A DNA stretch of 64,000 nucleotides from Candidatus Mycolicibacterium alkanivorans (GTDB taxonomy: Bacteria > Actinomycetota > Actinomycetes > Mycobacteriales > Mycobacteriaceae): the NCBI RefSeq assembly GCF_022760805.1, contig NZ_JAIVFL010000001.1, positions 3,472,001-3,536,000 of the forward strand, given 5' to 3'. Below, piece by piece: positions 1 through 64,000 of the stretch (position 1 is its first letter; every line of letters starts with the position of its first letter). A program made the translations under genes and the position numbers. The notes beneath the pieces were generated by a model. It had not been told where the DNA came from. It was given only the letters and a program-made list of their open reading frames with translations, and made no database searches.

Positions 1-1
1 C

Positions 2-718
2 CAGTCATATGATGTTCGCGACGTGATCAGCCGCGTCGTCGATGCGGGCAGCTTCTTTGAAATCAAGTCTGCGTGGGCCACCGAGATCGTCTGCGGCTTT
101 GCCAGATTGCACGGGCGCACCGTCGGGCTCGTCGCCAACCAGCCCGCTGTGCGCAGCGGAGCGATATTCGTCGACTCCGCCGACAAAGCGGCCAGGTTCA
201 TTTCGATGTCCGACGCCTACAACATTCCGCTGATCTTCCTGCAGGATGTTCCAGGTTTTATGGTCGGTGTCGCGATCGAACGCCAGGGCATTATCCGACA
301 CGGCGCGAAGATGGTCACTGCCATGGCGAGTGCCGAGGTACCGAAATTTAGTGTCGTCCTCCGCAAAGCCTACGCAGCGGGGTTTTACGCGATGTGCGCA
401 CCCGGGTTCGAGCCGAGGGCCACGATCGCGCTCCCCACAGCAACCATCGGACCGATGTCGCCGGAAGCATCCGTCAACGCCGTCTACGCCAACAAGATCG
501 CCGAGATCGCCGACCCGGCCGAGCGGGAGAGCTACATCGCGGCACGCACAGCCGAGCAGGCTGCCGACATCGGTCTGCTACGCATGGGTAGCCATCTGGT
601 TGTCGACACGGTTGTGCAACCCGAACGGTTACGAGCCGAACTGATCGAGCGCCTCGCCCACGCCGGCCAGTGGGAGCGCCGTCCACCTTCACGCCATCAT
701 GTGATCAGCCCGGTCTGA
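2..718 (+). CDS. Acyl-CoA carboxylase carboxyltransferase (beta) subunit, 5' end outside window
   Basis: The frame is open from the window edge and gives about 238 residues, the C-terminal half of an AccD/PccB-type subunit of usually 510-550 residues. This subunit moves the carboxyl group from biotin to an acyl-CoA. The acyl-CoA-binding core is visible (VPGFMVG, ERQGIIRHGAKM) with the second oxyanion region (LPTATIGPMSPEASVNAVY). The biotin carboxylase/carrier gene follows on the same strand, so the two likely form one enzyme. Substrate is not readable from sequence. The setting among beta-oxidation genes suggests a branched or catabolic acyl-CoA rather than the lipid-synthesis AccD4/5/6 role. 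Confidence 0.9.
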   Translation, partial: QSYDVRDVISRVVDAGSFFEIKSAWATEIVCGFARLHGRTVGLVANQPAVRSGAIFVDSADKAARFISMSDAYNIPLIFLQDVPGFMVGVAIERQGIIRHGAKMVTAMASAEVPKFSVVLRKAYAAGFYAMCAPGFEPRATIALPTATIGPMSPEASVNAVYANKIAEIADPAERESYIAARTAEQAADIGLLRMGSHLVVDTVVQPERLRAELIERLAHAGQWERRPPSRHHVISPV

Positions 719-811
719 GAAGGGCACGGCACAGTCGTGACCGCCGACGCGCCAGCCAACCGATACATCAACGCCCCGGACACCGCGGCCTTCGAGAATG
801 AAGGGGTTTTC

Positions 812-2617
812 GTGTTCAAACCGTTCGACAGTGTCCTCATTGCCAACCGAGGCGAGATTGCCGTCCGAATCATCCGCGCCACCCACGATGCCGGTCTTCG
901 TGCCGTTGCCGTCTACGCCGACCCTGACGCGGACGCCCCCCACGTCAGGCTGGCGGACGAGGCCTATGCGCTACACGGCACAACCGCAGCCGATACCTAC
1001 CTCGACATGCGAAAGATCCTGGATGTCGCTCTGGCGTCGGAGGCCCAGTCGGTTCACCCCGGATATGGCTTCCTCTCCGAGAACCCCCAATTCGCTCAAG
1101 CGGTCATCGACGCGGGCTTGGTGTGGATCGGTCCTCGTCCGGACACCATTCGCCTTCTCGGCGACAAAGTCACCGCACGTGAGATCGCCGACAAGGTGGG
1201 CGCTCCCCTGGTGCCCGGAACCAGCGCCCCCGTCGACGACGCGTGGGAGATCCAGAAATTCGCGGACGAGCACGGAATGCCGATCGCGATCAAGGCGGCG
1301 CACGGCGGCGGTGGACGTGGTCTACGCGTCGTGCGCGACGCCGATCGAATCGCCGAAGCGTTTGACGCAGCCACCCGCGAATCGGTGGCGGCGTTCGGCC
1401 GGGGCGAGTGCTTCGTGGAGCGCTACCTCGACAAACCACGCCACGTGGAAGCCCAGGTGATCGCCGACGCCCATGGAACGGTAGTCGTCGTGGGAACGCG
1501 CGACTGCACCCTCCAGCGTCGCCATCAGAAACTGGTGGAAGAGGCACCGGCGCCGTTCCTGACCACAGGGCAGGAAACCGCCATCCGGGATGCTGCTCGA
1601 GCAATCTGCCTCGAGAGCGGCTATCTCGGAGCCGGCACCGTAGAGTTCCTGGTCGGATCCGACGGCACGGTCTCGTTCCTCGAGGTCAACACCCGCCTCC
1701 AGGTCGAACATCCGGTCACCGAGCAGACCACCGGAATCGACCTGGTCCTCGAACAGTTCCGGATCGCCCGCGGCGAGCCCTTGAGCATCTCCCACGACCC
1801 GGAGACCATCGGTCACGCCTTCGAGTTCCGAATCAACTGCGAAGACCCGACGCACAGCTTCGTCCCTAGCCCGGGAACCATCACCGAATGGACGCCCCCC
1901 CAAGGACCGGGCATTCGACTCGACTCCGGCGTCGAAGCGGGCACCGTCGTCGGTGGCCAATTCGACTCGCTGCTCGCCAAACTGATTGTCTCGGGACCCG
2001 ACCGCGCGACCGCTTTGGCACGCAGCCGCCGCGCCCTGGCGGAGATGCGCATCGAGGGCCTGCCGACAGTCCTCCCGTTCCACCGGGCCGTGACTCGCAC
2101 GCCGGAGTTCACTGTCGAGAACACCGAATTCGCAGTGCACACCACCTGGATCGAAGCAGACGGTACTGCGCTGCTCGAAATCGCCGAAGACAGCACCGAG
2201 GTGTCGCCCGGCGGCCTGGCCCCGGCGGGCGACGGTGACACGGTCTCCGTCCTGATCGGCGGGCGGGCGCACCAAGTTCGCCTGCCCGGTCTTGCCGGTC
2301 TAGGCGCTCACGCAGAGACGATCCGCGCCCAGGCAGCCGAGATCGCGTCCGCACTCGATCCCGAACAACACAGCGGAGACGATGTCACAGCCCCCATGCA
2401 GGGAACGGTGAGCAAGATTCTGGTCGTCGAGGGGCAGGCGGTGTCCGCAGGCGACCTTATTGCCGTAGTCGAGGCCATGAAAATGGAGAACCCTGTGCGC
2501 GCCCACAAAGATGGTCGGATCGAAGACCTAGGTGTGGTCGATGGCGACACCCGGGCCGGTGGACAACTGATCTGTCACATACGCTCCCCCGGGAGTGCGG
2601 CTAGCACGAACAGTTGA
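812..2617 (+). CDS. Acyl-CoA carboxylase alpha subunit (biotin carboxylase plus BCCP)
   Basis: About 601 residues with AccA3-like architecture. The biotin carboxylase N-domain begins [14 protein letters not shown]. The ATP-grasp glycine loop HGGGGRGLR lies near residue 163 and [14 protein letters not shown] near 290. The C-terminal biotinyl domain carries EAMKMENP with the target lysine codon at 2480-2482. It charges biotin with bicarbonate and ATP and passes it to the beta subunit encoded just upstream. I chose the GTG at 812 because AAGGGG sits about six bases before it and the family motif starts at once; an in-frame GTG at 737 would add 25 unconserved residues. This is a pathway paralogue, separate from the housekeeping accA3. 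Confidence 0.93.
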
Positions 2618-2824
2618 CCTCTAGCCCGGCCTGGTCGCACTTCCGATCATGGCGCGCGCTCACTGCGTGACGGCGTCGCGGGGATGTCGGCGCAACCTCG
2701 CGGCCATTTCGGCTGACTGCCTTGATCTGACAATGGGTCGTGCTCATATGCTTCCGTTCGCTGTAGATCCGGCCAGGGGACCACCGCAGGAACGCGACCT
2801 TACGCACCGAGGATCGAGCTGCGC

Positions 2825-3589
2825 TCAGTCAACCATGCTGTAGCCACCGCTGACGCTGAGGATCTGACCGGTGATCCATGAGCTGAGGTCCGAGCAGAAG
2901 AACAGGATCGCGTTGGCCTGGTCGATGGGTTCGCCGAGCCGACCCAGCGGATAGGCCGTGACCAACTTCTCCTCACCACCCCACTTCTCGATCAGTGCGC
3001 TGGCGCCCGGGGTCTTCGTGGTGCCCGGCGACACGGCGTTGCATCGGATGCCGTAACGGCCGGCTTCCTTGGCGAAGGCCTTCGTAAAGCCGACGACCCC
3101 TCCTTTTGCGGCGCTGTAGGAAACGAGGAAGGGTTCGCCGATCCGGCCGGCGTCTGAGATCAGATTCACCACTGTTCCCGATTTCTGCTCACGCATGTGG
3201 TCGTAGGCCGCCTTCGTCATCACCATCGTGCCGATCAGAGTGACGCCGATGTCGAGTTGGTACTGCTCGTAGGTGAGGTTCTTGAAGAGATCCACACTCC
3301 ACGCCGCGGCGTTGTTGACGAGGATGTCCAGACCACCGAACTGCTCTACCGTGGCGCTCACCGCGTCGCGGGCGAGTGCGGGGTCGCGCACATCCACCGC
3401 GACAGCGGTCGCAGTGCCGCCCGCCTGTTCGACGATCGCAGCCGTTTCCTTGGCGGCAGCCTCGTTGACATCCGCCGCCGCGACTTTCGCTCCTGCGCGC
3501 GCGAGAAGAGTTGCTACCTCGCGCCCGATTCCGCTGCCCGCGCCGGTGACGATCGCGGAGCGCCCGGTCAGGTCGATCTCGACTGACAT
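2825..3589 (-). CDS. SDR-family NAD(P)-dependent dehydrogenase
   Basis: Classical short-chain dehydrogenase of 254 residues. The cofactor motif TGAGSGIG, the NNAA turn and the active-site YSAAK with an upstream serine (LISDAGR) are all present. It probably oxidises a beta-hydroxyacyl-CoA or a related alcohol in the surrounding degradation pathway. The start at 3589 is preceded by AAGGGA at good spacing; the in-frame ATG at 3604 has no such site. The SDAGR and ITGQILSVSGG segments resemble the second SDR of the cluster (9225-9980), so both may handle related ring or branched intermediates. It lies 92 bases downstream of the acyl-CoA dehydrogenase on the same strand, probably cotranscribed. Confidence 0.88.
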   Translation of the reverse strand: MSVEIDLTGRSAIVTGAGSGIGREVATLLARAGAKVAAADVNEAAAKETAAIVEQAGGTATAVAVDVRDPALARDAVSATVEQFGGLDILVNNAAAWSVDLFKNLTYEQYQLDIGVTLIGTMVMTKAAYDHMREQKSGTVVNLISDAGRIGEPFLVSYSAAKGGVVGFTKAFAKEAGRYGIRCNAVSPGTTKTPGASALIEKWGGEEKLVTAYPLGRLGEPIDQANAILFFCSDLSSWITGQILSVSGGYSMVD

Positions 3590-3681
3590 GATTGTTCCCT
3601 TCATCGCTGTTGGGTGTCCTTCTTGGATGTGCCATCCCGCTCGGAAGAGCGTGGAAGTCTATGCGCCGCAGTCGTTGCCGA

Positions 3682-4830
3682 TCAGTCGGAAAGTCCAAGT
3701 TGGGCGGCGATGATGTTCTTCTGAATTTGCGACGTGCCGCCGAAGATAGTCATGACGAGGGTGTCTCTGACATAGGACTGCATCTCGCTTTCCATGCTGT
3801 ATCCCATACCACCCATGAACTGCATACCTTGCAGTGCTACCTCTTTTGCGGTCTCCGTCGCCTGCAGCTTCGTGATGGAAGCCTCACCCGGCGCCGGTTC
3901 GCCGGACGAAAGTAACGCGGCGGTGTGCTCCACCAGCAACCGGGTTGACAGCAACTTGGCCGCGCTCTCGGCCAGGCCGTGTTGGAGTGCTTGGAAGCGA
4001 CCAATAGGTTGGCCGAACTGGCGCCGCTCCTTCACGTAACGGAGCGTCTCATCGAACGCGCGCTGCCCGATGCCGAGGGCCTCGGCCGCAATGATGAGCC
4101 GCTCACTGTTGAGGCCGCGTACCAGCGCACGCCAGCCTTGGTCGATTCCTCCGACGATCTCTTCATCGCCCGCATCGACATCCTCATAGCGCGTGATGTT
4201 GGTGTCGATATGTCCGAGCATGTCAAGCCGTTCGAAGCTGATGCCGCGCCGATCCATCGGCAGAAGAAACAGGCTCAGCCCTTGATGCTTCGGCACTTCG
4301 GTGTTGGTGCGGGTCACCACCAGAACCCAGCGGGCATGGTTGGCGTTGCTCGTGAAGGTCTTTTCACCGCTGAGCTGCCACCGCGAGCCCACCTTGCGCG
4401 CACGGGTCTTGACCGCAGCTGCGTCAGAACCGGTGTCGGGCTCGGTGATGGCGATGGACAGGATGTCGCCGGCTGCGACGCCGGGCAACACGGCACGTTT
4501 CTGCTCTTCTGACCCGTACTTGATCAGCGCCTGCAGTGTGATCACCGTGGTCAGGTAGCCTCCGACCGGGACGCGATGGTAGGCCAGGCGCTCGGTCAGA
4601 AGCGCGACCTCGGACAGTGTTCCCCCGACCCCGCCGTACTCCTCGGGGATTGTCAGCCCGAGCCACCCGGTGCTGGCGAGCTTGGCATACAGCTCGTCAT
4701 TGTGGGCGACGGTCCCGCCCTTGGTCAGCTCGCGGAGCTTGTGCGGGGGGCATTCGCGCTGGCAGAAGCCATCGACGGCTTCGACGAACGCCGACTGCTC
4801 CGGTGTCAGCTTTCCGCGGAACGTGAGCAT
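3682..4830 (-). CDS. Acyl-CoA dehydrogenase
   Basis: A 382-residue FAD-dependent acyl-CoA dehydrogenase, normal length for the family. The substrate/FAD signature AITEPDTGSD and the C-terminal GGMGYSMESEMQSYVRD block are clear. The usual catalytic glutamate of the medium-chain type (EGT in the C-terminal helix) is replaced: the sequence reads IFGGTSQIQ. A glutamate is present instead in LNSERL, matching the helix-G base used by isovaleryl-CoA and long-chain dehydrogenases, so the enzyme should still be active. AGGGAG lies six bases before the ATG. It is transcribed away from the crotonase at 5027, so the gap between them should hold divergent promoters. Confidence 0.92.
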   Translation of the reverse strand: MLTFRGKLTPEQSAFVEAVDGFCQRECPPHKLRELTKGGTVAHNDELYAKLASTGWLGLTIPEEYGGVGGTLSEVALLTERLAYHRVPVGGYLTTVITLQALIKYGSEEQKRAVLPGVAAGDILSIAITEPDTGSDAAAVKTRARKVGSRWQLSGEKTFTSNANHARWVLVVTRTNTEVPKHQGLSLFLLPMDRRGISFERLDMLGHIDTNITRYEDVDAGDEEIVGGIDQGWRALVRGLNSERLIIAAEALGIGQRAFDETLRYVKERRQFGQPIGRFQALQHGLAESAAKLLSTRLLVEHTAALLSSGEPAPGEASITKLQATETAKEVALQGMQFMGGMGYSMESEMQSYVRDTLVMTIFGGTSQIQKNIIAAQLGLSD

Positions 4831-4955
4831 TCGGAACTCCCTTGCTTGTTTCGGTCATGACGACAATCCGGCGACTACCCGCCCCTCGTGCGGAGCAGCT
4901 GGCACGCGCGCAGTCCTGCGCTTCCCGGTTCAGTAGGCAGCGAGACCGACGCGCT

Positions 4956-5026
4956 TTGCCTTATAATCAGTACTACGATAAGGTGTGGGCCGCAAGGGTG
5001 CAAGCGTCAGCGCTACTGGAGGTTCG
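4956..5026 (+). promoter_or_regulatory. Candidate promoter and RBS for the crotonase gene
   Basis: The intergenic region between two divergent catabolic genes is locally AT-rich and contains a perfect TATAAT at 4962-4967. A strong GGAGG lies at 5018-5022, five bases before the ATG, which fixes the start at 5027. I see no convincing -35 hexamer at the usual distance. AGTACT just after the -10 is a short palindrome that could be part of an operator. No regulator gene is present among the catabolic genes in this window. Confidence 0.35.
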
Positions 5027-5818
5027 ATGGCTATCACCGTAGGTGACACGAAGTTCGTCCGCGTCGAGGTGAAAAACGGTGTCGCGCTATTGACGGTGGA
5101 CCGCCCGCCGGCTAATGCGCTGGATCTGCAAGTGGTGCAAGAGATCAGCGCGGCGGCCTCGGAGGCGGCGTCACAGGCCGAGGTCGGTGCCATCGTGATC
5201 ACCGGACACGGAAAACAATTTGTCGCCGGCGCCGACATCAAGATGATGCGCGACATCGATCTCGCCGGGTTTGCGTATTTCGTCAACGCGATTCAACGCG
5301 CCCTCAACGATCTGGAAGCCCTGCCGTTGCCCGTGATCGCAGCGGTCAACGGTAATGCCATGGGCGGTGGCCTCGAACTCGCCCTCGCCTGCGACCTGCG
5401 GTTCGCGGGCGAACACGTGCGGCTCGGTGTTCCCGAAGTTCGTCTGGGCCTGCTTCCCGGTGCCGGAGGAACGCAGCGGCTATGCGAGACGATCGGCAAG
5501 GGTCGTGCCCTAGAATTGCTCTACACCGGCCGGCAACTGAGCGCCACCGAAGCCCATACGATCGGCCTGGTTAACCGAATCGTGGAGGGCGACCACGTCG
5601 TCGCCGAAGCCGTCGAATTCGCTCAACAGCTCGCGTCCGGAGCGCGCCAGGCCATGCGCCAAATCAAATCATGTGTTCTCGCACGACTGGACGGGGGCCG
5701 TTCCGCGGGCTTTCGGGCCGAGTCTGCCGGGGTTGTCGAGCTTTTCGCCGGCGAAGAGGCCAGGGTGGGCTTCGACGCCTTTATCAACAAGCGGACACCC
5801 GACTTCGGGTACGGCTAG
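5027..5818 (+). CDS. Enoyl-CoA hydratase (crotonase family)
   Basis: A 263-residue crotonase. The oxyanion-hole segments AGADIKMM and NAMGGGLELALACDL are present, and both hydratase glutamates can be placed: the E of GGGLE and the E of PEVRLGLLPGAGG. It should add water across a 2-enoyl-CoA double bond. In overall build and the LLPGAGGTQRL block it resembles FadB- and BadK-type hydratases, so cyclohex-1-ene-carboxyl-CoA hydration is a reasonable guess from context. Spacing to the BadI-like gene is 163 bases on the same strand. Function as a hydratase is secure; substrate is inferred. Confidence 0.92.
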   Translation: MAITVGDTKFVRVEVKNGVALLTVDRPPANALDLQVVQEISAAASEAASQAEVGAIVITGHGKQFVAGADIKMMRDIDLAGFAYFVNAIQRALNDLEALPLPVIAAVNGNAMGGGLELALACDLRFAGEHVRLGVPEVRLGLLPGAGGTQRLCETIGKGRALELLYTGRQLSATEAHTIGLVNRIVEGDHVVAEAVEFAQQLASGARQAMRQIKSCVLARLDGGRSAGFRAESAGVVELFAGEEARVGFDAFINKRTPDFGYG

Positions 5819-5981
5819 GCAACACTCGCGTTTACTCCGGTTCCGGGCCTTGCCGACAACGCCGAACGTCCCGGCCACCGGTACGGACCAGTCCCCGCGC
5901 GACAGTACCCAAGTTTTGGGCATATCGATGGACCGTGGCTCCGTGCGAGGCGCGGAAACGCTGGAAAGGAGCAGTTGTTCG

Positions 5982-6791
5982 ATGAGCAGTTCAATGGTGG
6001 AGTTCTCCGACGTCCTCTACGAGGTCAAGGATGCCGTCGCCCGCATAACGATCAATCGTCCGGAGAAGTTGAATGCATTCACGCCGCACACCCTGAGGGA
6101 GTTGACAACGGCCGTGCGACGTGCCGGCGAGGACGACGAGGTTGGGGTGATCGTGCTGACCGGTGCCGGTGAACGGGCATTCTGCGCAGGCGGTGACGTC
6201 AGCGTGGAGGATGAGAGCACGTTCAACGCCGGCGATGAGTCCTTCGACGAGTTGGTCAAGCAGCTTTACCGCGCATTTCGCGAGTGCCTCAAGCCGGTGA
6301 TTGCCCGGGTGGATGGCTATGCGATCGGCGGCGGTCACCACATGGCGTACGCCTGCGATTTCACCATCGCGTCTGATCGGTCGGTGCTCGGACAGAACGG
6401 TCCGCGTGTCGCCAGTCCGGCCGAAGGGTGGCTGGTGAGCTACCTGTGGACGGTGGTGGGGATGAAGCGAGCCAAAGAAATCTGGATGTTGTGCCGGCGC
6501 TACTCGGCCAAGCAGGCGCTGGACTGGGGGCTCATCAACGCGTGCGTGCCGCCGGAGGACCTGGATGCCGAGGTCACGCGCTGGTGCGACGAGCTGCTGG
6601 CGCTCAGCCCGACCGTGCTGAAGCTGGTCAAAAAGTCCTTTGACGACTCGGTCGCGCCCATGCGGGAAGCGCAGGACCGGTTCAGCATTCTCAACCAGGT
6701 CAACCCCGACTTCTTTGCGTCGGGAGAGCAAACCGAAGGCGCCGATGCCTTCATGAATAAGCGCAAGCCCGACTTCTCTGCCTGGCGTTGA
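5982..6791 (+). CDS. BadI-like 2-ketocyclohexanecarboxyl-CoA hydrolase (crotonase family)
   Basis: A 269-residue crotonase that departs from true hydratases. It has ARVDGYAIGGGHHMAYACDF, where the hydratase glutamate is replaced, and LGQNGPRVASPAEGW in place of the second glutamate block. From memory these, with AKEIWMLCRRYSAKQA and a C-terminal NKRKPDFSAW, closely follow BadI of Rhodopseudomonas palustris and the related MenB group. BadI hydrolyses a 2-keto-cycloalkane-carboxyl-CoA ring to a pimeloyl-CoA type product. The ATG at 5982 has AAGGAG ten bases upstream; the frame is open further upstream but not conserved. The BadH-like SDR at 9225-9980 is the expected partner. Other MenB-like roles cannot be excluded. 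Confidence 0.78.
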   Translation: MSSSMVEFSDVLYEVKDAVARITINRPEKLNAFTPHTLRELTTAVRRAGEDDEVGVIVLTGAGERAFCAGGDVSVEDESTFNAGDESFDELVKQLYRAFRECLKPVIARVDGYAIGGGHHMAYACDFTIASDRSVLGQNGPRVASPAEGWLVSYLWTVVGMKRAKEIWMLCRRYSAKQALDWGLINACVPPEDLDAEVTRWCDELLALSPTVLKLVKKSFDDSVAPMREAQDRFSILNQVNPDFFASGEQTEGADAFMNKRKPDFSAWR

Positions 6792-6849
6792 CCATGACGC
6801 GCTCGACCGACAACGGCGACGCCGGCAGGATTCCGGGGGGACGTTGACG

Positions 6850-8013
6850 ATGGAATTGGCGTACTCCGAGTCAGAGCTGGTCTTTCGCGATGAAGTGCGC
6901 GACTGGCTCACAGCCAACGTCCCGACTCACCCCTTACCACCGCCCTACACCGCCGAGGGCGTCGCCGCACATCGGGAGTGGGAGAAAGCCCTGTACACCG
7001 CCGGCTACTCGGCGCTGCACTGGCCGCAAGAATACGGCGGCGGCGGTGCCGACTTCATGCGCCAGATGTTGTTCGACGAGGAGTACCACCGAGCCGCAGC
7101 TCCGCAGCGGTTGAACCGGCTGGCCCTCGGACTAGCGGGCCCCACCATCATCGAATTCGGCACCACCGAGCAGAAGCGGCGCTGGCTGCCCGGGATGCTC
7201 AGCTGCGACGAGTTGTGGTGCCAGGGCTTCTCCGAGCCAGGTGCGGGCAGCGACCTGTCCGCCGTGCGAACTCGGGCGGTGCCTGACGGGGACGATTTTG
7301 TCCTCAATGGCCAGAAAATCTGGACATCGCTGTCCGCCTTCGCCGATTGGATGTTCGCCCTGGTCCGCACTGACCCTAGCCAGACGCGGCATCGGGGCCT
7401 GACCTACATCGTGCTACCGATGGACAGTGCTGGCATCGAGTTGCGGCCGATCCGCCAGTTGCACGGCGAGCCGGGTTTCTCCGAAGTGTTTTTCACCGAT
7501 GTGCGCGTTCCCGCGAAAAACGTGATCGGAGAGATCGGCGACGGGTGGCGCGTGGCCATGGCGACGCTGGGCTACGAGCGCGGCACCGGTCTGGGCAACC
7601 ACGTCCGCCTGTCCAACGACGTGCGGCAATTGGTCGACCTCGCCAAGCGCATGGGTGTCGCCGACGATCCCGTCCACCGAAACGAGATCGCCTCGCGATT
7701 CGCCGAGGCCGAGCTTTTCCGCCGGTACATGCAGCACATCGCCAGCCAACTCGCCGCCGGCAACGGCGTCGGTTCCAGGTCAAGCCTCGTCAAGCTGTAT
7801 TGGTCGGAACTCGACAGCAGAATCCAGGAAACCGCTCTGCAGATCCTGGGCCCCTTCGCTGAACTCGCCGCTCCACAAAACTGCGCCGATGGAGCCGGGT
7901 TTCATCGCCGATACTGGCACGCTCGGGCGTCGCGAATCTTCGCCGGCACCAACGAGATACAACGCAACATCATCGGCGAGCGCCTGCTCGGACTTCCACG
8001 GGAGCCGCGGTGA
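6850..8013 (+). CDS. Acyl-CoA dehydrogenase, probable catalytic subunit of a two-gene enzyme
   Basis: 387 residues. FEPGAGSDL-type binding (FSEPGAGSDLSAVRT), WTS loop (NGQKIWTS) and a complete C-terminal IFAGTNEIQRNIIGERLLGLP are seen. The C-terminal catalytic glutamate position is alanine (FAGT), while a glutamate sits in ATLGYERG at the helix-G position. The next gene overlaps by four bases (GTGA) and encodes a shorter dehydrogenase without that glutamate. This mirrors the heteromeric FadE pairs of mycobacterial steroid side-chain degradation, where one subunit carries the base. Such pairs often take bulky ring-bearing CoA esters, which would fit an alicyclic substrate. Confidence 0.92.
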   Translation: MELAYSESELVFRDEVRDWLTANVPTHPLPPPYTAEGVAAHREWEKALYTAGYSALHWPQEYGGGGADFMRQMLFDEEYHRAAAPQRLNRLALGLAGPTIIEFGTTEQKRRWLPGMLSCDELWCQGFSEPGAGSDLSAVRTRAVPDGDDFVLNGQKIWTSLSAFADWMFALVRTDPSQTRHRGLTYIVLPMDSAGIELRPIRQLHGEPGFSEVFFTDVRVPAKNVIGEIGDGWRVAMATLGYERGTGLGNHVRLSNDVRQLVDLAKRMGVADDPVHRNEIASRFAEAELFRRYMQHIASQLAAGNGVGSRSSLVKLYWSELDSRIQETALQILGPFAELAAPQNCADGAGFHRRYWHARASRIFAGTNEIQRNIIGERLLGLPREPR

Positions 8014-9026
8014 ACATCGACCTCACGCCAGACCAGAAGGAGCTGGCAGCGGCGGCGCGCGAATTCTTGCGCGCCGAGTGCCCTGCGTCGCGGGTTCGTT
8101 CGGCCTGGGATGCCGACTGCGCCGTCGACCGCTCCGGGTGGGCTCGACTGGCCGAGGTGGGGTTCCTCGGTGTCGTAGTGCCAGAACGTTTCGGCGGCCT
8201 GGGGCGCTCTGATGTGGAGCTCGCTTTGCTGCTCGAGGAAGCCGGCCGGGTAGCGCTTCCCGACCCGCTCCTGGAGACCGCCGTGGCGGCGCTGACGATC
8301 GCAGACTTGGGCAGCGACCGCCAGATCGAGCGGTGGCTGCCCGCCATCGCCGCAGGTGAAGTAGTCGCCACCATTCAGCCGCCGGGTACACCGTTCGCTG
8401 TCGTCGACGGCTCGTTCGACCTCATCGTGGTGGCGATCAAGGACTGTCTGCATGTCGTACCCGTGAGCAACTGCGACATCGAGTCCCACGAAGTCTTCGA
8501 CCGCGCCCGCCGCCTGGCGACTATCCGCGCCGAAGCCACCTCGGATACCTTGTTGCCCGGCAGCACCGGACGGGCGGACCTTTTAGCTGCACGCGCCGCC
8601 GTGGCCGCCGCTGCCACGCTCGTGGGCATCGGGGCGCACTTAGTAGAAACAACGGTCGACTACGTGCGGCAGCGCGAGCAGTTCGGCAGACCGGTCGGAT
8701 CGTTTCAAGCCGTCAAGCATCAACTCTCCAACGCCTATCTCGCCCTCGAGTTCGTCCGTCCAATGACGTGGGTCGCCGCGCACTTGGTCGCCAGCGGGTC
8801 AGACGAAGCCGCCACGGCAGCAGCGGTCGCCAAAAGTTGTGCATCCGAAGCGGAAAAGGCCGCCAACGACAGCGCGCTGCAGTGCCACGGTGGGATCGGA
8901 TTCACCTGGGAGCATGACCTGCACCTGTGGCTCAAACGCGGGAAGGCACTGGAACAGGCGTACGGGACCCCGCTCGAACATCGTGCCCGAATCGCCCACG
9001 CCATCTTCGGCTCCTCGTCAGCGTGA
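8010..9026 (+). CDS. Acyl-CoA dehydrogenase, short partner subunit
   Basis: 338 residues, shorter than a standard dehydrogenase. The N-terminal helical domain (LTPDQKELAAAAREFL) and the C-terminal domain (REQFGRPVGSFQAVKHQLS, CHGGIGFTWEHDLHLWLKR) are clear, but the middle beta domain is reduced and no glutamate is seen at the helix-G or C-terminal catalytic positions. The start GTG overlaps the stop of the previous dehydrogenase, implying translational coupling. I infer that it forms a mixed tetramer with that protein and contributes FAD or structural contacts rather than the catalytic base. Confidence 0.9.
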   Translation: MNIDLTPDQKELAAAAREFLRAECPASRVRSAWDADCAVDRSGWARLAEVGFLGVVVPERFGGLGRSDVELALLLEEAGRVALPDPLLETAVAALTIADLGSDRQIERWLPAIAAGEVVATIQPPGTPFAVVDGSFDLIVVAIKDCLHVVPVSNCDIESHEVFDRARRLATIRAEATSDTLLPGSTGRADLLAARAAVAAAATLVGIGAHLVETTVDYVRQREQFGRPVGSFQAVKHQLSNAYLALEFVRPMTWVAAHLVASGSDEAATAAAVAKSCASEAEKAANDSALQCHGGIGFTWEHDLHLWLKRGKALEQAYGTPLEHRARIAHAIFGSSSA

Positions 9027-9077
9027 AGGACGCCCCGTTCTGGCAGGTGCCCGATTGCGGTCATCCGTCAGTCCGGA

Positions 9078-9213
9078 GTGACACCGCAACGGGGTACACA
9101 AAGAGTAGACAAAGGTGAATCCGCGAGCTATGTGATTACCGAGGCATGTGTCGACGTTCTCGACAAGACATGCATCAAAGAATGCCCGGTCGACTGCATC
9201 TACGAAGGCGATC
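9078..9213 (+). pseudogene. Truncated 7Fe-type ferredoxin (FdxA-like) fragment
   Basis: The frame encodes YVITEACVDVLDKTCIKECP followed by VDCIYEGDR, which is the N-terminal half of a 3Fe-4S/4Fe-4S ferredoxin with its first cysteines intact. The second half, expected to carry CVDCGACEPVCP, is absent. After codon GDR the frame runs into the 3' end of the SDR gene encoded on the other strand. No normal ferredoxin start codon is evident; the preceding residues are unconserved. I read this as a deletion or rearrangement junction, not a functional gene. Confidence 0.75.
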
Positions 9214-9224
9214 GGCAGTCAATG

Positions 9225-9980
9225 CTATGCCATGGTAAGGCCGCCGCTCACCGACAGCGTCTGTCCAGTGATGAATCCGGCGTCCTCGGAAGCGAGGAAG
9301 GCAACGGCGGCAGCGACCTCCTCCGGCCGGCCCAAGCGCTTCATCGGCACCGCCCGAGTCATCGCGCCGATCACCTTGTCTGCATCAGCTTGGGCTTCGA
9401 TGATCTCTTGTAGAAGAGGGGTGTCGGTGGGGCCGGGGCAGACCGTGTTGGCGGTCACACCCGCGCGGGCGACCTCGCGAGCGATTGTCTTTGTGAAAGC
9501 GATGACAGCGCCCTTGGCTCCCGAGTACACCGACTCCAGCGACGAACCGACGCGACCGGCGTCCGAGCCGATGTTGACGATCCGCCCCCACCCCGCCTCA
9601 ATCATTGCAGGAAGCACGTCATGCGTGGTGCGAAGCACGCCCTTGTAGTTGATCTCGATCACGCGCTGCCAGAACTCCTCGTCGGTATCGACGAACGGCT
9701 TGAGTTCGTCCCAGCCAGCGTTGTTGACCAAGATGGAGATGCGTCCCAAGTTTTGGCGAACCTCGTTCAGGCCCTCCTTCACCGACGCGGGGTCGGTGAC
9801 ATCGACAACGACAGGCACGGCGGTGCAACCTGCTGCGGTGATCGTCGCCGCGGTCTCCTTAGCCTCGTGATCGCGCAGATCGACCACCGCGACGTGGCGG
9901 CCTTGGCGGCCGAGTGCCAGCGCGATCTCGCGTCCGATTCCCCTGCCGGCGCCGGTGACCACCGCTACACGTGGCTGCAT
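9225..9980 (-). CDS. BadH-like 2-hydroxycyclohexanecarboxyl-CoA dehydrogenase (SDR)
   Basis: A 251-residue SDR with TGAGRGIG, NNAG, an active-site serine in NIGSDAGRVGSS and YSGAK. Several blocks agree with my recollection of BadH of R. palustris: NNAGWDELKPF, IVNIGSDAGRVGSSLESVY, VCPGPTDTPLL and ITGQTLSVSGGLTM. BadH oxidises 2-hydroxycyclohexanecarboxyl-CoA to the 2-keto compound that BadI opens. The ATG at 9980 has AAGGAG at good spacing; a TTG two codons upstream is less likely. The gene is last in a minus-strand unit after the acyl-CoA ligase and CaiB/racemase-type genes. General assignment to SDR is certain; the BadH role is a family-level inference supported by the BadI-like gene nearby. 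Confidence 0.8.
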   Translation of the reverse strand: MQPRVAVVTGAGRGIGREIALALGRQGRHVAVVDLRDHEAKETAATITAAGCTAVPVVVDVTDPASVKEGLNEVRQNLGRISILVNNAGWDELKPFVDTDEEFWQRVIEINYKGVLRTTHDVLPAMIEAGWGRIVNIGSDAGRVGSSLESVYSGAKGAVIAFTKTIAREVARAGVTANTVCPGPTDTPLLQEIIEAQADADKVIGAMTRAVPMKRLGRPEEVAAAVAFLASEDAGFITGQTLSVSGGLTMA

Positions 9981-10065
9981 GCTCAACTCTCCTTACTCCG
10001 TTACGGATGTCGTAAGTCCCAAACCTTACAATGATCATCCCCTCGATATTGGGTTGTCGCCGAAT

Positions 10066-11241
10066 TCACTCCATGACCGCGCCGGCCGCCAGCAGCATTT
10101 CGATCTGGTCCGGGGAAAGGCCGATCTCGTCGAGAATTTCGCGAGTGTGCTGACCGGGCCGGGTGACGACCGATCCGGGGGTTGGCTTCCACGCGCTCAT
10201 GCGTGGGAGCGGGCCAACCAGGCCCGACGCGTCCAACACCCCCCTGCGCTGCGCTGCCTCGAACGCGTCGGGCAGTGACCTCACCGGAGCCACTGCGGTG
10301 TCGACTTGGTCCAGTCGGGCCAGCCAGTCCGCGAGGGACGTGGCGGAGAAGATCTGCTCGAATGCGGCCCGCAGCTCGCCCCACCGCGACTGGTCGGCAT
10401 AAGCCGAGACCAGGTCGGGGCGGCCGAGCGCCGTGCAGAGGTTGGCAAAAAACTTCGGTTCCAGGGCGGCCACGGACAGCCACTGTCCGTCGGCCGTGCG
10501 ATAACAGTCGTAGAAGGGCACCGCCCCCGACAGCAAGCCCCGACCCCACGACGGATCCGGCGCCGACGCCGCCGTCCACGACTGGACCACCTGCAGCAGA
10601 CCGAGGAGCCCCTCGTACATCGATGCGTCGATGTAAGTTCCCTTGCCGCTGGCCTGACGGCCCTGGAGGCCGGCCAGGATGCCGAACGCCGCCAACAATC
10701 CTCCAGCGGCGAAGTCGGCGACCACGTTGACGGGTATGCCCGGACGCTGGCCATCGCGTGTGGTCGCCGACAGCAGGCCCGACTCGGCGATGTAGTTCAG
10801 ATCGTGACCGGCGCGCATCGACAGCTCCCCGGATTGCCCGTAGCCGGTCAGCGAGCAGTAGACGATTCCCGGGTTCCGCGCGGCGACCGTGTCGTAGCCC
10901 AATCCGAGCCGCTCGCAGGTTCCCGGCCGGAATCCCTCGACGAAGACGTCACAGCGCTGCGCCAGCTGCAGGGCGATCTCCAGGGCTTGCGGTTGCTTGA
11001 GGTCCAGCACGAGTGACCGTCGGGAGCGATAGAGCGGATTGATGCCCTGCCGGCGCGCGCGCTCACCGCCGTAACCGGGTAGCTCGCCGAGACCGCTGCC
11101 GCTTCGCGCTGCGGCCGGGGCTTCCACCGTGATCACCTCCGCGCCGAGGTCGCCGAGCAGCATGGTGGCAAAAGGCCCTGGCGCCAGCGCGGACAGATCG
11201 AGGACGCGTACCCCCGACAGCGGACCGGTCGGATCGCTCAT
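10066..11241 (-). CDS. CaiB/BaiF family protein, alpha-methylacyl-CoA racemase type
   Basis: 391 residues of the class III CoA-transferase fold. The N-terminal block RVLDLSALAPGPFATMLLGD, the DLK segment and the catalytic aspartate in AGHDLNYIAESG are visible. The GHDLNY context with the following SGLL is typical of alpha-methylacyl-CoA racemases rather than formyl-CoA transferases. A racemase would set the configuration of a methyl-branched acyl-CoA before dehydrogenation. The ATG overlaps the stop of the upstream acyl-CoA ligase by four bases (ATGA), so the two are coupled. A CoA transfer role remains possible. Confidence 0.82.
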   Translation of the reverse strand: MSDPTGPLSGVRVLDLSALAPGPFATMLLGDLGAEVITVEAPAAARSGSGLGELPGYGGERARRQGINPLYRSRRSLVLDLKQPQALEIALQLAQRCDVFVEGFRPGTCERLGLGYDTVAARNPGIVYCSLTGYGQSGELSMRAGHDLNYIAESGLLSATTRDGQRPGIPVNVVADFAAGGLLAAFGILAGLQGRQASGKGTYIDASMYEGLLGLLQVVQSWTAASAPDPSWGRGLLSGAVPFYDCYRTADGQWLSVAALEPKFFANLCTALGRPDLVSAYADQSRWGELRAAFEQIFSATSLADWLARLDQVDTAVAPVRSLPDAFEAAQRRGVLDASGLVGPLPRMSAWKPTPGSVVTRPGQHTREILDEIGLSPDQIEMLLAAGAVME

Positions 11242-12980
11242 ACCGTTTCCTCATCTTCCTCATCTGCGCGTTCTGCGGTTGACGGCGCGGTGTCAGTCGG
11301 CGTCCCGGCTGCCGACGACCGACGGCCGCCTGTGGTCCCATCCTCGTCACGCGCGTTTCCTGCCAGGCCCTTGATGGCGATGTCTCGAATGAGCGCCTTG
11401 TCGACCTTTCCGCCGGCATTGGTTGGCAGCTCATCGAGCACGATCAGTTTTTCGGGAAGCTTGGCCTTGGCGAGCTGGCGGTCAAGCAGAAACGAACACA
11501 GATCGTCAAGTCGGGGATGAGAGCCGAAAGCGGGCACCACTGCGGCGCAGGCCCGCTCACCCAGCCGCTTATCGGGGATTCCCACGATCGCGACCCCGGC
11601 CACGTCGGAGCGCTCGAGCAGCAGCTCCTCGACTTCCCGCGGGAAGATGTTGGTGCCTCCCCGCAGAATCATGTCTTTGATGCGCCCCACGATGCGAAGG
11701 TATCCGCGGTCATCGAACTCCCCGACATCGCCGGAGTGGAAGAAACCCTGATCGTCCCAAGCCTGCCGATCGTAGTCGGGCTCGTTGAGATAGCCGTAAG
11801 ACTTGTTGGGCCCACGCCAGCACACTTCGCCGGGGTCGCCCGGCGGCACCGGGTTGCCGTCCGCGCCGAGCAACACGACCTCGACACCGGGACATACCGA
11901 GCCGACGGTCGTGTGGCGTAGCTCCTCTGGATCATCGATCGAGGTGATGGCGGGCACTCCCCCATCGGTGGCGCCGTAAATGGTTTGCACACGGCACCCC
12001 ATTCGTGTTTCGAGGTCGCGCGCAGTGGACGGTGGCAGCGGGGCGCCCGCGTTGTTGAACCGGGTGAAATGGGACAGGTCGTACTGCTCGAGCGGGAGCT
12101 CCAGCATCATGATCATCTGGGTGGGCACGGCCGTCGCGTAGGTGCACTGCTCCCGGATGATCAGGTCCAGTGCGGCCTGCGGCTTCCAGGTCTCTAACAG
12201 CGCGGTCGTGGCACCCACGAGCAGCGGTGCCAGCACGGGGAAGACGTAGCCGGTCGAGCCCGTGCTGGCCGGCGCGACGGCGGCGGCGACGTCGTCGGGG
12301 CCGAGGCGGAGCCGACGGCCCATGTGGTGGACCAGCAGGGCGACCAGGTCGTTGGAGCTCCACACCGATGCCTTGGGGACACCGGTCGTTCCTGACGAGG
12401 ACATCACGTGCGCGGGGGCGTCGGAGCTGGGGCGATGCTCGTCGAGTTCGCCGGCGGTCAGAGGCGCCGCACCGGCTGCCAGCGATTCCAGCGAACCGCT
12501 TCGGGCGGTCAACACGTGTTTGAGGTCGGGTAGCCCGTCACCCAGCGTTTCCGCCAGGCCGACGTAGTCGAAGCCGCCGTTATCGTCGAGGACGATCAGC
12601 ATCGGAGCCCGTACCGTGCCCAGCAGAGACCGCAGCTCAGCGCCGCGCCAGCCGGTGCTTACCGGCAGGAACAGCGCGCCGATCCTGTTGCACGCCAGGT
12701 GCAATGCGGGCAGCAAGACGCAGCCGGGCAGGTGGACGGCGACTGGATCGCCGGGCTCAATACCGTGATCGAGCAGAACCCGCGCAAGACGCAGCGACAG
12801 GTCCCCGAGTTCGCCGTATGTCAGCTTTTCACGGGAATCGATGACCGCAGTCTTCTCGGGATGCCGTTGTGCGTGGCCGTCGACGACGTCCGCGATCGTC
12901 TGGTCGCCCCACACACCCATCTCACGGAAGCGGCCCGGGGCCGAGCTGGGCTGCACCCAAGGAATGTGCAGGTCAATCAT
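11238..12980 (-). CDS. AMP-dependent acyl-CoA synthetase (FadD/AliA-type ligase)
   Basis: 580 residues of the ANL superfamily. The phosphate loop is SSSGTTGVPKAS, the adenylate motif GATDGG, the hinge block FHSGDVGEFDDRGYLRIVGR and the C-terminal catalytic lysine in NAGGKVDKAL. It should activate a free acid with ATP and CoA. In this setting the acid would come from the aldehyde dehydrogenase at 16991, which makes an AliA-like cycloalkane-carboxylate ligase an attractive reading. The ATG at 12980 has AAGGAG eight bases upstream; the frame extends 26 unconserved codons further. The last ~45 residues are an Ala/Ser/Thr/Glu-rich tail not expected for the family. Confidence 0.9.
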   Translation of the reverse strand: MIDLHIPWVQPSSAPGRFREMGVWGDQTIADVVDGHAQRHPEKTAVIDSREKLTYGELGDLSLRLARVLLDHGIEPGDPVAVHLPGCVLLPALHLACNRIGALFLPVSTGWRGAELRSLLGTVRAPMLIVLDDNGGFDYVGLAETLGDGLPDLKHVLTARSGSLESLAAGAAPLTAGELDEHRPSSDAPAHVMSSSGTTGVPKASVWSSNDLVALLVHHMGRRLRLGPDDVAAAVAPASTGSTGYVFPVLAPLLVGATTALLETWKPQAALDLIIREQCTYATAVPTQMIMMLELPLEQYDLSHFTRFNNAGAPLPPSTARDLETRMGCRVQTIYGATDGGVPAITSIDDPEELRHTTVGSVCPGVEVVLLGADGNPVPPGDPGEVCWRGPNKSYGYLNEPDYDRQAWDDQGFFHSGDVGEFDDRGYLRIVGRIKDMILRGGTNIFPREVEELLLERSDVAGVAIVGIPDKRLGERACAAVVPAFGSHPRLDDLCSFLLDRQLAKAKLPEKLIVLDELPTNAGGKVDKALIRDIAIKGLAGNARDEDGTTGGRRSSAAGTPTDTAPSTAERADEEDEETV

Positions 12981-13094
12981 GTTTTTGGCTCCTTCACAGA
13001 GAACGTCACGGACCCCGGTTGGGATGCCGACTGCGCGTGCCGGCGTCGGCGGGATCACGGATACACCAGCCGGTACATCCGATGACGTGAGGGG

Positions 13095-13896
13095 TCATCC
13101 GCTGGTTCGCCCGGCCGGGCTCGGGGTGTTGGCCCCGTCGTCCGTCGGGTCCTCGTGTGCCAACGGTTGGGTGCGATCGAGCATGGCGGCCAGATCCGGG
13201 GTCTTGACCCGTGGACTTCCTCGGCGCCGACCCGCCTGAATTTCGTGGGAGTCCAGCCGTAGCCATCCCGCCCAATCCACGATCTTGACTCCGCGATGCT
13301 CGAGCAGTTCGATGACCGTCCGGTCGTCGTCGCGTCTCGGCGGCGCGAGGGGGCAAGTCGGCGAGCAGGTTCTTGACGGTCTGCGCGGCGTCGGCCCGAT
13401 TGGTGCCGATCACACCAGTGGGACCGCGCTTTGCCCATCCGGTCACGTACTCGCCCGGCAGAATATGGCCGTGTCCATCCACTAAGCGACCACCGAGGAA
13501 AGCGACCGGGCTTCGCAGGAATCGCAGGTGCATCCGCCTTGGCTTTCCCTGCAGCGGCCGATCCGCCCACTGCCGCAGCGTCGAAACCATCCGCTCGAGC
13601 TGGGGCCTTCCCGCCAGCTCGGCTCGCTCGCTCTCGCTCAACGCCAATTCTGTCGGATCAATGATGAGATCGGCGTTGGATAGCTCGCCGAGCCCGCGAA
13701 GTTCGACCGGTGTGAACTTCATCTGGGCGGGACCGCGCCGGCACAGCAGGCGCCGGCACAGCAGATAGAAATCGGTGATGCGGCTGCAGCGAAGTGCGGT
13801 GACGACCCGGTCGGGGACGTCGGTGGCGGCGATCTCCTCAGCGTTGCGCTCCAGCACGCGCGCGACATCGAGGGCGGTGCGGCTAATCGTAATCAT
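13095..13896 (-). pseudogene. Broken FprA/FprB-type ferredoxin-NADP reductase
   Basis: The reading frame starts inside the NADP-binding domain (ALDVARVLERNAEEIA) and keeps RRGPAQMKFTPVELRGL and the terminal signature EYVTGWAKRGPTGVIGTN. The whole FAD-binding N-terminus is missing. A segment between about RFLRSPVAFLGG and LVDGHGHILPGEY is shortened. A 15-base direct duplication at about 13740 repeats LLCRR. The end of the protein (VDWAGW-like DWAGWLRLDSHEIQAG, then SPRVKTPDLAAML) is in another frame, so there is also a frameshift near 13350. It was probably the reductase for the P450/ferredoxin pair next door. Confidence 0.8.
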
Positions 13897-14198
13897 GATA
13901 ATGAGGTATCTCGTCGGGGTCCCTTCCGCCCGTCTAGCGTCCTGTCCTTCTTCGGCCGTAACCGGCAGGATTGCTCGCCAAAGACCGCCGGTACGACAAG
14001 AATCCAGGGATCCGTTTTCTTGTCAGCAGCGTGGGTGTCACGTATGATGATGATACCTAATGACATGAGTCACATCAACAACGGCTTGTGCCATATACCA
14101 CTACGACGACGGGGCGTTCGATCGACATGCGTGTTCGGGTAGCCGGCGTCGAGGCGCGCGGATAGGGATTCAGTGGTTGTGTCGACGAAGGGAGTTTC
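13897..14198. other. Intergenic region before the alcohol dehydrogenase
   Basis: About 300 bases between the reductase remnant and the plus-strand alcohol dehydrogenase unit. I find no coding frame with family features. It contains an AT-richer patch around 14043-14072 with TGAC-ATGA-GTCA, a short inverted repeat, and probably the promoter of the adh-P450-ferredoxin-aldehyde dehydrogenase unit. An AAGGGA Shine-Dalgarno lies at 14188-14193 just before the GTG start at 14199. Confidence 0.4.
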
Positions 14199-15320
14199 GT
14201 GAAGACTCGGGCTGCAGTGCTCCATGGGCAAAACGAGCAGTTCAAGGTCCAAGAGGTGGATCTCGCCCCGCCGGGCCGGCACGAGGTGAGGGTGCGCCTG
14301 GCCGCGACCGGCCTCTGCCACAGCGACTACCACCTGGTCACGGGCGATCTTCCGATGCCATATCCGGTGATCGGCGGTCACGAAGGGGCCGGGGTCGTCG
14401 AGGAGATCGGCGCCGAGGTCACGTCGGTCGAACCGGGTGACCATGTGGTCTTGTCCTTCATCCCCGCGTGTGGGCACTGCCGCTCGTGTGCGACCGGACA
14501 CTCGAACCTCTGCGATCTGGGTGCCAACATCCTGGCCGGTCCACAGCTCGACGGAACCTACCGATTCCACGTCGGAGCCCAAGGCGCTGGCCAGATGTGC
14601 TTGTTGGGAACGTTTGCCGAGCACACGGTGGTGCCCGATGTTTCCGTAGTGAAGATCGATCAGAGCGTTCCGCTGCGCACCGCAGCCCTGATCGGGTGCG
14701 GCGTGCCCACCGGCTACGGGGCGGCGGTCAACAAGGCGAAGGTGCGGCCCGGTGAATCCGTGGTCATCTGGGGCGCCGGCGGAATCGGCATGAACGCGAT
14801 CCAGGGGGCCGCTACGTCCGGTGCCCGCGTCGTCGTGGCCGTCGAACCGGACGAGGCCAAGCGCAAACTCGCCTACGAAGTGTTCGGCGCAACTCACGTC
14901 GTCGATCCAAGCGCCGTCGATCCGGTAGACGCGGTCCTCGAGGCCACCTGGAACAGGGGTGCCGACGTGTCCATCGCGACTCCCGGCGTTCTCACCGAGG
15001 CGATCCTGGCACAGGCGCTTCAGGCGCTGGGGAAAGGCGGGCGCGCCGTCCTGGTCGCCGTGCCGCCCGCCGGCGCCGACCACCTGCCCATAGCTCCTTT
15101 CGATGTTGTGATGTTCGAACGCCAGATCCTCGGGACCGTGTACGGCAGCTCCAACCCGTTCTCCGACATTCCCCAACTGATCGACCTTTATCAATCCGGC
15201 AAATTGAAACTCGATGAACTGGTGACCAATACCTACTCGCTCGATCAGATCAACGAGGGATACGCGGACATGCTCGCGGGTCGCAATATCCGGGGGCTGG
15301 TCGTCCTGTCGGACGACTAA
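14199..15320 (+). CDS. Zinc-dependent alcohol dehydrogenase (MDR family, mycobacterial AdhB/AdhD type)
   Basis: 373 residues. The catalytic zinc ligands are C40 in GLCHSDYH and H61 in GGHEGAG; the structural zinc site is C91, C94, C97 and C105 (CGHCRSC...C). The Rossmann motif is WGAGGIGMNAIQG. The sequence resembles the NDMA-dependent class III-like enzymes of actinobacteria, which keep NAD(H) tightly bound and pass electrons to an unknown acceptor. It likely oxidises the primary alcohol made by the adjacent P450. It is first in a plus-strand run of four genes ending with the aldehyde dehydrogenase. Confidence 0.92.
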   Translation: MKTRAAVLHGQNEQFKVQEVDLAPPGRHEVRVRLAATGLCHSDYHLVTGDLPMPYPVIGGHEGAGVVEEIGAEVTSVEPGDHVVLSFIPACGHCRSCATGHSNLCDLGANILAGPQLDGTYRFHVGAQGAGQMCLLGTFAEHTVVPDVSVVKIDQSVPLRTAALIGCGVPTGYGAAVNKAKVRPGESVVIWGAGGIGMNAIQGAATSGARVVVAVEPDEAKRKLAYEVFGATHVVDPSAVDPVDAVLEATWNRGADVSIATPGVLTEAILAQALQALGKGGRAVLVAVPPAGADHLPIAPFDVVMFERQILGTVYGSSNPFSDIPQLIDLYQSGKLKLDELVTNTYSLDQINEGYADMLAGRNIRGLVVLSDD

Positions 15321-15438
15321 CAGCCAAATGGAGAGCTGATTCCACCCGGCAACGCGAGCGTGTCTCGCCGACAGCTGACCACTCACTGCCACATAGCAAC
15401 AGCGATACCTGTTCGCGAAGATTGGAGCGAATTCAACG

Positions 15439-16713
15439 ATGACGACGCAACAACGCAACACCGGTATCGATGACGAGCGACCCACCGTTCTCGACGCCGA
15501 AGCGGCCGACAAGTTCATCGAGCACCTGAGCATGCACGATAGGGAAATCCAACGCCACCGACTGGCGATCTACGACCGCATGCGCGGGGCATGCCCGGTC
15601 GGGCGTTCCGTCGAACACGGCGGGTTCTACGCCCTCTCCACCTACCATGACGTCTACGACGCGGCGCACGCACCGGAGCGGTTCTCGTCGTTTCCGGTAA
15701 CGATACCGCCGTTCGGCAACCCGGTCCCCATGATTCCGATCGAGGCCGATCCCCCGGGCCACGCCAACTACCGCGCCCTGGTGGGTCAGCGATTCAGCCC
15801 CAAGCGGGTCGAGGAAATGGACGCCGAAATCCGCTCGCTCGTCAACGAACTGCTCGACAACATCGAGGGTAGGCGGGAGGTCGACCTCGCCAAAGAGGTC
15901 GCAGTCCAGCTTCCCCTAAGTGTGATCCTCGAGCTGTTCTTAGGAGTCCCAAAGCAGGACCGGGACAAAATGTACGAGCTTGCCGTGCGGATGCTGCAGC
16001 CGGATCCGGACGACTCGGATGAGCAGAAGCATGAGAAAGCCGGCGCGGCGGGCATGGGGCTGATGACCTATTTCGCGGAGCTGCTCATGAACCTCCGGGA
16101 GAACGGGCATGGTGAGGACCTCATCAGCGATTTGGATCAGGCGCACGTCGAGGGCGTAAAGCTGACCGATGAAGAAATCCTGGGCTTCTGCCTGCTGCTG
16201 GTGCCTGCGGGGTTCGACACCACGGCAAGCGCGATCGGCCGGATGTTGCAGCTGTTCGCAACGAATCCCCAGATTCGCCAGGCGGTCAAGGAGCGCATCG
16301 AGGACTCGCAAGCACTCGACGTCGCCATCGAAGAGCTGATCCGATACATCTCCCCCGTGCCGGGTCTGGCTCGAACCGTCACCGAGCCATGCGAGTTCGC
16401 CGGGCAGACTCTAGAGCAAGGCGACCGCCTGTTGCTGCTGTGGCCTTCGGCGAACCGGGACCCCGAGGAGTTCGACGCACCCAACGAATTCGTGGCGGAC
16501 CGCAAACCCAACCGCCACGTCGGGTTCGGTTCGGGGATTCATCGCTGCCTGGGCGCCCATGTTGCCCGCAAGGAGATCAAAGTGCTGCTGGAGGAGATGT
16601 TCCGGCGCGACATACCTGAATACCGGTTGCATCCGGAGAAGCCACCGGTGTGGCACACCGGTGACACCTGGGGTGTGAAGTCTTTGCCGGTGATTTTCGA
16701 GTCCTGGTCGTGA
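15439..16713 (+). CDS. Cytochrome P450
   Basis: 424 residues, soluble bacterial class I type. The I-helix oxygen-activation motif is PAGFDTT near residue 256, the ExxR pair EELIR near 297, and the heme-binding loop FGSGIHRCLGAHVARKE with the cysteine thiolate near residue 370. The ferredoxin gene begins nine bases downstream. Alcohol and aldehyde dehydrogenases on both sides suggest that it hydroxylates a methyl group that is then oxidised to a carboxylate. I cannot assign a CYP subfamily; terpene hydroxylases (CYP108, CYP111 type) are the comparison to test. Confidence 0.95.
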   Translation: MTTQQRNTGIDDERPTVLDAEAADKFIEHLSMHDREIQRHRLAIYDRMRGACPVGRSVEHGGFYALSTYHDVYDAAHAPERFSSFPVTIPPFGNPVPMIPIEADPPGHANYRALVGQRFSPKRVEEMDAEIRSLVNELLDNIEGRREVDLAKEVAVQLPLSVILELFLGVPKQDRDKMYELAVRMLQPDPDDSDEQKHEKAGAAGMGLMTYFAELLMNLRENGHGEDLISDLDQAHVEGVKLTDEEILGFCLLLVPAGFDTTASAIGRMLQLFATNPQIRQAVKERIEDSQALDVAIEELIRYISPVPGLARTVTEPCEFAGQTLEQGDRLLLLWPSANRDPEEFDAPNEFVADRKPNRHVGFGSGIHRCLGAHVARKEIKVLLEEMFRRDIPEYRLHPEKPPVWHTGDTWGVKSLPVIFESWS

Positions 16714-16722
16714 GGTGATCGC

Positions 16723-16935
16723 GTGACCAGCAAATCCGCAGAGGTCACCGTCGACCTCAACCGGTGCATGGGCCATGCCCGCTGCCACTCACTGGCACCG
16801 GCGATCTACGGCCTGGATGACGAAGGGAAGTCGGTGGTCATCCTCGATCCCGTTCCGCCAGAGTTGGTCAAAGAAGCGGAGGAAGGCGCACAGGCGTGCC
16901 CAGAGCACGCGATCACGGTTCGTTACCGGGATTGA
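16723..16935 (+). CDS. P450-associated 3Fe-4S-type ferredoxin
   Basis: A 70-residue ferredoxin with cluster motif CMGHARC followed by a distal ACPEHAI cysteine. The second cysteine of a usual 4Fe-4S motif is replaced by histidine (CxxHxxC), a pattern known for mycobacterial P450 partners and expected to hold a 3Fe-4S cluster or an unusual 4Fe site. GAGG at 16712-16715 precedes the GTG start. It should supply electrons to the P450 encoded directly upstream. The matching reductase is not intact in this window, so a reductase from elsewhere must be used. Confidence 0.9.
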   Translation: MTSKSAEVTVDLNRCMGHARCHSLAPAIYGLDDEGKSVVILDPVPPELVKEAEEGAQACPEHAITVRYRD

Positions 16936-16990
16936 TGGTTCGTCTCCAGCTAACCAGACCTGTCTTACAACCAGCAAAGCGAGATACAAG

Positions 16991-18514
16991 ATGACAATGA
17001 CGGCAGCGCTGAAATCCGATGTGCGATGGCGCTTCGAGCAATACATCGGCGGGACGTGGCGTCCCTCCGTCAGTGGCAAACGCAGGGAGGTCATCGACCC
17101 GGCCACCGCCACCATCGTCGGCGATGTGGCCGACGGAGGGATCGCCGACGTCGAGGCGGCGGTCGCCTACGCCCGCAAGGCCTTTGACGAGGGCCCCTGG
17201 GCCGGCCTGGACGTTCGGAGCAGAGTCCGAGCGCTGCAGCCGGCCGTCGACTACTTGGTGGAAAACCAGGACGCCCTCCTGGAAGCGGAAATCGCCGAAT
17301 GCGGGTCTCCGATCAAGACGGCCAGAGGTCTGCACGTCGGATTCGCCTTGGCCCACAGCCAGTATTTCCTCGATGTGGCGCCGAGCCTGCGACTGGAGCA
17401 GCCATTGGGGTTCCATTCGCCTCCGTTCAGCATCAGTCATGTAGTACGGGAACCCGAGGGCGTCGTCGCGGCCATCACCCCGTTCAACTTCCCGCTCTTG
17501 TTGGCCGTGTGGAAAGTCATTCCCGCACTGCTGATGGGCAACAGTGTCGTGCTCAAGCCCAACCCACGCACGCCACTGTCGGCGATGCTGCTGGCTGAAG
17601 CGTTGTCGCGCACCGATCTTCCCCCCGGGCAGTTCAACGTCGTCACCGGGGACGTCGAAGTAGGTCAGCACCTCGTCGAAAGCGCACTCGTGGACCACGT
17701 CACGTTCACCGGAAGTACCGCGGTCGGTCGGAGCGTTGCCGCCGGGGCTGCGCAGACATTGAAGAACGTCACCCTCGAACTGGGCGGGAAGTCGCCGTCG
17801 GTCATTCTGCCGGACGCTGACTTCGATCTCGTGGTGGACGGCGTTCTTTTCGGCATCAACTTCTACGCCGGGCAATGCTGTGAAGCGGGCAGCCGCGTCT
17901 TCGTGCCGCGCGGGCGCGAAGAGGAACTCACCGACCGACTGGTGCGGCGGGCCGCCACGATCAGACTAGGAGACACGCGCAACCCGGAGACCGACCTGGG
18001 CCCGGTAATCTCGGCCGAGAAAGCTGCCGAGCTGGAGCGCGTCGTCAACGATGCCACGGTCGCCGGTGCCGCGCTGGCGTGCGGTGGTCGTCGTGCCGAA
18101 ATCGGCGACGGCTACTTCTTCCAGCCGACAGTGATCCACAACGTCAGCAACGACATGGCGGTCGCTCGTCAGGAGCTTTTCGGACCCGTGCTGTCGGTCA
18201 TCGGGTACGACTCCGTCGACGACGCGGTGCGCCTGGCCAACGACACGATATACGGTTTGGCGGCGACGGTGTGGTCCACCAACATGGTCAACGCCTACGA
18301 AACCAGCCGGCGGTTACGCGCTGGGACGGTGTGGATCAACGACCACCACCAATTGCGCCCCGACGCACCGTTCGGCGGGTATCGGCAAAGCGGCATCGGC
18401 CGCGAACTCGGCGAAGACGGGTTCTTCGATTTCACCGAAGCGAAACATATATACATGAGCCTGACAAATGATCGCCAGTCGCGCTTCTGGTCCCTGGTCC
18501 TGCCTGAGGAATAG
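16991..18514 (+). CDS. Aldehyde dehydrogenase
   Basis: 507 residues of the NAD(P)-dependent ALDH superfamily. The nucleotide-binding TPFNFPLLLAVWK block, the general-base glutamate in LELGGKSPSV near residue 262 and the catalytic cysteine in YAGQCCEAGSR near 295 are present, as is FGPVLSVIGYD. It would oxidise the aldehyde from the upstream alcohol dehydrogenase to an acid for CoA activation. The ATG at 16991 begins the conserved region; the frame is open further upstream through the ferredoxin gene, so longer starts are not credible. A second ATG two codons later is an equal alternative. Confidence 0.93.
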   Translation: MTMTAALKSDVRWRFEQYIGGTWRPSVSGKRREVIDPATATIVGDVADGGIADVEAAVAYARKAFDEGPWAGLDVRSRVRALQPAVDYLVENQDALLEAEIAECGSPIKTARGLHVGFALAHSQYFLDVAPSLRLEQPLGFHSPPFSISHVVREPEGVVAAITPFNFPLLLAVWKVIPALLMGNSVVLKPNPRTPLSAMLLAEALSRTDLPPGQFNVVTGDVEVGQHLVESALVDHVTFTGSTAVGRSVAAGAAQTLKNVTLELGGKSPSVILPDADFDLVVDGVLFGINFYAGQCCEAGSRVFVPRGREEELTDRLVRRAATIRLGDTRNPETDLGPVISAEKAAELERVVNDATVAGAALACGGRRAEIGDGYFFQPTVIHNVSNDMAVARQELFGPVLSVIGYDSVDDAVRLANDTIYGLAATVWSTNMVNAYETSRRLRAGTVWINDHHQLRPDAPFGGYRQSGIGRELGEDGFFDFTEAKHIYMSLTNDRQSRFWSLVLPEE

Positions 18515-18538
18515 GAGCGCCTTCCCCGGGCGTTGAGG

Positions 18539-18790
18539 TCATCGCGTGAGCCCCCAGTTCGGTGAAAATGGGCTCGGGTCGTTTCTGGTGAACCTTGGCC
18601 GCCAGAACGCGGCCCCGGCCTCTGCGGGTGGGATTCGGCCCACATGGTGCATCAGCCTGGCGGTGATCGGCCCGGTGCGAAACGGGGAGCCTGGCCGCAC
18701 GCACTCGGGTCTTGTAGAGCCCGATCGTGGTTTCGCACAGCGCGTTGTCCAAGGCATCGCCGACAAAACTGATCGATGGGATCAGCCCTC
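18539..18790 (-). pseudogene. IS3-family transposase remnant (C-terminal end of OrfB)
   Basis: On the minus strand the fragment reads SFVGDALDNALCETTIGLYK, the stretch around the last catalytic glutamate of IS3-type DDE integrases. It continues with GSPFRTGP and, after an apparent deletion, RLMHHVGRIPPAEAGAAF in a shifted frame. The rest of the transposase and any inverted repeats are missing. It sits between the aldehyde dehydrogenase and the tsf terminator, exactly where the accessory cluster meets the conserved core. Confidence 0.75.
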
Positions 18791-18862
18791 CAACATCAGC
18801 GTCTCACCGCAATTTATTGCGGTGCGGGGGGTTGACCCGCCTAGCTGCTCCCCCGAAACGGC

Positions 18863-18906
18863 AAAACCCCGCGCCTCCGGGATCGCCGGATGTGGCGCGG
18901 GGTTTT
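18863..18906 (-). terminator. Rho-independent terminator after tsf
   Basis: AAAACCCCGCGCC at 18863-18875 pairs perfectly with GGCGCGGGGTTTT at 18894-18906, giving a 13-bp stem whose A/T ends supply a U-run in either direction. It lies 37 bases beyond the tsf stop codon and should end the rpsB-tsf transcript. Confidence 0.85.
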
Positions 18907-18942
18907 CCAATGGGCGGTCGGTGCGCCGCCCAAGCCTTCTAC

Positions 18943-19758
18943 TTACTGCTGGCCGACCTCGAAGCGGACGAACCGGGTGATGGTCACGCCGGCCTCGTCC
19001 AGCAGCGCCTTGACGGTCTTCTTGCTGTCGGACACCGACGGCTGCTCGAGCAGCACGACGTCCTTGAAGAAGCCGGTGAGGCGGCCCTCGACGATCTTGG
19101 GCAGCGCCTGCTCGGGCTTGCCCTCGGCCTTGGCGGTCTCCTCGGCCACGCGGCGCTCGGTCTCCACCAAGTCGGCGGGGACGTCGTCGCGGCTGAGGTA
19201 CTTGGCCTTCAGCGCCGCGATCTGCAGGGCGGCCGCATGCGCGGCGTCCTTGTCCTCACCTGTGAACTCGACGAGCACGCCAACGGCCGGCGGCAGGTCG
19301 GCAGCACGCTTGTGCAGGTAGGCCTCCACGTTGCCGTCGAAGTACTCCACGCGCCGAAGCTCGAGCTTCTCGCCGATCTTGGCCGACAGCTCGGCGATGG
19401 CCTCTTCGACGGTCTTGTCGCCGATCTTGGCGGCCAGCAGCGTGTCCACGTCGGCCGCCTTGGACTCCAGGGCGGCGTCGACAACCTGGTCGGCCAGGGT
19501 CTGGAACTCGGCGTTCTTGGCGACGAAGTCCGTCTCGGAGTTCAGCTCGATCAGCGCACCGTTCTTGGCGGCAACCAGGCCCTCGGCGGTGGCGCGCTCC
19601 GCGCGCTTGCCGACGTCCTTGGCACCCTTGATGCGCAACGCCTCGACAGCCTTGTCGAAATCGCCGTCGCTGTCGGCCAGGGCGTTCTTGCAATCCAGCA
19701 TGCCCGCGCCGGTGAGTTCCCGAAGCCGCTTGACGTCGGCAGCGGTGAAGTTAGCCAT
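18943..19758 (-). CDS. tsf: Translation elongation factor Ts
   Basis: 271 residues. The N-terminal UBA-like domain with [19 protein letters not shown] and the nucleotide-exchange segment are typical; the core domain carries [14 protein letters not shown]-Ts regenerates EF-Tu-GTP in the cytoplasm. It follows rpsB by 12 bases, the usual rpsB-tsf operon, and ends in a strong hairpin terminator. The length matches the mycobacterial protein (Rv2889c). Confidence 0.98.
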
Positions 19759-19770
19759 CAGTGCCTTTCC

Positions 19771-20601
19771 TTACGAGATGTCGTCAGTGGCGGACTCGGT
19801 GGCGACCGGTCCGGCCTCGGTGGGGGCGGACGCAGTCGCGCCGGCCAGGAGCTCCTGCTCCCACTCGGCCAGCGGCTCGGCGCCGGCCTGGGGCTTGTCG
19901 GCACTGCCGGCGCCCGAGCGGGCCTGCAGGCCCTCGGCGACCGCGGAGGCGATCACCTTGGTCAGCAGCGCAGCCGAGCGGATCGCGTCGTCGTTGCCGG
20001 GGATCGGGTAGTTGACCTGATCGGGGTCGCAGTTGGTGTCCAGGATCGCGATGACCGGGATGCCGAGCTTGACGGCCTCGCTGACCGCCAGGTGCTCCTT
20101 GTTGGTGTCGACGACCCAGATGGCCGAGGGCACCTTGGTCATGTCGCGGATACCGCCGAGGCTACGCTCGAGCTTGTTCTTCTCGCGGGTCAGCATCAGG
20201 ATTTCCTTCTTGGTGCGACCCTCGAAGCCACCGGTCTGCTCCATCGACTCGAGTTCCTTGAGTCGCTGCAGACGCTTGTGAACGGTGGAGAAGTTGGTGA
20301 GCATGCCACCGAGCCAGCGCTGGTTCACATACGGCATGCCGACGCGGGTCGCCTCTTCGGCGATGGACTCCTGCGCCTGCTTCTTGGTGCCGACGAACAT
20401 GACGCTGCCGCCGTGGGCGACGGTTTCCTTGACGAACTCGTACGCCTGGTCGATGAAGGTCAGCGTCTGCTGCAGGTCGATGATGTAGATGCCGTTGCGG
20501 TCGGTGAAGATGAACCGCTTCATCTTGGGATTCCAGCGACGGGTCTGGTGCCCGAAGTGGGCGCCGCTGTCGAGCAGCTGCTTCATGGTCACTACGGCCA
20601 T
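19771..20601 (-). CDS. rpsB: 30S ribosomal protein S2
   Basis: 276 residues. Hallmark segments include [19 protein letters not shown] at the N-terminus, FVGTKKQAQ, and [13 protein letters not shown]2 joins the head and body of the small subunit. A flexible Ala/Glu-rich C-terminal tail of about 40 residues is normal for actinobacteria. First gene of the rpsB-tsf operon, divergent from the M23 gene. Confidence 0.98.
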
Positions 20602-20891
20602 GGTTGTGCCTTACCTGTTGTCGGTTGTCGTCCGGCATCGGGTGAGCCGGACCCTGGCGACTGCTTCGATGCCGGACCCGTGTCGAGGAGACCTCTCCGA
20701 CGGGACCGCCCGGCATACAGGTGACGAACCAGTGGGTTCGGACCGCAGACGCGCGAAGTCAACCCGCTTTCGCGAGTTGCGTTCAGAAGTTTACACGCCC
20801 CGAAGGGCTGTTCTGTCCACACAGCCGCGGCCATCCCCAGCCGCGACGCTCACCCCTTTCGCATCGGAACCTGAGCCGCTGAACTGGGCCG
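20602..20891. promoter_or_regulatory. rpsB leader and divergent promoter region
   Basis: 290 bases between rpsB (minus) and the M23 gene (plus). A hairpin CGAACC-AGTG-GGTTCG lies at 20725-20740 inside the presumed rpsB leader, and a TTGACT-like hexamer for the minus strand is at 20757-20762. rpsB leaders in many bacteria are autoregulated by S2, but I cannot show a known S2-binding fold here. Confidence 0.35.
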
Positions 20892-21380
20892 ATGCGGCTG
20901 TTGGCGATCCTGGCGGTGGTCCTGGCCTGCGCGGCGCCCGCGCAGGCGGATCCCGGGCGCCTGCAGTGGCCGCTTCGGCCCCAGCCGGCGGTGACGCGCG
21001 GGTTCGACGCGCCGTCACCCGACTGGCAACGCGGCCACCGAGGGGTCGACCTGGCCGGGGTTCCAGGTCAGCCGGTGTATGCGCCCGGGCCGGCGATGGT
21101 CGTGTTCGCGGGCAAGCTCGCCGGCCGTCCGGTGGTGTCGCTGGCGCACGACGGGGGTCTGCGTACCAGCTATGAGCCGGTGCAGCCGTCGGTGCGGGTG
21201 GGGCAGCTTGTCACCGCCGGGAGCGTGATCGGCGAGTTGGCGGCCGGACATCCCGGCTGTGGAGCCGCCGCGTGTCTGCACTGGGGCGCGATGTGGGGTC
21301 CGGCGTCGCGCGCGGACTACGTCGACCCGTTAGGCCTGCTGGCCAGCACCCCGATCAGGCTCAAACCACTGCACCCGTGA
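20892..21380 (+). CDS. Secreted M23/LytM-like peptidase-domain protein (Rv2891-like)
   Basis: 162 residues: a cleavable signal peptide (LLAILAVVLACAAPAQA), then a LytM domain. The first zinc-ligand pair is seen in GHRGVDLAG. The HxH motif reads CLHWG, so the first histidine is cysteine, and the usual histidine in the Y-x-H...VxxGQ segment is missing (TSYEPVQPSVRVGQ). The protein may therefore bind cell wall or a partner without full endopeptidase activity. This gene is at the same place in M. tuberculosis. Confidence 0.85.
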   Translation: MRLLAILAVVLACAAPAQADPGRLQWPLRPQPAVTRGFDAPSPDWQRGHRGVDLAGVPGQPVYAPGPAMVVFAGKLAGRPVVSLAHDGGLRTSYEPVQPSVRVGQLVTAGSVIGELAAGHPGCGAAACLHWGAMWGPASRADYVDPLGLLASTPIRLKPLHP

Positions 21381-21481
21381 CCCATTGCCGCGAGCGTGCG
21401 CGTCTGCACACGACACGCCGCGGCCTTGTGTACGGACGTGCACGCTGGCGCGGGAACTCCTGACACGCCTACCGTCGATCG

Positions 21482-22444
21482 ATGACCACCGACGCCCACC
21501 GCTCACGCCCGCTTCGCTTCGGTCTGCACTCCGCGCTGCCCCGCGGCACGGAGTTCGGCGCATTGGCAATCTCGGCGCAAGAAGCCGGTTTTGACGTGCT
21601 GACAATCCCCGATCACCTCGTCGCATCCGTGTCGCCGTTTGCGGGTGCGACGGCCGCCGCGGCGGTCACTACGCGCCTGCACACGGGAACGCTGGTGTTG
21701 AACAACGACCTTCGCCATCCCGTCGAGACCGCACGCGAAGCCGCGACCGTCGCCGCGATCTCCGGTGGCCGGTTCGAATTGGGACTCGGCGCGGGTCACA
21801 TGAAATCCGAGTACGACGCGGCGGGGCTCAGGTTCGACTCGGGCCGAACGCGGGTCGACCGGCTGATCGAATCCGTGAACGTGATTCGCCCGCTGCTCGC
21901 AGGCGAGCCCGTCGACGTCGACGGTGCGCACTACTGCGTGCGCGCCGAGGCAGGCGAACTCATCGCCGCACCGGGTGTTGCCGTGCCGCTACTCATCGGC
22001 GGAAACGGAACCCGCGTGCTGCAGTTGGCTGGCCGAGTCGCCGACATCGCCGGGCTGACCGGATTCAGCCACAACCGCGACGCGACCAAAGTCAACCTCA
22101 CCCATTTCGACGCGGCCGGATTGAAGGATCGCATCGCGGTGGTGCGTGACGCTGCGGGCGACCGGTTCGACGCCATCGAACTGAATGCCCTCATCCAGTT
22201 CGTTGTGCATACCGACGACCGTGAAGCATCGGCCGCCGAACTGGCCGCGGCCTTCGGCGGGATTTCACCGGAGTTCGTGCTCGATTCGCCGTTCGTCTTA
22301 CTCGGCACACACGAGCAGATGGCCGAGGCGCTCGTCGAGCGCCAGCAGCGGTTCGGCGTGAGTTACTGGACGGTGTTCGACGAGTGGGTAGGGCGAGCGT
22401 CGGCGATGCCGGACATCGCGAAAGTCATTGCGCTACTTCGCTAG
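21482..22444 (+). CDS. LLM-class F420-dependent oxidoreductase
   Basis: 320 residues with the luciferase-like monooxygenase barrel: GFDVLTIPDHL, GRFELGLGAGHMKSEYDAAG, and PLLIGGNGTRVLQLAGR. Actinobacterial members of this subgroup normally use coenzyme F420 rather than FMN. Substrate unknown. It corresponds by position to Rv2893. PPE45, which lies between the M23 gene and this one in M. tuberculosis, is absent here. Confidence 0.88.
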   Translation: MTTDAHRSRPLRFGLHSALPRGTEFGALAISAQEAGFDVLTIPDHLVASVSPFAGATAAAAVTTRLHTGTLVLNNDLRHPVETAREAATVAAISGGRFELGLGAGHMKSEYDAAGLRFDSGRTRVDRLIESVNVIRPLLAGEPVDVDGAHYCVRAEAGELIAAPGVAVPLLIGGNGTRVLQLAGRVADIAGLTGFSHNRDATKVNLTHFDAAGLKDRIAVVRDAAGDRFDAIELNALIQFVVHTDDREASAAELAAAFGGISPEFVLDSPFVLLGTHEQMAEALVERQQRFGVSYWTVFDEWVGRASAMPDIAKVIALLR

Positions 22445-22445
22445 C

Positions 22446-22494
22446 GATTTCGGCGTACTGAGTCGCGCTCGGCGTGACCAACTGCGCCGAAATC
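22446..22494. terminator. Bidirectional hairpin between convergent genes
   Basis: GATTTCGGCG at 22446-22455 and CGCCGAAATC at 22485-22494 form a perfect 10-bp stem with a 29-base loop in the 54-base gap between the LLM gene and xerC. The A/T-rich base could serve as a tail on both strands. It may instead be one of the small palindromic intergenic repeats of mycobacteria. Confidence 0.6.
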
Positions 22495-22498
22495 ACCA

Positions 22499-23419
22499 CT
22501 AGGCCCGGGGATGTGCCTGGTCGTGCACCGCACGCAGACGCGCGACCGTGACATGCGTGTACAGCTGCGTGGTGGCCAGGGTGGAGTGGCCCAGCAGCTC
22601 CTGGACGATGCGCAGGTCGGCGCCGCCTTCCAGCAGATGAGTCGCGGCACTGTGCCGCAGCCCATGCGGACCGATGTCGGGCGCCCCGTCGACGGCCCTG
22701 ACCGTCTGGTGCACGACGGTGCGGGCCTGCCGAGGGTCCAGGCGCTTGCCGCGGGGGCCGAGCAGTAGCGCCGGTCCGGAGTCTGCGGTGACGAGCGCCG
22801 GGCGGCCATCGGACAGCCAGGCGGTCAGCGCCGCCAGGGCGGGCCGCCCGAACGGCACGGTGCGCTGTTTGTTGCCCTTACCGAGTACGCGCAGCAACTG
22901 CCGTCCGGTGTCGACGTCATCGATGTCGAGTCCGCACAGCTCGCTGACCCGGATGCCGGTGGCGTAGAGCAGTTCGACGATGAGGCGGTCGCGCAGGGCC
23001 AGCGGATCGCCCTGTTCGGCGCCGAGGTCGGCGGCGGCCATGGCGGCCAGCGCCTGATCCTGGCGCAGGACGGCGGGCAGGGTGCGGCGCGCCTTCGGCA
23101 GTTGCAGTCGCACGGCCGGATCGTCGGCGAGCAGGCCGCGCCGGGTGGCCCAGGCGGTGAAGGTCTTGACCGCTGAGGTGCGACGGGCCAGCGTGGTGCG
23201 CGCCGTTCCGGCTGCGGCCTGGGCGGCCAGCCACGAGCGGAGCACTGGCAGGCTCAGCGCGCGCAGTCCGGCGCCGGGGGCGCGTTCGTCGAGAAAGCCG
23301 AACAGTGAGCGCAGATCGGTGAGGTAGGCCCGCCGGGTGTGCTCGGAGCGATTCCGTTCCAATTCGAGGTGCTGGGCATACTCGGCGAGAATCGCCTCGT
23401 AGTCAGCCGGATCGTCCAC
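22499..23419 (-). CDS. xerC: Tyrosine recombinase XerC
   Basis: 306 residues. The SAM-like N-terminal domain is followed by the catalytic domain with all six key residues: R in TGIRVSEL, K in GKGNKQR, H-x-x-R in [13 protein letters not shown] in [11 protein letters not shown] and the nucleophile tyrosine in QLYTHV. It resolves chromosome dimers at dif with XerD. Position matches Rv2894c, so this is the chromosomal copy and not a phage integrase. Confidence 0.96.
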
Positions 23420-23482
23420 GCCCCTACGTTCGCATCCGACGCCGAATGCGGGGCCGAGCGACGCGGCGCTGTGTCCGGGCTG

Positions 23483-23941
23483 TTACCAGTTCCAGATGGC
23501 CTGGTCGTCGGACGGGTACTGCGCGCACATATCCGTGGTGTGGGCCGCCACGCCCTTGTTGTTGAAGAACAACTTGGCCCAGTTCGGCCACTGCCAGGAC
23601 AGCTGCTCGTAGAACGCATTGGTGGCCGTGTCCTCGGAATACTGCCTGCGGCCCGCATAGTCCATGCCGAAGAACCAGTGAATCCGGTCCCGGACCGCCT
23701 GCTGCAGTTCAGGCGACTTGTTGTTGTAGTCGATCATGTAGCGCTCGTAGTAGATCGGCTCCACATCGCGCGCGGCGGCCATGATCTGCTCGGCGGTGCA
23801 CGAGGTGTGCAGAATCCGGTTGGGGATCGGATAGTCGTCGGTGGCATCAGCCGCGGCGTAACCCGTCGCGGTCAGCAGGACCGCCGTCGCTGCCGCCGCG
23901 GTGGCAGCGCCGAACAGCGCTGCCCGCAGCCGTCTCGCCAT
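23483..23941 (-). CDS. Secreted DUF5078 family protein
   Basis: 152 residues with a signal peptide (Ala/Thr-rich, ending near GYAAADA) and a mature domain containing two cysteines (HTSCTAEQ and DMCAQYP) and many aromatic residues. It matches my recollection of the mycobacterial DUF5078 family, whose function is unknown. It lies between xerC and a small Cys-rich gene, in place of viuB (Rv2895c) of M. tuberculosis. Confidence 0.75.
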   Translation of the reverse strand: MARRLRAALFGAATAAAATAVLLTATGYAAADATDDYPIPNRILHTSCTAEQIMAAARDVEPIYYERYMIDYNNKSPELQQAVRDRIHWFFGMDYAGRRQYSEDTATNAFYEQLSWQWPNWAKLFFNNKGVAAHTTDMCAQYPSDDQAIWNW

Positions 23942-23953
23942 GGCGTGCGCCGG

Positions 23954-24121
23954 TTACTTCTTGCGCTTGAACAGGTTGAACCTGGGCGCTGCAGCCTCGC
24001 TGGCGGCATGTCCGCTGCACCACTGGCCCGCGGGCACGCTGCGCCGCACGGCGTCGACGTGGGAACCGCATCCCGCCCAGGTGGTCTTGCCGCAAACCCG
24101 GCACTGGACCGCTCGACACAT
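23954..24121 (-). CDS. 55-residue Cys/His-rich small protein
   Basis: An ATG at 24121 preceded by AGAGGAAA opens a 55-codon frame to TAA at 23954. The protein begins MCRAVQCRVCGKTTWAGC and continues with CGSHV, QWCSGH and a basic tail FKRKK. Cysteines 2, 7, 10, 18 and 35 with histidines 21 and 38 suggest a small zinc-ribbon-like site. Similar short proteins occur in actinobacteria but I know of no assigned function. It lies 30 bases downstream of the CsoR/CstR-type repressor and is likely cotranscribed with it. Confidence 0.7.
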   Translation of the reverse strand: MCRAVQCRVCGKTTWAGCGSHVDAVRRSVPAGQWCSGHAASEAAAPRFNLFKRKK

Positions 24122-24151
24122 GTGAATTTCCTCTCGGTCAGTGAGCCGGCC

Positions 24152-24469
<318 letters not shown>

Positions 24470-24475
24470 TCATGT

Positions 24476-24496
24476 ATACCATACCCCCTATGGTAT
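24476..24496. promoter_or_regulatory. CsoR/CstR-type operator palindrome
   Basis: ATACCATA-CCCCC-TATGGTAT, an exact 8-bp inverted repeat around a C5 core. Operators of the CsoR/CstR family have this AT-flanked, G/C-run-centred layout. It lies 34 bases before the repressor gene and 67 bases before mmpS, so one site could control both directions. Confidence 0.75.
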
Positions 24497-24562
24497 TACC
24501 AGAATGACCCTGAGCGTCCGGTAGCGGTCTGAGGAACGACACTGAAGAGGAGATGTGAGTCG

Positions 24563-24994
24563 ATGTTCGGCTTGGTGAAACGGTTTTGGGTGGTGCTCGT
24601 CATCGCTATCGCCCTGGTCGCCGCGGTTGGGACCGTGAGCCGGCTGCGGACGTTCTTCGACTCCGACAAGCCCTACATCGCCGCGTCGCTGCCGGCCGAC
24701 GACATCAAGCCGATCAACACCAAGCGGGTGACCTACGAGATCGTCGGGCCCGCGGACGCTTCCGGCCGGGTCAGCTACCTCGACGTCAACGGCAAGACGA
24801 TCGAGGCCAGCTTCACCGAGTTGCCGTGGTCGGTGACGGTGAGCACTACCGACCCCGGGGTGCTGGCCAATGTGGTCGCCCAGGGTGACACCGCCGCGCT
24901 GGGCTGCCGCATCCTCGTCGACGACAGACTCGTCGCCGAGGATTTCGCCGAAGGGCGTGGCGCCCAGGCCTTCTGTCTGGACAAAGCGGCATGA
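24563..24994 (+). CDS. MmpS-family membrane accessory protein
   Basis: 143 residues with one N-terminal membrane helix (FWVVLVIAIALVAAVGTV) and a beta-rich extracytoplasmic domain containing VTYEIVGPADASGRVSYLD and LPWSVTVST, the MmpS signature. It partners MmpL in export of lipids, siderophores or drugs across the inner membrane. A GAGGAG Shine-Dalgarno precedes the ATG. The stop overlaps the mmpL start (ATGA), so the two are translationally coupled. Confidence 0.93.
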   Translation: MFGLVKRFWVVLVIAIALVAAVGTVSRLRTFFDSDKPYIAASLPADDIKPINTKRVTYEIVGPADASGRVSYLDVNGKTIEASFTELPWSVTVSTTDPGVLANVVAQGDTAALGCRILVDDRLVAEDFAEGRGAQAFCLDKAA

Positions 24995-27972
24995 GCGCGC
25001 ACGGTAAGGACACCCGCACGCGCATCCCCCGCACCATCCGCGCTCTGGCGGTTCCGATCATCCTCGTCTGGGTGGCGTTCACCGCAGCCGTGAATCTGCT
25101 TGTCCCCCAAGTCGAGAAGGTCGGCATGGCCAACGCTGTGTCGATGTCTCCGCAGGACGCCCCGGCGGTCATCGCCGCCAAGCGGATGGGACACAAGTTC
25201 GCCGAGTCCACCTCCGACAGCATCGCCATGGTCGTGCTCGTCGGTGATCAACCCCTCGGCGAGGCCGCGCACCGCTACTACGCCACCCTGCTGGACAAAT
25301 TCCAGGCCGACAAGAAGCACGTGGAGCACGTCCACGACTTCTGGGGCGACATGATCACCGCCGCCGGCGTGCAGAGCAGTGACGGCAAGGCCGCCTACGT
25401 ACAGCTCAACCTCGTCGGCGACCAGGGCAGCACCGAGGGCAACCACTCGGTGGACGCCGTCCGCGAGATCATCCACGACACCCCGCCGCCGGCGGCTCTG
25501 CACGCCTATGTCACCGGACCGGCGCCGCTGACCACAGACTCACTCGAAGCCGGCGACCGCGGCATGATCAAGATGACCGTGGTCACGATGATCGTCATCA
25601 CCATCATGCTGGTCCTGGTCTACCGATCGGTGAGCACCGTGCTGCTCATTCTCGCCATCGTCGGCATCGAGATGGGCGCCGCCCGCGGCGCGGTGGCAGT
25701 GGTCGGCCACCTCGGGCTGATGGACTTCTCGACCTTCTCGGTCCCGCTGATGACAGCCCTGTCGATCGCCGCAGGCACCGACTACGCGATCTTCCTGATC
25801 GGTCGCTATCACGAGGCCCGCCAGAACGGCGAGGATCCGGAATCCGCTTACTACTCAGCATTTCACGGGGTCGGCCACGTCATACTCGGCTCGGGGCTGA
25901 CCGTCGCCGGCGCCATGCTGACCCTGCGGCTGACCCGGCTGTCCTACTTCAACTCGCTGGCCTATCCATCGGCGATGGCCCTGACCATCGTCGTCGCGGC
26001 CGCGATGACCGTCGCTCCTGCCGTCCTCGTCGTGGGAAGCCGCTTCGGGCTGCTGGACCCGAAGCGCATGATGAAGACCAGGGGATGGCGCAAGGTCGGA
26101 ACGGCGACGGTCCGTTGGCCCAAGCCCATTCTCGCCGCGGCGACCAGCGTCGTGCTGCTCGGCCTGCTGGCCATGATCGGCTACAAGACCAGCTACGACG
26201 ACCGCCGCTACATCCCCGCAGATGCGCCGGCCAACGTGGGGTACGCGGCGGCCGAAAAGCACTTCAGCACAGCGCGGCTCAATCCGGACATCATGACCAT
26301 CGAGTCAGACCATGACATGCGCAATCCCACCGACATGATCGTGCTCGACCGGATCGCCAAGGCGCTGTTCCGGATCAAGGGCATCGCGATGGTGCAGAGC
26401 ATCACGCGCCCATTGGGCTCACCCATCGCGCACAGCTCGATCCCGTACCAGGTCAGTATGTCCTCGGTGCCGATCACCCAGAACCTGCAGTTCCTCAAGG
26501 AGCGGGTCGGTGACATCAGCAAGATGTCCGAGGACATGGGCGCGATGATCGCCTCGATGACGCAGATGCAGGCGCTGATGGTGAAGTTCTCCGACGCCAT
26601 GCACACCACAGTCGGGGCGGGCACCGGGATGCTGGACTCCGCGCACCGCAGTGTGGGCGACATGAACACCATGAAGGCCACCCTCGACCAGATGCGCGAC
26701 CACATCGCCGATTTCGACGACCAGGTCCGGCCGCTGCGGAACTACTTCTACTGGGAGCCGAACTGTTTCAACATCCCGGCGTGCTGGGGGGTGCGTTCGG
26801 CGTTCGACGCCATGGACGGTGTGAACACGTTCAGTGACAACATGGCCGCGTTGCAGACCGATATGACCGCAATGGTCGACGGTATGGACAAGATGGTCAA
26901 CGGCATGGGTGACATCGACGCGCTGGTGCCTCAGATGGTCGGTCAGTTCCCGCCGATCATCGCGACAGCCACGACGATGCAGAACACCCTGCAGACCATC
27001 CACAGCAGCTTCGACGGGCTCATCACGCAGATGCAGCAGATGACCGACACCGCGACCGCGATGGGTGAGGCCTTCGATGCGTCCAAGAGCGACGACTACT
27101 TCTACCTTCCGCCGGAGGTGTTCGCCAATCCCGACTTCCAGAAGGGTCTCAAGCTGTTTCTCTCACCGGACGGCAAGGCGGCCCGGCTGATCGTCACCCA
27201 CGATGTGAATCCCGCCTCCGAGGAGGGCATCTCCGTCGTCGACGACGAACTCACGGCCGCACATGAGGCCGTCAAGGGCACCGCACTGGCCGGGTCGGAC
27301 ATCTACCTGACCGGCACCGCGGCCACCTACCGCGACATACAGTCGGGCGCCAAGTACGACACCATGATCGCCGCCTTCGCCGCGCTCACGCTAATCTTCA
27401 TCGTGATGCTGATCATCACCCGAGCACTCGTGGCATCGATGGTGATCGTCGGGACGGTCGTCATCTCACTGGGCGCCGCGTTCGGCCTCTCGGCGTTCAT
27501 CTTCGAACGGATCCTGGGAATCGACCTCAACTGGATCGTGCTCGCGTTCGCGGTGATCATCCTGATGGCCGTCGGCAGCGACTACAACCTGCTGCTGGTG
27601 TCCCGGTTCAAAGAAGAGATCGGGGCGGGCATCAACACCGGCATCATCCGGTCGATGGGCAGCACCGGAACCGTGGTGACCGCCGCCGGCCTGGTGTTCG
27701 CCGTCACGATGGGCTCGATGATCTCCGGTGACCTGTTCAATGTCGGGCAGGGCGGTATGACCATCGGCATCGGGTTGTTGCTGGACACGCTGATCGTGCG
27801 ATCGTTGATGACGCCGTCGATCGCGGCTCTGCTGGGTCCGTGGTTCTGGTGGCCGCTGAAAGTCCGCCAGCGTCCGGCTTACAGCGAGCGGATGCGCTCG
27901 GTTCCGGCCAAGCCGGAAAGCGATGAGCCCGAGAGCGACGACAAGGACACCGAGGCGCTGACGCCGGCCTAA
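24991..27972 (+). CDS. MmpL-family RND transporter
   Basis: 993 residues. Membrane helices occur in the usual two blocks of six: one after the N-terminal helix (ALAVPIILVWVAFTA) from about residue 190, and one from about residue 790. A GTDYAIFLIGRYHE block in the first half and GSDYNLLLVSRFKEE in the second carry the paired aspartate-tyrosine proton-relay residues of MmpL proteins. The extracytoplasmic segment from about 480 to 680 is Met- and Asp-rich and helical. The substrate is unknown. Regulation by the neighbouring CsoR/CstR protein is suggested by the shared operator. Confidence 0.95.
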   Translation: MSAHGKDTRTRIPRTIRALAVPIILVWVAFTAAVNLLVPQVEKVGMANAVSMSPQDAPAVIAAKRMGHKFAESTSDSIAMVVLVGDQPLGEAAHRYYATLLDKFQADKKHVEHVHDFWGDMITAAGVQSSDGKAAYVQLNLVGDQGSTEGNHSVDAVREIIHDTPPPAALHAYVTGPAPLTTDSLEAGDRGMIKMTVVTMIVITIMLVLVYRSVSTVLLILAIVGIEMGAARGAVAVVGHLGLMDFSTFSVPLMTALSIAAGTDYAIFLIGRYHEARQNGEDPESAYYSAFHGVGHVILGSGLTVAGAMLTLRLTRLSYFNSLAYPSAMALTIVVAAAMTVAPAVLVVGSRFGLLDPKRMMKTRGWRKVGTATVRWPKPILAAATSVVLLGLLAMIGYKTSYDDRRYIPADAPANVGYAAAEKHFSTARLNPDIMTIESDHDMRNPTDMIVLDRIAKALFRIKGIAMVQSITRPLGSPIAHSSIPYQVSMSSVPITQNLQFLKERVGDISKMSEDMGAMIASMTQMQALMVKFSDAMHTTVGAGTGMLDSAHRSVGDMNTMKATLDQMRDHIADFDDQVRPLRNYFYWEPNCFNIPACWGVRSAFDAMDGVNTFSDNMAALQTDMTAMVDGMDKMVNGMGDIDALVPQMVGQFPPIIATATTMQNTLQTIHSSFDGLITQMQQMTDTATAMGEAFDASKSDDYFYLPPEVFANPDFQKGLKLFLSPDGKAARLIVTHDVNPASEEGISVVDDELTAAHEAVKGTALAGSDIYLTGTAATYRDIQSGAKYDTMIAAFAALTLIFIVMLIITRALVASMVIVGTVVISLGAAFGLSAFIFERILGIDLNWIVLAFAVIILMAVGSDYNLLLVSRFKEEIGAGINTGIIRSMGSTGTVVTAAGLVFAVTMGSMISGDLFNVGQGGMTIGIGLLLDTLIVRSLMTPSIAALLGPWFWWPLKVRQRPAYSERMRSVPAKPESDEPESDDKDTEALTPA

Positions 27973-27985
27973 TCGTTAGCCAACC

Positions 27986-29155
27986 TCACCGACTTTGCGT
28001 GGCCTCGGGGCCGTCGCGGGAGCTACGTCCACGCCGGACCAGCCGCCAGCGACCGTCCTGACGCTGGGCCAGCCCGGCGATCTCCAGCATGGCCAGCGGC
28101 CCGAGCACGTCGGCGGGTGGCAGGCCTGAACTGACCGCGATCTCGTCCGGAGATCGCGCACCACGGGCCGGCAGCGCCTCGTAGACCTGCCGCTCGATGT
28201 CGCTGAGCCCGTCCAGCGGACTGCTGGGGTGGGGTGGCTCCTTCGCGAATTCGCCTGCCCGACCGATGATTTCGACGATTTCATCGGCACGCGTGACGAG
28301 TTCAGCGCCGTTGCGCAGCAACACGTGGCATCCGGCCGAGGCCATTGAGGTCACCGGGCCGGGAACGGCACAGACCACCCGGCCAAGCGCGCGCGCCCAG
28401 GCCGCGGTGTTGGCCGCACCGCTGCGAAGGCCTGCCTCCACGACGACGGTGGCCGACGACAGGGCGGCGAGCAGCCGGTTGCGGGCCAGGAAGCGGTGCC
28501 GGGCCGGCCGCACACCGGGCGGATACTCGCTCACCAGCAGACCGGAACCGCCGATGCGGTGCAGCAGGGCCGAATGCCCAGCCGGGTACAGGACGTCAAT
28601 ACCTCCGGCCAGTACCGCGACGGTCTGCCCGTCGGCTGCCAGTGCGGCTCGATGCGCCGCTCCGTCGATTCCGTAGGCGCCGCCGGAGACCACGGTGACC
28701 TCGTGTTCGGCCAGGCCGGCCGAGAAGTCGGCGGCGATGCGCTGGCCGTAGGCGGTGGCGGCCCGGGTGCCGACGACTGCGGCGGCGCGATCGGCCACCT
28801 CGTCCAGCCGGGCCGGCCCGATCACCCACAACACGAGCGGAGGCCCTCCGCGGCGGCGGGCGCGGAGCGCGGCTCCGTCGAACGCCGTGAATGCCAGCAC
28901 CGGCCATTCGTCGTCCTCCGGGGTGACCAGCCGGCCGCCGCGCCGGTGAAGCAACTCCAGATCTGCTGTGGCGCTCTCGATCTCACGACGAGCCGCGGTG
29001 TGCTCGGCCAGCGTCGGGCCGACCTCACCGCGTCGGATACGCTCGGCAGCCTCCACCGCGCCGACGCAGCGGAGCAGTTCGGCCAGCTCGGCGCAGGGCG
29101 GCTCGGCCACCCGGGACAGGTAGGCCCACGCCTTCAACGTGTCCTCACGAGTCAC
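27986..29155 (-). CDS. dprA: DNA-processing protein DprA
   Basis: 389 residues. The Rossmann-like DprA core is clear: GTRAATAYGQRIAADFS, then SGGAYGIDGAAHRAAL and EYPPGVRP. An N-terminal SAM-like region and a C-terminal winged-helix domain (SDIERQVYEALPARG) flank it. DprA loads RecA on incoming single-stranded DNA. It follows the comM/yifB-like gene with an 11-base overlap, the conserved order Rv2897c-Rv2896c. Confidence 0.95.
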   Translation of the reverse strand: MTREDTLKAWAYLSRVAEPPCAELAELLRCVGAVEAAERIRRGEVGPTLAEHTAARREIESATADLELLHRRGGRLVTPEDDEWPVLAFTAFDGAALRARRRGGPPLVLWVIGPARLDEVADRAAAVVGTRAATAYGQRIAADFSAGLAEHEVTVVSGGAYGIDGAAHRAALAADGQTVAVLAGGIDVLYPAGHSALLHRIGGSGLLVSEYPPGVRPARHRFLARNRLLAALSSATVVVEAGLRSGAANTAAWARALGRVVCAVPGPVTSMASAGCHVLLRNGAELVTRADEIVEIIGRAGEFAKEPPHPSSPLDGLSDIERQVYEALPARGARSPDEIAVSSGLPPADVLGPLAMLEIAGLAQRQDGRWRLVRRGRSSRDGPEATQSR

Positions 29156-30662
29156 GGGTCACCTCCGTCTGACGGAAGCTCAGCGCGACCGAGACGTCCT
29201 CGACGCTGGGTGAGGTCCGGCCTGCGAGGTCGGACAGTGTCCACGCGACCCGCAGGGACCTGTCGACGCCCCGGATGCTGAGCATTCCTCGATCGAGGGC
29301 TGATCGCAGTGGAGTCATGACCTTGTCCCCCAACCTGAATCGGCGCCGCAGCAGCGAGCCGGTGACTTCAGCGTTGGTGCTGAACCCATGTGGCCGCCAG
29401 CGCTCGGCGGCGGCCGCCCGGGCGCGGGCGACGCGCCGGCGCACCTCGGCGGTGTTCTCCGCCGCCTCGGGCGCAAAGGCCCCGGCACGCACCCGATACA
29501 TTTCGACCCGCAAGTCGACCCGGTCCATCAGCGGGCCGGACAACTTGCCCAGATAGCGGCGCCGCTGCAGCGACGAGCACATGCAGTCCTTGGGGTCCGC
29601 CGGCGCACACGGGCACAAGTTGGCGGCAAGCACCAACTGGAAGCGCGCCGGGTAGCGGGCCACACCGTCGCGGCGCGCCAATCTGATCTCACCGTCCTCC
29701 AACGGCGTTCGCAAAGCCTCGAGCGCACTGAGGCCGATCTCGGCACACTCGTCGAGGAACAACACGCCGCGATGCGCGCGGCTGACCGCCCCCGGCCGCG
29801 CCATCCCGGATCCGCCGCCGACGAGTGCGGCCACGGTCGAAGAGTGGTGCGGGGCGATGAACGGCGGCCTGGTGATCAGCGGGGTGGTCTCCGACAGCAG
29901 CCCCGCCACCGAATGGATCGCCGTCACCTCCAGCGCCTCGCTCTCGGTGAGGTCGGGCAACAGCCCCGGAAGCCGTTGGGCGAGCATCGTTTTCCCGACT
30001 CCGGGCGGCCCGGTGAACATCAGATGATGCGCACCGGCAGCGGCGACCTCGACCGCGAACCGCGCCTGCGTCTGACCCACCACGTCGGCGAGATCCGCGA
30101 TGGGCTCCGGCTCCGGAGCGGTCGTCTCGACACGGACATCCAGAATGTCCTCTCCGGTCAGCCAGGCCTGCAGGTGCCGCAGCGTACGCACCCCGAGCAC
30201 CTCGATGCCATCGACCAGACTGGCCTCGGCGAGATTGGCGATCGGGACCACCACAGCGGGCCAGCCCTGCCGCTTGGCCGACAGGACGGCCGGCAGCACA
30301 CCTCGTACCGGACGCACCCTGCCGTCGAGGGCCAACTCCCCCAACAACACCGTCTTCTCCAGGCGGTGCCAGGCCGTCGTGTGACTGGCGGACAGCACTG
30401 CGGCCGCGATCGCGATGTCGTAGAGCGAACCGGTCTTGGGCAGCGTGGCCGGCGACAGCGCGAGGGTCAGCCGCGACATCGGCCAGGTGTTGCCGCAGTT
30501 GGTGATCGCCGCGCGAACCCGGTCGCGGGATTCCTGCAGTGCCGCGTCGGGCAGCCCGACCAGATGAACCCCGGGCAGCCCGGAGGTGATGTCGGCCTCG
30601 ATCTCGACGATCTCGCCGTCCAGCCCGCGCACCGCCACCGAGTATGCCCGTCCCAGCGCCAT
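29145..30662 (-). CDS. ComM/YifB-type Mg-chelatase-like AAA+ ATPase
   Basis: 505 residues. An N-terminal Lon-protease-like domain (VEIEADITSGLPGVHLVGLPD) precedes the AAA+ core with Walker A GPPGVGKTMLAQRLPG and Walker B LFLDECAEIG, and a C-terminal Mg-chelatase domain. ComM is a hexameric helicase that promotes branch migration during transformation. Neighbours yraN and dprA give the conserved DNA-uptake trio. The ATG shares its last base with the upstream yraN stop. Confidence 0.94.
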   Translation of the reverse strand: MALGRAYSVAVRGLDGEIVEIEADITSGLPGVHLVGLPDAALQESRDRVRAAITNCGNTWPMSRLTLALSPATLPKTGSLYDIAIAAAVLSASHTTAWHRLEKTVLLGELALDGRVRPVRGVLPAVLSAKRQGWPAVVVPIANLAEASLVDGIEVLGVRTLRHLQAWLTGEDILDVRVETTAPEPEPIADLADVVGQTQARFAVEVAAAGAHHLMFTGPPGVGKTMLAQRLPGLLPDLTESEALEVTAIHSVAGLLSETTPLITRPPFIAPHHSSTVAALVGGGSGMARPGAVSRAHRGVLFLDECAEIGLSALEALRTPLEDGEIRLARRDGVARYPARFQLVLAANLCPCAPADPKDCMCSSLQRRRYLGKLSGPLMDRVDLRVEMYRVRAGAFAPEAAENTAEVRRRVARARAAAAERWRPHGFSTNAEVTGSLLRRRFRLGDKVMTPLRSALDRGMLSIRGVDRSLRVAWTLSDLAGRTSPSVEDVSVALSFRQTEVTRDS

Positions 30663-31027
30663 CAGCCCACCCCTCGCAGGTGGAAGAGCTCAGGTTCGCG
30701 GCGCCGGCCGACACGCACCCCGATCACGTCGACACGGATGGCCGGCCAGCGCTGCTCCTGCTCGGCGAGCCACACTCCGGTGAGCCGACGTAGCCGCCGG
30801 ACCTTCTGCGGTGTGACCGCCTGTGCCAGTCCACCGAACCCGTCACCGGTGCGGGTTTTCACCTCCACGAATACCAAGGTGCGGTCGGCATCTTCGGCGA
30901 TGACGTCCAGTTCGCCATAACGGCATCGCCAGTTGCGGGCCACGATCCGCAGTCCCAGCGAGCTCAGGTGCTCGACCGCGAGCTGTTCTCCCAGCGCGCC
31001 CAGCTGGGCTCGCGTCAATGTTGTCAT
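30662..31027 (-). CDS. YraN/UPF0102 family nuclease-fold protein
   Basis: 121 residues. The endonuclease-like motif is intact: RNWRCRYGELDVIAED followed by LVFVEVKTRTG, giving the D...ExK arrangement. It begins with LGALGEQLAVEHLSSLGL, typical of the family. The biochemical role is unsettled; Holliday-junction-like nuclease activity is suspected. The formate dehydrogenase genes fdhD/fdhF that follow in M. tuberculosis are absent. Confidence 0.9.
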   Translation of the reverse strand: MTTLTRAQLGALGEQLAVEHLSSLGLRIVARNWRCRYGELDVIAEDADRTLVFVEVKTRTGDGFGGLAQAVTPQKVRRLRRLTGVWLAEQEQRWPAIRVDVIGVRVGRRREPELFHLRGVG

Positions 31028-31137
31028 GGCTGCAGCCTGGACTGCCGCCCCGACACCAGCCGACGCGCGGACGGTCTGAGCCCGGGAAAGCGGGGAGTTA
31101 TCCCCAGCGCCTCATTCGTCCACAGCCCGGCCGGCGA

Positions 31138-31443
31138 TCATTCGGGAAGACGCAGCTCCGGCTTCTCGACTTCCTCGATGTTGACGTCTTTGAAGGTGAT
31201 GACGCGAACCTGCTTGACGAAGCGGGCCGGCCGGTACATGTCCCACACCCAGGCGTCGGTGAGCCGCAGCTCGAAATAGACTTCGCCATCGGTGTTGCGG
31301 GGCACCATCTCGACGCTGTTGGCCAGATAGAAGCGACGCTCGGTCTCCACGACGTAGCTGAACTGCCCCACGATGTCCTTGTATTCGCGGTACAGCGAGA
31401 GCTCCATCTCGGTTTCGTACTTTTCGAGGTCTTCGGCACTCAT
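31138..31443 (-). CDS. DUF2469 family protein (Rv2901c-like)
   Basis: 101 residues starting MSAEDLEKYETEMELSLYRE and ending PELRLPE. This acidic protein is almost invariant in actinobacteria and always near rnhB and lepB. Function unknown. The frame is open further upstream, but the conserved region begins at this ATG, so I trimmed it here. It lies 49 bases after rnhB and is likely part of the lepB-rnhB transcript. Confidence 0.93.
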   Translation of the reverse strand: MSAEDLEKYETEMELSLYREYKDIVGQFSYVVETERRFYLANSVEMVPRNTDGEVYFELRLTDAWVWDMYRPARFVKQVRVITFKDVNIEEVEKPELRLPE

Positions 31444-31492
31444 CGGCTCAGCGGTCCTCTTCGTCTTCCGTCGTGGTGATACCCATCTAAAC

Positions 31493-32206
31493 TCACCCCT
31501 CACCCGCGCGCTGCGCCGGTGCACAGTCAGCCACCATCTCCGGACCACCCGCGCCCGCGACCCGTCGGACATTGATGAAGGAAAACCGGTGCTGGCGACA
31601 AGGGCCGAGGTCCGCCAGCGCCGCGCCGTGCGCGGGTGTGCTGTAGCCCTTGTGTTCGGCGAACCCGTATCCGGGATGCTCGGCATCCATCGCGACCATC
31701 AGGCGGTCGCGGCTGACCTTGGCCAGCACGCTGGCCGCCGCGATGCAGGCCGCGGCGGCGTCCCCGCCGACCACCGGCAACGACGGCATGGGAAGCCCCG
31801 GCACGCGAAAGCCGTCGGAGAGCACGTAACCGGGCCGCATCGGCAGGCCCGCCACCGCTCGGCGCATGCCCTCGATGTTGGCCACGTGCACGCCGCGGCG
31901 GTCGACCTCCTCGGCGGGGATGAACACCACGTGATAGGCCACCGCGTAGCGGCGGATCAGCGGGAACAACTCTTCGCGGGCCTTCTCGGTGAGTTTCTTG
32001 GAGTCGTCGAGAGCGGCCAGGCCCTCGAAACGGTTCGGGCCGAGGACGCAGGCGGCGACCACCAGTGGGCCGGCGCAGGCGCCGCGGCCCACTTCGTCGA
32101 CCCCTGCCACCGGGCCCAGACCGCTGCGGTAGAGCGCGGACTCGAGGGTTCGCAGTCCCGACGACTTGCGGATCACCGTGCGCGGCGGCCACGTCATCGC
32201 GGGCAT
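31493..32206 (-). CDS. rnhB: Ribonuclease HII
   Basis: 237 residues. The catalytic acids are placed in [15 protein letters not shown] (D, E) and in [10 protein letters not shown] and [15 protein letters not shown]. RNase HII nicks at ribonucleotides embedded in DNA. The start at 32206 lies three bases from the lepB stop, so the genes are tightly linked; another ATG three codons later is possible. Confidence 0.95.
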
Positions 32207-32208
32207 GG

Positions 32209-33042
32209 TCAGCCCTGCTGCGGGTCGACCGAGGACACACCACCCCACCGAGACGGCGGCCAAGCGATGAACCGCGCCTTGCCGATGACATTGCTCGCCG
32301 GAACCGTGCCGGCCATCGGGTCGCCGGTGCACAGGATGCCCTCCTGGGCGTCGGCAGGCGTGCTGGTGCAGTGGGCGCGGGAGTCCGCCGAATGGGTGCG
32401 GTTGTCGCCCATCACCCACAGCCGGCCCTCGGGCACCTTGACCGGACCGAACTCGTTGCCCAGGCACGGGTAGACCAGCGGGTCGGCCATCATGGTCTGC
32501 GCGTTGAGGTAGGGCTCCTTGAGCGGCTTTCCGTCAACCGTCAGGCCGGTGTCGGCGCGACACTGCACGGTCTGGCCTCCCGTGGCGATGACCCGCTTGA
32601 CCAGATCGTTCTCGTCAGGCGGGACGAAGCCGACGAATGACAGCGCATTCTGCAACCACCGGACGGCGACGTTGCTCGACCGGATCGACTTGTAACCGAC
32701 ATTCCAGTTCGGCGGGCCCTTGAAGACGATGACGTCGCCGGGATGCGGTGAGCCGAAGCGGTAGCCGATCTTGTCGACCATGATCCGGTCACCGACGCAA
32801 CCGCTGCAGCCGTGCAGCGTGGGCTCCATGGACTCTGACGGGATCAGATAGGGCCGCGCCACGAACGTCAGCATCACGTAGTACAGGACCACCGCGATGC
32901 CGATGAGGATGGCGCCCTCGCGCAGCGCCGAATGCTTCTTCTCCCCCTTCTCGGGGGCCGCGTCGGGGGCGGGGCTTTCCGGAGGTTCCGTCGCAGTGCG
33001 GTAGTCCGGCGTCGAGTAGTCCGAGCTCGTGTTGTCGGTCAC
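32209..33042 (-). CDS. lepB: Signal peptidase I
   Basis: 277 residues. One membrane helix ([19 protein letters not shown]) follows a hydrophilic cytoplasmic N-terminus. Catalytic serine in [10 protein letters not shown], catalytic lysine in [11 protein letters not shown], and the box E segment [12 protein letters not shown] are all present. It removes signal peptides from Sec and Tat substrates on the outer membrane-facing side of the inner membrane. Essential in M. tuberculosis (Rv2903c). Confidence 0.97.
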
Positions 33043-33106
33043 GTGATCAGCGTAGCCAGGCGAGCTGGCTGCCCTGGGCGGTCACTGGACGCGACGCGCA
33101 CCGAGC

Positions 33107-33448
33107 TCAGCGCTTCTCCTTGATCTTCGCCTTCTTGCCCCGCAGCTCACGCAGATAGTAGAGCTTGGCGCGACGGACGTCACCGCGGGTGACGACCTCG
33201 ATGTGGTCGATGTTGGGCGAGTGCACCGGGAAGGTGCGCTCGACGCCGACGCCGTAGCTCTCCTTGCGGACGGTGAAGGTCTCGCGGACCCCGCCGCCGG
33301 AGCGACGCAGCACGACACCCTTGAAGACCTGGATGCGCTGCTTGTTGCCTTCGATGACCTTGACGTGCACGTTCACAGTGTCGCCCGGACTGAAGGTCGG
33401 GATGTCGTCGCGCAGCGACGCCTGGTCGACGAAGTCCAGCGTGTTCAT
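33107..33448 (-). CDS. rplS: 50S ribosomal protein L19
   Basis: 113 residues with [20 protein letters not shown] and [12 protein letters not shown], invariant L19 segments, and a basic end KKAKIKEKR. It sits at the 30S-50S interface. The start at 33448 gives normal length; the frame extends upstream without conservation. lepB follows 64 bases downstream. Confidence 0.97.
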
Positions 33449-33769
33449 CGGTGACACTTCCTTGCGGTTCGCGGCCGCGGCCTGCTGCCAGCGCAGGTGC
33501 GCCGGCGGGCTGCCGAGCCGATGGATTCGGGCAACGTGGTGTTTGTCGCAGCAGGCGGAAATCCGTCCGGCCCGCGCGGGCAACTGCTCAATTGTGCCAG
33601 ATCGGCCGCGAGCAGTGAAATCGCGCTACCCGCCGAGGTCACGGCGATGTCCCCGCGCGCTGACACGCGATGTACAACAAGTACGGCTAACCTTAACTGG
33701 CGGGCGGCAGTGCGGCGTGCCCGAACCACTGCGTTCCACCGAGCTCACCGAGTCCAGGCAAGGAGAAAA

Positions 33770-34705
33770 GTGAGGCGACGGCGTCCGTCGGTGCTGATCA
33801 CCGGTACTGCCGCAGCGCTGATCGGTGTGTCCGTGGCCGCCTCCTCCCCTCAGGTCAACTCCGGTTCCGCTGATGCAGGTCCGCAGCGGCTGACCCTGCT
33901 GGCCGCCGACCCCGCCGCGATTCCCGACGCCCCGGCCATGGCGCCGCTGCCTCAAGCGCCGCCGGATGTGGTCGCCGGCCTCGACGCGCGTGCCCAGCAG
34001 GCCGCTTCCGACGCCGCCCAGAAGGGTGCGGACATCGGCTTCACGCTGCTCGACCGCGAGACCGGCCGCATCATCTCCGACGGCGACGGGGGCGCCTTTC
34101 CGATCGCGTCGGTGAGCAAGCTGTTCATCGCCGATGACTTGCTGATGCAGGTGGCCAACGGTCAGCGTCAGCTGACTCCCGAGGAGCGTCAGGGCTTGGA
34201 CGCGATGCTGCGCTCGTCGGACGACAGCTCCGCGGAGGTGTTCTGGAGCGAGGGCGGCGGCTCCGACATCATCAGCCGGGTGAGCGCCCGCTACGGGCTG
34301 ACCGGGACATCGGCACCCTACGACGGGCACTGGTGGAACACCATGAGCACCACGGCCGACCTGGTCCGTTATTACGACATGTTGCTCGACGGCGCAGGCG
34401 GCCTGCCGCCCCAGATGGCTTCGATGATCCTGTCCGACCTGTCCGCCTCGACGCCGATAGCACGGGACGGCTATCCGCAGCGGTTCGGCATTCCCGACGG
34501 CCTCTTCGCCGAACCGGTCGCCGTCAAACAGGGCTGGATGCCCGGCTGGAACGGCGACAACTGGTTGCACATGTCGACCGGTGTGATCGGTCCCACCCGG
34601 CGCTTCGTTATCGCCATCGGCTCGATGCAGCCGGTCGACGACACCACCGCACGCGACACCGTCACCCAGGCGATCAAGACGATGTTCCCGGGCGGACGGA
34701 TCTGA
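33770..34705 (+). CDS. Secreted beta-lactamase/serine-hydrolase-like protein (LppW-like)
   Basis: 311 residues, on the plus strand between two minus-strand ribosomal units, as for lppW (Rv2905). An N-terminal hydrophobic signal (LITGTAAALIGVSVAAS) is followed by a class A beta-lactamase-like domain with an SxxK (ASVSKLF). The KTG-type triad is not preserved; VKQGWMPGW stands at that place. I see no lipobox cysteine in the signal region, so unlike annotated LppW it may be released and not lipid-anchored. AGGAG precedes the GTG at 33770 by about five bases. Confidence 0.8.
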   Translation: MRRRRPSVLITGTAAALIGVSVAASSPQVNSGSADAGPQRLTLLAADPAAIPDAPAMAPLPQAPPDVVAGLDARAQQAASDAAQKGADIGFTLLDRETGRIISDGDGGAFPIASVSKLFIADDLLMQVANGQRQLTPEERQGLDAMLRSSDDSSAEVFWSEGGGSDIISRVSARYGLTGTSAPYDGHWWNTMSTTADLVRYYDMLLDGAGGLPPQMASMILSDLSASTPIARDGYPQRFGIPDGLFAEPVAVKQGWMPGWNGDNWLHMSTGVIGPTRRFVIAIGSMQPVDDTTARDTVTQAIKTMFPGGRI

Positions 34706-34708
34706 TCT

Positions 34709-35398
34709 CTACTCGCCCAACAGATCTGGGCGGCGTTCCTTCGTGCGCTGCAGTGCCTGCTCGTGGCGCCAGGCGCTAATCTTGGCGTGATCTCCGGACA
34801 GCAGCACGTCTGGCACCGGTAGTCCTCGCCAGGTCGGCGGCCGGGTGTAGCTCGGCCCCTCCAGCAGACCGGCAATTTCCGGCGAGTGCGAATCATCCTG
34901 GTGTGACAGCGGATTGCCCATCACGTTGGGCAGCAGACGCACCACCGCCTCGATCATCACCAGTGCGGCGGCTTCCCCACCGGCCAGCACATAGTCGCCG
35001 ATCGAGACCTCTTCGACCCGCATCCGGCTCGCAGCGTCATCGACCACCCGCTGATCGATGCCTTCGTAGCGTCCGCACGCGAACACCAGGTGCTGCTCGT
35101 CTGACCAGCGCAGCGCGGCACCCTGGGTGAACATCCGGCCGGCCGGGGTCGGGACCACCAGAAGTGTTGACTCGGTGCATATCTCGTCGAGCGCCTCGCC
35201 CCACACCGGAGCTTTCATCACCATGCCGGGGCCGCCACCGTAGGGCGAGTCGTCGACGGAATGGTGCACGTCGTGGGTCCACCGCCGCAGATCGTGCACG
35301 GCGAAGTCGACGATCCCGGACTCTATTGCCTTGCCCAACAACGACTCCCGCACCGGGTCGAGGTAGCTCGGAAAGATCGTGATGACGTCGATCCGCAT
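34709..35398 (-). CDS. trmD: tRNA (guanine37-N1)-methyltransferase
   Basis: 229 residues of the SPOUT fold. The knotted SAM site shows as [14 protein letters not shown] and [15 protein letters not shown], and the N-terminus is [12 protein letters not shown]. It methylates G37 next to the anticodon to prevent frameshifting. It starts one base after rimM in the rpsP-khpA-rimM-trmD operon. Confidence 0.97.
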
Positions 35399-35399
35399 G

Positions 35400-35933
35400 T
35401 CAGCGCGTTTCGCCGTCCAGGTCCAGCAGGCCCTCGGGCGGATCGATCTCGACCAGCCCGTCGGCCAGTGAAACCGACGTCACGATGGCGCTCACGAACG
35501 GCACCAGCACCTCGGCGCCGTCAGGCGTGCGCACCGACAGCAACTCCCCCGCGGCGGTGTGCAGCACCTCGGCCACCGAACCGACGGCGCTGCCGTCCGC
35601 CGTGCGCACGGCGAGCCCTTCGAGCTGATGGTCGTAGAACTCGTCGGGATCCTCGATGGGCGGCAACTCGGCGGAGTCGACCACGAACAGCTGCCCGCGC
35701 AGCGCATCGGCGGTGTTGCGATCCGACACGCCGGGCAGGCGAACCAACAGCCGGCCGCCATGGGGGCGGGCCGAATCGATCACCACATCTCGGCCACCGT
35801 CACCACGAGCAGGCTTGAGCCGCAAGCGATTCCCGGGTGCGAAGCGGTCATCGGGGTCGTCGGTGCGAACGTCGACCACCAGTTCGCCGGTGATGCCGTG
35901 CGCCTTGACCACACGCCCGACGACGAGCTCCAT
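35400..35933 (-). CDS. rimM: Ribosome maturation factor RimM
   Basis: 177 residues. The N-terminal RimM barrel ([17 protein letters not shown]) and PRC-type C-terminal domain ([16 protein letters not shown]) are both seen. RimM binds S19 and helps mature the 30S head. It is two bases from the KH-protein gene and one base from trmD. Confidence 0.96.
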
Positions 35934-35935
35934 GG

Positions 35936-36178
35936 CTACTGGTCGGTGTCCACCACGTCGACGCGGATGCCGCGACCGCCGATGCCGGCCACCAGTGTCC
36001 GCAGCGCCGTTGCGGTGCGACCGCCGCGGCCGATCACCTTGCCGAGGTCTTCCGGATGGACATGGACCTCAATGGTCCGGCCACGGCGGCTGGTCACCAT
36101 GTCGACGCGGACATCGTCGGGATTGTCGACGAGCCCGCGGACCAGGTGCTCCACGGCGTCGACGACGACCGAGCTCAT
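35936..36178 (-). CDS. khpA: KH-domain RNA-binding protein KhpA
   Basis: 80 residues forming a single type II KH domain; the GxxG loop is in [15 protein letters not shown]. In other Gram-positives KhpA works with KhpB/EloR on cell-length control and RNA binding. Its start overlaps the rpsP stop by four bases (ATGA), a conserved arrangement in mycobacteria (Rv2908c). Confidence 0.92.
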
Positions 36179-36717
36179 TCTGCGGCGGCCTCAGTGGCCT
36201 CGGCAGCCTCGGCGGCGGGCTCGGCGGTCTCAGCGGCGGGCTCAGCCTCGGCGGCGGGCTCGGCGGTCTCAGCAGCGGCCTCAGCCTCGGCGGCGGGCTT
36301 CTCAGCCTCGGCGGCGGGCTTCTCGGCCGGCGCCTTCTTCTTCTTCGGCTGGGTGGCCTCGCCCGACGGCGCGCCGTCGGCGGCGGCCAGGGCGGCGTTG
36401 AACAGGTCCAGCTTGCTCGGCTTGGGCTCCTTGACTTTCAGCGTGCCCTCGGCGCCGGGCAGACCCTTGAACTTCTGCCAATCACCGGTGATCTTCAGCA
36501 GAGCCAGGACCGGCTCGGTGGGCTGGGCGCCCACGGACAGCCAGTACTGCGCGCGCTCGGAGTCGATCTCGATGAGGCTCGGCTCTTCCTTCGGGTGGTA
36601 GCGACCGATGACCTCGATCGACCGTCCGTCACGACGGGTGCGCGCGTCGGCGACGGCGATGCGGTACTGGGGATTGCGGATCTTGCCAAGCCGGGTGAGC
36701 TTGATCTTGACGGCCAT
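36175..36717 (-). CDS. rpsP: 30S ribosomal protein S16 with long Ala/Glu-rich tail
   Basis: 180 residues, about twice the usual length. The first 85 or so are canonical S16 ([30 protein letters not shown]). The rest is a low-complexity tail made of Ala, Glu, Pro and Lys, with near-repeated units such as [13 protein letters not shown], encoded by near-repetitive DNA at about 36180-36330. Mycobacterial S16 proteins often carry an acidic extension, but this one is long. First gene of the rpsP-khpA-rimM-trmD operon. Confidence 0.96.
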
Positions 36718-36874
36718 GAACGACTACTCCTGCTGCGTTGCCACGCTGCAATTCAGCGATGCGGGCAGGATGCCCGATCCGGTTTTGCGTCACGTGTGTG
36801 ACCGCAGTACGGCGCATCGTGGAGAAGCCGCACGCGGACAGCCGCCTATTGTGCCAGATCGCGCAGGTCGGGTG

Positions 36875-37777
36875 TTAATCGCCGGAGGTGGCGCCGACCT
36901 GCCCGAACAGGTTGCGGGCATTGCTGTAGAACACCTTGCGGCACCACTGATCGCCCAGGCCGAGCGCGGCGATCGACTCAAGCGCGTGATGGTAGGGATA
37001 CGGGATGTTGGGAAAGTCGCTGCCGAACAGTACCCGGTCCGCCAGCTCGACCAGCGCCGGCCGCGCATCGGGTGGAAACGGGTCGGTCTGTTCGGTGAAC
37101 TCGGTGAACACCAAGGTGGTGTCGAGGTAGACACCGGGATAGCGGCGCGCCAGCTCGATGAACTCCCGGTATTCCGGAAAGCCCATGTGAGCGATGATCA
37201 GCCGAAGCCCCGGATGCCGGCGCAGGATCTCGGCCACCGGGGCGGGACCGGTATGCCGACCCGGCTGAGGCCCGGAGCCCGCGTGGATGACCGTCGGTAT
37301 CTGCGCCTGCTCGAGAAGCGCCCATACCGGCGCCAGCAGCGGATCGGTCGGCGCATAGTCGCCGACCTGGATGTGGGCCTTGAAGACCCGCGCGCCTGCG
37401 TCGATCACCCGACGCACGTAGGCTGGGGCGGACGGCTCGGGATAGAACGTCGCGGTGTGCAGGCATTCCGGAACCTCGGCCGCGAACTCCGTGGCCCAGG
37501 AGTTGAGCCATTCGGCCATGTCCGGCTTGTGCGGATACACCAGCGACGTGAACGCGGTGACACCGAACTGCCGTAACCGATCGACGCGCGCGGCCTCGTC
37601 GAGTCGGTAGGAGATCGGCCATCGGCGGCCGACCAGTGGTCCCATCCCGTCGAAATAGGCCCACACCTTGTCCATCACCCGCTTGGGCATGAAGTGGGTG
37701 TGGACGTCGACGATCGCCTCGAGGCCGACCCGGTCGAGCAGGCCGCGGACGGCCGCCGTCTCGGCCTCGGCGCTCAC
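36875..37777 (-). CDS. Amidohydrolase family protein (ACMSD/TIM-barrel type)
   Basis: 300 residues. The metal-binding HxH is in IVDVHTHFMPKR, with further histidines in TVIHAGSG and LIIAHMGFPEY and an aspartate in LFGSDFPNIPYPY. This is the amidohydrolase_2 layout of decarboxylases and lactonases; the substrate is unknown. The start is a GTG whose bases overlap the stop of the upstream SnoaL-like remnant (GTGA), implying former translational coupling. The frame extends further upstream but conserved sequence starts here. Confidence 0.85.
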   Translation of the reverse strand: MSAEAETAAVRGLLDRVGLEAIVDVHTHFMPKRVMDKVWAYFDGMGPLVGRRWPISYRLDEAARVDRLRQFGVTAFTSLVYPHKPDMAEWLNSWATEFAAEVPECLHTATFYPEPSAPAYVRRVIDAGARVFKAHIQVGDYAPTDPLLAPVWALLEQAQIPTVIHAGSGPQPGRHTGPAPVAEILRRHPGLRLIIAHMGFPEYREFIELARRYPGVYLDTTLVFTEFTEQTDPFPPDARPALVELADRVLFGSDFPNIPYPYHHALESIAALGLGDQWCRKVFYSNARNLFGQVGATSGD

Positions 37778-37893
37778 AGGAACTTCCGGATGCACTTGGT
37801 CTCGACGCGGCAGGTCATGCGCCGGCCGTCGTCGGTCCGGATGAACTCGTCGTCGTACCACCGCCCGCGAACATGACCCGCCAGGCTCAGCAT
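37774..37893 (-). pseudogene. C-terminal remnant of a SnoaL/NTF2-like protein
   Basis: A 39-codon frame reads SLAGHVRGRWYDDEFIRTDD then GRRMTCRV, which resembles the last strands of SnoaL-like polyketide-cyclase-fold proteins. An in-frame stop lies just upstream of the ATG and nothing corresponding to the N-terminal 90 or so residues is present before dacB2. M. tuberculosis has the hypothetical Rv2910c at this place. It could still be translated and coupled to the amidohydrolase. Confidence 0.5.
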
Positions 37894-37951
37894 TCGTCTG
37901 ATTCAACACCGCACGTGGAGATCTCAGCCGACCGGGTTACGCTCACACCCC

Positions 37952-38839
37952 ATGGGGAGGCTACTGGCCGCTTTCGCGGCATCTTTCGCCCTGACCATCA
38001 CCACCGCCGTCGTCGGCAGCCCTGCTGCCGCCACAGCGGATCCGAACGTCCAGCCGGTGGGGTCGATACCGATACCCGACGGTCCGGCTCCGGCATGGAT
38101 CGTCGCCGACATGGACAGCGGGCTTGTGCTGGCGGGCCGTGACATGTACACCGCCCATCCGCCGGCGAGCACCATCAAGACGCTGCTGGCGCTCACCGCG
38201 CTCGACGAGCTGACCCTCGACGCCACCGTGGTGGCCAACGAGGCCGATGCCCACGTCGAGTGCAGCTGCGCAGGCATCAAACCCGGCCGCACCTACACCG
38301 CGCGTCAGCTGCTCGACGCGGTGCTGCTGGTGTCGGGCAACGACGCCGCCAACACACTGGCCGACATGCTCGGCGGCTACCAGAGCGCGGTGGACAAGAT
38401 GAACGCCAAGGCGGCGGCGGTCGGCGCCACCAACACCCACGCCGCCTCTCCCTCAGGACTGGACGGACCGGGCGGGTCGGGCTGGACCACTCCGCACGAT
38501 CTGGCCGCGATCTTCCGCGCCGCCATGGCCAGCCCGGTGTTCGCCGAGATCACCGCGCAGCCGGTGGCGATGTTCCCCACCGACGCCGGCGAGCGGCCGC
38601 TGGTCAACCAGAACGAACTGCTCGTGCGCTATCCCGGCGCCATCGGCGGCAAAACCGGGTTTACCGACGCCGCCCGTAAGACGTTCGTCGGCGCCGCCGA
38701 CCGCGGTGGACGGCGGCTGGTGATCGCGATGATGTACGGCCTCATCCACGAAGGCGGCCCGACCTACTGGGACCAGGCCGCGATGCTGCTGGACTGGGGC
38801 TTCGCGCAGAGCCCTTCGGAAAACGTCGCGGCGCTCTAG
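37952..38839 (+). CDS. dacB2: D-alanyl-D-alanine carboxypeptidase DacB2 (PBP)
   Basis: 295 residues. A signal peptide is followed by a serine-type carboxypeptidase domain with SxxK in PPASTIKTLLA, SGN in VLLVSGNDAAN and KTG in AIGGKTGFT. It trims the terminal D-Ala of peptidoglycan stem peptides outside the membrane. Orthologue of Rv2911 by position. A second, related copy lies at 46653-47531, on the other side of the metal island. The stop abuts the convergent DUF1942 fragment. Confidence 0.94.
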   Translation: MGRLLAAFAASFALTITTAVVGSPAAATADPNVQPVGSIPIPDGPAPAWIVADMDSGLVLAGRDMYTAHPPASTIKTLLALTALDELTLDATVVANEADAHVECSCAGIKPGRTYTARQLLDAVLLVSGNDAANTLADMLGGYQSAVDKMNAKAAAVGATNTHAASPSGLDGPGGSGWTTPHDLAAIFRAAMASPVFAEITAQPVAMFPTDAGERPLVNQNELLVRYPGAIGGKTGFTDAARKTFVGAADRGGRRLVIAMMYGLIHEGGPTYWDQAAMLLDWGFAQSPSENVAAL

Positions 38840-39124
38840 CTAGCGGCGTCCGCCCGGCACCGCATTGAACCCCGGCTGGGCGACTTCCGCCTCGTTGAGT
38901 TGGAACGGCGCGGGCGCTAGATCGTTCGGAGTGGCCACGATGTCAGGACTCGACTCCACCGGCGCCGACTGCGCACCGGGCGCAATGACCTCCGATGAAT
39001 CCTCCGGCCCCAGCTGCACTGGATTGCCCGTCGTCGGAATTTCACCCGGCACCCAGGCGAGGATGTCGCGAACACCGTCGTTCCACACGACGCTGTTGGG
39101 CACCTCGCCGACGACGTCGAAGTA
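38840..39124 (-). pseudogene. C-terminal half of a split DUF1942 (MPT63-like) gene
   Basis: Reading from 39124 on the minus strand: YFDVVGEVPNSVVWNDG, then RDILAWVPGE and an acidic Pro-rich tail. MPT63 ends KIYFDVTGPSPTIVAMNNG followed by MEDLLIWEP, so this is the same end of the same family. The N-terminal half, which stops at GKLYF, is at 46133-46482. Joining the two at the shared TACTTC (minus strand) restores one continuous reading frame across the junction. A GTG at 39103 could start a short product, but I regard this as a gene fragment. Confidence 0.8.
39119..39124 (+). repeat. Left 6-bp direct repeat of the island (GAAGTA)
   Basis: GAAGTA occurs exactly at the edge of the split DUF1942 gene and again at 46133-46138. 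Neighbouring bases differ on both sides, so the shared stretch is six bases. This is what a target-site duplication would look like. Chance microhomology cannot be ruled out for six bases. Confidence 0.65.
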
Positions 39125-39534
39125 GTTAGCACCGTGGGCGACTGGCGTTCGTAACGTTCGCGGTGAGCCCTCTGCCCAGCGTGACGAACGGACGGTATCG
39201 GTTACGTTCGCGAGGTTCGCAGAAAAGCGGATTTGCGGATCGCCCCTTTAAGAACTAGACCAATCCAGACTTTGCTAGCGGTCCTATCTGTACGGCTGTG
39301 CCCCACGGTGTAGAAGCGCCCGCGATGCCGATCAGCGGGTCTGACCCCAACGCACCGGTCACACGTAGTGAGCAACGGTGAACGCTTCTGCATAGCGTTA
39401 GTGGCGACCGCCGCGATCTCCAGATCGATCCGGGGGTCGTCGATCGGTATTGCTGAGCTAGTGGTTCAGTGAAGATTCAATGAAGAACGCGGCGTTTCGA
39501 TTCATCGCCTGGGTGGAGTCGGCATGATCGAGTC
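39125..39534. other. Gene-free left end of the island
   Basis: About 410 bases with no convincing gene. Near the end, CGTAACGTTCGCGG (about 39149) and GTTACGTTCGCGAGG (about 39201) are similar direct repeats some 50 bases apart and may be sites for a recombinase or for the original transposition machinery. The last ~60 bases probably hold the promoter for the Met-rich membrane protein. Confidence 0.4.
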
Positions 39535-39906
39535 ATGACCGAAACGCCCGAATCCCGGACCGAACCGACAGCGGTGGCCACCGAGCAGTGGCGCGGGGAG
39601 CTGTCACATGGATCCGACCGTCCCAACAGGCTCGCCCAGAGCGCGGCATGGGTGGGCATCGTTGCTGGTGTCGTGTTTATCGTCGCGGTGGTCTTCTTCT
39701 CCGGGTTCTTCGTCGGAAGGCAGTACGGCGGCGGTTACCGCGACGGGCGCGGAATGTACTACCCCGGCGGGATGATGGGGCCCGGCGGGATGATGGGGCC
39801 CGGCGGGATGATGGGCCCCGGATCGTCGGGACCTGGGATGATGGCCCCCGGTCAGCAGCTATCGCCGACGACAACTCCGGCCGTGCCCACCACGCCGCCT
39901 CGGTAG
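39535..39906 (+). CDS. Met-rich single-pass membrane protein with GGMMGP repeats
   Basis: 123 residues: a hydrophilic cytoplasmic start, one membrane helix (WVGIVAGVVFIVAVVFFSGF), then an extracytoplasmic tail with three tandem GGMMGP units, GPGMMAPG, and a Thr/Pro end. Paired methionines in Gly/Pro loops are typical of low-affinity Cu(I) or Ag(I) sites. The repeat is shared with two other proteins of the island (45018, 45773). No family assignment; I infer a metal-binding envelope role. The RBS is weak (TGGAG about 17 bases upstream). Confidence 0.7.
   Translation: MTETPESRTEPTAVATEQWRGELSHGSDRPNRLAQSAAWVGIVAGVVFIVAVVFFSGFFVGRQYGGGYRDGRGMYYPGGMMGPGGMMGPGGMMGPGSSGPGMMAPGQQLSPTTTPAVPTTPPR
39766..39819 (+). 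repeat. Three 18-bp tandem repeats coding GGMMGP
   Basis: GGCGGGATGATGGGGCCC is present at 39766-39783 and 39784-39801, and with one change at 39802-39819. Near-identity at DNA level points to recent expansion by slippage or unequal recombination within the Met-rich tail. Confidence 0.85.
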
Positions 39907-40097
39907 CCGTTTCAGCCTGGTTCGTTCGTGCAGGTCGGTTGTGGTCAGTTCGGCGTGAACCAAGGTGAAGATGTGTTCCGGCTTTGGCGGGGCCGCGTGC
40001 CACCCTTCCCGCCACGCGAGTTGGGCTGCACAACCCCAACCGCGGTGCTGCGATAGGGTGGTGGAGCCTGGCCAGGGCGTCGGCGAGGTGCTTCTTG

Positions 40098-40318
40098 CTA
40101 TTCGCGTCCGAAGAGTGGTTCGCCGTCGTTGCCTCCGAGCAGGAAGATGAACCGGTCAAGGTCGGCGCGGAGTTCGTCGGCGGTGCAGGCGGGATGACCG
40201 ACGTAGTGGGTCAGTGATGCGTCGAGGCGCCCGGTATCGGAGGCGAGCCAGTCGTTGACGAACTGCAGGAGCTCGGTCAACTCGACACATCGGCGATATC
40301 CAAGCGAATCTGCGGCAT
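40098..40318 (-). pseudogene. Small hypothetical gene with a frameshift
   Basis: An ATG at 40318 with GGAGG well placed upstream opens MPQIRLDIADVSS then stop. One base off, the frame continues LTELLQFVNDWLASDTG to DGEPLFGRE, ending at 40098. Adding one base restores a protein of about 73 residues that looks like a real globular acidic protein (ADELRADLDRFIFLLGG). I do not recognise the family. It lies in a 586-base interval between the Met-rich gene and the insertion sequence; the rest of that interval (39907-40097, 40319-40492) shows nothing. Confidence 0.5.
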
Positions 40319-40492
40319 AAACACGCCTCCGGATCGGGGTTGCCGTCGACGACGATCGGATTAGCGGCCTGACGAGTGCAGGTCGGCCTTTTGATTGCGG
40401 GTGTTCTCCAACAGCGTGGCCGGTGGCCTACCGCCAGCAGCACGCAATTGTCATCGTTCGCATGGCCGCACCCGTGACCCGGGGCGAGTTAG

Positions 40493-41809
40493 GGAGCGCG
40501 GAGTAATTAGGTGGGTTCTGTTGGGCGTGTCGCGGTGTGGTCGGCTGTGAGCGTGTAGTTCCAGTCGCCGTGGAATTCGTGACGGTGCAGTTGGGTGGCT
40601 TCGAGGGCGGCGATCTGCTTGTCGGTGATCTTGATGCCGCGCTCGTAGGTGGTGGTGTCAAGCACCGCGTTCACGGTCAGCCCGGTGGATGTGGTTGTTG
40701 CCCTGAGAGTTTCGATGACTACCTCGTGGGACTCCAGGGGTCGTCCGCGCCAGTTGCGGCTGATCGCGGAGAACAGCCGGTGTTCGATCTTGTTCCATTT
40801 GGAGGTGCCGGGCGGCAGGTGGCAGACCGTGATGTCGAGTCCGGCCTCGGTGGCGAAGGCGGCGAGTTCGGTTTTCCACAGCCGCAGCCGGGATCCGTTG
40901 GAGCCGCCGGAGTCGGCGGTGATCAGCAGCTTGTCCGAGCCGGGATAGCTGATGGCGCCCATCGTGGTCCACCAGCGGCGGATCGATTCCACCGCGAACG
41001 CGCCGGTGTCGGCGTCGGTGCCGACGTTGACCCAGCCGGTGTTGGCGGCGATGTCGTAGACCCCGTAGGGGGCCACCTTGCCCAGGGCCTTGTCGGCGAA
41101 GTCGTGCACCTGCACCTGCCGGGGTGACCCGGCGGGCTCCCATTCGCGGCCGGCAGCTGTGTAGTTGCCGACGAGTTCTTTCTTCTTGGTGTCCACGCTG
41201 ATCACCGGGTCCCCGTCGGCCTGGAATCCTTCGACGTGGGTGTTGAGATAGCCGAACTGCCCATCCCGATCCCGATGATGGGTGCCTTCCAGGGTTTTCG
41301 AGTTCGCCTGCAGGCTGTAACCAGCCTGTTTGAGCAGCTTGGCCACCGTCCGTGCGGACACCCGATGTCCCCTGGCGGTCAGCTCGGCGGCCAGCTTCGC
41401 CGTCGATTTGGTCGTCCACCGCAACGGCGACTCCGGATCACCACGGGTGACCGGATCCACCAGTGCGTCGAGCGCGGCGACCAGATCGGGGTCGGTCACC
41501 GCCATCGGCGGGCGCCCCGCACCCGGCCGGCGCACCCGCCCCGGAATCGGTTCGCCGGAATCCAACTCACGCACACCGGCCGCCACGGTATCCGGATGCA
41601 CCGCAGCGGCCGCCGCGACCAGCTTGATCCCGCCCCGACCCAGCACCTTGGCCTCCGCGCCGAGCAACAACCGCCACGCCCGCTCATCCAGATGCGGGCG
41701 GATCAACAACAAACGGGCGGCGACCGGATCGGAGTCCACAGCAGGCAGCGTCATACCACAAGTGTCGACAAACCAAACGGAAAAACCTAATCAATTACTG
41801 CGCGATTCC
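40493..41809 (-). mobile_element. ISAzo13-type insertion sequence
   Basis: The transposase gene is bordered by imperfect inverted ends: GGAGCGCGGAGTAATT at 40493 and, inward from 41809, GGAATCGCGCAGTAATT. TTAG is found directly outside both ends (40489-40492 and 41810-41813) and may be a target duplication. The right end touches the stop codon of the DUF302 gene. The element looks complete and is a later insertion into the island. Confidence 0.75.
40507..41754 (-). CDS. ISAzo13-family transposase
   Basis: 415 residues. An N-terminal helix-turn-helix region (GIKLVAAAAAVHPDTVAAG) precedes a DDE domain: ISVDTKKKELVGNY, LLITADSGGSNGSR and SKWNKIEHRLFSAI hold the candidate catalytic residues. These motifs match the ISAzo13 (Rhodopirellula-type) group as I recall it. 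No frameshift or stop is present, so the enzyme may be active. Confidence 0.9.
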   Translation of the reverse strand: MTLPAVDSDPVAARLLLIRPHLDERAWRLLLGAEAKVLGRGGIKLVAAAAAVHPDTVAAGVRELDSGEPIPGRVRRPGAGRPPMAVTDPDLVAALDALVDPVTRGDPESPLRWTTKSTAKLAAELTARGHRVSARTVAKLLKQAGYSLQANSKTLEGTHHRDRDGQFGYLNTHVEGFQADGDPVISVDTKKKELVGNYTAAGREWEPAGSPRQVQVHDFADKALGKVAPYGVYDIAANTGWVNVGTDADTGAFAVESIRRWWTTMGAISYPGSDKLLITADSGGSNGSRLRLWKTELAAFATEAGLDITVCHLPPGTSKWNKIEHRLFSAISRNWRGRPLESHEVVIETLRATTTSTGLTVNAVLDTTTYERGIKITDKQIAALEATQLHRHEFHGDWNYTLTADHTATRPTEPT

Positions 41810-42217
41810 TTAGGTGTGGTCGAGTGCGTCGATGACGGCTTGCAGTTTGGTGGTGACCTGTTCGGCGACCTGTGCCACTCCGGGTGCGTCGCTGAGCTCG
41901 GCCATCAGCGCGGGATTGATGGCATCGACGATGACGGTGTCGTTGCCGTGGGTGGTGTCGGCGCGCACGACGACGTTGCAGGGCAAGAGCAGCCCGATCT
42001 CGGGGTCGCTGAGCACGGCTTGATGCGCCAGGGGCGGGTTGCAGGCGCCCAGGATCAGATAATCGGCCATGTCGACGTCGAGTTTGGCCTTCATGGTGGC
42101 TTTCACGTCGATCTCGGTGAGCACCCCGAACCCGTGGTCGGCCAGGGCCGTTCGGGTTCGCGCGACCGCGTCGTCGAAGGAGGTGTGCAGTGTGGTTGAT
42201 AGTGCCAGTTTGGTCAT
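41810..42217 (-). CDS. DUF302 family protein
   Basis: 135 residues with the DUF302 pattern: SFDDAVARTRTALADHGFGV, then DMADYLILGACNPPLAHQ and GLLLPCNVVVR. Two cysteines (GACNP, LPCNV) are conserved in the family and could bind metal or sense redox state. The function is unknown; genes of this family commonly lie beside metal-efflux or sulfur genes. It is 17 bases downstream of the P-type ATPase and probably in the same operon. Confidence 0.88.
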   Translation of the reverse strand: MTKLALSTTLHTSFDDAVARTRTALADHGFGVLTEIDVKATMKAKLDVDMADYLILGACNPPLAHQAVLSDPEIGLLLPCNVVVRADTTHGNDTVIVDAINPALMAELSDAPGVAQVAEQVTTKLQAVIDALDHT

Positions 42218-42234
42218 CGTTGTCTCTTTCCTGC

Positions 42235-44217
42235 TCAGCGGTTTGCGGCGTTTCCGATCTCTGCAGTCGCCCGGCGGGTGCTCGCGCGGCGGCCGTTTGG
42301 TCGCGGGATCCCGGCTAGGGGTTGGGCGCGCCCGGCGCGGACACCGTTGGCGATAACGACGATCTCGGCGAGTTCGTGCACGAGCACCACGGCGGCCAGG
42401 CCGAGGACCCCGAGCAGGGCCAGGGGCAGCAGGATGGTGATGATCGCCAACGATAGGCCGATGTTTTGCAGCATGATGCGCCGGGATCGGCGGGCGTGGG
42501 ACAGCACTTGGGGCAGGTGGCGCAGGTCTTGGCCCATCATGGCGACGTCGGCGGTTTCGATGGCGACGTCAGTGCCCATGGCGCCCATCGCGATGCCGAG
42601 GTCGGCGGTGGCCAGGGCGGGGGCGTCGTTGACGCCGTCACCGACCATCGCGGTGGGCCGCCGGGAGCGCAGTTCCTCGATGATGCGGGCCTTGTCCTCG
42701 GGCCGCAGGTCAGCGTGCACGTCGTCGATGCCGGCGTCGGCGGCCAACGCCCGGGCGGTGCGCTCGTTGTCCCCGGTCAGCATCGCCACCTGGTAGCCGC
42801 GGGCGCGCAGCCCACCGATCACCTCGGCGGCTTCGGGTCGCAGCTCGTCGCGCACCGCCACCGCACCCAACACGGCACCGTCGCGTTCGACGAGCACCGC
42901 GGTTGCCCCGGCGCGCTGCATTCGGTCGATGACCTCGGCCAGCGGGCCGGGTTGGATCCAGCCGGGCCGCCCGAGCCGGACCGGACTTCCGTCCAGCCAG
43001 CCGGTGAGTCCGGCGCCGGTGGCCGATTCAACATTGTGCGCCGGGGTGACCTGATCGGCGGCGGCGAGGATGGCTGCGGCCAAGGGGTGTTCGCTGCGGG
43101 CCTCCAGCGCGGCGGCCACCGCCATCACTTCGGGGCGCGAAACCCCGTCGGCGGGTACTACGGTCATGACGGCGGGCTGGTTGCGGGTCAGGGTGCCGGT
43201 CTTGTCCAGGGCGATCGTGCGGATGCGGCCCAGGGCCTCCAGCGCGGCACCACCTTTGATGAGGACACCCATCTTGCTGGCGGCGCCGATCGCGGCGACC
43301 ACGGTCACTGGCACCGCGATCGCCAGCGCGCACGGTGAGGCCGCGACCAGTACCACCAGCGCCCGTTCGATCCACACCCGCGGATCCCCGACCAGGCTGC
43401 CGATCACGGCGATGATTACGGCGGCGACCATGATCGCGGGCACCAGCGGGCTGGCGACCCGGTCGGCCAGGCGTTGGCTAGAACCCTGGCGGGCCTGCTC
43501 GGCCTCCACAATCTGAACGATCCGAGCCAGCGAGTTGTCGGTGGCGGTGGCGGTGATCTCCACGTCGAGAACCCCGGCGCCGTTGATTGAGCCGGCGAAC
43601 ACCGCATCACCGGGGCCTGCTTCGATCGGCACCGACTCCCCAGTGATCGCCGAGGTGTTCAGCGCGCTGCGCCCCGCGGTGATCACGCCATCGGTGGCGA
43701 TCCGCTCCCCGGGTTTGACCACCATCACCTCGCCCACGGCGAGTTCCGTTGGGGAGACAGGGTATTCGCGCCCACCGCGGCGCACCGTGGCGACGGCGGG
43801 GACCAGCGACAGCAGCGCCCGCAAGCCTCGGCGGGTACGGGTGATCGAGTACTCCTCGAGGCCCTCGCTGATCGCGAACAAAAACGCCAGCATCGCGGCC
43901 TCGCCGACCTCACCGAGGGCCACCGCACCGACTGCGGCGATCGTCATCAGGGTGCCGACACCGATCTTGCCCGCCGCCAATCGCTTCAGAGTGGACGGGA
44001 CGAAGGTGGCGCCGGCGATGATCAGCGCCGCGGCCTCCACAACCAGCGTCACCGGCGCGGGTCCGCCGGCCCAGCCCACGATCAGCCCCGCCAGCAGCAG
44101 CACCCCGGCCAGAGCGGCAGCCCGGATCTCGCTGACCTGCCACAGTTTCTCCGGGCCCCGCTCGCGCTCATCGCGGTCGGGACCGGAATCGTCGTGGCCG
44201 CAGCAGGTGTCACTCAC
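42235..44217 (-). CDS. P1B-type heavy-metal-translocating ATPase (CtpG/CadA-like)
   Basis: 660 residues. The transport motif is SPCALAIAVPV, phosphorylation site DKTGTLT near residue 337, actuator TGESVPIE and nucleotide-hinge GDGVNDAPAL. No N-terminal HMA domain; instead a short CCGHDD metal-binding start. The C-terminal helix HELAEIVVIANGVRAGR lacks the Cu(I)-type YN/MxxS residues and resembles CtpG/CadA pumps, favouring Zn, Cd or Pb. The CmtR-like gene 28 bases upstream supports this. The copper-type neighbours leave Cu/Ag open. Confidence 0.93.
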   Translation of the reverse strand: MSDTCCGHDDSGPDRDERERGPEKLWQVSEIRAAALAGVLLLAGLIVGWAGGPAPVTLVVEAAALIIAGATFVPSTLKRLAAGKIGVGTLMTIAAVGAVALGEVGEAAMLAFLFAISEGLEEYSITRTRRGLRALLSLVPAVATVRRGGREYPVSPTELAVGEVMVVKPGERIATDGVITAGRSALNTSAITGESVPIEAGPGDAVFAGSINGAGVLDVEITATATDNSLARIVQIVEAEQARQGSSQRLADRVASPLVPAIMVAAVIIAVIGSLVGDPRVWIERALVVLVAASPCALAIAVPVTVVAAIGAASKMGVLIKGGAALEALGRIRTIALDKTGTLTRNQPAVMTVVPADGVSRPEVMAVAAALEARSEHPLAAAILAAADQVTPAHNVESATGAGLTGWLDGSPVRLGRPGWIQPGPLAEVIDRMQRAGATAVLVERDGAVLGAVAVRDELRPEAAEVIGGLRARGYQVAMLTGDNERTARALAADAGIDDVHADLRPEDKARIIEELRSRRPTAMVGDGVNDAPALATADLGIAMGAMGTDVAIETADVAMMGQDLRHLPQVLSHARRSRRIMLQNIGLSLAIITILLPLALLGVLGLAAVVLVHELAEIVVIANGVRAGRAQPLAGIPRPNGRRASTRRATAEIGNAANR

Positions 44218-44245
44218 AGGCAGACCCCGATGCGCCGGCGGTGCC

Positions 44246-44593
44246 TTAATTGGGGCACAACGCGACCGCGTTGCCGGTGGCCATCAGCAGTGTTTCGGCC
44301 GCCACCAACAGATCGAGCAGTTCCGGGCGGGTCAACGAGTAGAACACCTGCCGTCCCTGCGGACGGCCCGCCACCAGACCGCACTCGCGCAGACACCCCA
44401 CATGCGCCGACACCGTCGACTGGGCCAACCCCAACTCCGTCACCAGGTCGGCCACCCGGGCCTCCCCGCGAGCCAACCGGCCCACGATCGCCAACCGGGT
44501 GCCGTCCGAGAGGCCACGGAACAACGCCACCGCCGCATCCAGACCCGACCCGGATGGTGATCCGGCCAGACAACCCGCACTATCAATCGTCAT
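44246..44593 (-). CDS. CmtR-like ArsR/SmtB family metal repressor
   Basis: 115 residues. Winged helix with SDGTRLAIVGRLARGEARVAD and recognition helix AQSTVSAHVGCLRECGLV. The paired cysteines in GCLREC plus a C-terminal cysteine (VALCPN) copy the C57/C61/C102 sensor of M. tuberculosis CmtR, which binds Cd(II) and Pb(II). The ATG at 44593 follows a TATTAT -10 by six bases, so the mRNA may be leaderless. It is first in the operon with the ATPase and DUF302. Confidence 0.88.
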   Translation of the reverse strand: MTIDSAGCLAGSPSGSGLDAAVALFRGLSDGTRLAIVGRLARGEARVADLVTELGLAQSTVSAHVGCLRECGLVAGRPQGRQVFYSLTRPELLDLLVAAETLLMATGNAVALCPN

Positions 44594-44628
44594 ACAGCGA
44601 TAATACTGTGCGTTGGCCGGTAATACCG
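44594..44628 (-). promoter_or_regulatory. Promoter and candidate operator of the metal operon
   Basis: On the minus strand TATTAT (44600-44605) lies six bases before the ATG, fitting a leaderless transcript. ACAG-N8-CTGT (44594-44609) forms an inverted repeat around this -10, and CGGTA-A-TACCG (44618-44628) is a second exact palindrome just upstream. Either could bind the CmtR-like repressor. Confidence 0.5.
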
Positions 44629-44745
44629 AAACGCACCGATGGTTGAGGACCATCGGCCCTACCGGGTCGTGGCACTGTCCGCGCAGGCTGGCCTGAGCAA
44701 CTCACGTTGCCGGGCTTGGTAATTCAAGGCGAAAGGTGCGCGACC

Positions 44746-45012
44746 ATGATGTATGACGGCTGGGGCTGGGGTGGCATGGGATCAGGCGGCTGGATCCTGA
44801 TGACCGTGGTAATGGTGCTGTTCTGGGCGGCGGTGATCACCGCCGTGGTCCTGGCCATCCTCTACCTGACCGGTCCGCGGCACACCAGCGCGCACCCGCC
44901 CGGACCGGGGCCGGCCCGCGCTGAAGGTCTGCTCGCCGAACGCTTCGCCCGCGGCGAGATCGACGAAGACGAATACCAGCGGCGCATGACGCTGCTGCGC
45001 GAACACCGCTGA
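44746..45012 (+). CDS. SHOCT-domain single-pass membrane protein
   Basis: 88 residues. The start MMYDGWGWGGMGSGG is Met/Trp/Gly-rich; a membrane helix follows (TVVMVLFWAAVITAVVLAIL), then a SHOCT domain (AEGLLAERFARGEIDEDEYQRR) at the cytoplasmic end. SHOCT proteins of this form are common beside copper and other metal genes in actinobacteria. It lies on the plus strand, divergent from the CmtR-like operon, five bases before the cupredoxin gene. Confidence 0.85.
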   Translation: MMYDGWGWGGMGSGGWILMTVVMVLFWAAVITAVVLAILYLTGPRHTSAHPPGPGPARAEGLLAERFARGEIDEDEYQRRMTLLREHR

Positions 45013-45017
45013 CCGCG

Positions 45018-45760
45018 ATGCGCTCCCACCGCCTCTGGCTGGTCTTGGCCATCGCGATCGCATCGGTGATCCTCGGGGTCGCGACTACCGCGATCTGGTA
45101 CACCGGCGGGCCGTTCGGCCGCCAAACACCCGTCTCCGCCAACGCCCCCTACCCGAACGCCCCCGGCGCCTGGGGCCCGGGCATGATGGGCCCCAGGCGG
45201 TACCCGGCCGCCCCGCCGCCGTCCTGTTCCGCGCCGGCGCTACCGGGCGCGGTGGTTGACGTCACCGTCACCGACATGGGAGCGATGATGGGGCCGGGCA
45301 TGATGGGCCGCGGCGGCATGATGGGGCCGGGCTGGAACGGCCCGAACGGCGCGAACGGCCCGGGGCAAACCGGCTACCGATACCCGGGCATGGGGATGAT
45401 GCGCATCGTCGTCACCCCAGCCTCCGTTCCGGCGGGCCCGGTGTCGTTGCGGGTACTCAACACCGGCGGGTTGAGCCACGAACTCGTCGTGCTGCCCCTG
45501 GCACAGGGCCAATACCCCGGGTGGCGTGTCACCGGCCCGGACGGCAAGGTCGACGAGTCCGGCAGCCTGGGTGAGGCCTCCCGCACCTGCGGCGCCGACA
45601 AAGGTGACGACCAGTCACCCAATACGGCATCGCCCCTGGCGGCACCGGCTGGACCACCATCACCCTGACCCCGGGACGCTACGAGCTGATCTGCAACATC
45701 GCCGGCCACTACTGGGCCGGGATGTATGCCGAACTCGACGTCACCGGCCCACCCAAATAA
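45018..45760 (+). pseudogene. Cupredoxin (sulfocyanin/plastocyanin-like) with a frameshift
   Basis: A membrane anchor (LWLVLAIAIASVILGVATT) is followed by Met-rich loops (GPGMMGP, GAMMGPGMMGRGGMMGPG) and a cupredoxin domain. Type 1 copper ligands can be placed: H in GLSHELVVLP, then C, H and M in ELICNIAGHYWAGM. The last three are in a different frame from the start. The shift lies near 45600-45625; removing 17 bases at 45609-45625 restores KGDGIAPGGTGW, a normal junction. Either a real inactivating indel or a sequencing error. The end would be TAA at 45758. Confidence 0.8.
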
Positions 45761-45772
45761 GTGAGACGAACC

Positions 45773-46123
45773 ATGTTCGCCAGACGTGCAACGATCACCA
45801 CCGCGACCATCCTCGCGCTAGCCGGATCGGTCGCAATCGGGCTCAGCGGCGGCGAGACGACCACCACCCTCGCGCAACCCTCAGGCGGGGTTTCATCGAC
45901 GAGCGGGCCCGCGCTGCCGGTCCAGGGCCCATGGGACCAGTGCTGGGGACCCAACGGCTGGGACCCCAATTGCTGGGGACCCGGACCATGGGGTCCTGGA
46001 CAGTACGGACCGGGCATGATGGGTCCCGGCGGATACGGCGGACCGGGCATGATGGGCCCGGGACCGTGGGGCCCTGGACAGTGGGGGTCGGGCATGATGG
46101 GCCCCGGGCCGTGGGATTACTAA
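45773..46123 (+). CDS. Secreted Met/Trp/Gly/Pro-rich protein with GPGMMGPG repeats
   Basis: 116 residues. Signal peptide (ITTATILALAGSVAIGLS) then a mature region composed almost wholly of Trp, Gly, Pro and Met with GPWDQCWGPNGWDPNCWG and three GMMGPG units. The two cysteines and the Met pairs suggest soft-metal binding. No known family. The stop is nine bases from the right end of the island. A GTG at 45761 directly after the cupredoxin stop would add four residues; neither start has a strong RBS. Confidence 0.7.
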   Translation: MFARRATITTATILALAGSVAIGLSGGETTTTLAQPSGGVSSTSGPALPVQGPWDQCWGPNGWDPNCWGPGPWGPGQYGPGMMGPGGYGGPGMMGPGPWGPGQWGSGMMGPGPWDY

Positions 46124-46132
46124 CTAACTAAG

Positions 46133-46138
46133 GAAGTA
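46133..46138 (+). repeat. Right 6-bp direct repeat of the island (GAAGTA)
   Basis: Second copy of the hexamer found at 39119-39124. On the minus strand it is TACTTC, encoding the Tyr-Phe at which the DUF1942 reading frame is interrupted. Confidence 0.65.
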
Positions 46139-46482
46139 CAACTTGCCCATGTTCGATGCACCCCAGATGGCAGGGTAGAAGGCGCCGGATTGTGCCCGGG
46201 CCCCGAAGCGCTCGATCATCGGGAGGGCGCCACCGCCAAACCCGTCGACCACCAGTTGGGCGGCCGCGTACAACGTGCCGTTGTGCAGCACCGGATCGCT
46301 GCTCGGCGCCAGCTTCTTCACCGTATAGCCGATGACGGGAGTCCGTTGGGACCGTTCAGCGTTTCCTGCTCGCCGAAGATCCGGATGTTGTCCGTCGCCC
46401 ACGCCGGGGGCACGGTGGCGGCGCCGATGCCGATCGTGATGACGCAGGCGGCAACAGCTCCAGCCAGCTTCGTGACGTTCAT
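46133..46482 (-). pseudogene. N-terminal half of the split DUF1942 (MPT63-like) gene
   Basis: ATG at 46482 begins a signal peptide (KLAGAVAACVITIGIG...PPAWA) and NIRIFGEQETLNGPNG. After an apparent one-base deletion near 46343 the frame continues GYTVKKLAPSSDPVL, then ARAQSGAFYPAIWGASN and MGKLYF, where it meets the island; nine more bases inside the island give a stop at 46124. The matching C-terminal half lies at 38840-39124. The family comprises small secreted immunoglobulin-like proteins of mycobacteria such as MPT63. Confidence 0.8.
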
Positions 46483-46652
46483 TGTGACTCCCCTCATTCG
46501 CAGCGACCCGCACTCGCTGCATCGACGCTGGAATCGCGAGTTTGACCCTACTTATTCTGCGCTACCGATTGCCGCTGATCGTGGAGGTTCGCCACAAATC
46601 CGAGACCGCACCGAACCCGTTCTGAGGTCATCGGTACCTACGCTTGGGCCAC

Positions 46653-47531
46653 ATGCCTGTCGGTTCGCCGCGCGGACGTCGCTTGCGGCGAGCGGCACTC
46701 CCCGCTGCGGTGAGCCTGTTGGTCGTCCTCGGCGCCCAAGCGTTCGGTGCACCCAGCGCCTCCGGTGCACCGGAGGCTGCCTCGGCCGCCGCCGCACCAC
46801 CGCCGGACGGACCGGCGCCGGCGTGGCTGGTCGCCGACCTCGACAGTGGCCGCATCCTGGGTAGCCGCGACCCCTACCGAACATACGCGCCGGCCAGCAC
46901 CATCAAGCCGCTGCTGGCGATGGTGGTCATGGATCAGGTCAACCCGGCGGCCGCGATGCGCGCGACGGCAGCCAACGCCGACGTCGAATGCTCCTGCGTC
47001 GGTCTCGTGCCCGGCTCGGTATACACCGCGCGTCAACTGCTCGACGCGCTGTTGATGGTCTCAGGCAACGACGCGGCCAACGCACTGGCCGACATGGTGG
47101 GTGGCCACCAGGTCGCAGCGCAGAAGATGAACGTCAAGGCCTACCAACTCGGCGCCCGCAGCACGCGGGCCGGCTCACCGTCAGGGCTCGACGGGCCGGG
47201 CTGGGAGTCGGCGACCACGCCGAACGATCTCGGAGTGATCTACCGGGCCGCGCTGAACTACCCGCTGTTCGCCCAGATCATCCACCAGAGCACCGCGCTG
47301 TTCCCCGACGGCAAGGGCGGTGTGAAGCAGATCGCCAGCCACGATCACCTGCTGCCCAACTACCCCGGCTTCATTGGCGGCAAGACCGGCTACACCAACC
47401 TCGCCAAGGAGACCTACGTCGCCATGGCGCAGCGCAACGGCCGACGGCTGATCGCGGTGCTGATGTACGGCAGCGACGAACTGTGGGACCAAGGCCGGGC
47501 ACTGCTCGACTGGGGCTTCAGCGTCAGCTAG
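46653..47531 (+). CDS. D-alanyl-D-alanine carboxypeptidase, DacB2 paralogue
   Basis: 292 residues. Signal peptide, SxxK in APASTIKPLLA, SGN in LMVSGNDAAN and KTG in FIGGKTGYT are intact, so it should be active on peptidoglycan. Long stretches match dacB2 at 37952 (VECSC, YTARQLLDA, SPSGLDGPG), but divergence is clear, so this is an old paralogue rather than a product of the recent insertion. Before the island arrived the order was dacB2, DUF1942 (opposite strand), this gene. ATG at 46653 preferred; TTG at 46644 possible. Confidence 0.92.
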   Translation: MPVGSPRGRRLRRAALPAAVSLLVVLGAQAFGAPSASGAPEAASAAAAPPPDGPAPAWLVADLDSGRILGSRDPYRTYAPASTIKPLLAMVVMDQVNPAAAMRATAANADVECSCVGLVPGSVYTARQLLDALLMVSGNDAANALADMVGGHQVAAQKMNVKAYQLGARSTRAGSPSGLDGPGWESATTPNDLGVIYRAALNYPLFAQIIHQSTALFPDGKGGVKQIASHDHLLPNYPGFIGGKTGYTNLAKETYVAMAQRNGRRLIAVLMYGSDELWDQGRALLDWGFSVS

Positions 47532-47596
47532 CTCTGTCTCCCACGGCCGGAAGGTCGGTTTGTCAGTCCGAATCTGTCAGCGAGCCGCGATACTAT

Positions 47597-47612
47597 TCGA
47601 ACATGCGTTCGA
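47597..47612 (+). promoter_or_regulatory. LexA/SOS box over the start codon
   Basis: TCGAAC-ATGC-GTTCGA is a perfect match to the mycobacterial LexA box TCGAAC-N4-GTTCGA. Its central ATG is the start codon of the 13E12 gene. TACTAT at 47591-47596 is placed as a -10 for a leaderless transcript, so LexA would cover the transcription start. Confidence 0.88.
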
Positions 47613-48949
47613 TTCTTGCCGTTCTCGACGACCTCGACAGCCTCGTGGAGGAACTCGCCGCTGCCGACCTCGACGCGGTCGAGGCAGTCGAACGGTACCA
47701 GGTGGTCGATCGGCTGGAAACCGCGCGGCGCCGCCAGATCGCGATCAGCCTCGACCACATCGCCCGCCTCGAGCACGTCCCCGGTTGCCCGCCGGTGGGC
47801 ATCACGCTGGCCGACGTGTTGCGGATCAGCCGAGCCGAATCACGTCGCCGAATCCGCGACGCCGAGCAACTCACGGCACGGACGACCCTGACCGGTGAAC
47901 CGCTGGCTCCGCTGCTGCCCAAGACGTCGGAGGCTTGGCACGACGGAGTCCTCGACGGCGACCATCTACGGGTCATTGAGAAGTTCTTCCGCGATCTGCC
48001 CGATCACGTTCCGGACCCGGAGATCGAGAAAGCCGAAGCCTCGCTTGCCGAGCATGCCGCTAACCTGCGGCCCGACCAACTGGAGAAGATCGCTCACCGG
48101 CTGGCGCTGGCCCTGAACCCCGACGGCACCTTCTCCGACGAGGACCGAGCCCGCAAGCGCGGATTCACCTGGTGCGGTGCGCAACGCCCCGACGGCATGA
48201 GCGTGGGCAAGCTCATTGCCAACCCCGAACTGCGCGCCATGCTCGATGCGTGGTTCGCGAAATTCGCCGGCCCTGGAGTGTGTAACCCCGATGACCAAAC
48301 CCCCACCGTCACAAGCGAGCCCACCGCAGACGTCGCCGAGCGCGATGCCCGCAGCCTGCCCCAGCGCCGGCACGACGCCTTGAGCGCGCTGGTGCGCGGG
48401 CAACTCGGCGATCCGAGACTCGGCCAGCACAACGGTCTTCCGGTGACGGTGATCGTCTCCGCCACTCTGCAGGAGATCCAAGCCAAGACCGGACAGGCCG
48501 TCACCGCCGGCGGCACCCTCATCCCGATCTCCGATGTCATCCGGATGTCCGTCCATGCCTACCACTACCTGGCGCTGTTCGACGGGGTAACCGGCCAAGC
48601 TCTGTGGCTGGGCCGCAGCAAACGGATCGCCACTGGAGATCAGCGAATTGTCCTGCACTCCAAAGACCGTGGCTGCACGCGACCCGGCTGCGACGCCCCC
48701 GGCTACCGCACCGAAGTCCACCACGTCGACGAATGGGCCACGGGCGGGCTGACCAACATCGACAAACTGACCCAAGCCTGCCATTCGGACCACAAGCTGC
48801 TCGACGAAGGCTGGGGCGTGCGCAAGCGCGCGGACGGGACCACCGAATGGATTCCCCCATCCCAACTGCCCTTCAACGGCGGTGGCGTCAACACCTACCA
48901 CCACCCCGAACGCCTCATCGACCACCGTGACGACGACGGCGCGGCCTAG
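47603..48949 (+). CDS. 13E12/DUF222 family protein with HNH endonuclease domain
   Basis: 448 residues. The N-terminal DUF222 region (AVLDDLDSLVEELAAADLDA and RLETARRRQIA) leads to a C-terminal HNH domain with CTRPGCDAPGYRTEVHHVDE and HSDHKLLDEGW. This is the REP13E12-type family found in many copies in mycobacteria and thought to be mobile or homing-like. Several members are DNA-damage induced through LexA, as expected here from the SOS box. The stop overlaps the convergent amidohydrolase by four bases. Confidence 0.92.
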   Translation: MRSILAVLDDLDSLVEELAAADLDAVEAVERYQVVDRLETARRRQIAISLDHIARLEHVPGCPPVGITLADVLRISRAESRRRIRDAEQLTARTTLTGEPLAPLLPKTSEAWHDGVLDGDHLRVIEKFFRDLPDHVPDPEIEKAEASLAEHAANLRPDQLEKIAHRLALALNPDGTFSDEDRARKRGFTWCGAQRPDGMSVGKLIANPELRAMLDAWFAKFAGPGVCNPDDQTPTVTSEPTADVAERDARSLPQRRHDALSALVRGQLGDPRLGQHNGLPVTVIVSATLQEIQAKTGQAVTAGGTLIPISDVIRMSVHAYHYLALFDGVTGQALWLGRSKRIATGDQRIVLHSKDRGCTRPGCDAPGYRTEVHHVDEWATGGLTNIDKLTQACHSDHKLLDEGWGVRKRADGTTEWIPPSQLPFNGGGVNTYHHPERLIDHRDDDGAA

Positions 48950-50016
48950 AACACGCGACCTCGCAGAACCGCCCGGTCGGGGCGCGACAGCACGTCTGCG
49001 CCGCTGCGCGGGTCGGCGGTGAAGCACAGCAGATCTGCCGGCGCACCGTCCGCCAGAACCGGTCGGCCCAGCCAGCGCCGGGCATCCCAGCACGCCGCAC
49101 CCAGCGCGTCGGTCGGCGTCATCCCGATGCCCTTGAGCGCCTCGACCTCGTCGGCCACGCGGCCGTGCGCAATGTTGCTGCCCGCGTCGGTGCCCGCGTA
49201 GATCGGCACGCCGGCTTCCCGCGCGGCGGCGATCCGCTGCGGACAGCGGGCGTAGAGCTCACGCATGTGCGTCGCGTAGGACGGGAATTTGCTTGCGGCA
49301 TCGGCGAATCCGGGGAAATTATCGACGTTGATCAGGGTCGGCACCAAAGCGGTACCGTGCTCGACCATCATCGCCACGGTGTCGTCGGTCAGCCCGGTGC
49401 CGTGCTCGATGCAGTCGATGCCGGCTGCGATGAGGCCCGGTAGCGCGTCCTCGCTGAACACATGCGCGGTGACGCGGGCGCCCTCGTCGTGCGCCGCGGC
49501 GATCGCGGCGCGCAGCACGTCATCGGACCACAGCGGGGCCAGATCCCCCACCGACCGGTCGATCCAGTCCCCCACGAGTTTCACCCAGCCGTCACCGCGG
49601 CGGGCCTGCTCGGCCAGCGCCTCGGGTAGCTGCCACTCGTCCTCCAGCTCGATGGCGAACCCGCGCCCGTAGCGCTTGGGCCGGGCAAGATGCTTGCCGG
49701 CACGGATGATTCGCGGCAGGTCGTGGTGGTCGTCGAGGCTGCGGGTGTCGGTGGGTGATCCGCAGTCACGCAACAACAGCGCGCCCACCCCACGTTCGGC
49801 CTCGGCCTGGGCGATCGCCTCCTCGAGAAGGATCTCACCGTGCGGCCCCAACCCGACGTGGCAGTGCGCGTCGACGAGTCCGGGGATGATCCAGCCGCCG
49901 TCGAAGACGGTTTCGGCGTCGGCCACGGGATCGCTGCGCAGGACGCCGTCGGCGATCCACCATTCGACAGGCTCGCCGTCGGGTAGCCCGCGGCCCCGAA
50001 CGTGCAACCCGCTCAA
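48946..50016 (-). CDS. Metal-dependent amidohydrolase (Rv2915c-like)
   Basis: 356 residues of the imidazolonepropionase/prolidase-type amidohydrolases. HxH in LVDAHCHVGLG, the bridging lysine in WVKLVGDW, further metal histidines in VTAHVFSEDA and CIEHGTGL, and the aspartate in YAGTDAGSNIA form a complete binuclear site. Substrate unknown. It starts five bases after the ffh stop and is probably cotranscribed with ffh. Confidence 0.9.
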   Translation of the reverse strand: MSGLHVRGRGLPDGEPVEWWIADGVLRSDPVADAETVFDGGWIIPGLVDAHCHVGLGPHGEILLEEAIAQAEAERGVGALLLRDCGSPTDTRSLDDHHDLPRIIRAGKHLARPKRYGRGFAIELEDEWQLPEALAEQARRGDGWVKLVGDWIDRSVGDLAPLWSDDVLRAAIAAAHDEGARVTAHVFSEDALPGLIAAGIDCIEHGTGLTDDTVAMMVEHGTALVPTLINVDNFPGFADAASKFPSYATHMRELYARCPQRIAAAREAGVPIYAGTDAGSNIAHGRVADEVEALKGIGMTPTDALGAACWDARRWLGRPVLADGAPADLLCFTADPRSGADVLSRPDRAVLRGRVF

Positions 50017-50020
50017 CGGA

Positions 50021-51568
50021 TCACTGCTTGCCGGGGAACTTCAGTTTGGACAGATCGAAGTCGGCCAGACCTGGCGGCAGCTCATTGAGACCCTCGGGCA
50101 TCTGGGACAGATCGGGGAACCCACCGGGCAGTCCGCCGGCGAGCAGCGGATTACGCGCCTTCGGCGGGGTCGGCCCGCGGCCACCCTTCTTGCCCTTCTT
50201 GTTCTTGGCGTTCTTCTTCGACGACCGCCGCCCGAACGGCATACCCATCGCGCCGGCCATCTGCGACATCATCTTGCGGGCCTCGAAGAAGCGGTCGACG
50301 AGCTGATTGACCTCCGAGACCGTCACACCCGAGCCGTTGGCGATCCGCAGCCGCCGCGAGGCGTTGATGATCTTCGGATCGGCCCGCTCCTGCGGGGTCA
50401 TGCCGCGGATGATCGCCTGCAGCCGGTCGAGCTGGTTGTCGTCGACGGCGGCCAGGGCGTCCTTCATCTGGCCCGCGCCGGGCAGCATGCCCAGCAGGTT
50501 GCCGATGGGCCCCATCTTGCGGATCATCAGCATCTGCTCGAGGAAATCCTCCAGCGTCAGCTCGCCGGAGCCGATCTTGGCGGCGGCCTCCTCAGCCTTC
50601 TGCTGGTCGAAGACCTGCTCGGCCTGCTCGATGAGGGACAGCACGTCGCCCATGCCGAGGATGCGGCTGGCCATCCGGTCGGGGTGGAAGACGTCGAAGT
50701 CCTCGAGCTTCTCACCGGTCGACGCGAAGAGGATCGGCACGCCGGTGACCTCGCGCACCGACAGCGCGGCACCACCGCGGGCATCGCCGTCGAGCTTGGT
50801 CAGCACCACGCCGGTGAACCCGACCCCCGCGCCGAACGCCTCTGCGGTGGCGACGGCGTCCTGGCCGATCATCGCGTCGAGCACGAACAGCGTCTCGTCG
50901 GGTAGGGTCGCATCGCGGATCGCCGCGGCCTGGGCCATCAACTCTTCGTCGATGCCGAGCCGGCCGGCGGTGTCGACGATGACGACGTCGAAGTGCCTGG
51001 CTTTCGCCTCAGCAAGGCCTGCGGCCGCCACCGCGACGGGGTCTCCCGGCGGGGAGTCGTGGAAACCTTCGGCCGTACCCGGGTGCGGAGCGAACACCCC
51101 GACCCCGGCTCGTTCGCCGACGATCTTCAGCTGGCTGACCGCGCCGGGGCGCTGCAGGTCGCAGGCCACCAGCAACGGGGTGTGGCCCTGGCCCTTGAGC
51201 CATTTGGCCAGCTTGCCGGCCAGGGTGGTTTTACCGGCGCCTTGCAGGCCGGCCAGCATGATGACCGTCGGCGGAGTCTTGGCGAACGCCAGCTGACGGG
51301 TCTGACCACCGAGGATGCCGGTGAGCTCCTCGTTGACGATTTTGACGACCTGCTGGGCGGGGTTGAGCGCGGCCGAGACCTCGGCGCCCTTGGCCCGCTC
51401 CTTGATGCGGTTGACGAACTCGCGGACCACCGGCAGCGAAACGTCGGCCTCGAGCAGGGCCAGGCGGATCTCGCGGGCGGTGGCGTCGATATCGGCCTCG
51501 GTGAGACGGCCCTTGCCACGCAGCCCGGCGAGCGCACCGGTCAACCGGTCGGACAGGGATTCAAACAC
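50021..51568 (-). CDS. ffh: Signal recognition particle protein Ffh
   Basis: 515 residues. N domain, then the GTPase G domain with LQGAGKTTLAGKLAKW, DTAGRLGIDE and TKLDGDARGG, then the Met-rich M domain (MGPIGNLLGMLPGAGQM, RLRIANGSG) that binds 4.5S RNA and signal sequences. A basic Lys-rich linker (KKNAKNKKGKKGG) and a Gly/Pro/Leu tail end the protein, as in other mycobacteria. Partner of FtsY at 56198. Confidence 0.97.
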   Translation of the reverse strand: MFESLSDRLTGALAGLRGKGRLTEADIDATAREIRLALLEADVSLPVVREFVNRIKERAKGAEVSAALNPAQQVVKIVNEELTGILGGQTRQLAFAKTPPTVIMLAGLQGAGKTTLAGKLAKWLKGQGHTPLLVACDLQRPGAVSQLKIVGERAGVGVFAPHPGTAEGFHDSPPGDPVAVAAAGLAEAKARHFDVVIVDTAGRLGIDEELMAQAAAIRDATLPDETLFVLDAMIGQDAVATAEAFGAGVGFTGVVLTKLDGDARGGAALSVREVTGVPILFASTGEKLEDFDVFHPDRMASRILGMGDVLSLIEQAEQVFDQQKAEEAAAKIGSGELTLEDFLEQMLMIRKMGPIGNLLGMLPGAGQMKDALAAVDDNQLDRLQAIIRGMTPQERADPKIINASRRLRIANGSGVTVSEVNQLVDRFFEARKMMSQMAGAMGMPFGRRSSKKNAKNKKGKKGGRGPTPPKARNPLLAGGLPGGFPDLSQMPEGLNELPPGLADFDLSKLKFPGKQ

Positions 51569-51757
51569 GCCGTAAGCCTACTGGTCGTGGCGTCGACGGC
51601 GAGACGGGCGCCGCAGGCCACCCGGTTCACAGCGGCGCCACCAGCCCGCCTGCCACCCCACTAGCACTAGCCGTTGCGAGTGAACACCACCGGCCCCGCC
51701 TCGCGCAGGCGGCCCGGGTTCAAGAACTCTGCCACCTCTTACCGGAGCAGGGCGGCG

Positions 51758-54241
51758 CTAGCTGGCTTCCTCGACCGGATTGGGCGGCGCGGCGGTCGGC
51801 AACACCGCGAACATGTCGCTCTCCAGTGCCCGGCGGGCCTCGTCAGGGTCGGCATTCGCCGGTAGTGAGATCGCGAACAGGTCGACCACCGAGGAACCCA
51901 ACGTGGTGATCTTGGCCCAGGCGATGTCCACCTCGGCCCGCTCGAAGACGTTGGTGAGCATCGCGAGCAGCCCGGTGCGGTCGGTGGTGCGGATCTCCAC
52001 CAGCAGCTGGCCCGGTGCACTGCCCTGGCGCCACAGGATCCGGGGTGGCGCCGGTGCCGCATTCACCGGCACAGCGGGCTTGGACTGCCCGACCCTTCCG
52101 GTGCGGTACTGCGCGGCCTCGCGGTCACGCTTCTCCAGCGAGGCGATGACGTCGAGTTCACCATCGAGGGCCAGAATGAACTGCTGGCGCAGCAGCTCGG
52201 CCGCCGGTGGCGAGCCGAAATGGGGTGAGACGACGAAGGTGTTGATCGCCGCGCCGCTGGCACTGTTGATCGCTGCGGAGTGAACCCGCAACGAGTTGAG
52301 CGCCAGCACCCCGGCCGCCTTGGACAACAGCCCGCGCCTGTCCGGTGCGATCATGGTGACGTTGAAGGTGTGCGCGCTTTCCCCCGGTGCCATCTCCACG
52401 TGCACCTTGTGATCGGCGGCAACCGAAAGATGATGGGGCTCAACCGGATCAGCGTGCGGCAAGGGTTCGCCCGCCATTACCAGGCGGCAACGCCGGACCA
52501 GATCGCCGATCAGCGAGGCCTTCCAGTCGCCCCACACCCCCGGACCGGTGGCCAGAGAGTCGGCCTCGGCCAGTGCGTCCAGCAGCTCCAGCAGCACCGC
52601 GTCACCGTTGAGTGCGGCGACCACATCGGCGACGGTCTGCGGGTCCTGCAGGTCGCGGCGAGTCGCGGTGTCGGGCAACAGCAGGTGGTAGCGCACGACC
52701 GCCGAGAGCAGGTCGATGTCGGAGGGCCACAGCCCCAACCGAGTGCCGACCTGCACCGCCAACTCGGCGCCGATGACGCTGTGGTCTCCCCCGCGGCCCT
52801 TGCCGATGTCGTGCAGCAGCGCGCCCAGCACCAGCAGATCGGGCCTCGACACCCGGGTGGTGAAAGCGCTTGCCCGGGAGACGGTTTCGACGAGATGCCG
52901 GTCGACGGTCCAGATGTGGATCACGTCGCGCGGCGGCAGGTCGCGCACCGCGCCCCATTCCGGGAACAGCCGGCCCCACAGTCCGGTGCGGTCCAGCGCC
53001 TCGACGGTGGCCACCGTCGTCGGACCGGCGCCCAGGAGCACCAGCAGATCCTTGAGGGCATCGCGCGGCCATGGGGTGCGCAGTTCGGGTGCCGAGTCGG
53101 CCAGCCTGCTCAGCGCCGATCCGGAGATCGGCAGGCCGGTGGTCGCCGAGGCGGCGGCCACCCGCAGGATCAGACCAGGATCGCGTTCCGGGCGGGCGTC
53201 GCGGGCCAGGATCACCTCGCCGGCGTATTCGATGACACCTTCGTCCCGTGGCCGGCGCGCCGGGCGGCGCAGCGCCGAAAGACCGCGCTTGGGAAGGGCG
53301 TTCGCGGCCGTACGCAGGCCCGCGTCGACGTAGTAACTGATCGTGCGGGCGGCATCGGAGAGCATACGGGCCAGGTCGAACCGGTCGCCGATGTGCAGCG
53401 CGGCGCCGATCTCGTCGGCGAACTGGGCCAGCAGCTGGTCTCGGCCGCGCTTGGATACCCGGTGCAGTTCGGTGCGGACATTGAGCAGGGCCAGGTGCGC
53501 CCCGCCGAGGGTGCCGGTGGGCGAGGCCAGGGAGTGGTTCGGGTAGACGTCGGCCAGCTGTGCGATGGCCAGCGCGTTGAGCAGTTGGACATCGCGCAGG
53601 CCGCCCCGACCGCACTTGAGGTCGGGCTCAGCCCGGTGGGCGATCTGTCCGCTGCGCCGCCAGCGTGCCTGGGTGTGCTCGACGAGTTCGTCGAACCGGG
53701 AGGCGATCCCGGTGCGCCACTGCCGCCGGGCGCCGCCGATCAGCAGTGAGGACAGCTCGGAGTCTCCCGCGATGTGCCGGACCTCCAGCATCGCCAGGCC
53801 GGCCGAGATGTTCTCTCCGGCGACCTGCAGTGCCTCGGGAACCGTCCGCACGCTGTGGTCGAGGCGGATGTTGGCGTCCCACAACGGGTACCACAGCAGT
53901 TCGGCCACCTGCGTCACCACATCGGCTGGCATGTTGTCATGCAGCAGCATGAGGTCGAGGTCGGAGTACGGCACGAACTCGCGGCGGCCCAGGCCGCCGC
54001 TGGCGACCAGCGCGAAGCCGCTGGTGGCGGTGATCCCGATCTCGGTGGCCTTGGTGGTCAGCCAGAACTCGTGCAGGTCCAGCAGTGCGTCGCGCAGTGC
54101 GACCGAATCGAGTTGGCGCTGACTGCCCTCCAGTAGTTGCTGGCATGCCTGCGCCAGGTCCTTGGCGGGCTTGTACGAGCCCGCCGCCGGCGCCTCCGAA
54201 TGGGGCGCCTCGGCGGCGGAATCTCTTGTGTTCTTTGCCAC
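51758..54241 (-). CDS. glnD: PII uridylyl/adenylyltransferase GlnD
   Basis: 827 residues. The nucleotidyltransferase motif is in [20 protein letters not shown] near residue 85. An HD phosphohydrolase domain follows ([14 protein letters not shown] near 477), then two ACT domains at the C-terminus ([14 protein letters not shown] and [13 protein letters not shown]). It modifies PII in response to glutamine; in actinobacteria the modification of GlnK is adenylylation. Last gene of amt-glnB-glnD, 72 bases after glnB. Confidence 0.96.
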
Positions 54242-54313
54242 TTCAGTCCTCCCGCGGCCGATGCCGACTGACGCTTATCCGGTGTGGCCGCAAGAAGACT
54301 CACATCGTGTGCG

Positions 54314-56019
<1,706 letters not shown>

Positions 56020-56113
56020 TCGCAGTTTCCTCCTTCACCCATGCCACGGTTTAGGCACCGTTGACCTAGGCCAAGACAATGCTGAGTGGTTGTTTCCGCT
56101 GAGACGCCTGGGT

Positions 56114-56161
56114 GTTTCGCGGATGTGAACGGATCCGCTGTCTTCATTTCGCGGGTGTTAC
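56114..56161 (-). promoter_or_regulatory. Tandem GlnR-like boxes upstream of amt
   Basis: On the minus strand GTAAC-ACCCGC-GAAAT (56146-56161) matches the actinobacterial GlnR pattern GTnAC-n6-GAAAC with one change, and TTCAC-ATCCGC-GAAAC (56114-56129) is a second copy with one change. Both share CCGCGAAA. The pair is at an activating distance from the amt start, so nitrogen-limitation control by GlnR is likely. Confidence 0.65.
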
Positions 56162-56197
56162 ATCCCGCAATTCGCGTCGTTCGTAATGAAGTTGCGG

Positions 56198-57628
56198 CTA
56201 TCCGAGCAGCGCGTCGACGAAGGCGGCGGGCTCAAACGGTGCCAGATCGTCGGGTCCTTCGCCCAGGCCGACGAGCTTGACCGGCACGCCCAGGTCTTGC
56301 TGGACGCGGAAGACGATGCCGCCCTTGGCCGTGCCGTCGAGCTTGGTGAGCACCACTCCGGTGATGTCGACGACGTCGGCGAACACCCTGGCTTGAGCCA
56401 GGCCGTTCTGACCGATGGTGGCGTCCAGAACGAGCAGCACCTCGTCTACCGCCGCACGCTTGCTCACCACCCGTTTGACCTTGCCGAGTTCGTCCATCAG
56501 GCCGGTCTTGGTGTGCAGCCGGCCGGCGGTGTCGATGACGACCACGTCGGCGCCCGTGGCGATACCTTTGTCCACGGCATCGAAGGCCACCGAAGCGGGG
56601 TCGGCGCCCTCGGGGCCGCGCACCACATCCGCGCCGACCCGGGCGGCCCAGCTCTGGAGTTGGTCGGCGGCTGCCGCGCGGAAGGTGTCGGCAGCGCCCA
56701 GCACCACCCGGCGCCCGTCGGCGACCAACACCCGGGCCAGCTTGCCCACCGTCGTGGTCTTGCCGGTTCCGTTGACGCCGACCACCAGCAGCACCGAGGG
56801 CTTGTCGGCGTGCGGCAGGGCCTTGATCGAGCGATCCAAGCCGGGGTTGAGCTCGCCGATGAGCACCTCACGCAGGACTGCGCGGGCGTCGGCCTCGCTG
56901 CGCACGCTGCTGGCGGCCAGCCTGCTGCGCAGGTGCTCGACGACCGAGGTGGTTACCACCGGGCCCAGGTCGGCGATCAGCAGGGTGTCCTCGACCTCTT
57001 CCCAAGAGGCTTCGTCGAGATCGCCGCCGCCGAGCAGGCCGAGCATGCTGCGGCCCAGCGTGTTCTGGGATTTGGCGAGGCGACCGCGGAGCCGCTCGAG
57101 GCGGCCTTCCGTCGGTGCGATGGCGCCGACATCGGGTGCGGTCGGTGCGATGGCGCCGACATCGGGTGCGGTGGGCGCGATGGCGCCGACATCGGGCGCC
57201 GTCGGCGCGACCTCGGGTGCGGTCGGCGCGACCTCGGGTGCGGTCGGCGCGACCTCGGGTGCGGTCGGCGCGGGAGCGGGAGCAGCTTCGGGGGCCGGGG
57301 GCTGCTCGACAACCAGGGGCTCGGGCAGCCGCACCTCGGAGATCGGGCGCTTGATCGAGTCGCGCGGAATCGCCGCGTCATCACCCACCCCCGGCCGGGT
57401 CACGCCGGTGTCTGTCCCCGGGGTGTCCAGCGTGGCCGTTGCCGACGATTGTGTGAACGTTATGCCCGACGACGCGGTGTAGCCGCCCGACCGGTCGATT
57501 GGTGTGGCACCCTCTGAGCTGCGGCGCAAGCTGATCTGGTGCCGCCGGTACCGCACCAGGCCGATGACGAGTGCGGCGACGACCAGGACGGCGATGACAG
57601 CGATGACGATCCAGAGATCCTGTGACAC
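56198..57628 (-). CDS. ftsY: Signal recognition particle receptor FtsY
   Basis: 476 residues. An N-terminal membrane helix (WIVIAVIAVLVVAALVIGLV) is followed by a Pro/Ala-rich linker with tandem repeats (about residues 120-172), then the NG GTPase: VVGVNGTGKTTTVGKLARVL, VVIDTAGRLHTKTG and TKLDGTAKGG. It receives SRP-ribosome complexes at the membrane. The linker contains units of APTAPDVGAI and APTAPEV, encoded by near-perfect DNA repeats. GTG start. Confidence 0.96.
   Translation of the reverse strand: MSQDLWIVIAVIAVLVVAALVIGLVRYRRHQISLRRSSEGATPIDRSGGYTASSGITFTQSSATATLDTPGTDTGVTRPGVGDDAAIPRDSIKRPISEVRLPEPLVVEQPPAPEAAPAPAPTAPEVAPTAPEVAPTAPEVAPTAPDVGAIAPTAPDVGAIAPTAPDVGAIAPTEGRLERLRGRLAKSQNTLGRSMLGLLGGGDLDEASWEEVEDTLLIADLGPVVTTSVVEHLRSRLAASSVRSEADARAVLREVLIGELNPGLDRSIKALPHADKPSVLLVVGVNGTGKTTTVGKLARVLVADGRRVVLGAADTFRAAAADQLQSWAARVGADVVRGPEGADPASVAFDAVDKGIATGADVVVIDTAGRLHTKTGLMDELGKVKRVVSKRAAVDEVLLVLDATIGQNGLAQARVFADVVDITGVVLTKLDGTAKGGIVFRVQQDLGVPVKLVGLGEGPDDLAPFEPAAFVDALLG
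57114..57266 (-). repeat. Nested tandem repeats (3 x 30 bp, 3 x 21 bp) inside ftsY
   Basis: Three 30-bp units (57114-57143, 57144-57173, 57174-57203) are followed by three 21-bp units (57204-57224, 57225-57245, 57246-57266). The 21-bp unit is the 30-bp unit lacking nine bases. Unit copies are almost identical, and both lengths are multiples of three, so the reading frame tolerates expansion. Good candidate VNTR. Confidence 0.9.
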
Positions 57629-57802
57629 CGTGCCATTCTTTCAGGGCACGGCGCGGGGCTGCCTCGCGCCCTGACCAACGGGGTACGCGAGACCGTGGAA
57701 CGGGCCGGGATGGCAACCCTGAGCACCGTCGACCTGAGCACCCGGTTTTTGGGCGCCGAGCTTGCGGCGTGGAGAACCTGGCCGGGCTGCGCGGCCTCGC
57801 CG

Positions 57803-60800
57803 TCATCCCTGCGCGGTTGCCCCGACCAGCTCCTGGCCGCGCATCCGCTGCGAGATCACCGCGGAGATGCCGTCACCTTGCATGCTGACGCCGTAGAGCG
57901 CGTCGGCGATCTCCATGGTCGGCTTCTGATGGGTGATGACGATCAGCTGCGACTGAGCCCGCAGCTGCTCGAACAGCCCGATCAGGCGGCGCAGGTTCAC
58001 GTCGTCGAGCGCGGCCTCGACCTCGTCCATCACGTAGAACGGCGACGGGCGGGCCCGGAAGATGGCCACCAGCATCGCCACCGCGGTCAGTGACTTCTCG
58101 CCACCGGAGAGCAGCGAAAGCCGCTTGACCTTCTTGCCCGGCGGGCGGGCCTCGACCTCGACGCCGGTGGTCAGCAGGTCGTTGGGGTCGGTGAGCAGCA
58201 GCCGGCCCTCACCGCCCGGGAACAAGGTGGCGAACACCTGCTCGAACTCACGCTCGACATCGGCGTAGGCCTCGGAGAATACCTGCAGGATGCGGTTGTC
58301 GACGTCGGCGATCACATCCAGCAGGTCCTTGCGGGCGGCCTTGACGTCCTCGAGCTGGGTGGCCAGGAAGTTGTAGCGCTCCTCCAGGGCGGCGAACTCC
58401 TCGAGGGCGAGCGGATTGACCCGGCCCAATTCGGCCAGCTCCCGCTCGGCGCGCTTGGCCCGCCGCTCCTGGGTGGGCCGGTCGAACGGCATCGGCGCGG
58501 GCGCGGTGACCTGCTCGCCGCACTCCTTGGCCCGCTCGTATTCGGCCATCTCCAGCTCCGAGGGCGGCAATGCGACGTCGGGGCCGTATTCGGCGATCAG
58601 GTCGTCGCCGGCCATGCCGAACTGTTCGAGCACCATCTGCTCGAGTTGCTCGATGCGCAGCGCGGCCTGGGCCTTGGCCACCTCGTCGCGGTGCAGGGAG
58701 TCGGTCAGCGCGGTGATGCGGTTGTTCAGGGCGGCGACCTCTTCGCGCGCCGCGGCCATCGCGGTGGCCCGCTGCTGACGCTCGGCGACCAGGCTGTCGC
58801 GGCGCCGTGAGGCGGCGGCGACCACACCACTGAGCCGCTCGGCGATGCGGCGCCCGGACTCCGAGACCGCGGCCGCCACCGTCGCGGCGTGCTCGCGGGC
58901 GGCGCGGGCGCGTTGGGCGCGCACCCGTGCCTCCCGTTCGGCTGCCGCGGCGCGACGCAGCGAATCCGCCCGCCCCCGAACGGCATTCGCGCGCTCCTCG
59001 GCGGTGCGAACCGCCAGGCGGGCCTCCACCTCGACGGTGCGGGCAGCCTCTGCGGCGGACTGCATCTGCTGGCGGTCGACCGGCGCATCCTCGACGACGG
59101 TCTGGGTTTCCTGGGCGGCGCTGAGCCGGCCTTCCAGCGCGGTCAGCTCCTCGACGGTCTGCGCCCGGCTGGTTTCGAGCTCATCGCGCTGGGCGAGCTG
59201 GCGGCGCCAGTCCTGCTCCGCGCTGCGGGCATCCTGGCCCAGCCGGCCCAACTGTTCGTAGATGGCCGAGATCGCGGCGTCGGACTCGTTGAGGGCGGCC
59301 AGCGCCTCCTCGGCGGCGTCCTGGCGGTTGGCCTGCTCGCCGAGCGCACCGCCCAAAGCGGCCGTCAGCTCCTCGACCTGACTCTCGGCGGCGGCGAGTT
59401 CGCCTCTGGCCTTGTCGACTTCAGAGGCGATCTCCAGGGTGCTCGGCTTGCGGTCGGAGCCGCCGCTGACCCAGCCGGGGCCCACCAGGTCTCCGTCGCG
59501 GGTGACCGCACGCAGCGTGGGCCGCGCCGCCACCAGATCCAGGGCCGCACCGAGGTCCTCGACCACGGCCACATCGGCGAGCATCGCGGTCATCGCGCCC
59601 TGCAACCGGGACGGCGCGTCGATCAGGTCGACGGCGCACCGGGCGCCGTCGGGCAGCGGCCCGCTCTGCGGCCGAGATCCGGCCGACCAGTCGCCCAGCA
59701 CGATCGCGGCCCGGCCGCCGTCGCCCTCCTTCAGCGCACGCACCGCGGACTGGGCCGCGCTGAAGTCGTCGGCGGCTACCGCGTCGGCGGCGGCACCCAG
59801 CACCGCGGCCAACGCCACCTCGTAACCAGAGTGCACCTTGACCAGCTTGGCGATAGTGCCAAAAAGCCCCGCGCCGCCGTGGTTCTGCGCCAGCCAGGCC
59901 GCGCCGTCCTTGCGCTCCAGGCCCACCGCGAGTGCGTCGATGCGGGCCCGCAGCGAGGCGACCTGGCGCTCGGCGGCGCGCTCGGCGGCCTGCAGCTCGG
60001 CTACCCGCTCGTCGGCAAGACGCAGCGCGGCGATGCTGCGGTCGTGCTGCTCGTCGAGGCTGACCTCACCCTGGTCGAGCTCGCCGACCCGGCTCTGTAC
60101 GGTCTCGAACTCGGCTTTCGCCTGCTGTGCGCGGGTGGCGGCCTCGTCGATGGCGTTGGTCAGCCGCGCCACCCCGTCGTCGGTCGACTCGACCCGGGCC
60201 CGCATGGTCTCGACCTGACCGGCCAAGCGCGCCAAGCCTTCCCGGCGATCGGCCTCGGCACGTACCGCGGCCATGTGAGCGCGTTCGGCGTCGGCCGCGG
60301 CGCGTTCCTTCTCGCCCAGGTCGGCGCGGGCGGCCTCCAGGCGAGCGCGCGCCTGCGCCAGCTCGGCGAGTAGCTGCTGTTCGCGCGCGGCGACCTGCTC
60401 GGCCTCGGCCTCCAGCGCGTCGGGGTCGGGACCGCTGCTCGCGGTGGGCTCGGCGTCGAGGTAGTGCGCCCGCTCACTGGCGATGCGCACGGTGGCGCTG
60501 ACCCGCTCGGCGAGCGCCGAGAGGCGGAACCAGGTCTGCTGGGCGGCGTCGGTGCGCTCGGAGAGGGTGGCCACGGCCGCCTCGTGGGCGGCCAGCGCCT
60601 CGGTGGCCACCGCCAACCGTGCGGCGGCCTCGTCGTGTTCGCGGCGCAGGGTGGTCTCGGTGTTGTCGGCGCCGGCGAACTCGGCGCGGCGCACCACCAG
60701 GTCGTCGGCGGCCAGCCGCAGCCGCGCGTCGCGCAGATCGGCCTGGATGGTCTGGGCATGGCGCGCCATCTCGGCTTGGCGGCCCAGCGGCTTGAGCTGG

Positions 60801-61399
60801 CGGCGCAGCTCGGTGGTCAGGTCGGTGAGCCGGGCCAGGTTGGCCCCCATCGACTCGAGCTTGCGGACCGCTTTTTCTTTGCGTTTGCGGTGTTTGAGCA
60901 CACCGGCGGCCTCCTCGATGAAGGCCCGGCGGTCTTCGGGTCGCGACTCGAGGATCTGGGCGAGCCGGCCCTGGCCGACGATGACGTGCATCTCCCGGCC
61001 GATGCCGGAGTCACTGAGCAGCTCCTGGACGTCCATCAGCCGGCAGCTGCGGCCGTTGATCTCGTACTCGCCGGCGCCGTCGCGGAACATCCGCCGGGTG
61101 ATCGAGACCTCCGAGTAGTCAATGGGCAGCGCGCTGTCGGAGTTGTCGATGGTCAACGTCACCTCGGCGCGCCCGAGCGGGGCCCGCGAGGAGGTGCCGG
61201 CGAAGATGACGTCCTCCATCTTGCCGCCGCGCAGCGTCTTGGCGCCCTGCTCGCCCATCACCCAGGCCAGCGCGTCGACGACGTTGGACTTCCCCGACCC
61301 GTTGGGGCCGACCACGCAGGTGATGCCCGGTTCGAAGCGAAGAGTCGTCGGTGACGCGAAGGATTTGAAGCCCTTCAGCGTCAGACTCTTGAGGTACAC
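57803..61399 (-). CDS. smc: Chromosome segregation protein SMC
   Basis: 1198 residues. Walker [20 protein letters not shown] near residue 33, long coiled coils rich in Ala, Glu and Arg, a hinge near 500-650 ([17 protein letters not shown]), then the C-motif [14 protein letters not shown] and Walker [14 protein letters not shown]. It condenses and organises the chromosome with ScpA/B. GTG start. The 174-base gap to ftsY shows no gene. Confidence 0.98.
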
Positions 61400-61425
61400 G
61401 TCGAGTGAGCGTACCGGCGGTCCGA

Positions 61426-61704
61426 TCAGCGCTCGCGGAACCCGCTCATCGGCTCGCCGGATTCGGCCAAGTCGGCAACGACTTTGTCCACCGATCCGGG
61501 CGTCGATCCACTGCGCAGCAGCTCCAGCAGGCGCTCACAATCGGCCCGCGGGCCCTGCGCGACGACCAGCACCCGGCCGTCGGGCTGGTTGCTGGCGTAG
61601 CCGGTCAGGCCGAGCTCGAGCGCGCGTGACCGCATCCACCAGCGGAAACCCACGCCTTGGACGTAACCGTGCACCCAGGCGGTCAGCCGGACCTGTTCGC
61701 TCAT
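61426..61704 (-). CDS. acyP: Acylphosphatase
   Basis: 92 residues. The catalytic arginine lies in [15 protein letters not shown] and the asparagine in [11 protein letters not shown], both in the normal places. It hydrolyses acyl phosphates. The ATG overlaps the OsmC-like stop (ATGA) and smc starts 26 bases later, so the three are linked. Confidence 0.95.
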
Positions 61705-62114
61705 GGGGCGGTGTCAGTCAGGTCGAAGCGGACCTCGGCGCCGGACTTCAGCGTGCGCCCGACGGTGCAGACTTGGTCGATGGCGCGGTTGACCACGACC
61801 CGCAGCCGTTCGATCTCGGCCGCCGACAGGCCGGACAGGTCGATTTCGAGGTTCTCCTCCAGCAGCGGGTAGCGCTCCTGCTCCCGGTCGGCTGCACCGG
61901 ACACTCGGATCACCGCCTGGTAGTCGTCGCCGAGGCGCCGGCGCAGCGGCTGGTCGCTGCTCAGGCCGCTGCATCCGGCCAGGGCGATCTTGAGCAGCTC
62001 ACCGGGGGTGAAGACGCCCTCGTCGGTCTCCGAGCCGATGAGGACCTCCGCGCCGCGGCTGCTGCGCCCCGTGTAGCGGCGCACGCCGGTGCGCTCCACC
62101 CACAGTTCGGTCAT
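61701..62114 (-). CDS. OsmC/Ohr family peroxide-resistance protein
   Basis: 137 residues. The two redox cysteines are in [11 protein letters not shown] and [13 protein letters not shown], as in OsmC/YhfA proteins that reduce organic hydroperoxides. Start at 62114 has GGAAGGGA directly upstream; a longer start at 62135 lacks support. It corresponds to Rv2923c. Upstream at 62128-62150 GCGCCC and GGGCGC could form a short hairpin between mutM and this gene. Confidence 0.88.
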
Positions 62115-62194
62115 GTTCCCTTCCTCTGCGCCCAACCGACATTCGGGCGCGAAAGTGCGAGTAAATCACGCCAAACCGTCGATCTCGATGGTGA

Positions 62195-63046
62195 TCAACG
62201 CCGGGGCCGGGGCTGGCATTTCGGGCAGTAGAACGACGAGCGGTTCATGAACTTCTCCCGGCGGATCACCGCGCCGCACCGCCGGCAGGCCCGGTCCTCC
62301 TGCCCGTAGACGTTCAGCGACCGGTCGAAGTAGCCGGACTGCCCGTTGACGTTGACATAGAGCGAGTCGAACGACGTGCCGCCCTGCCCCAGCGCCTCGC
62401 GCATCACCTCGGTGGCGGCGTCGAGCACCTCGCCGAGCTGGCGGCGGGTCAGCTTCTCGGCCAGCCGGGCGCCGTTGACTTTGGCCCGCCACAACGCCTC
62501 GTCGGCGTAGATGTTGCCGATCCCCGACAGCACGGTCTGGTCGAGCAGCTGCCGCTTGATCTCGGAGTGCTTGCGGCGCAACACCTCGACGACGGCGTCG
62601 CGGTCGAACCGCGGGTCCAGCGGGTCGCGCGCGACGTGCGCGACCGGAGCCGGGATCCGGCTGCCGTCGACGGTGACCAGATCGGCCAGCTGCCAGCCGC
62701 CGAACGTGCGCTGGTCGACGAAACTGAGCGCCGTACCGTCGTCGAGCAGCGTCGCGATGCGCAGATGGTCGGTGTTCGGGACGGGTCCGAGCAACATCTG
62801 CCCGCTCATCCCGAGATGCACCACCAGCGCTTCACCGTCGCCGGAAAGGTTGAGCCACAGGTATTTTCCGCGTCGATCGGTGCCGGTGATGCGGGCGCCG
62901 AGCAGGCGGGCGGTCAGGTCGGCGGCACCGGCCACGTGCCGACGGACGGCGCGAGGGTGGTGCACCCGCACCGCGGTGATGGACTTGCCGGCCACGTGGT
63001 CCTGCAGGCCGCGGCGGACCACCTCGACTTCGGGAAGCTCAGGCAT
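62195..63046 (-). CDS. mutM: Formamidopyrimidine-DNA glycosylase
   Basis: 283 residues. The nucleophile proline and glutamate are in the N-terminal [14 protein letters not shown], the catalytic lysine in [11 protein letters not shown], and the C-terminal zinc finger has CRRCG and CPKCQ. It removes 8-oxoguanine and nicks the strand. 24 bases downstream of rnc; matches Rv2924c. Confidence 0.97.
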
Positions 63047-63070
63047 GTGAGCGACGAACCATGCTGCGGC

Positions 63071-63763
63071 TCAAGCGGATTCCAGCGCATTCCACGCCGC
63101 TGCCGCGGCCTTCTGCTCGGCTTCCTTCTTCGAACGTCCGACGCCGGTGCCGTATTCGGTGTCCATGACGACGACCACGGCGGTGAATTCCTTGTCGTGG
63201 TCGGGACCGGTGGAGGTGACGACGTAGGACGGCGACCCGAGATTGCGTGCGGCGGTGAGCTCTTGGAGGCTGGTCTTCCAGTCCAGGCCGGCCCCCAGCG
63301 TCGGGGCGGTGTCGAGCAGGTCGCCGAAGAGCCGCAGGATCATGTCGCAGGCAACCCCGAGTCCGTGGTGGAGATAGACCGCACCGATCAGAGACTCCAT
63401 GCCGTCGGCCAGGATGCTGGCCTTGTCGGCACCGCCGGTGTTCACCTCGCCGCGGCCCAGCAGCAGGTGAGCTCCCAGACCCTCGTCGGTCAATCCGCGT
63501 CCGACGTCGGCCAACGCCTGGGTGTTGACCACACTGGCGCGAAGCTTGGCCAGATCGCCTTCGGTGCGATCGGGGTGGCGGTGGAAGAGTTCGTCAGTGA
63601 CCGTCAGACCCAGCACCGCGTCGCCGAGGAACTCCAGGCGCTCGTTGGTGGGCAGGCCGCCATGCTCGTACGAGTAGCTGCGATGGGTCAGCGCCAGTGT
63701 CAGCAGTTCCTCAGGCAGGTCGACGCCCAAGGCGTCCAACAGGTTCTGACGCGACGGGCTCAC
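63071..63763 (-). CDS. rnc: Ribonuclease III
   Basis: 230 residues. The catalytic signature [14 protein letters not shown] and the second acidic site ([16 protein letters not shown]) are intact, followed by a C-terminal double-stranded RNA-binding domain ([16 protein letters not shown] ... [12 protein letters not shown]). The GTG start overlaps the stop of the DUF177 gene (GTGA). Earlier in-frame starts are not conserved. Confidence 0.97.
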
Positions 63764-64000
63764 GATCGGCCGCCGGCCTGCCGGGGGTCCTGACCCCCGT
63801 CCGAGTCGTCGAGCATGCCAGCCAGCTTCGCCCAACGCGGATCGATCTTGTCGTGGTGATGGCCGGGCTCGGCGGTCGCGAGCGCGACACCGCAGTCAGG
63901 GCACAGGCCGGGGCAGTCTTCGATGCACAGCGGTGCGAACGGCAGGGCGAGGCCCACCGCGTCGACGACGGCCTGCTCGATGTCGACGGTCTGGTCGACG
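63760..64000 (-). CDS. YceD/DUF177 family protein, 5' end outside window
   Basis: The last 79 residues are seen: [20 protein letters not shown], then [16 protein letters not shown] and an acidic tail. The paired CxxxC/CxxC motif is typical of DUF177, which is coupled to rpmF in many bacteria and involved in 23S rRNA or ribosome metabolism. It precedes rnc with a four-base overlap, as in Rv2926c. Confidence 0.88.

What the first reader, a model, noticed from the sequence alone, without database searches (positions are those of the whole stretch)
38840..46482. A DUF1942/MPT63-like gene is split by a 7.0-kb insertion with 6-bp direct repeats
Two fragments 7 kb apart on the minus strand are complementary parts of one gene. 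The N-terminal part stops at GKLYF and the C-terminal part resumes YFDVVGEV, exactly where MPT63 reads KIYFDV. Both junctions carry GAAGTA (39119-39124 and 46133-46138). Joining them removes 39125-46132 and restores the frame across the junction. This defines the ends of the island to the base and shows that it arrived by insertion.
Basis: partly seen in the sequence, partly recalled or inferred. Interest (0 to 1): 0.82.

Follow-up and report, generated by a model that had tools for sequence, protein, structure and literature searches.

The report
Transposon remnant in an MPT63-like gene
A 7-kb metal-resistance island in a mycobacterial genome is the crippled remnant of a site-specific transposon whose intact relatives have landed several times inside members of the same secreted-protein gene family.

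Summary
Three same-genus relatives carry the uninterrupted DUF1942 (MPT63-like) gene between the same two neighbours. The window's two flanks, searched apart, overlap on those empty sites by exactly six bases, GAAGTA. The island, 39125-46132, is an insertion.

The mechanism is more specific than a target duplication. Relative G398 carries the same left end (96-97%) and cargo (83-92%), also inside a DUF1942 gene, with a Tn554-like set of two tyrosine recombinases and a DUF6262-like protein. In a TnpA tree one supported group of ten holds eight elements assigned to DUF1942 genes, at three positions; two are unresolved. In 3 of 7 readable pairs the two 6-bp copies differ, as a recombinase spacer allows.

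The window copy lacks the recombinases and nearly all of its right end; no TnpB match was found in its genome. The host's only DUF1942 matches are the two pieces of this gene, which also has its own frameshift.

Verdict: new variant of a known kind, an actinobacterial Tn554-related transposon with a target family that my literature searches did not find described.

The parts
38840..39124 (-). C-terminal piece of the interrupted DUF1942/MPT63-like gene (resumes at Y-F-D-V)
   Evidence: PF09167 profile 95-123; one search match to intact genes L002-L004
39119..39124 (.). left copy of the 6-bp spacer GAAGTA
39125..39366 (+). P end of the transposon (starts GTTAGC); 96-97% identical to the G398 end; first ~110 bases alignable in ten copies, the window's included
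39535..39906 (+). cargo ORF, hydrophobic stretch plus Gly-Met-Pro-rich repeats
   Evidence: lies in DNA 83% (G398) to 94% (G259) identical; no Pfam family
40489..41813 (-). nested ISAzo13-family insertion sequence, transposase 40507-41754; not the vehicle of the island
   Evidence: NF033519, 562 bits; copies elsewhere in the genome define its ends
41810..42217 (-). cargo: DUF302 protein
42235..44217 (-). cargo: heavy-metal P-type ATPase
   Evidence: TIGR01525, TIGR01512; best-scoring solved chain 7qbz
44246..44653 (-). cargo: ArsR/SmtB-type metalloregulator, CmtR-like but below that model's cutoff
44707..45012 (+). cargo: short SHOCT-domain protein
45018..45668 (+). cargo: cupredoxin-like protein (label is inference), 216 aa against 248 aa in G398, without the G398 C-terminal end
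   Evidence: no family
45761..46123 (+). cargo: Gly-Met-Pro-Trp-rich small protein; the cargo block shared with G398 ends at 46124
46128..46132 (-). right end: CTTAG read inward, all that is recognisable of the Q end
46133..46138 (.). right copy of the 6-bp spacer GAAGTA
46133..46482 (-). N-terminal piece of the DUF1942 gene (to G-K-L-Y-F), with an internal frameshift near 46336-46339

Best explanation
The island is a defective derivative of a Tn554-related transposon. Intact relatives carry tnpA and tnpB (an ordinary and an abnormally long tyrosine recombinase) and tnpC (DUF6262-like), between two ends that begin with one variable base and TTAG next to a 6-bp spacer. The recombinases exchange strands across the spacer inside DUF1942 genes: at codons Y-F before D-V (window, G398, G166, G184), at S-N before L-N or the equivalent codons (G402, G200, G144, G196), or further upstream (G380). 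The window copy arrived by this route with a metal-efflux cargo. It then lost, or was mobilised in trans without, tnpABC and the Q end. An ISAzo13-family element landed in the cargo and the host gene decayed. Shown: empty sites, both boundaries, the shared end and cargo, relatives in the same gene family, the recombinase group. Inferred: the strand-exchange chemistry, the order of loss, and that the cargo exports metal.
For: Empty sites with exactly 6-bp overlap in 3 of 3 relatives. G398 holds the left end at 97% over 176 bases and the cargo at 83% (39367-40493) and 92% (41810-46115), inside a DUF1942 gene split at the same codons, with tnpA, tnpB and tnpC. Ten P ends align from base 1. The eight elements with a TnpA assigned to DUF1942 genes lie in one supported group of 10 of 27 TnpA rows, sites 1 and 2 in separate subgroups. 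The G402 and G398 target genes are 92% identical over 98 residues but hit at different codons, and in G200 one Q end runs into two different DUF1942 genes. Spacer copies differ in 3 of 7 readable pairs: G398, G144, G196; a 6-bp footprint copied from the donor flank is described for SEs and Tn554-related elements in PMC10214605 (passages).
Against: The window copy has no recombinase and only 5 bases of a Q end, so its assignment rests on the P end, the target, the spacer and the cargo. Targeting is not exclusive, or not always visible: of 13 genomes with a P-end match, 8 have it at a split DUF1942 gene; G306 has a clear P end (88% over 99 bases) with no DUF1942 gene or tnp gene in the 16 kb fetched around it, and G378, G395, G087 and G385 show none either. 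Two rows of the TnpA group (G380:C254, G370) could not be placed in a DUF1942 gene. Spacer differences could be later mutations, and G166 and G398 are composite loci. TnpC scores below the Pfam cutoff for DUF6262 (24.3 and 24.7 against 29 bits). Movement was not observed.
Confidence: 0.86

Rival explanations
1. A DDE transposon made a conventional 6-bp target duplication.
For: The two 6-bp copies in the window are identical and equal the empty site.
Against: The only DDE transposase recognised is the nested ISAzo13-family one, which has its own ends. No inverted repeat joining the island's two ends is among the 25 longest of 72 pairs listed. The homologous element in G398 encodes tyrosine recombinases. 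Three of seven readable spacer pairs are unequal.
Confidence: 0.06
2. The ISAzo13-family element carried or shaped the island as a composite transposon.
For: It is the only transposase recognised in the island and has near-identical copies elsewhere in the genome.
Against: There is one copy, internal, at 40489-41813, and its ends are those seen at two other loci of the genome. The homologous cargo in G398 and G259 is continuous across that point without it.
Confidence: 0.02
3. The island is a non-autonomous passenger that already lacked tnpABC when it entered, mobilised in trans through a P end and a cryptic GTTAG at the end of the cargo, rather than an intact transposon that decayed in place. 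(This is a variant of the best explanation, not exclusive of it.)
For: The cargo end in G398 reads GTTAGTAATCC inward, and the window's right border is CTTAG-TTAG-TTAGTAATCC at the exact spacer boundary. No TnpB match in the genome.
Against: A simple deletion with TTAG microhomology explains the same sequence. No sister insertion of this short form was recognised among the 13 of 396 genomes with a P-end match, though not every one of these was read through.
Confidence: 0.35

Closest known systems
Actinobacterial Tn554-related transposons (Van Houdt et al. 2012, PMC3414803; abstract and passages seen)
   Same: One abnormally long and one ordinary tyrosine recombinase, often with a TnpC-like third gene, in mycobacteria and other actinobacteria
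   Different: The passages seen suggest attB sites for these elements but do not identify them; here one group lies largely in DUF1942 genes, and the window copy has lost all three genes
Tn554/Tn558 of staphylococci and enterococci
   Same: Order of recombinase, longer recombinase, DUF6262 protein in an enterococcal plasmid element beside a JAB-domain gene and fexA (Tn558-like is my label); for Tn558 a duplicated hexanucleotide inside radC (passage of PMC9616846)
   Different: About 23% identity in TnpA; DUF1942 instead of radC; metal instead of antibiotic cargo
SEs, strand-biased circularizing integrative elements (PMC10214605, passages)
   Same: Two tyrosine recombinases, short imperfect inverted ends, a 6-bp spacer whose border copies have different origins
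   Different: SEs have four core genes and are described from Gammaproteobacteria
MPT63 (PDB 1lmi)
   Same: An intact relative of the interrupted gene matches it at E 6e-11, and site 1 falls at its K-I-Y-F-D-V stretch
   Different: The window gene is a diverged family member, broken by the island and by a frameshift

Membership tests
Tn554-related transposons | two adjacent tyrosine recombinases, one abnormally long | tested here: met
   in relatives: G166 TnpA (415 aa) and TnpB (891 aa) and G398 TnpA have Phage_integrase; G398 TnpB by 84% identity. The window copy has none
Tn554-related transposons | TnpC (DUF6262) as third gene | tested here: inconclusive
   PF19776 at 24.3 and 24.7 bits, below the 29-bit cutoff; the enterococcal element carries an annotated DUF6262 protein in the same place
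Tn554-related transposons | sequence homology of TnpA to staphylococcal/enterococcal elements | tested here: met
   about 23% identity over 87-90% of TnpA, E 2e-9 to 4e-9; weak. No Tn554 model matched in NCBIfam
Tn554-related transposons | 6-bp spacer at both borders | tested here: met
   window and six relatives
Tn554-related transposons | preferred insertion site | tested here: met
   8 of 10 rows of the TnpA group are assigned to DUF1942 genes, 2 of 10 unresolved; 8 of 13 genomes with a P-end match
Tn554-related transposons | transposition dependent on TnpABC | not testable with these tools
   needs an experiment
DUF1942/MPT63 family (target gene) | PF09167 match above cutoff | tested here: met
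   both pieces; N piece only
ISAzo13-family composite transposon | two flanking IS copies or island bounded by IS ends | tested here: not met
   single internal copy

The most novel reading that the evidence does not exclude
A subfamily of Tn554-related transposons uses the mycobacterial DUF1942 (MPT63) gene family as its main landing pad, has shifted between at least three codon positions in the family as its recombinases diverged, and so silences secreted-protein genes while spreading metal-resistance and other cargo among species.
Probability: 0.56. Interest if true: 0.68.

Novelty: new variant of a known kind. Interest (0 to 1): 0.58.

Why it matters
It gives target sites to a group of actinobacterial transposons whose attachment sites are not identified in the passages I read, and offers matched pairs (near-identical genes hit at two codons by two subgroups) for studying how such recombinases choose and change targets. 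It explains some broken MPT63-family genes in mycobacteria, which matters where that family serves as antigen or marker, and it names a vehicle for metal-efflux cargo between species.

Tried and rejected
The plasmid search with the region found 143 records; the 20 rows shown all match the ATPase/ArsR block at about 79-80%, in Rhodococcus and Prescottella, and none of the 143 covers 80% of the query. The ISAzo13-family element as vehicle was rejected. Truncated DUF1942 genes in G002 and G014 looked like possible further insertions, but no tnp gene was found in the 12-13 kb fetched around each and I saw no element end before the fragment. TnpB relatives outside the group (G378, G395, G230 twice, G402:C48, G418) had no DUF1942 match beside them; G395 and G402:C48 seem to share another flank sequence, not followed. 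A pattern scan for P-like ends in 14 loci found two, neither at a DUF1942 gene. tRNA as target: none in the window. Rows left out of the tree: G187 (short TnpA match), G144:C91 (no TnpA match seen) and the six plasmid records with a TnpB relative, among them an M. abscessus plasmid with 69% TnpA identity whose target I did not examine. In one search the G144 row of the Q-end list was wrongly extracted; its Q end was read.
Full report
Observation. In a search of the host genome G000, PF09167 gives two matches, the two pieces, at profile positions 7-80 and 95-123; in the Pfam scan of the pieces alone only the N piece is recognised. Of 61 genomes searched with the right flank, three relatives (G003, G004, G024) hold a long match, and each has an uninterrupted gene between the same two neighbouring genes (the dacB2 name is recalled and was not tested). 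Left and right flanks were aligned separately; they overlap by exactly six bases in 3 of 3 (the right edge in L002 and L004 rests on tblastx), reading TACTTC on the gene strand. An intact copy matches MPT63 (PDB 1lmi, E 6e-11), and the insertion point falls at its K-I-Y-F-D-V stretch. The N-terminal piece also has a frameshift near 46336-46339.

What the island is. A search of 396 same-genus genomes with the left 1364 bases of the island found G398, where window 39125-39366 (96%) and 39367-40493 (83%) are both present but about 4.2 kb apart, and where 41810-46115 is 92% identical. In G398 the stretch lies inside a DUF1942 gene: the N-terminal piece ends at G-K-V-Y-F and runs into the element, the C-terminal piece resumes at Y-F-D-V. 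Between them lie tnpA (Phage_integrase), tnpB (84% identical to that of G166) and a DUF6262-like tnpC. This is the gene set of Tn554-related transposons, described from actinobacteria, mycobacteria included (PMC3414803, abstract and passages).

The ends. The left end (called P here) begins with a variable base and TTAG and is alignable over about 110 bases in ten copies, the window's included. The other end (called Q) begins (C/A)TTAGC in G398, G166, G184, G402, G200 and G196 and in G144. The window keeps P but has only CTTAG at its right border, followed by the end of the cargo. In G398 the cargo end reads GTTAGTAATCC inward and is followed by about 340 bases and then tnpC. The window has therefore lost tnpABC and the rest of Q, either by deletion at the TTAG repeat or because the recombinase took the GTTAG of the cargo as an end. 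No TnpB match at E 1e-40 was found in G000, so the copy is probably immobile.

The target. PF09167 was searched in 26 genomes, 24 of them chosen for a TnpB relative, plus G000 and G306. Split or contig-edge DUF1942 genes adjoin elements in G398, G166, G184 (site 1, Y-F before D-V), in G402 (M. canariasense), G200 (M. sp. shizuoka-1), G144 (M. gordonae), G196 (site 2, S-N before L-N or the equivalent codons) and in G380 (MAG; a third position, one side only). On one contig are G398, G166, G184, G402 and G196; G144 is spread over two contigs; in G200 the link between tnp genes and target is inferred from contig ends. Recurrence is shown by two cases: the G398 and G402 genes are 92% identical over 98 residues but are hit at different codons, and in G200 the same Q end runs into two different DUF1942 genes. 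Genomes with PF09167 have 1-6 matches, pieces included (60 of 61 genomes), so repeated chance hits are very unlikely; no formal probability was computed.

Against exclusive targeting. A search with the P end found 13 of 396 genomes. Eight of them have it at a DUF1942 gene (G000, G398, G166, G184, G402, G200, G196, G380:C427). G306 has a P end at 88% over 99 bases without DUF1942 or tnp genes in the 16 kb fetched; G378 and G395 have tnp genes but no DUF1942 gene beside them; G087 and G385 gave hits of 22-27 bases only, without DUF1942 or tnp matches in the stretches fetched; a second G380 match (C254) is unresolved.

Tree. TnpB relatives at E 1e-40 occur in 24 of 396 genomes. In a TnpA tree of 27 rows (midpoint root, for drawing only) a branch with support 99/99 sets apart ten rows: the eight assigned to DUF1942 genes and two (G380:C254, G370) that could not be resolved. 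The three site-1 rows with G370 form one group (100/99), the four site-2 rows another (97/94). Of the other 17 rows none was seen inside a DUF1942 gene; G302 has an intact one about 5 kb away, G234 lies on a short contig, and Nocardia fusca was checked only by tblastn.

The six bases. In seven insertions both borders are readable. Four pairs are identical (window, G166, G184, G402) and three differ: G398 GAAATA/GAAGTA, G144 TCCAAT/TCCAAC, G196 CCGGAC/CCGAAT. An exact target duplication would start with equal copies; the scheme described for SEs and Tn554-related elements places one copy from the donor flank (PMC10214605, passages). Later mutation cannot be excluded. In G166 and G398 the inserted stretch contains a second, tnpA-proximal end, so those loci are tandem or composite and their outer borders may stem from different events.

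Cargo. A heavy-metal P-type ATPase (TIGR01525/TIGR01512; best-scoring solved chain 7qbz), an ArsR/SmtB regulator, DUF302 and SHOCT proteins and Gly-Met-Pro-rich small proteins. Metal efflux is an inference from these families; the metal is not known. Most of the block occurs without the P end in G024, G259 and G311, so it moves by other routes too. An ISAzo13-family element sits in it at 40489-41813.

Literature. Eight searches. DUF1942 with integrase: 0 papers. DUF1942 alone: 1 paper, seen as a listing. Tn554 with Mycobacteri and insertion site: 2 papers, of which passages were read. A Tn554-like island is mentioned for M. brisbanense (PMC4816395, passage); the passage names no target. I found no report of this target in those searches; subscription journals are largely not covered.

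Noticed in passing
window 46336-46339: Frameshift inside the N-terminal DUF1942 piece, separate from the island.
   Followed up: partly
window 45018-45668: The cupredoxin-like cargo protein is shorter than its G398 homologue and lacks its C-terminal stretch; a similar block (68-74% in three pieces) lies at G000:C1:1916772-1918055.
   Followed up: no
window 40489-41813: ISAzo13-family element with two near-identical (99.6%) copies elsewhere in G000; TTAG at both ends in all three.
   Followed up: partly
L196 and L197 (G200 contigs C49, C48): The same Q end followed by two different DUF1942 genes, suggesting two copies of one element in paralogous targets of one genome.
   Followed up: partly
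L080 2804-13919 (M. iranicum H39): A second tnpA-proximal end inside the DUF1942 insertion, suggesting two units in tandem.
   Followed up: no
L143 and L146 (G395, G402:C48): Two elements outside the group are preceded by similar flank sequence, perhaps another shared target gene.
   Followed up: no
L073 5812 (G306): A solitary P end, 88% over 99 bases, with no DUF1942 or tnp gene seen in the 16 kb fetched.
   Followed up: partly
G000 genome: The only PF09167 matches in the host genome are the two pieces of this broken gene, whereas 35 of 35 related genomes searched have at least one match.
   Followed up: yes
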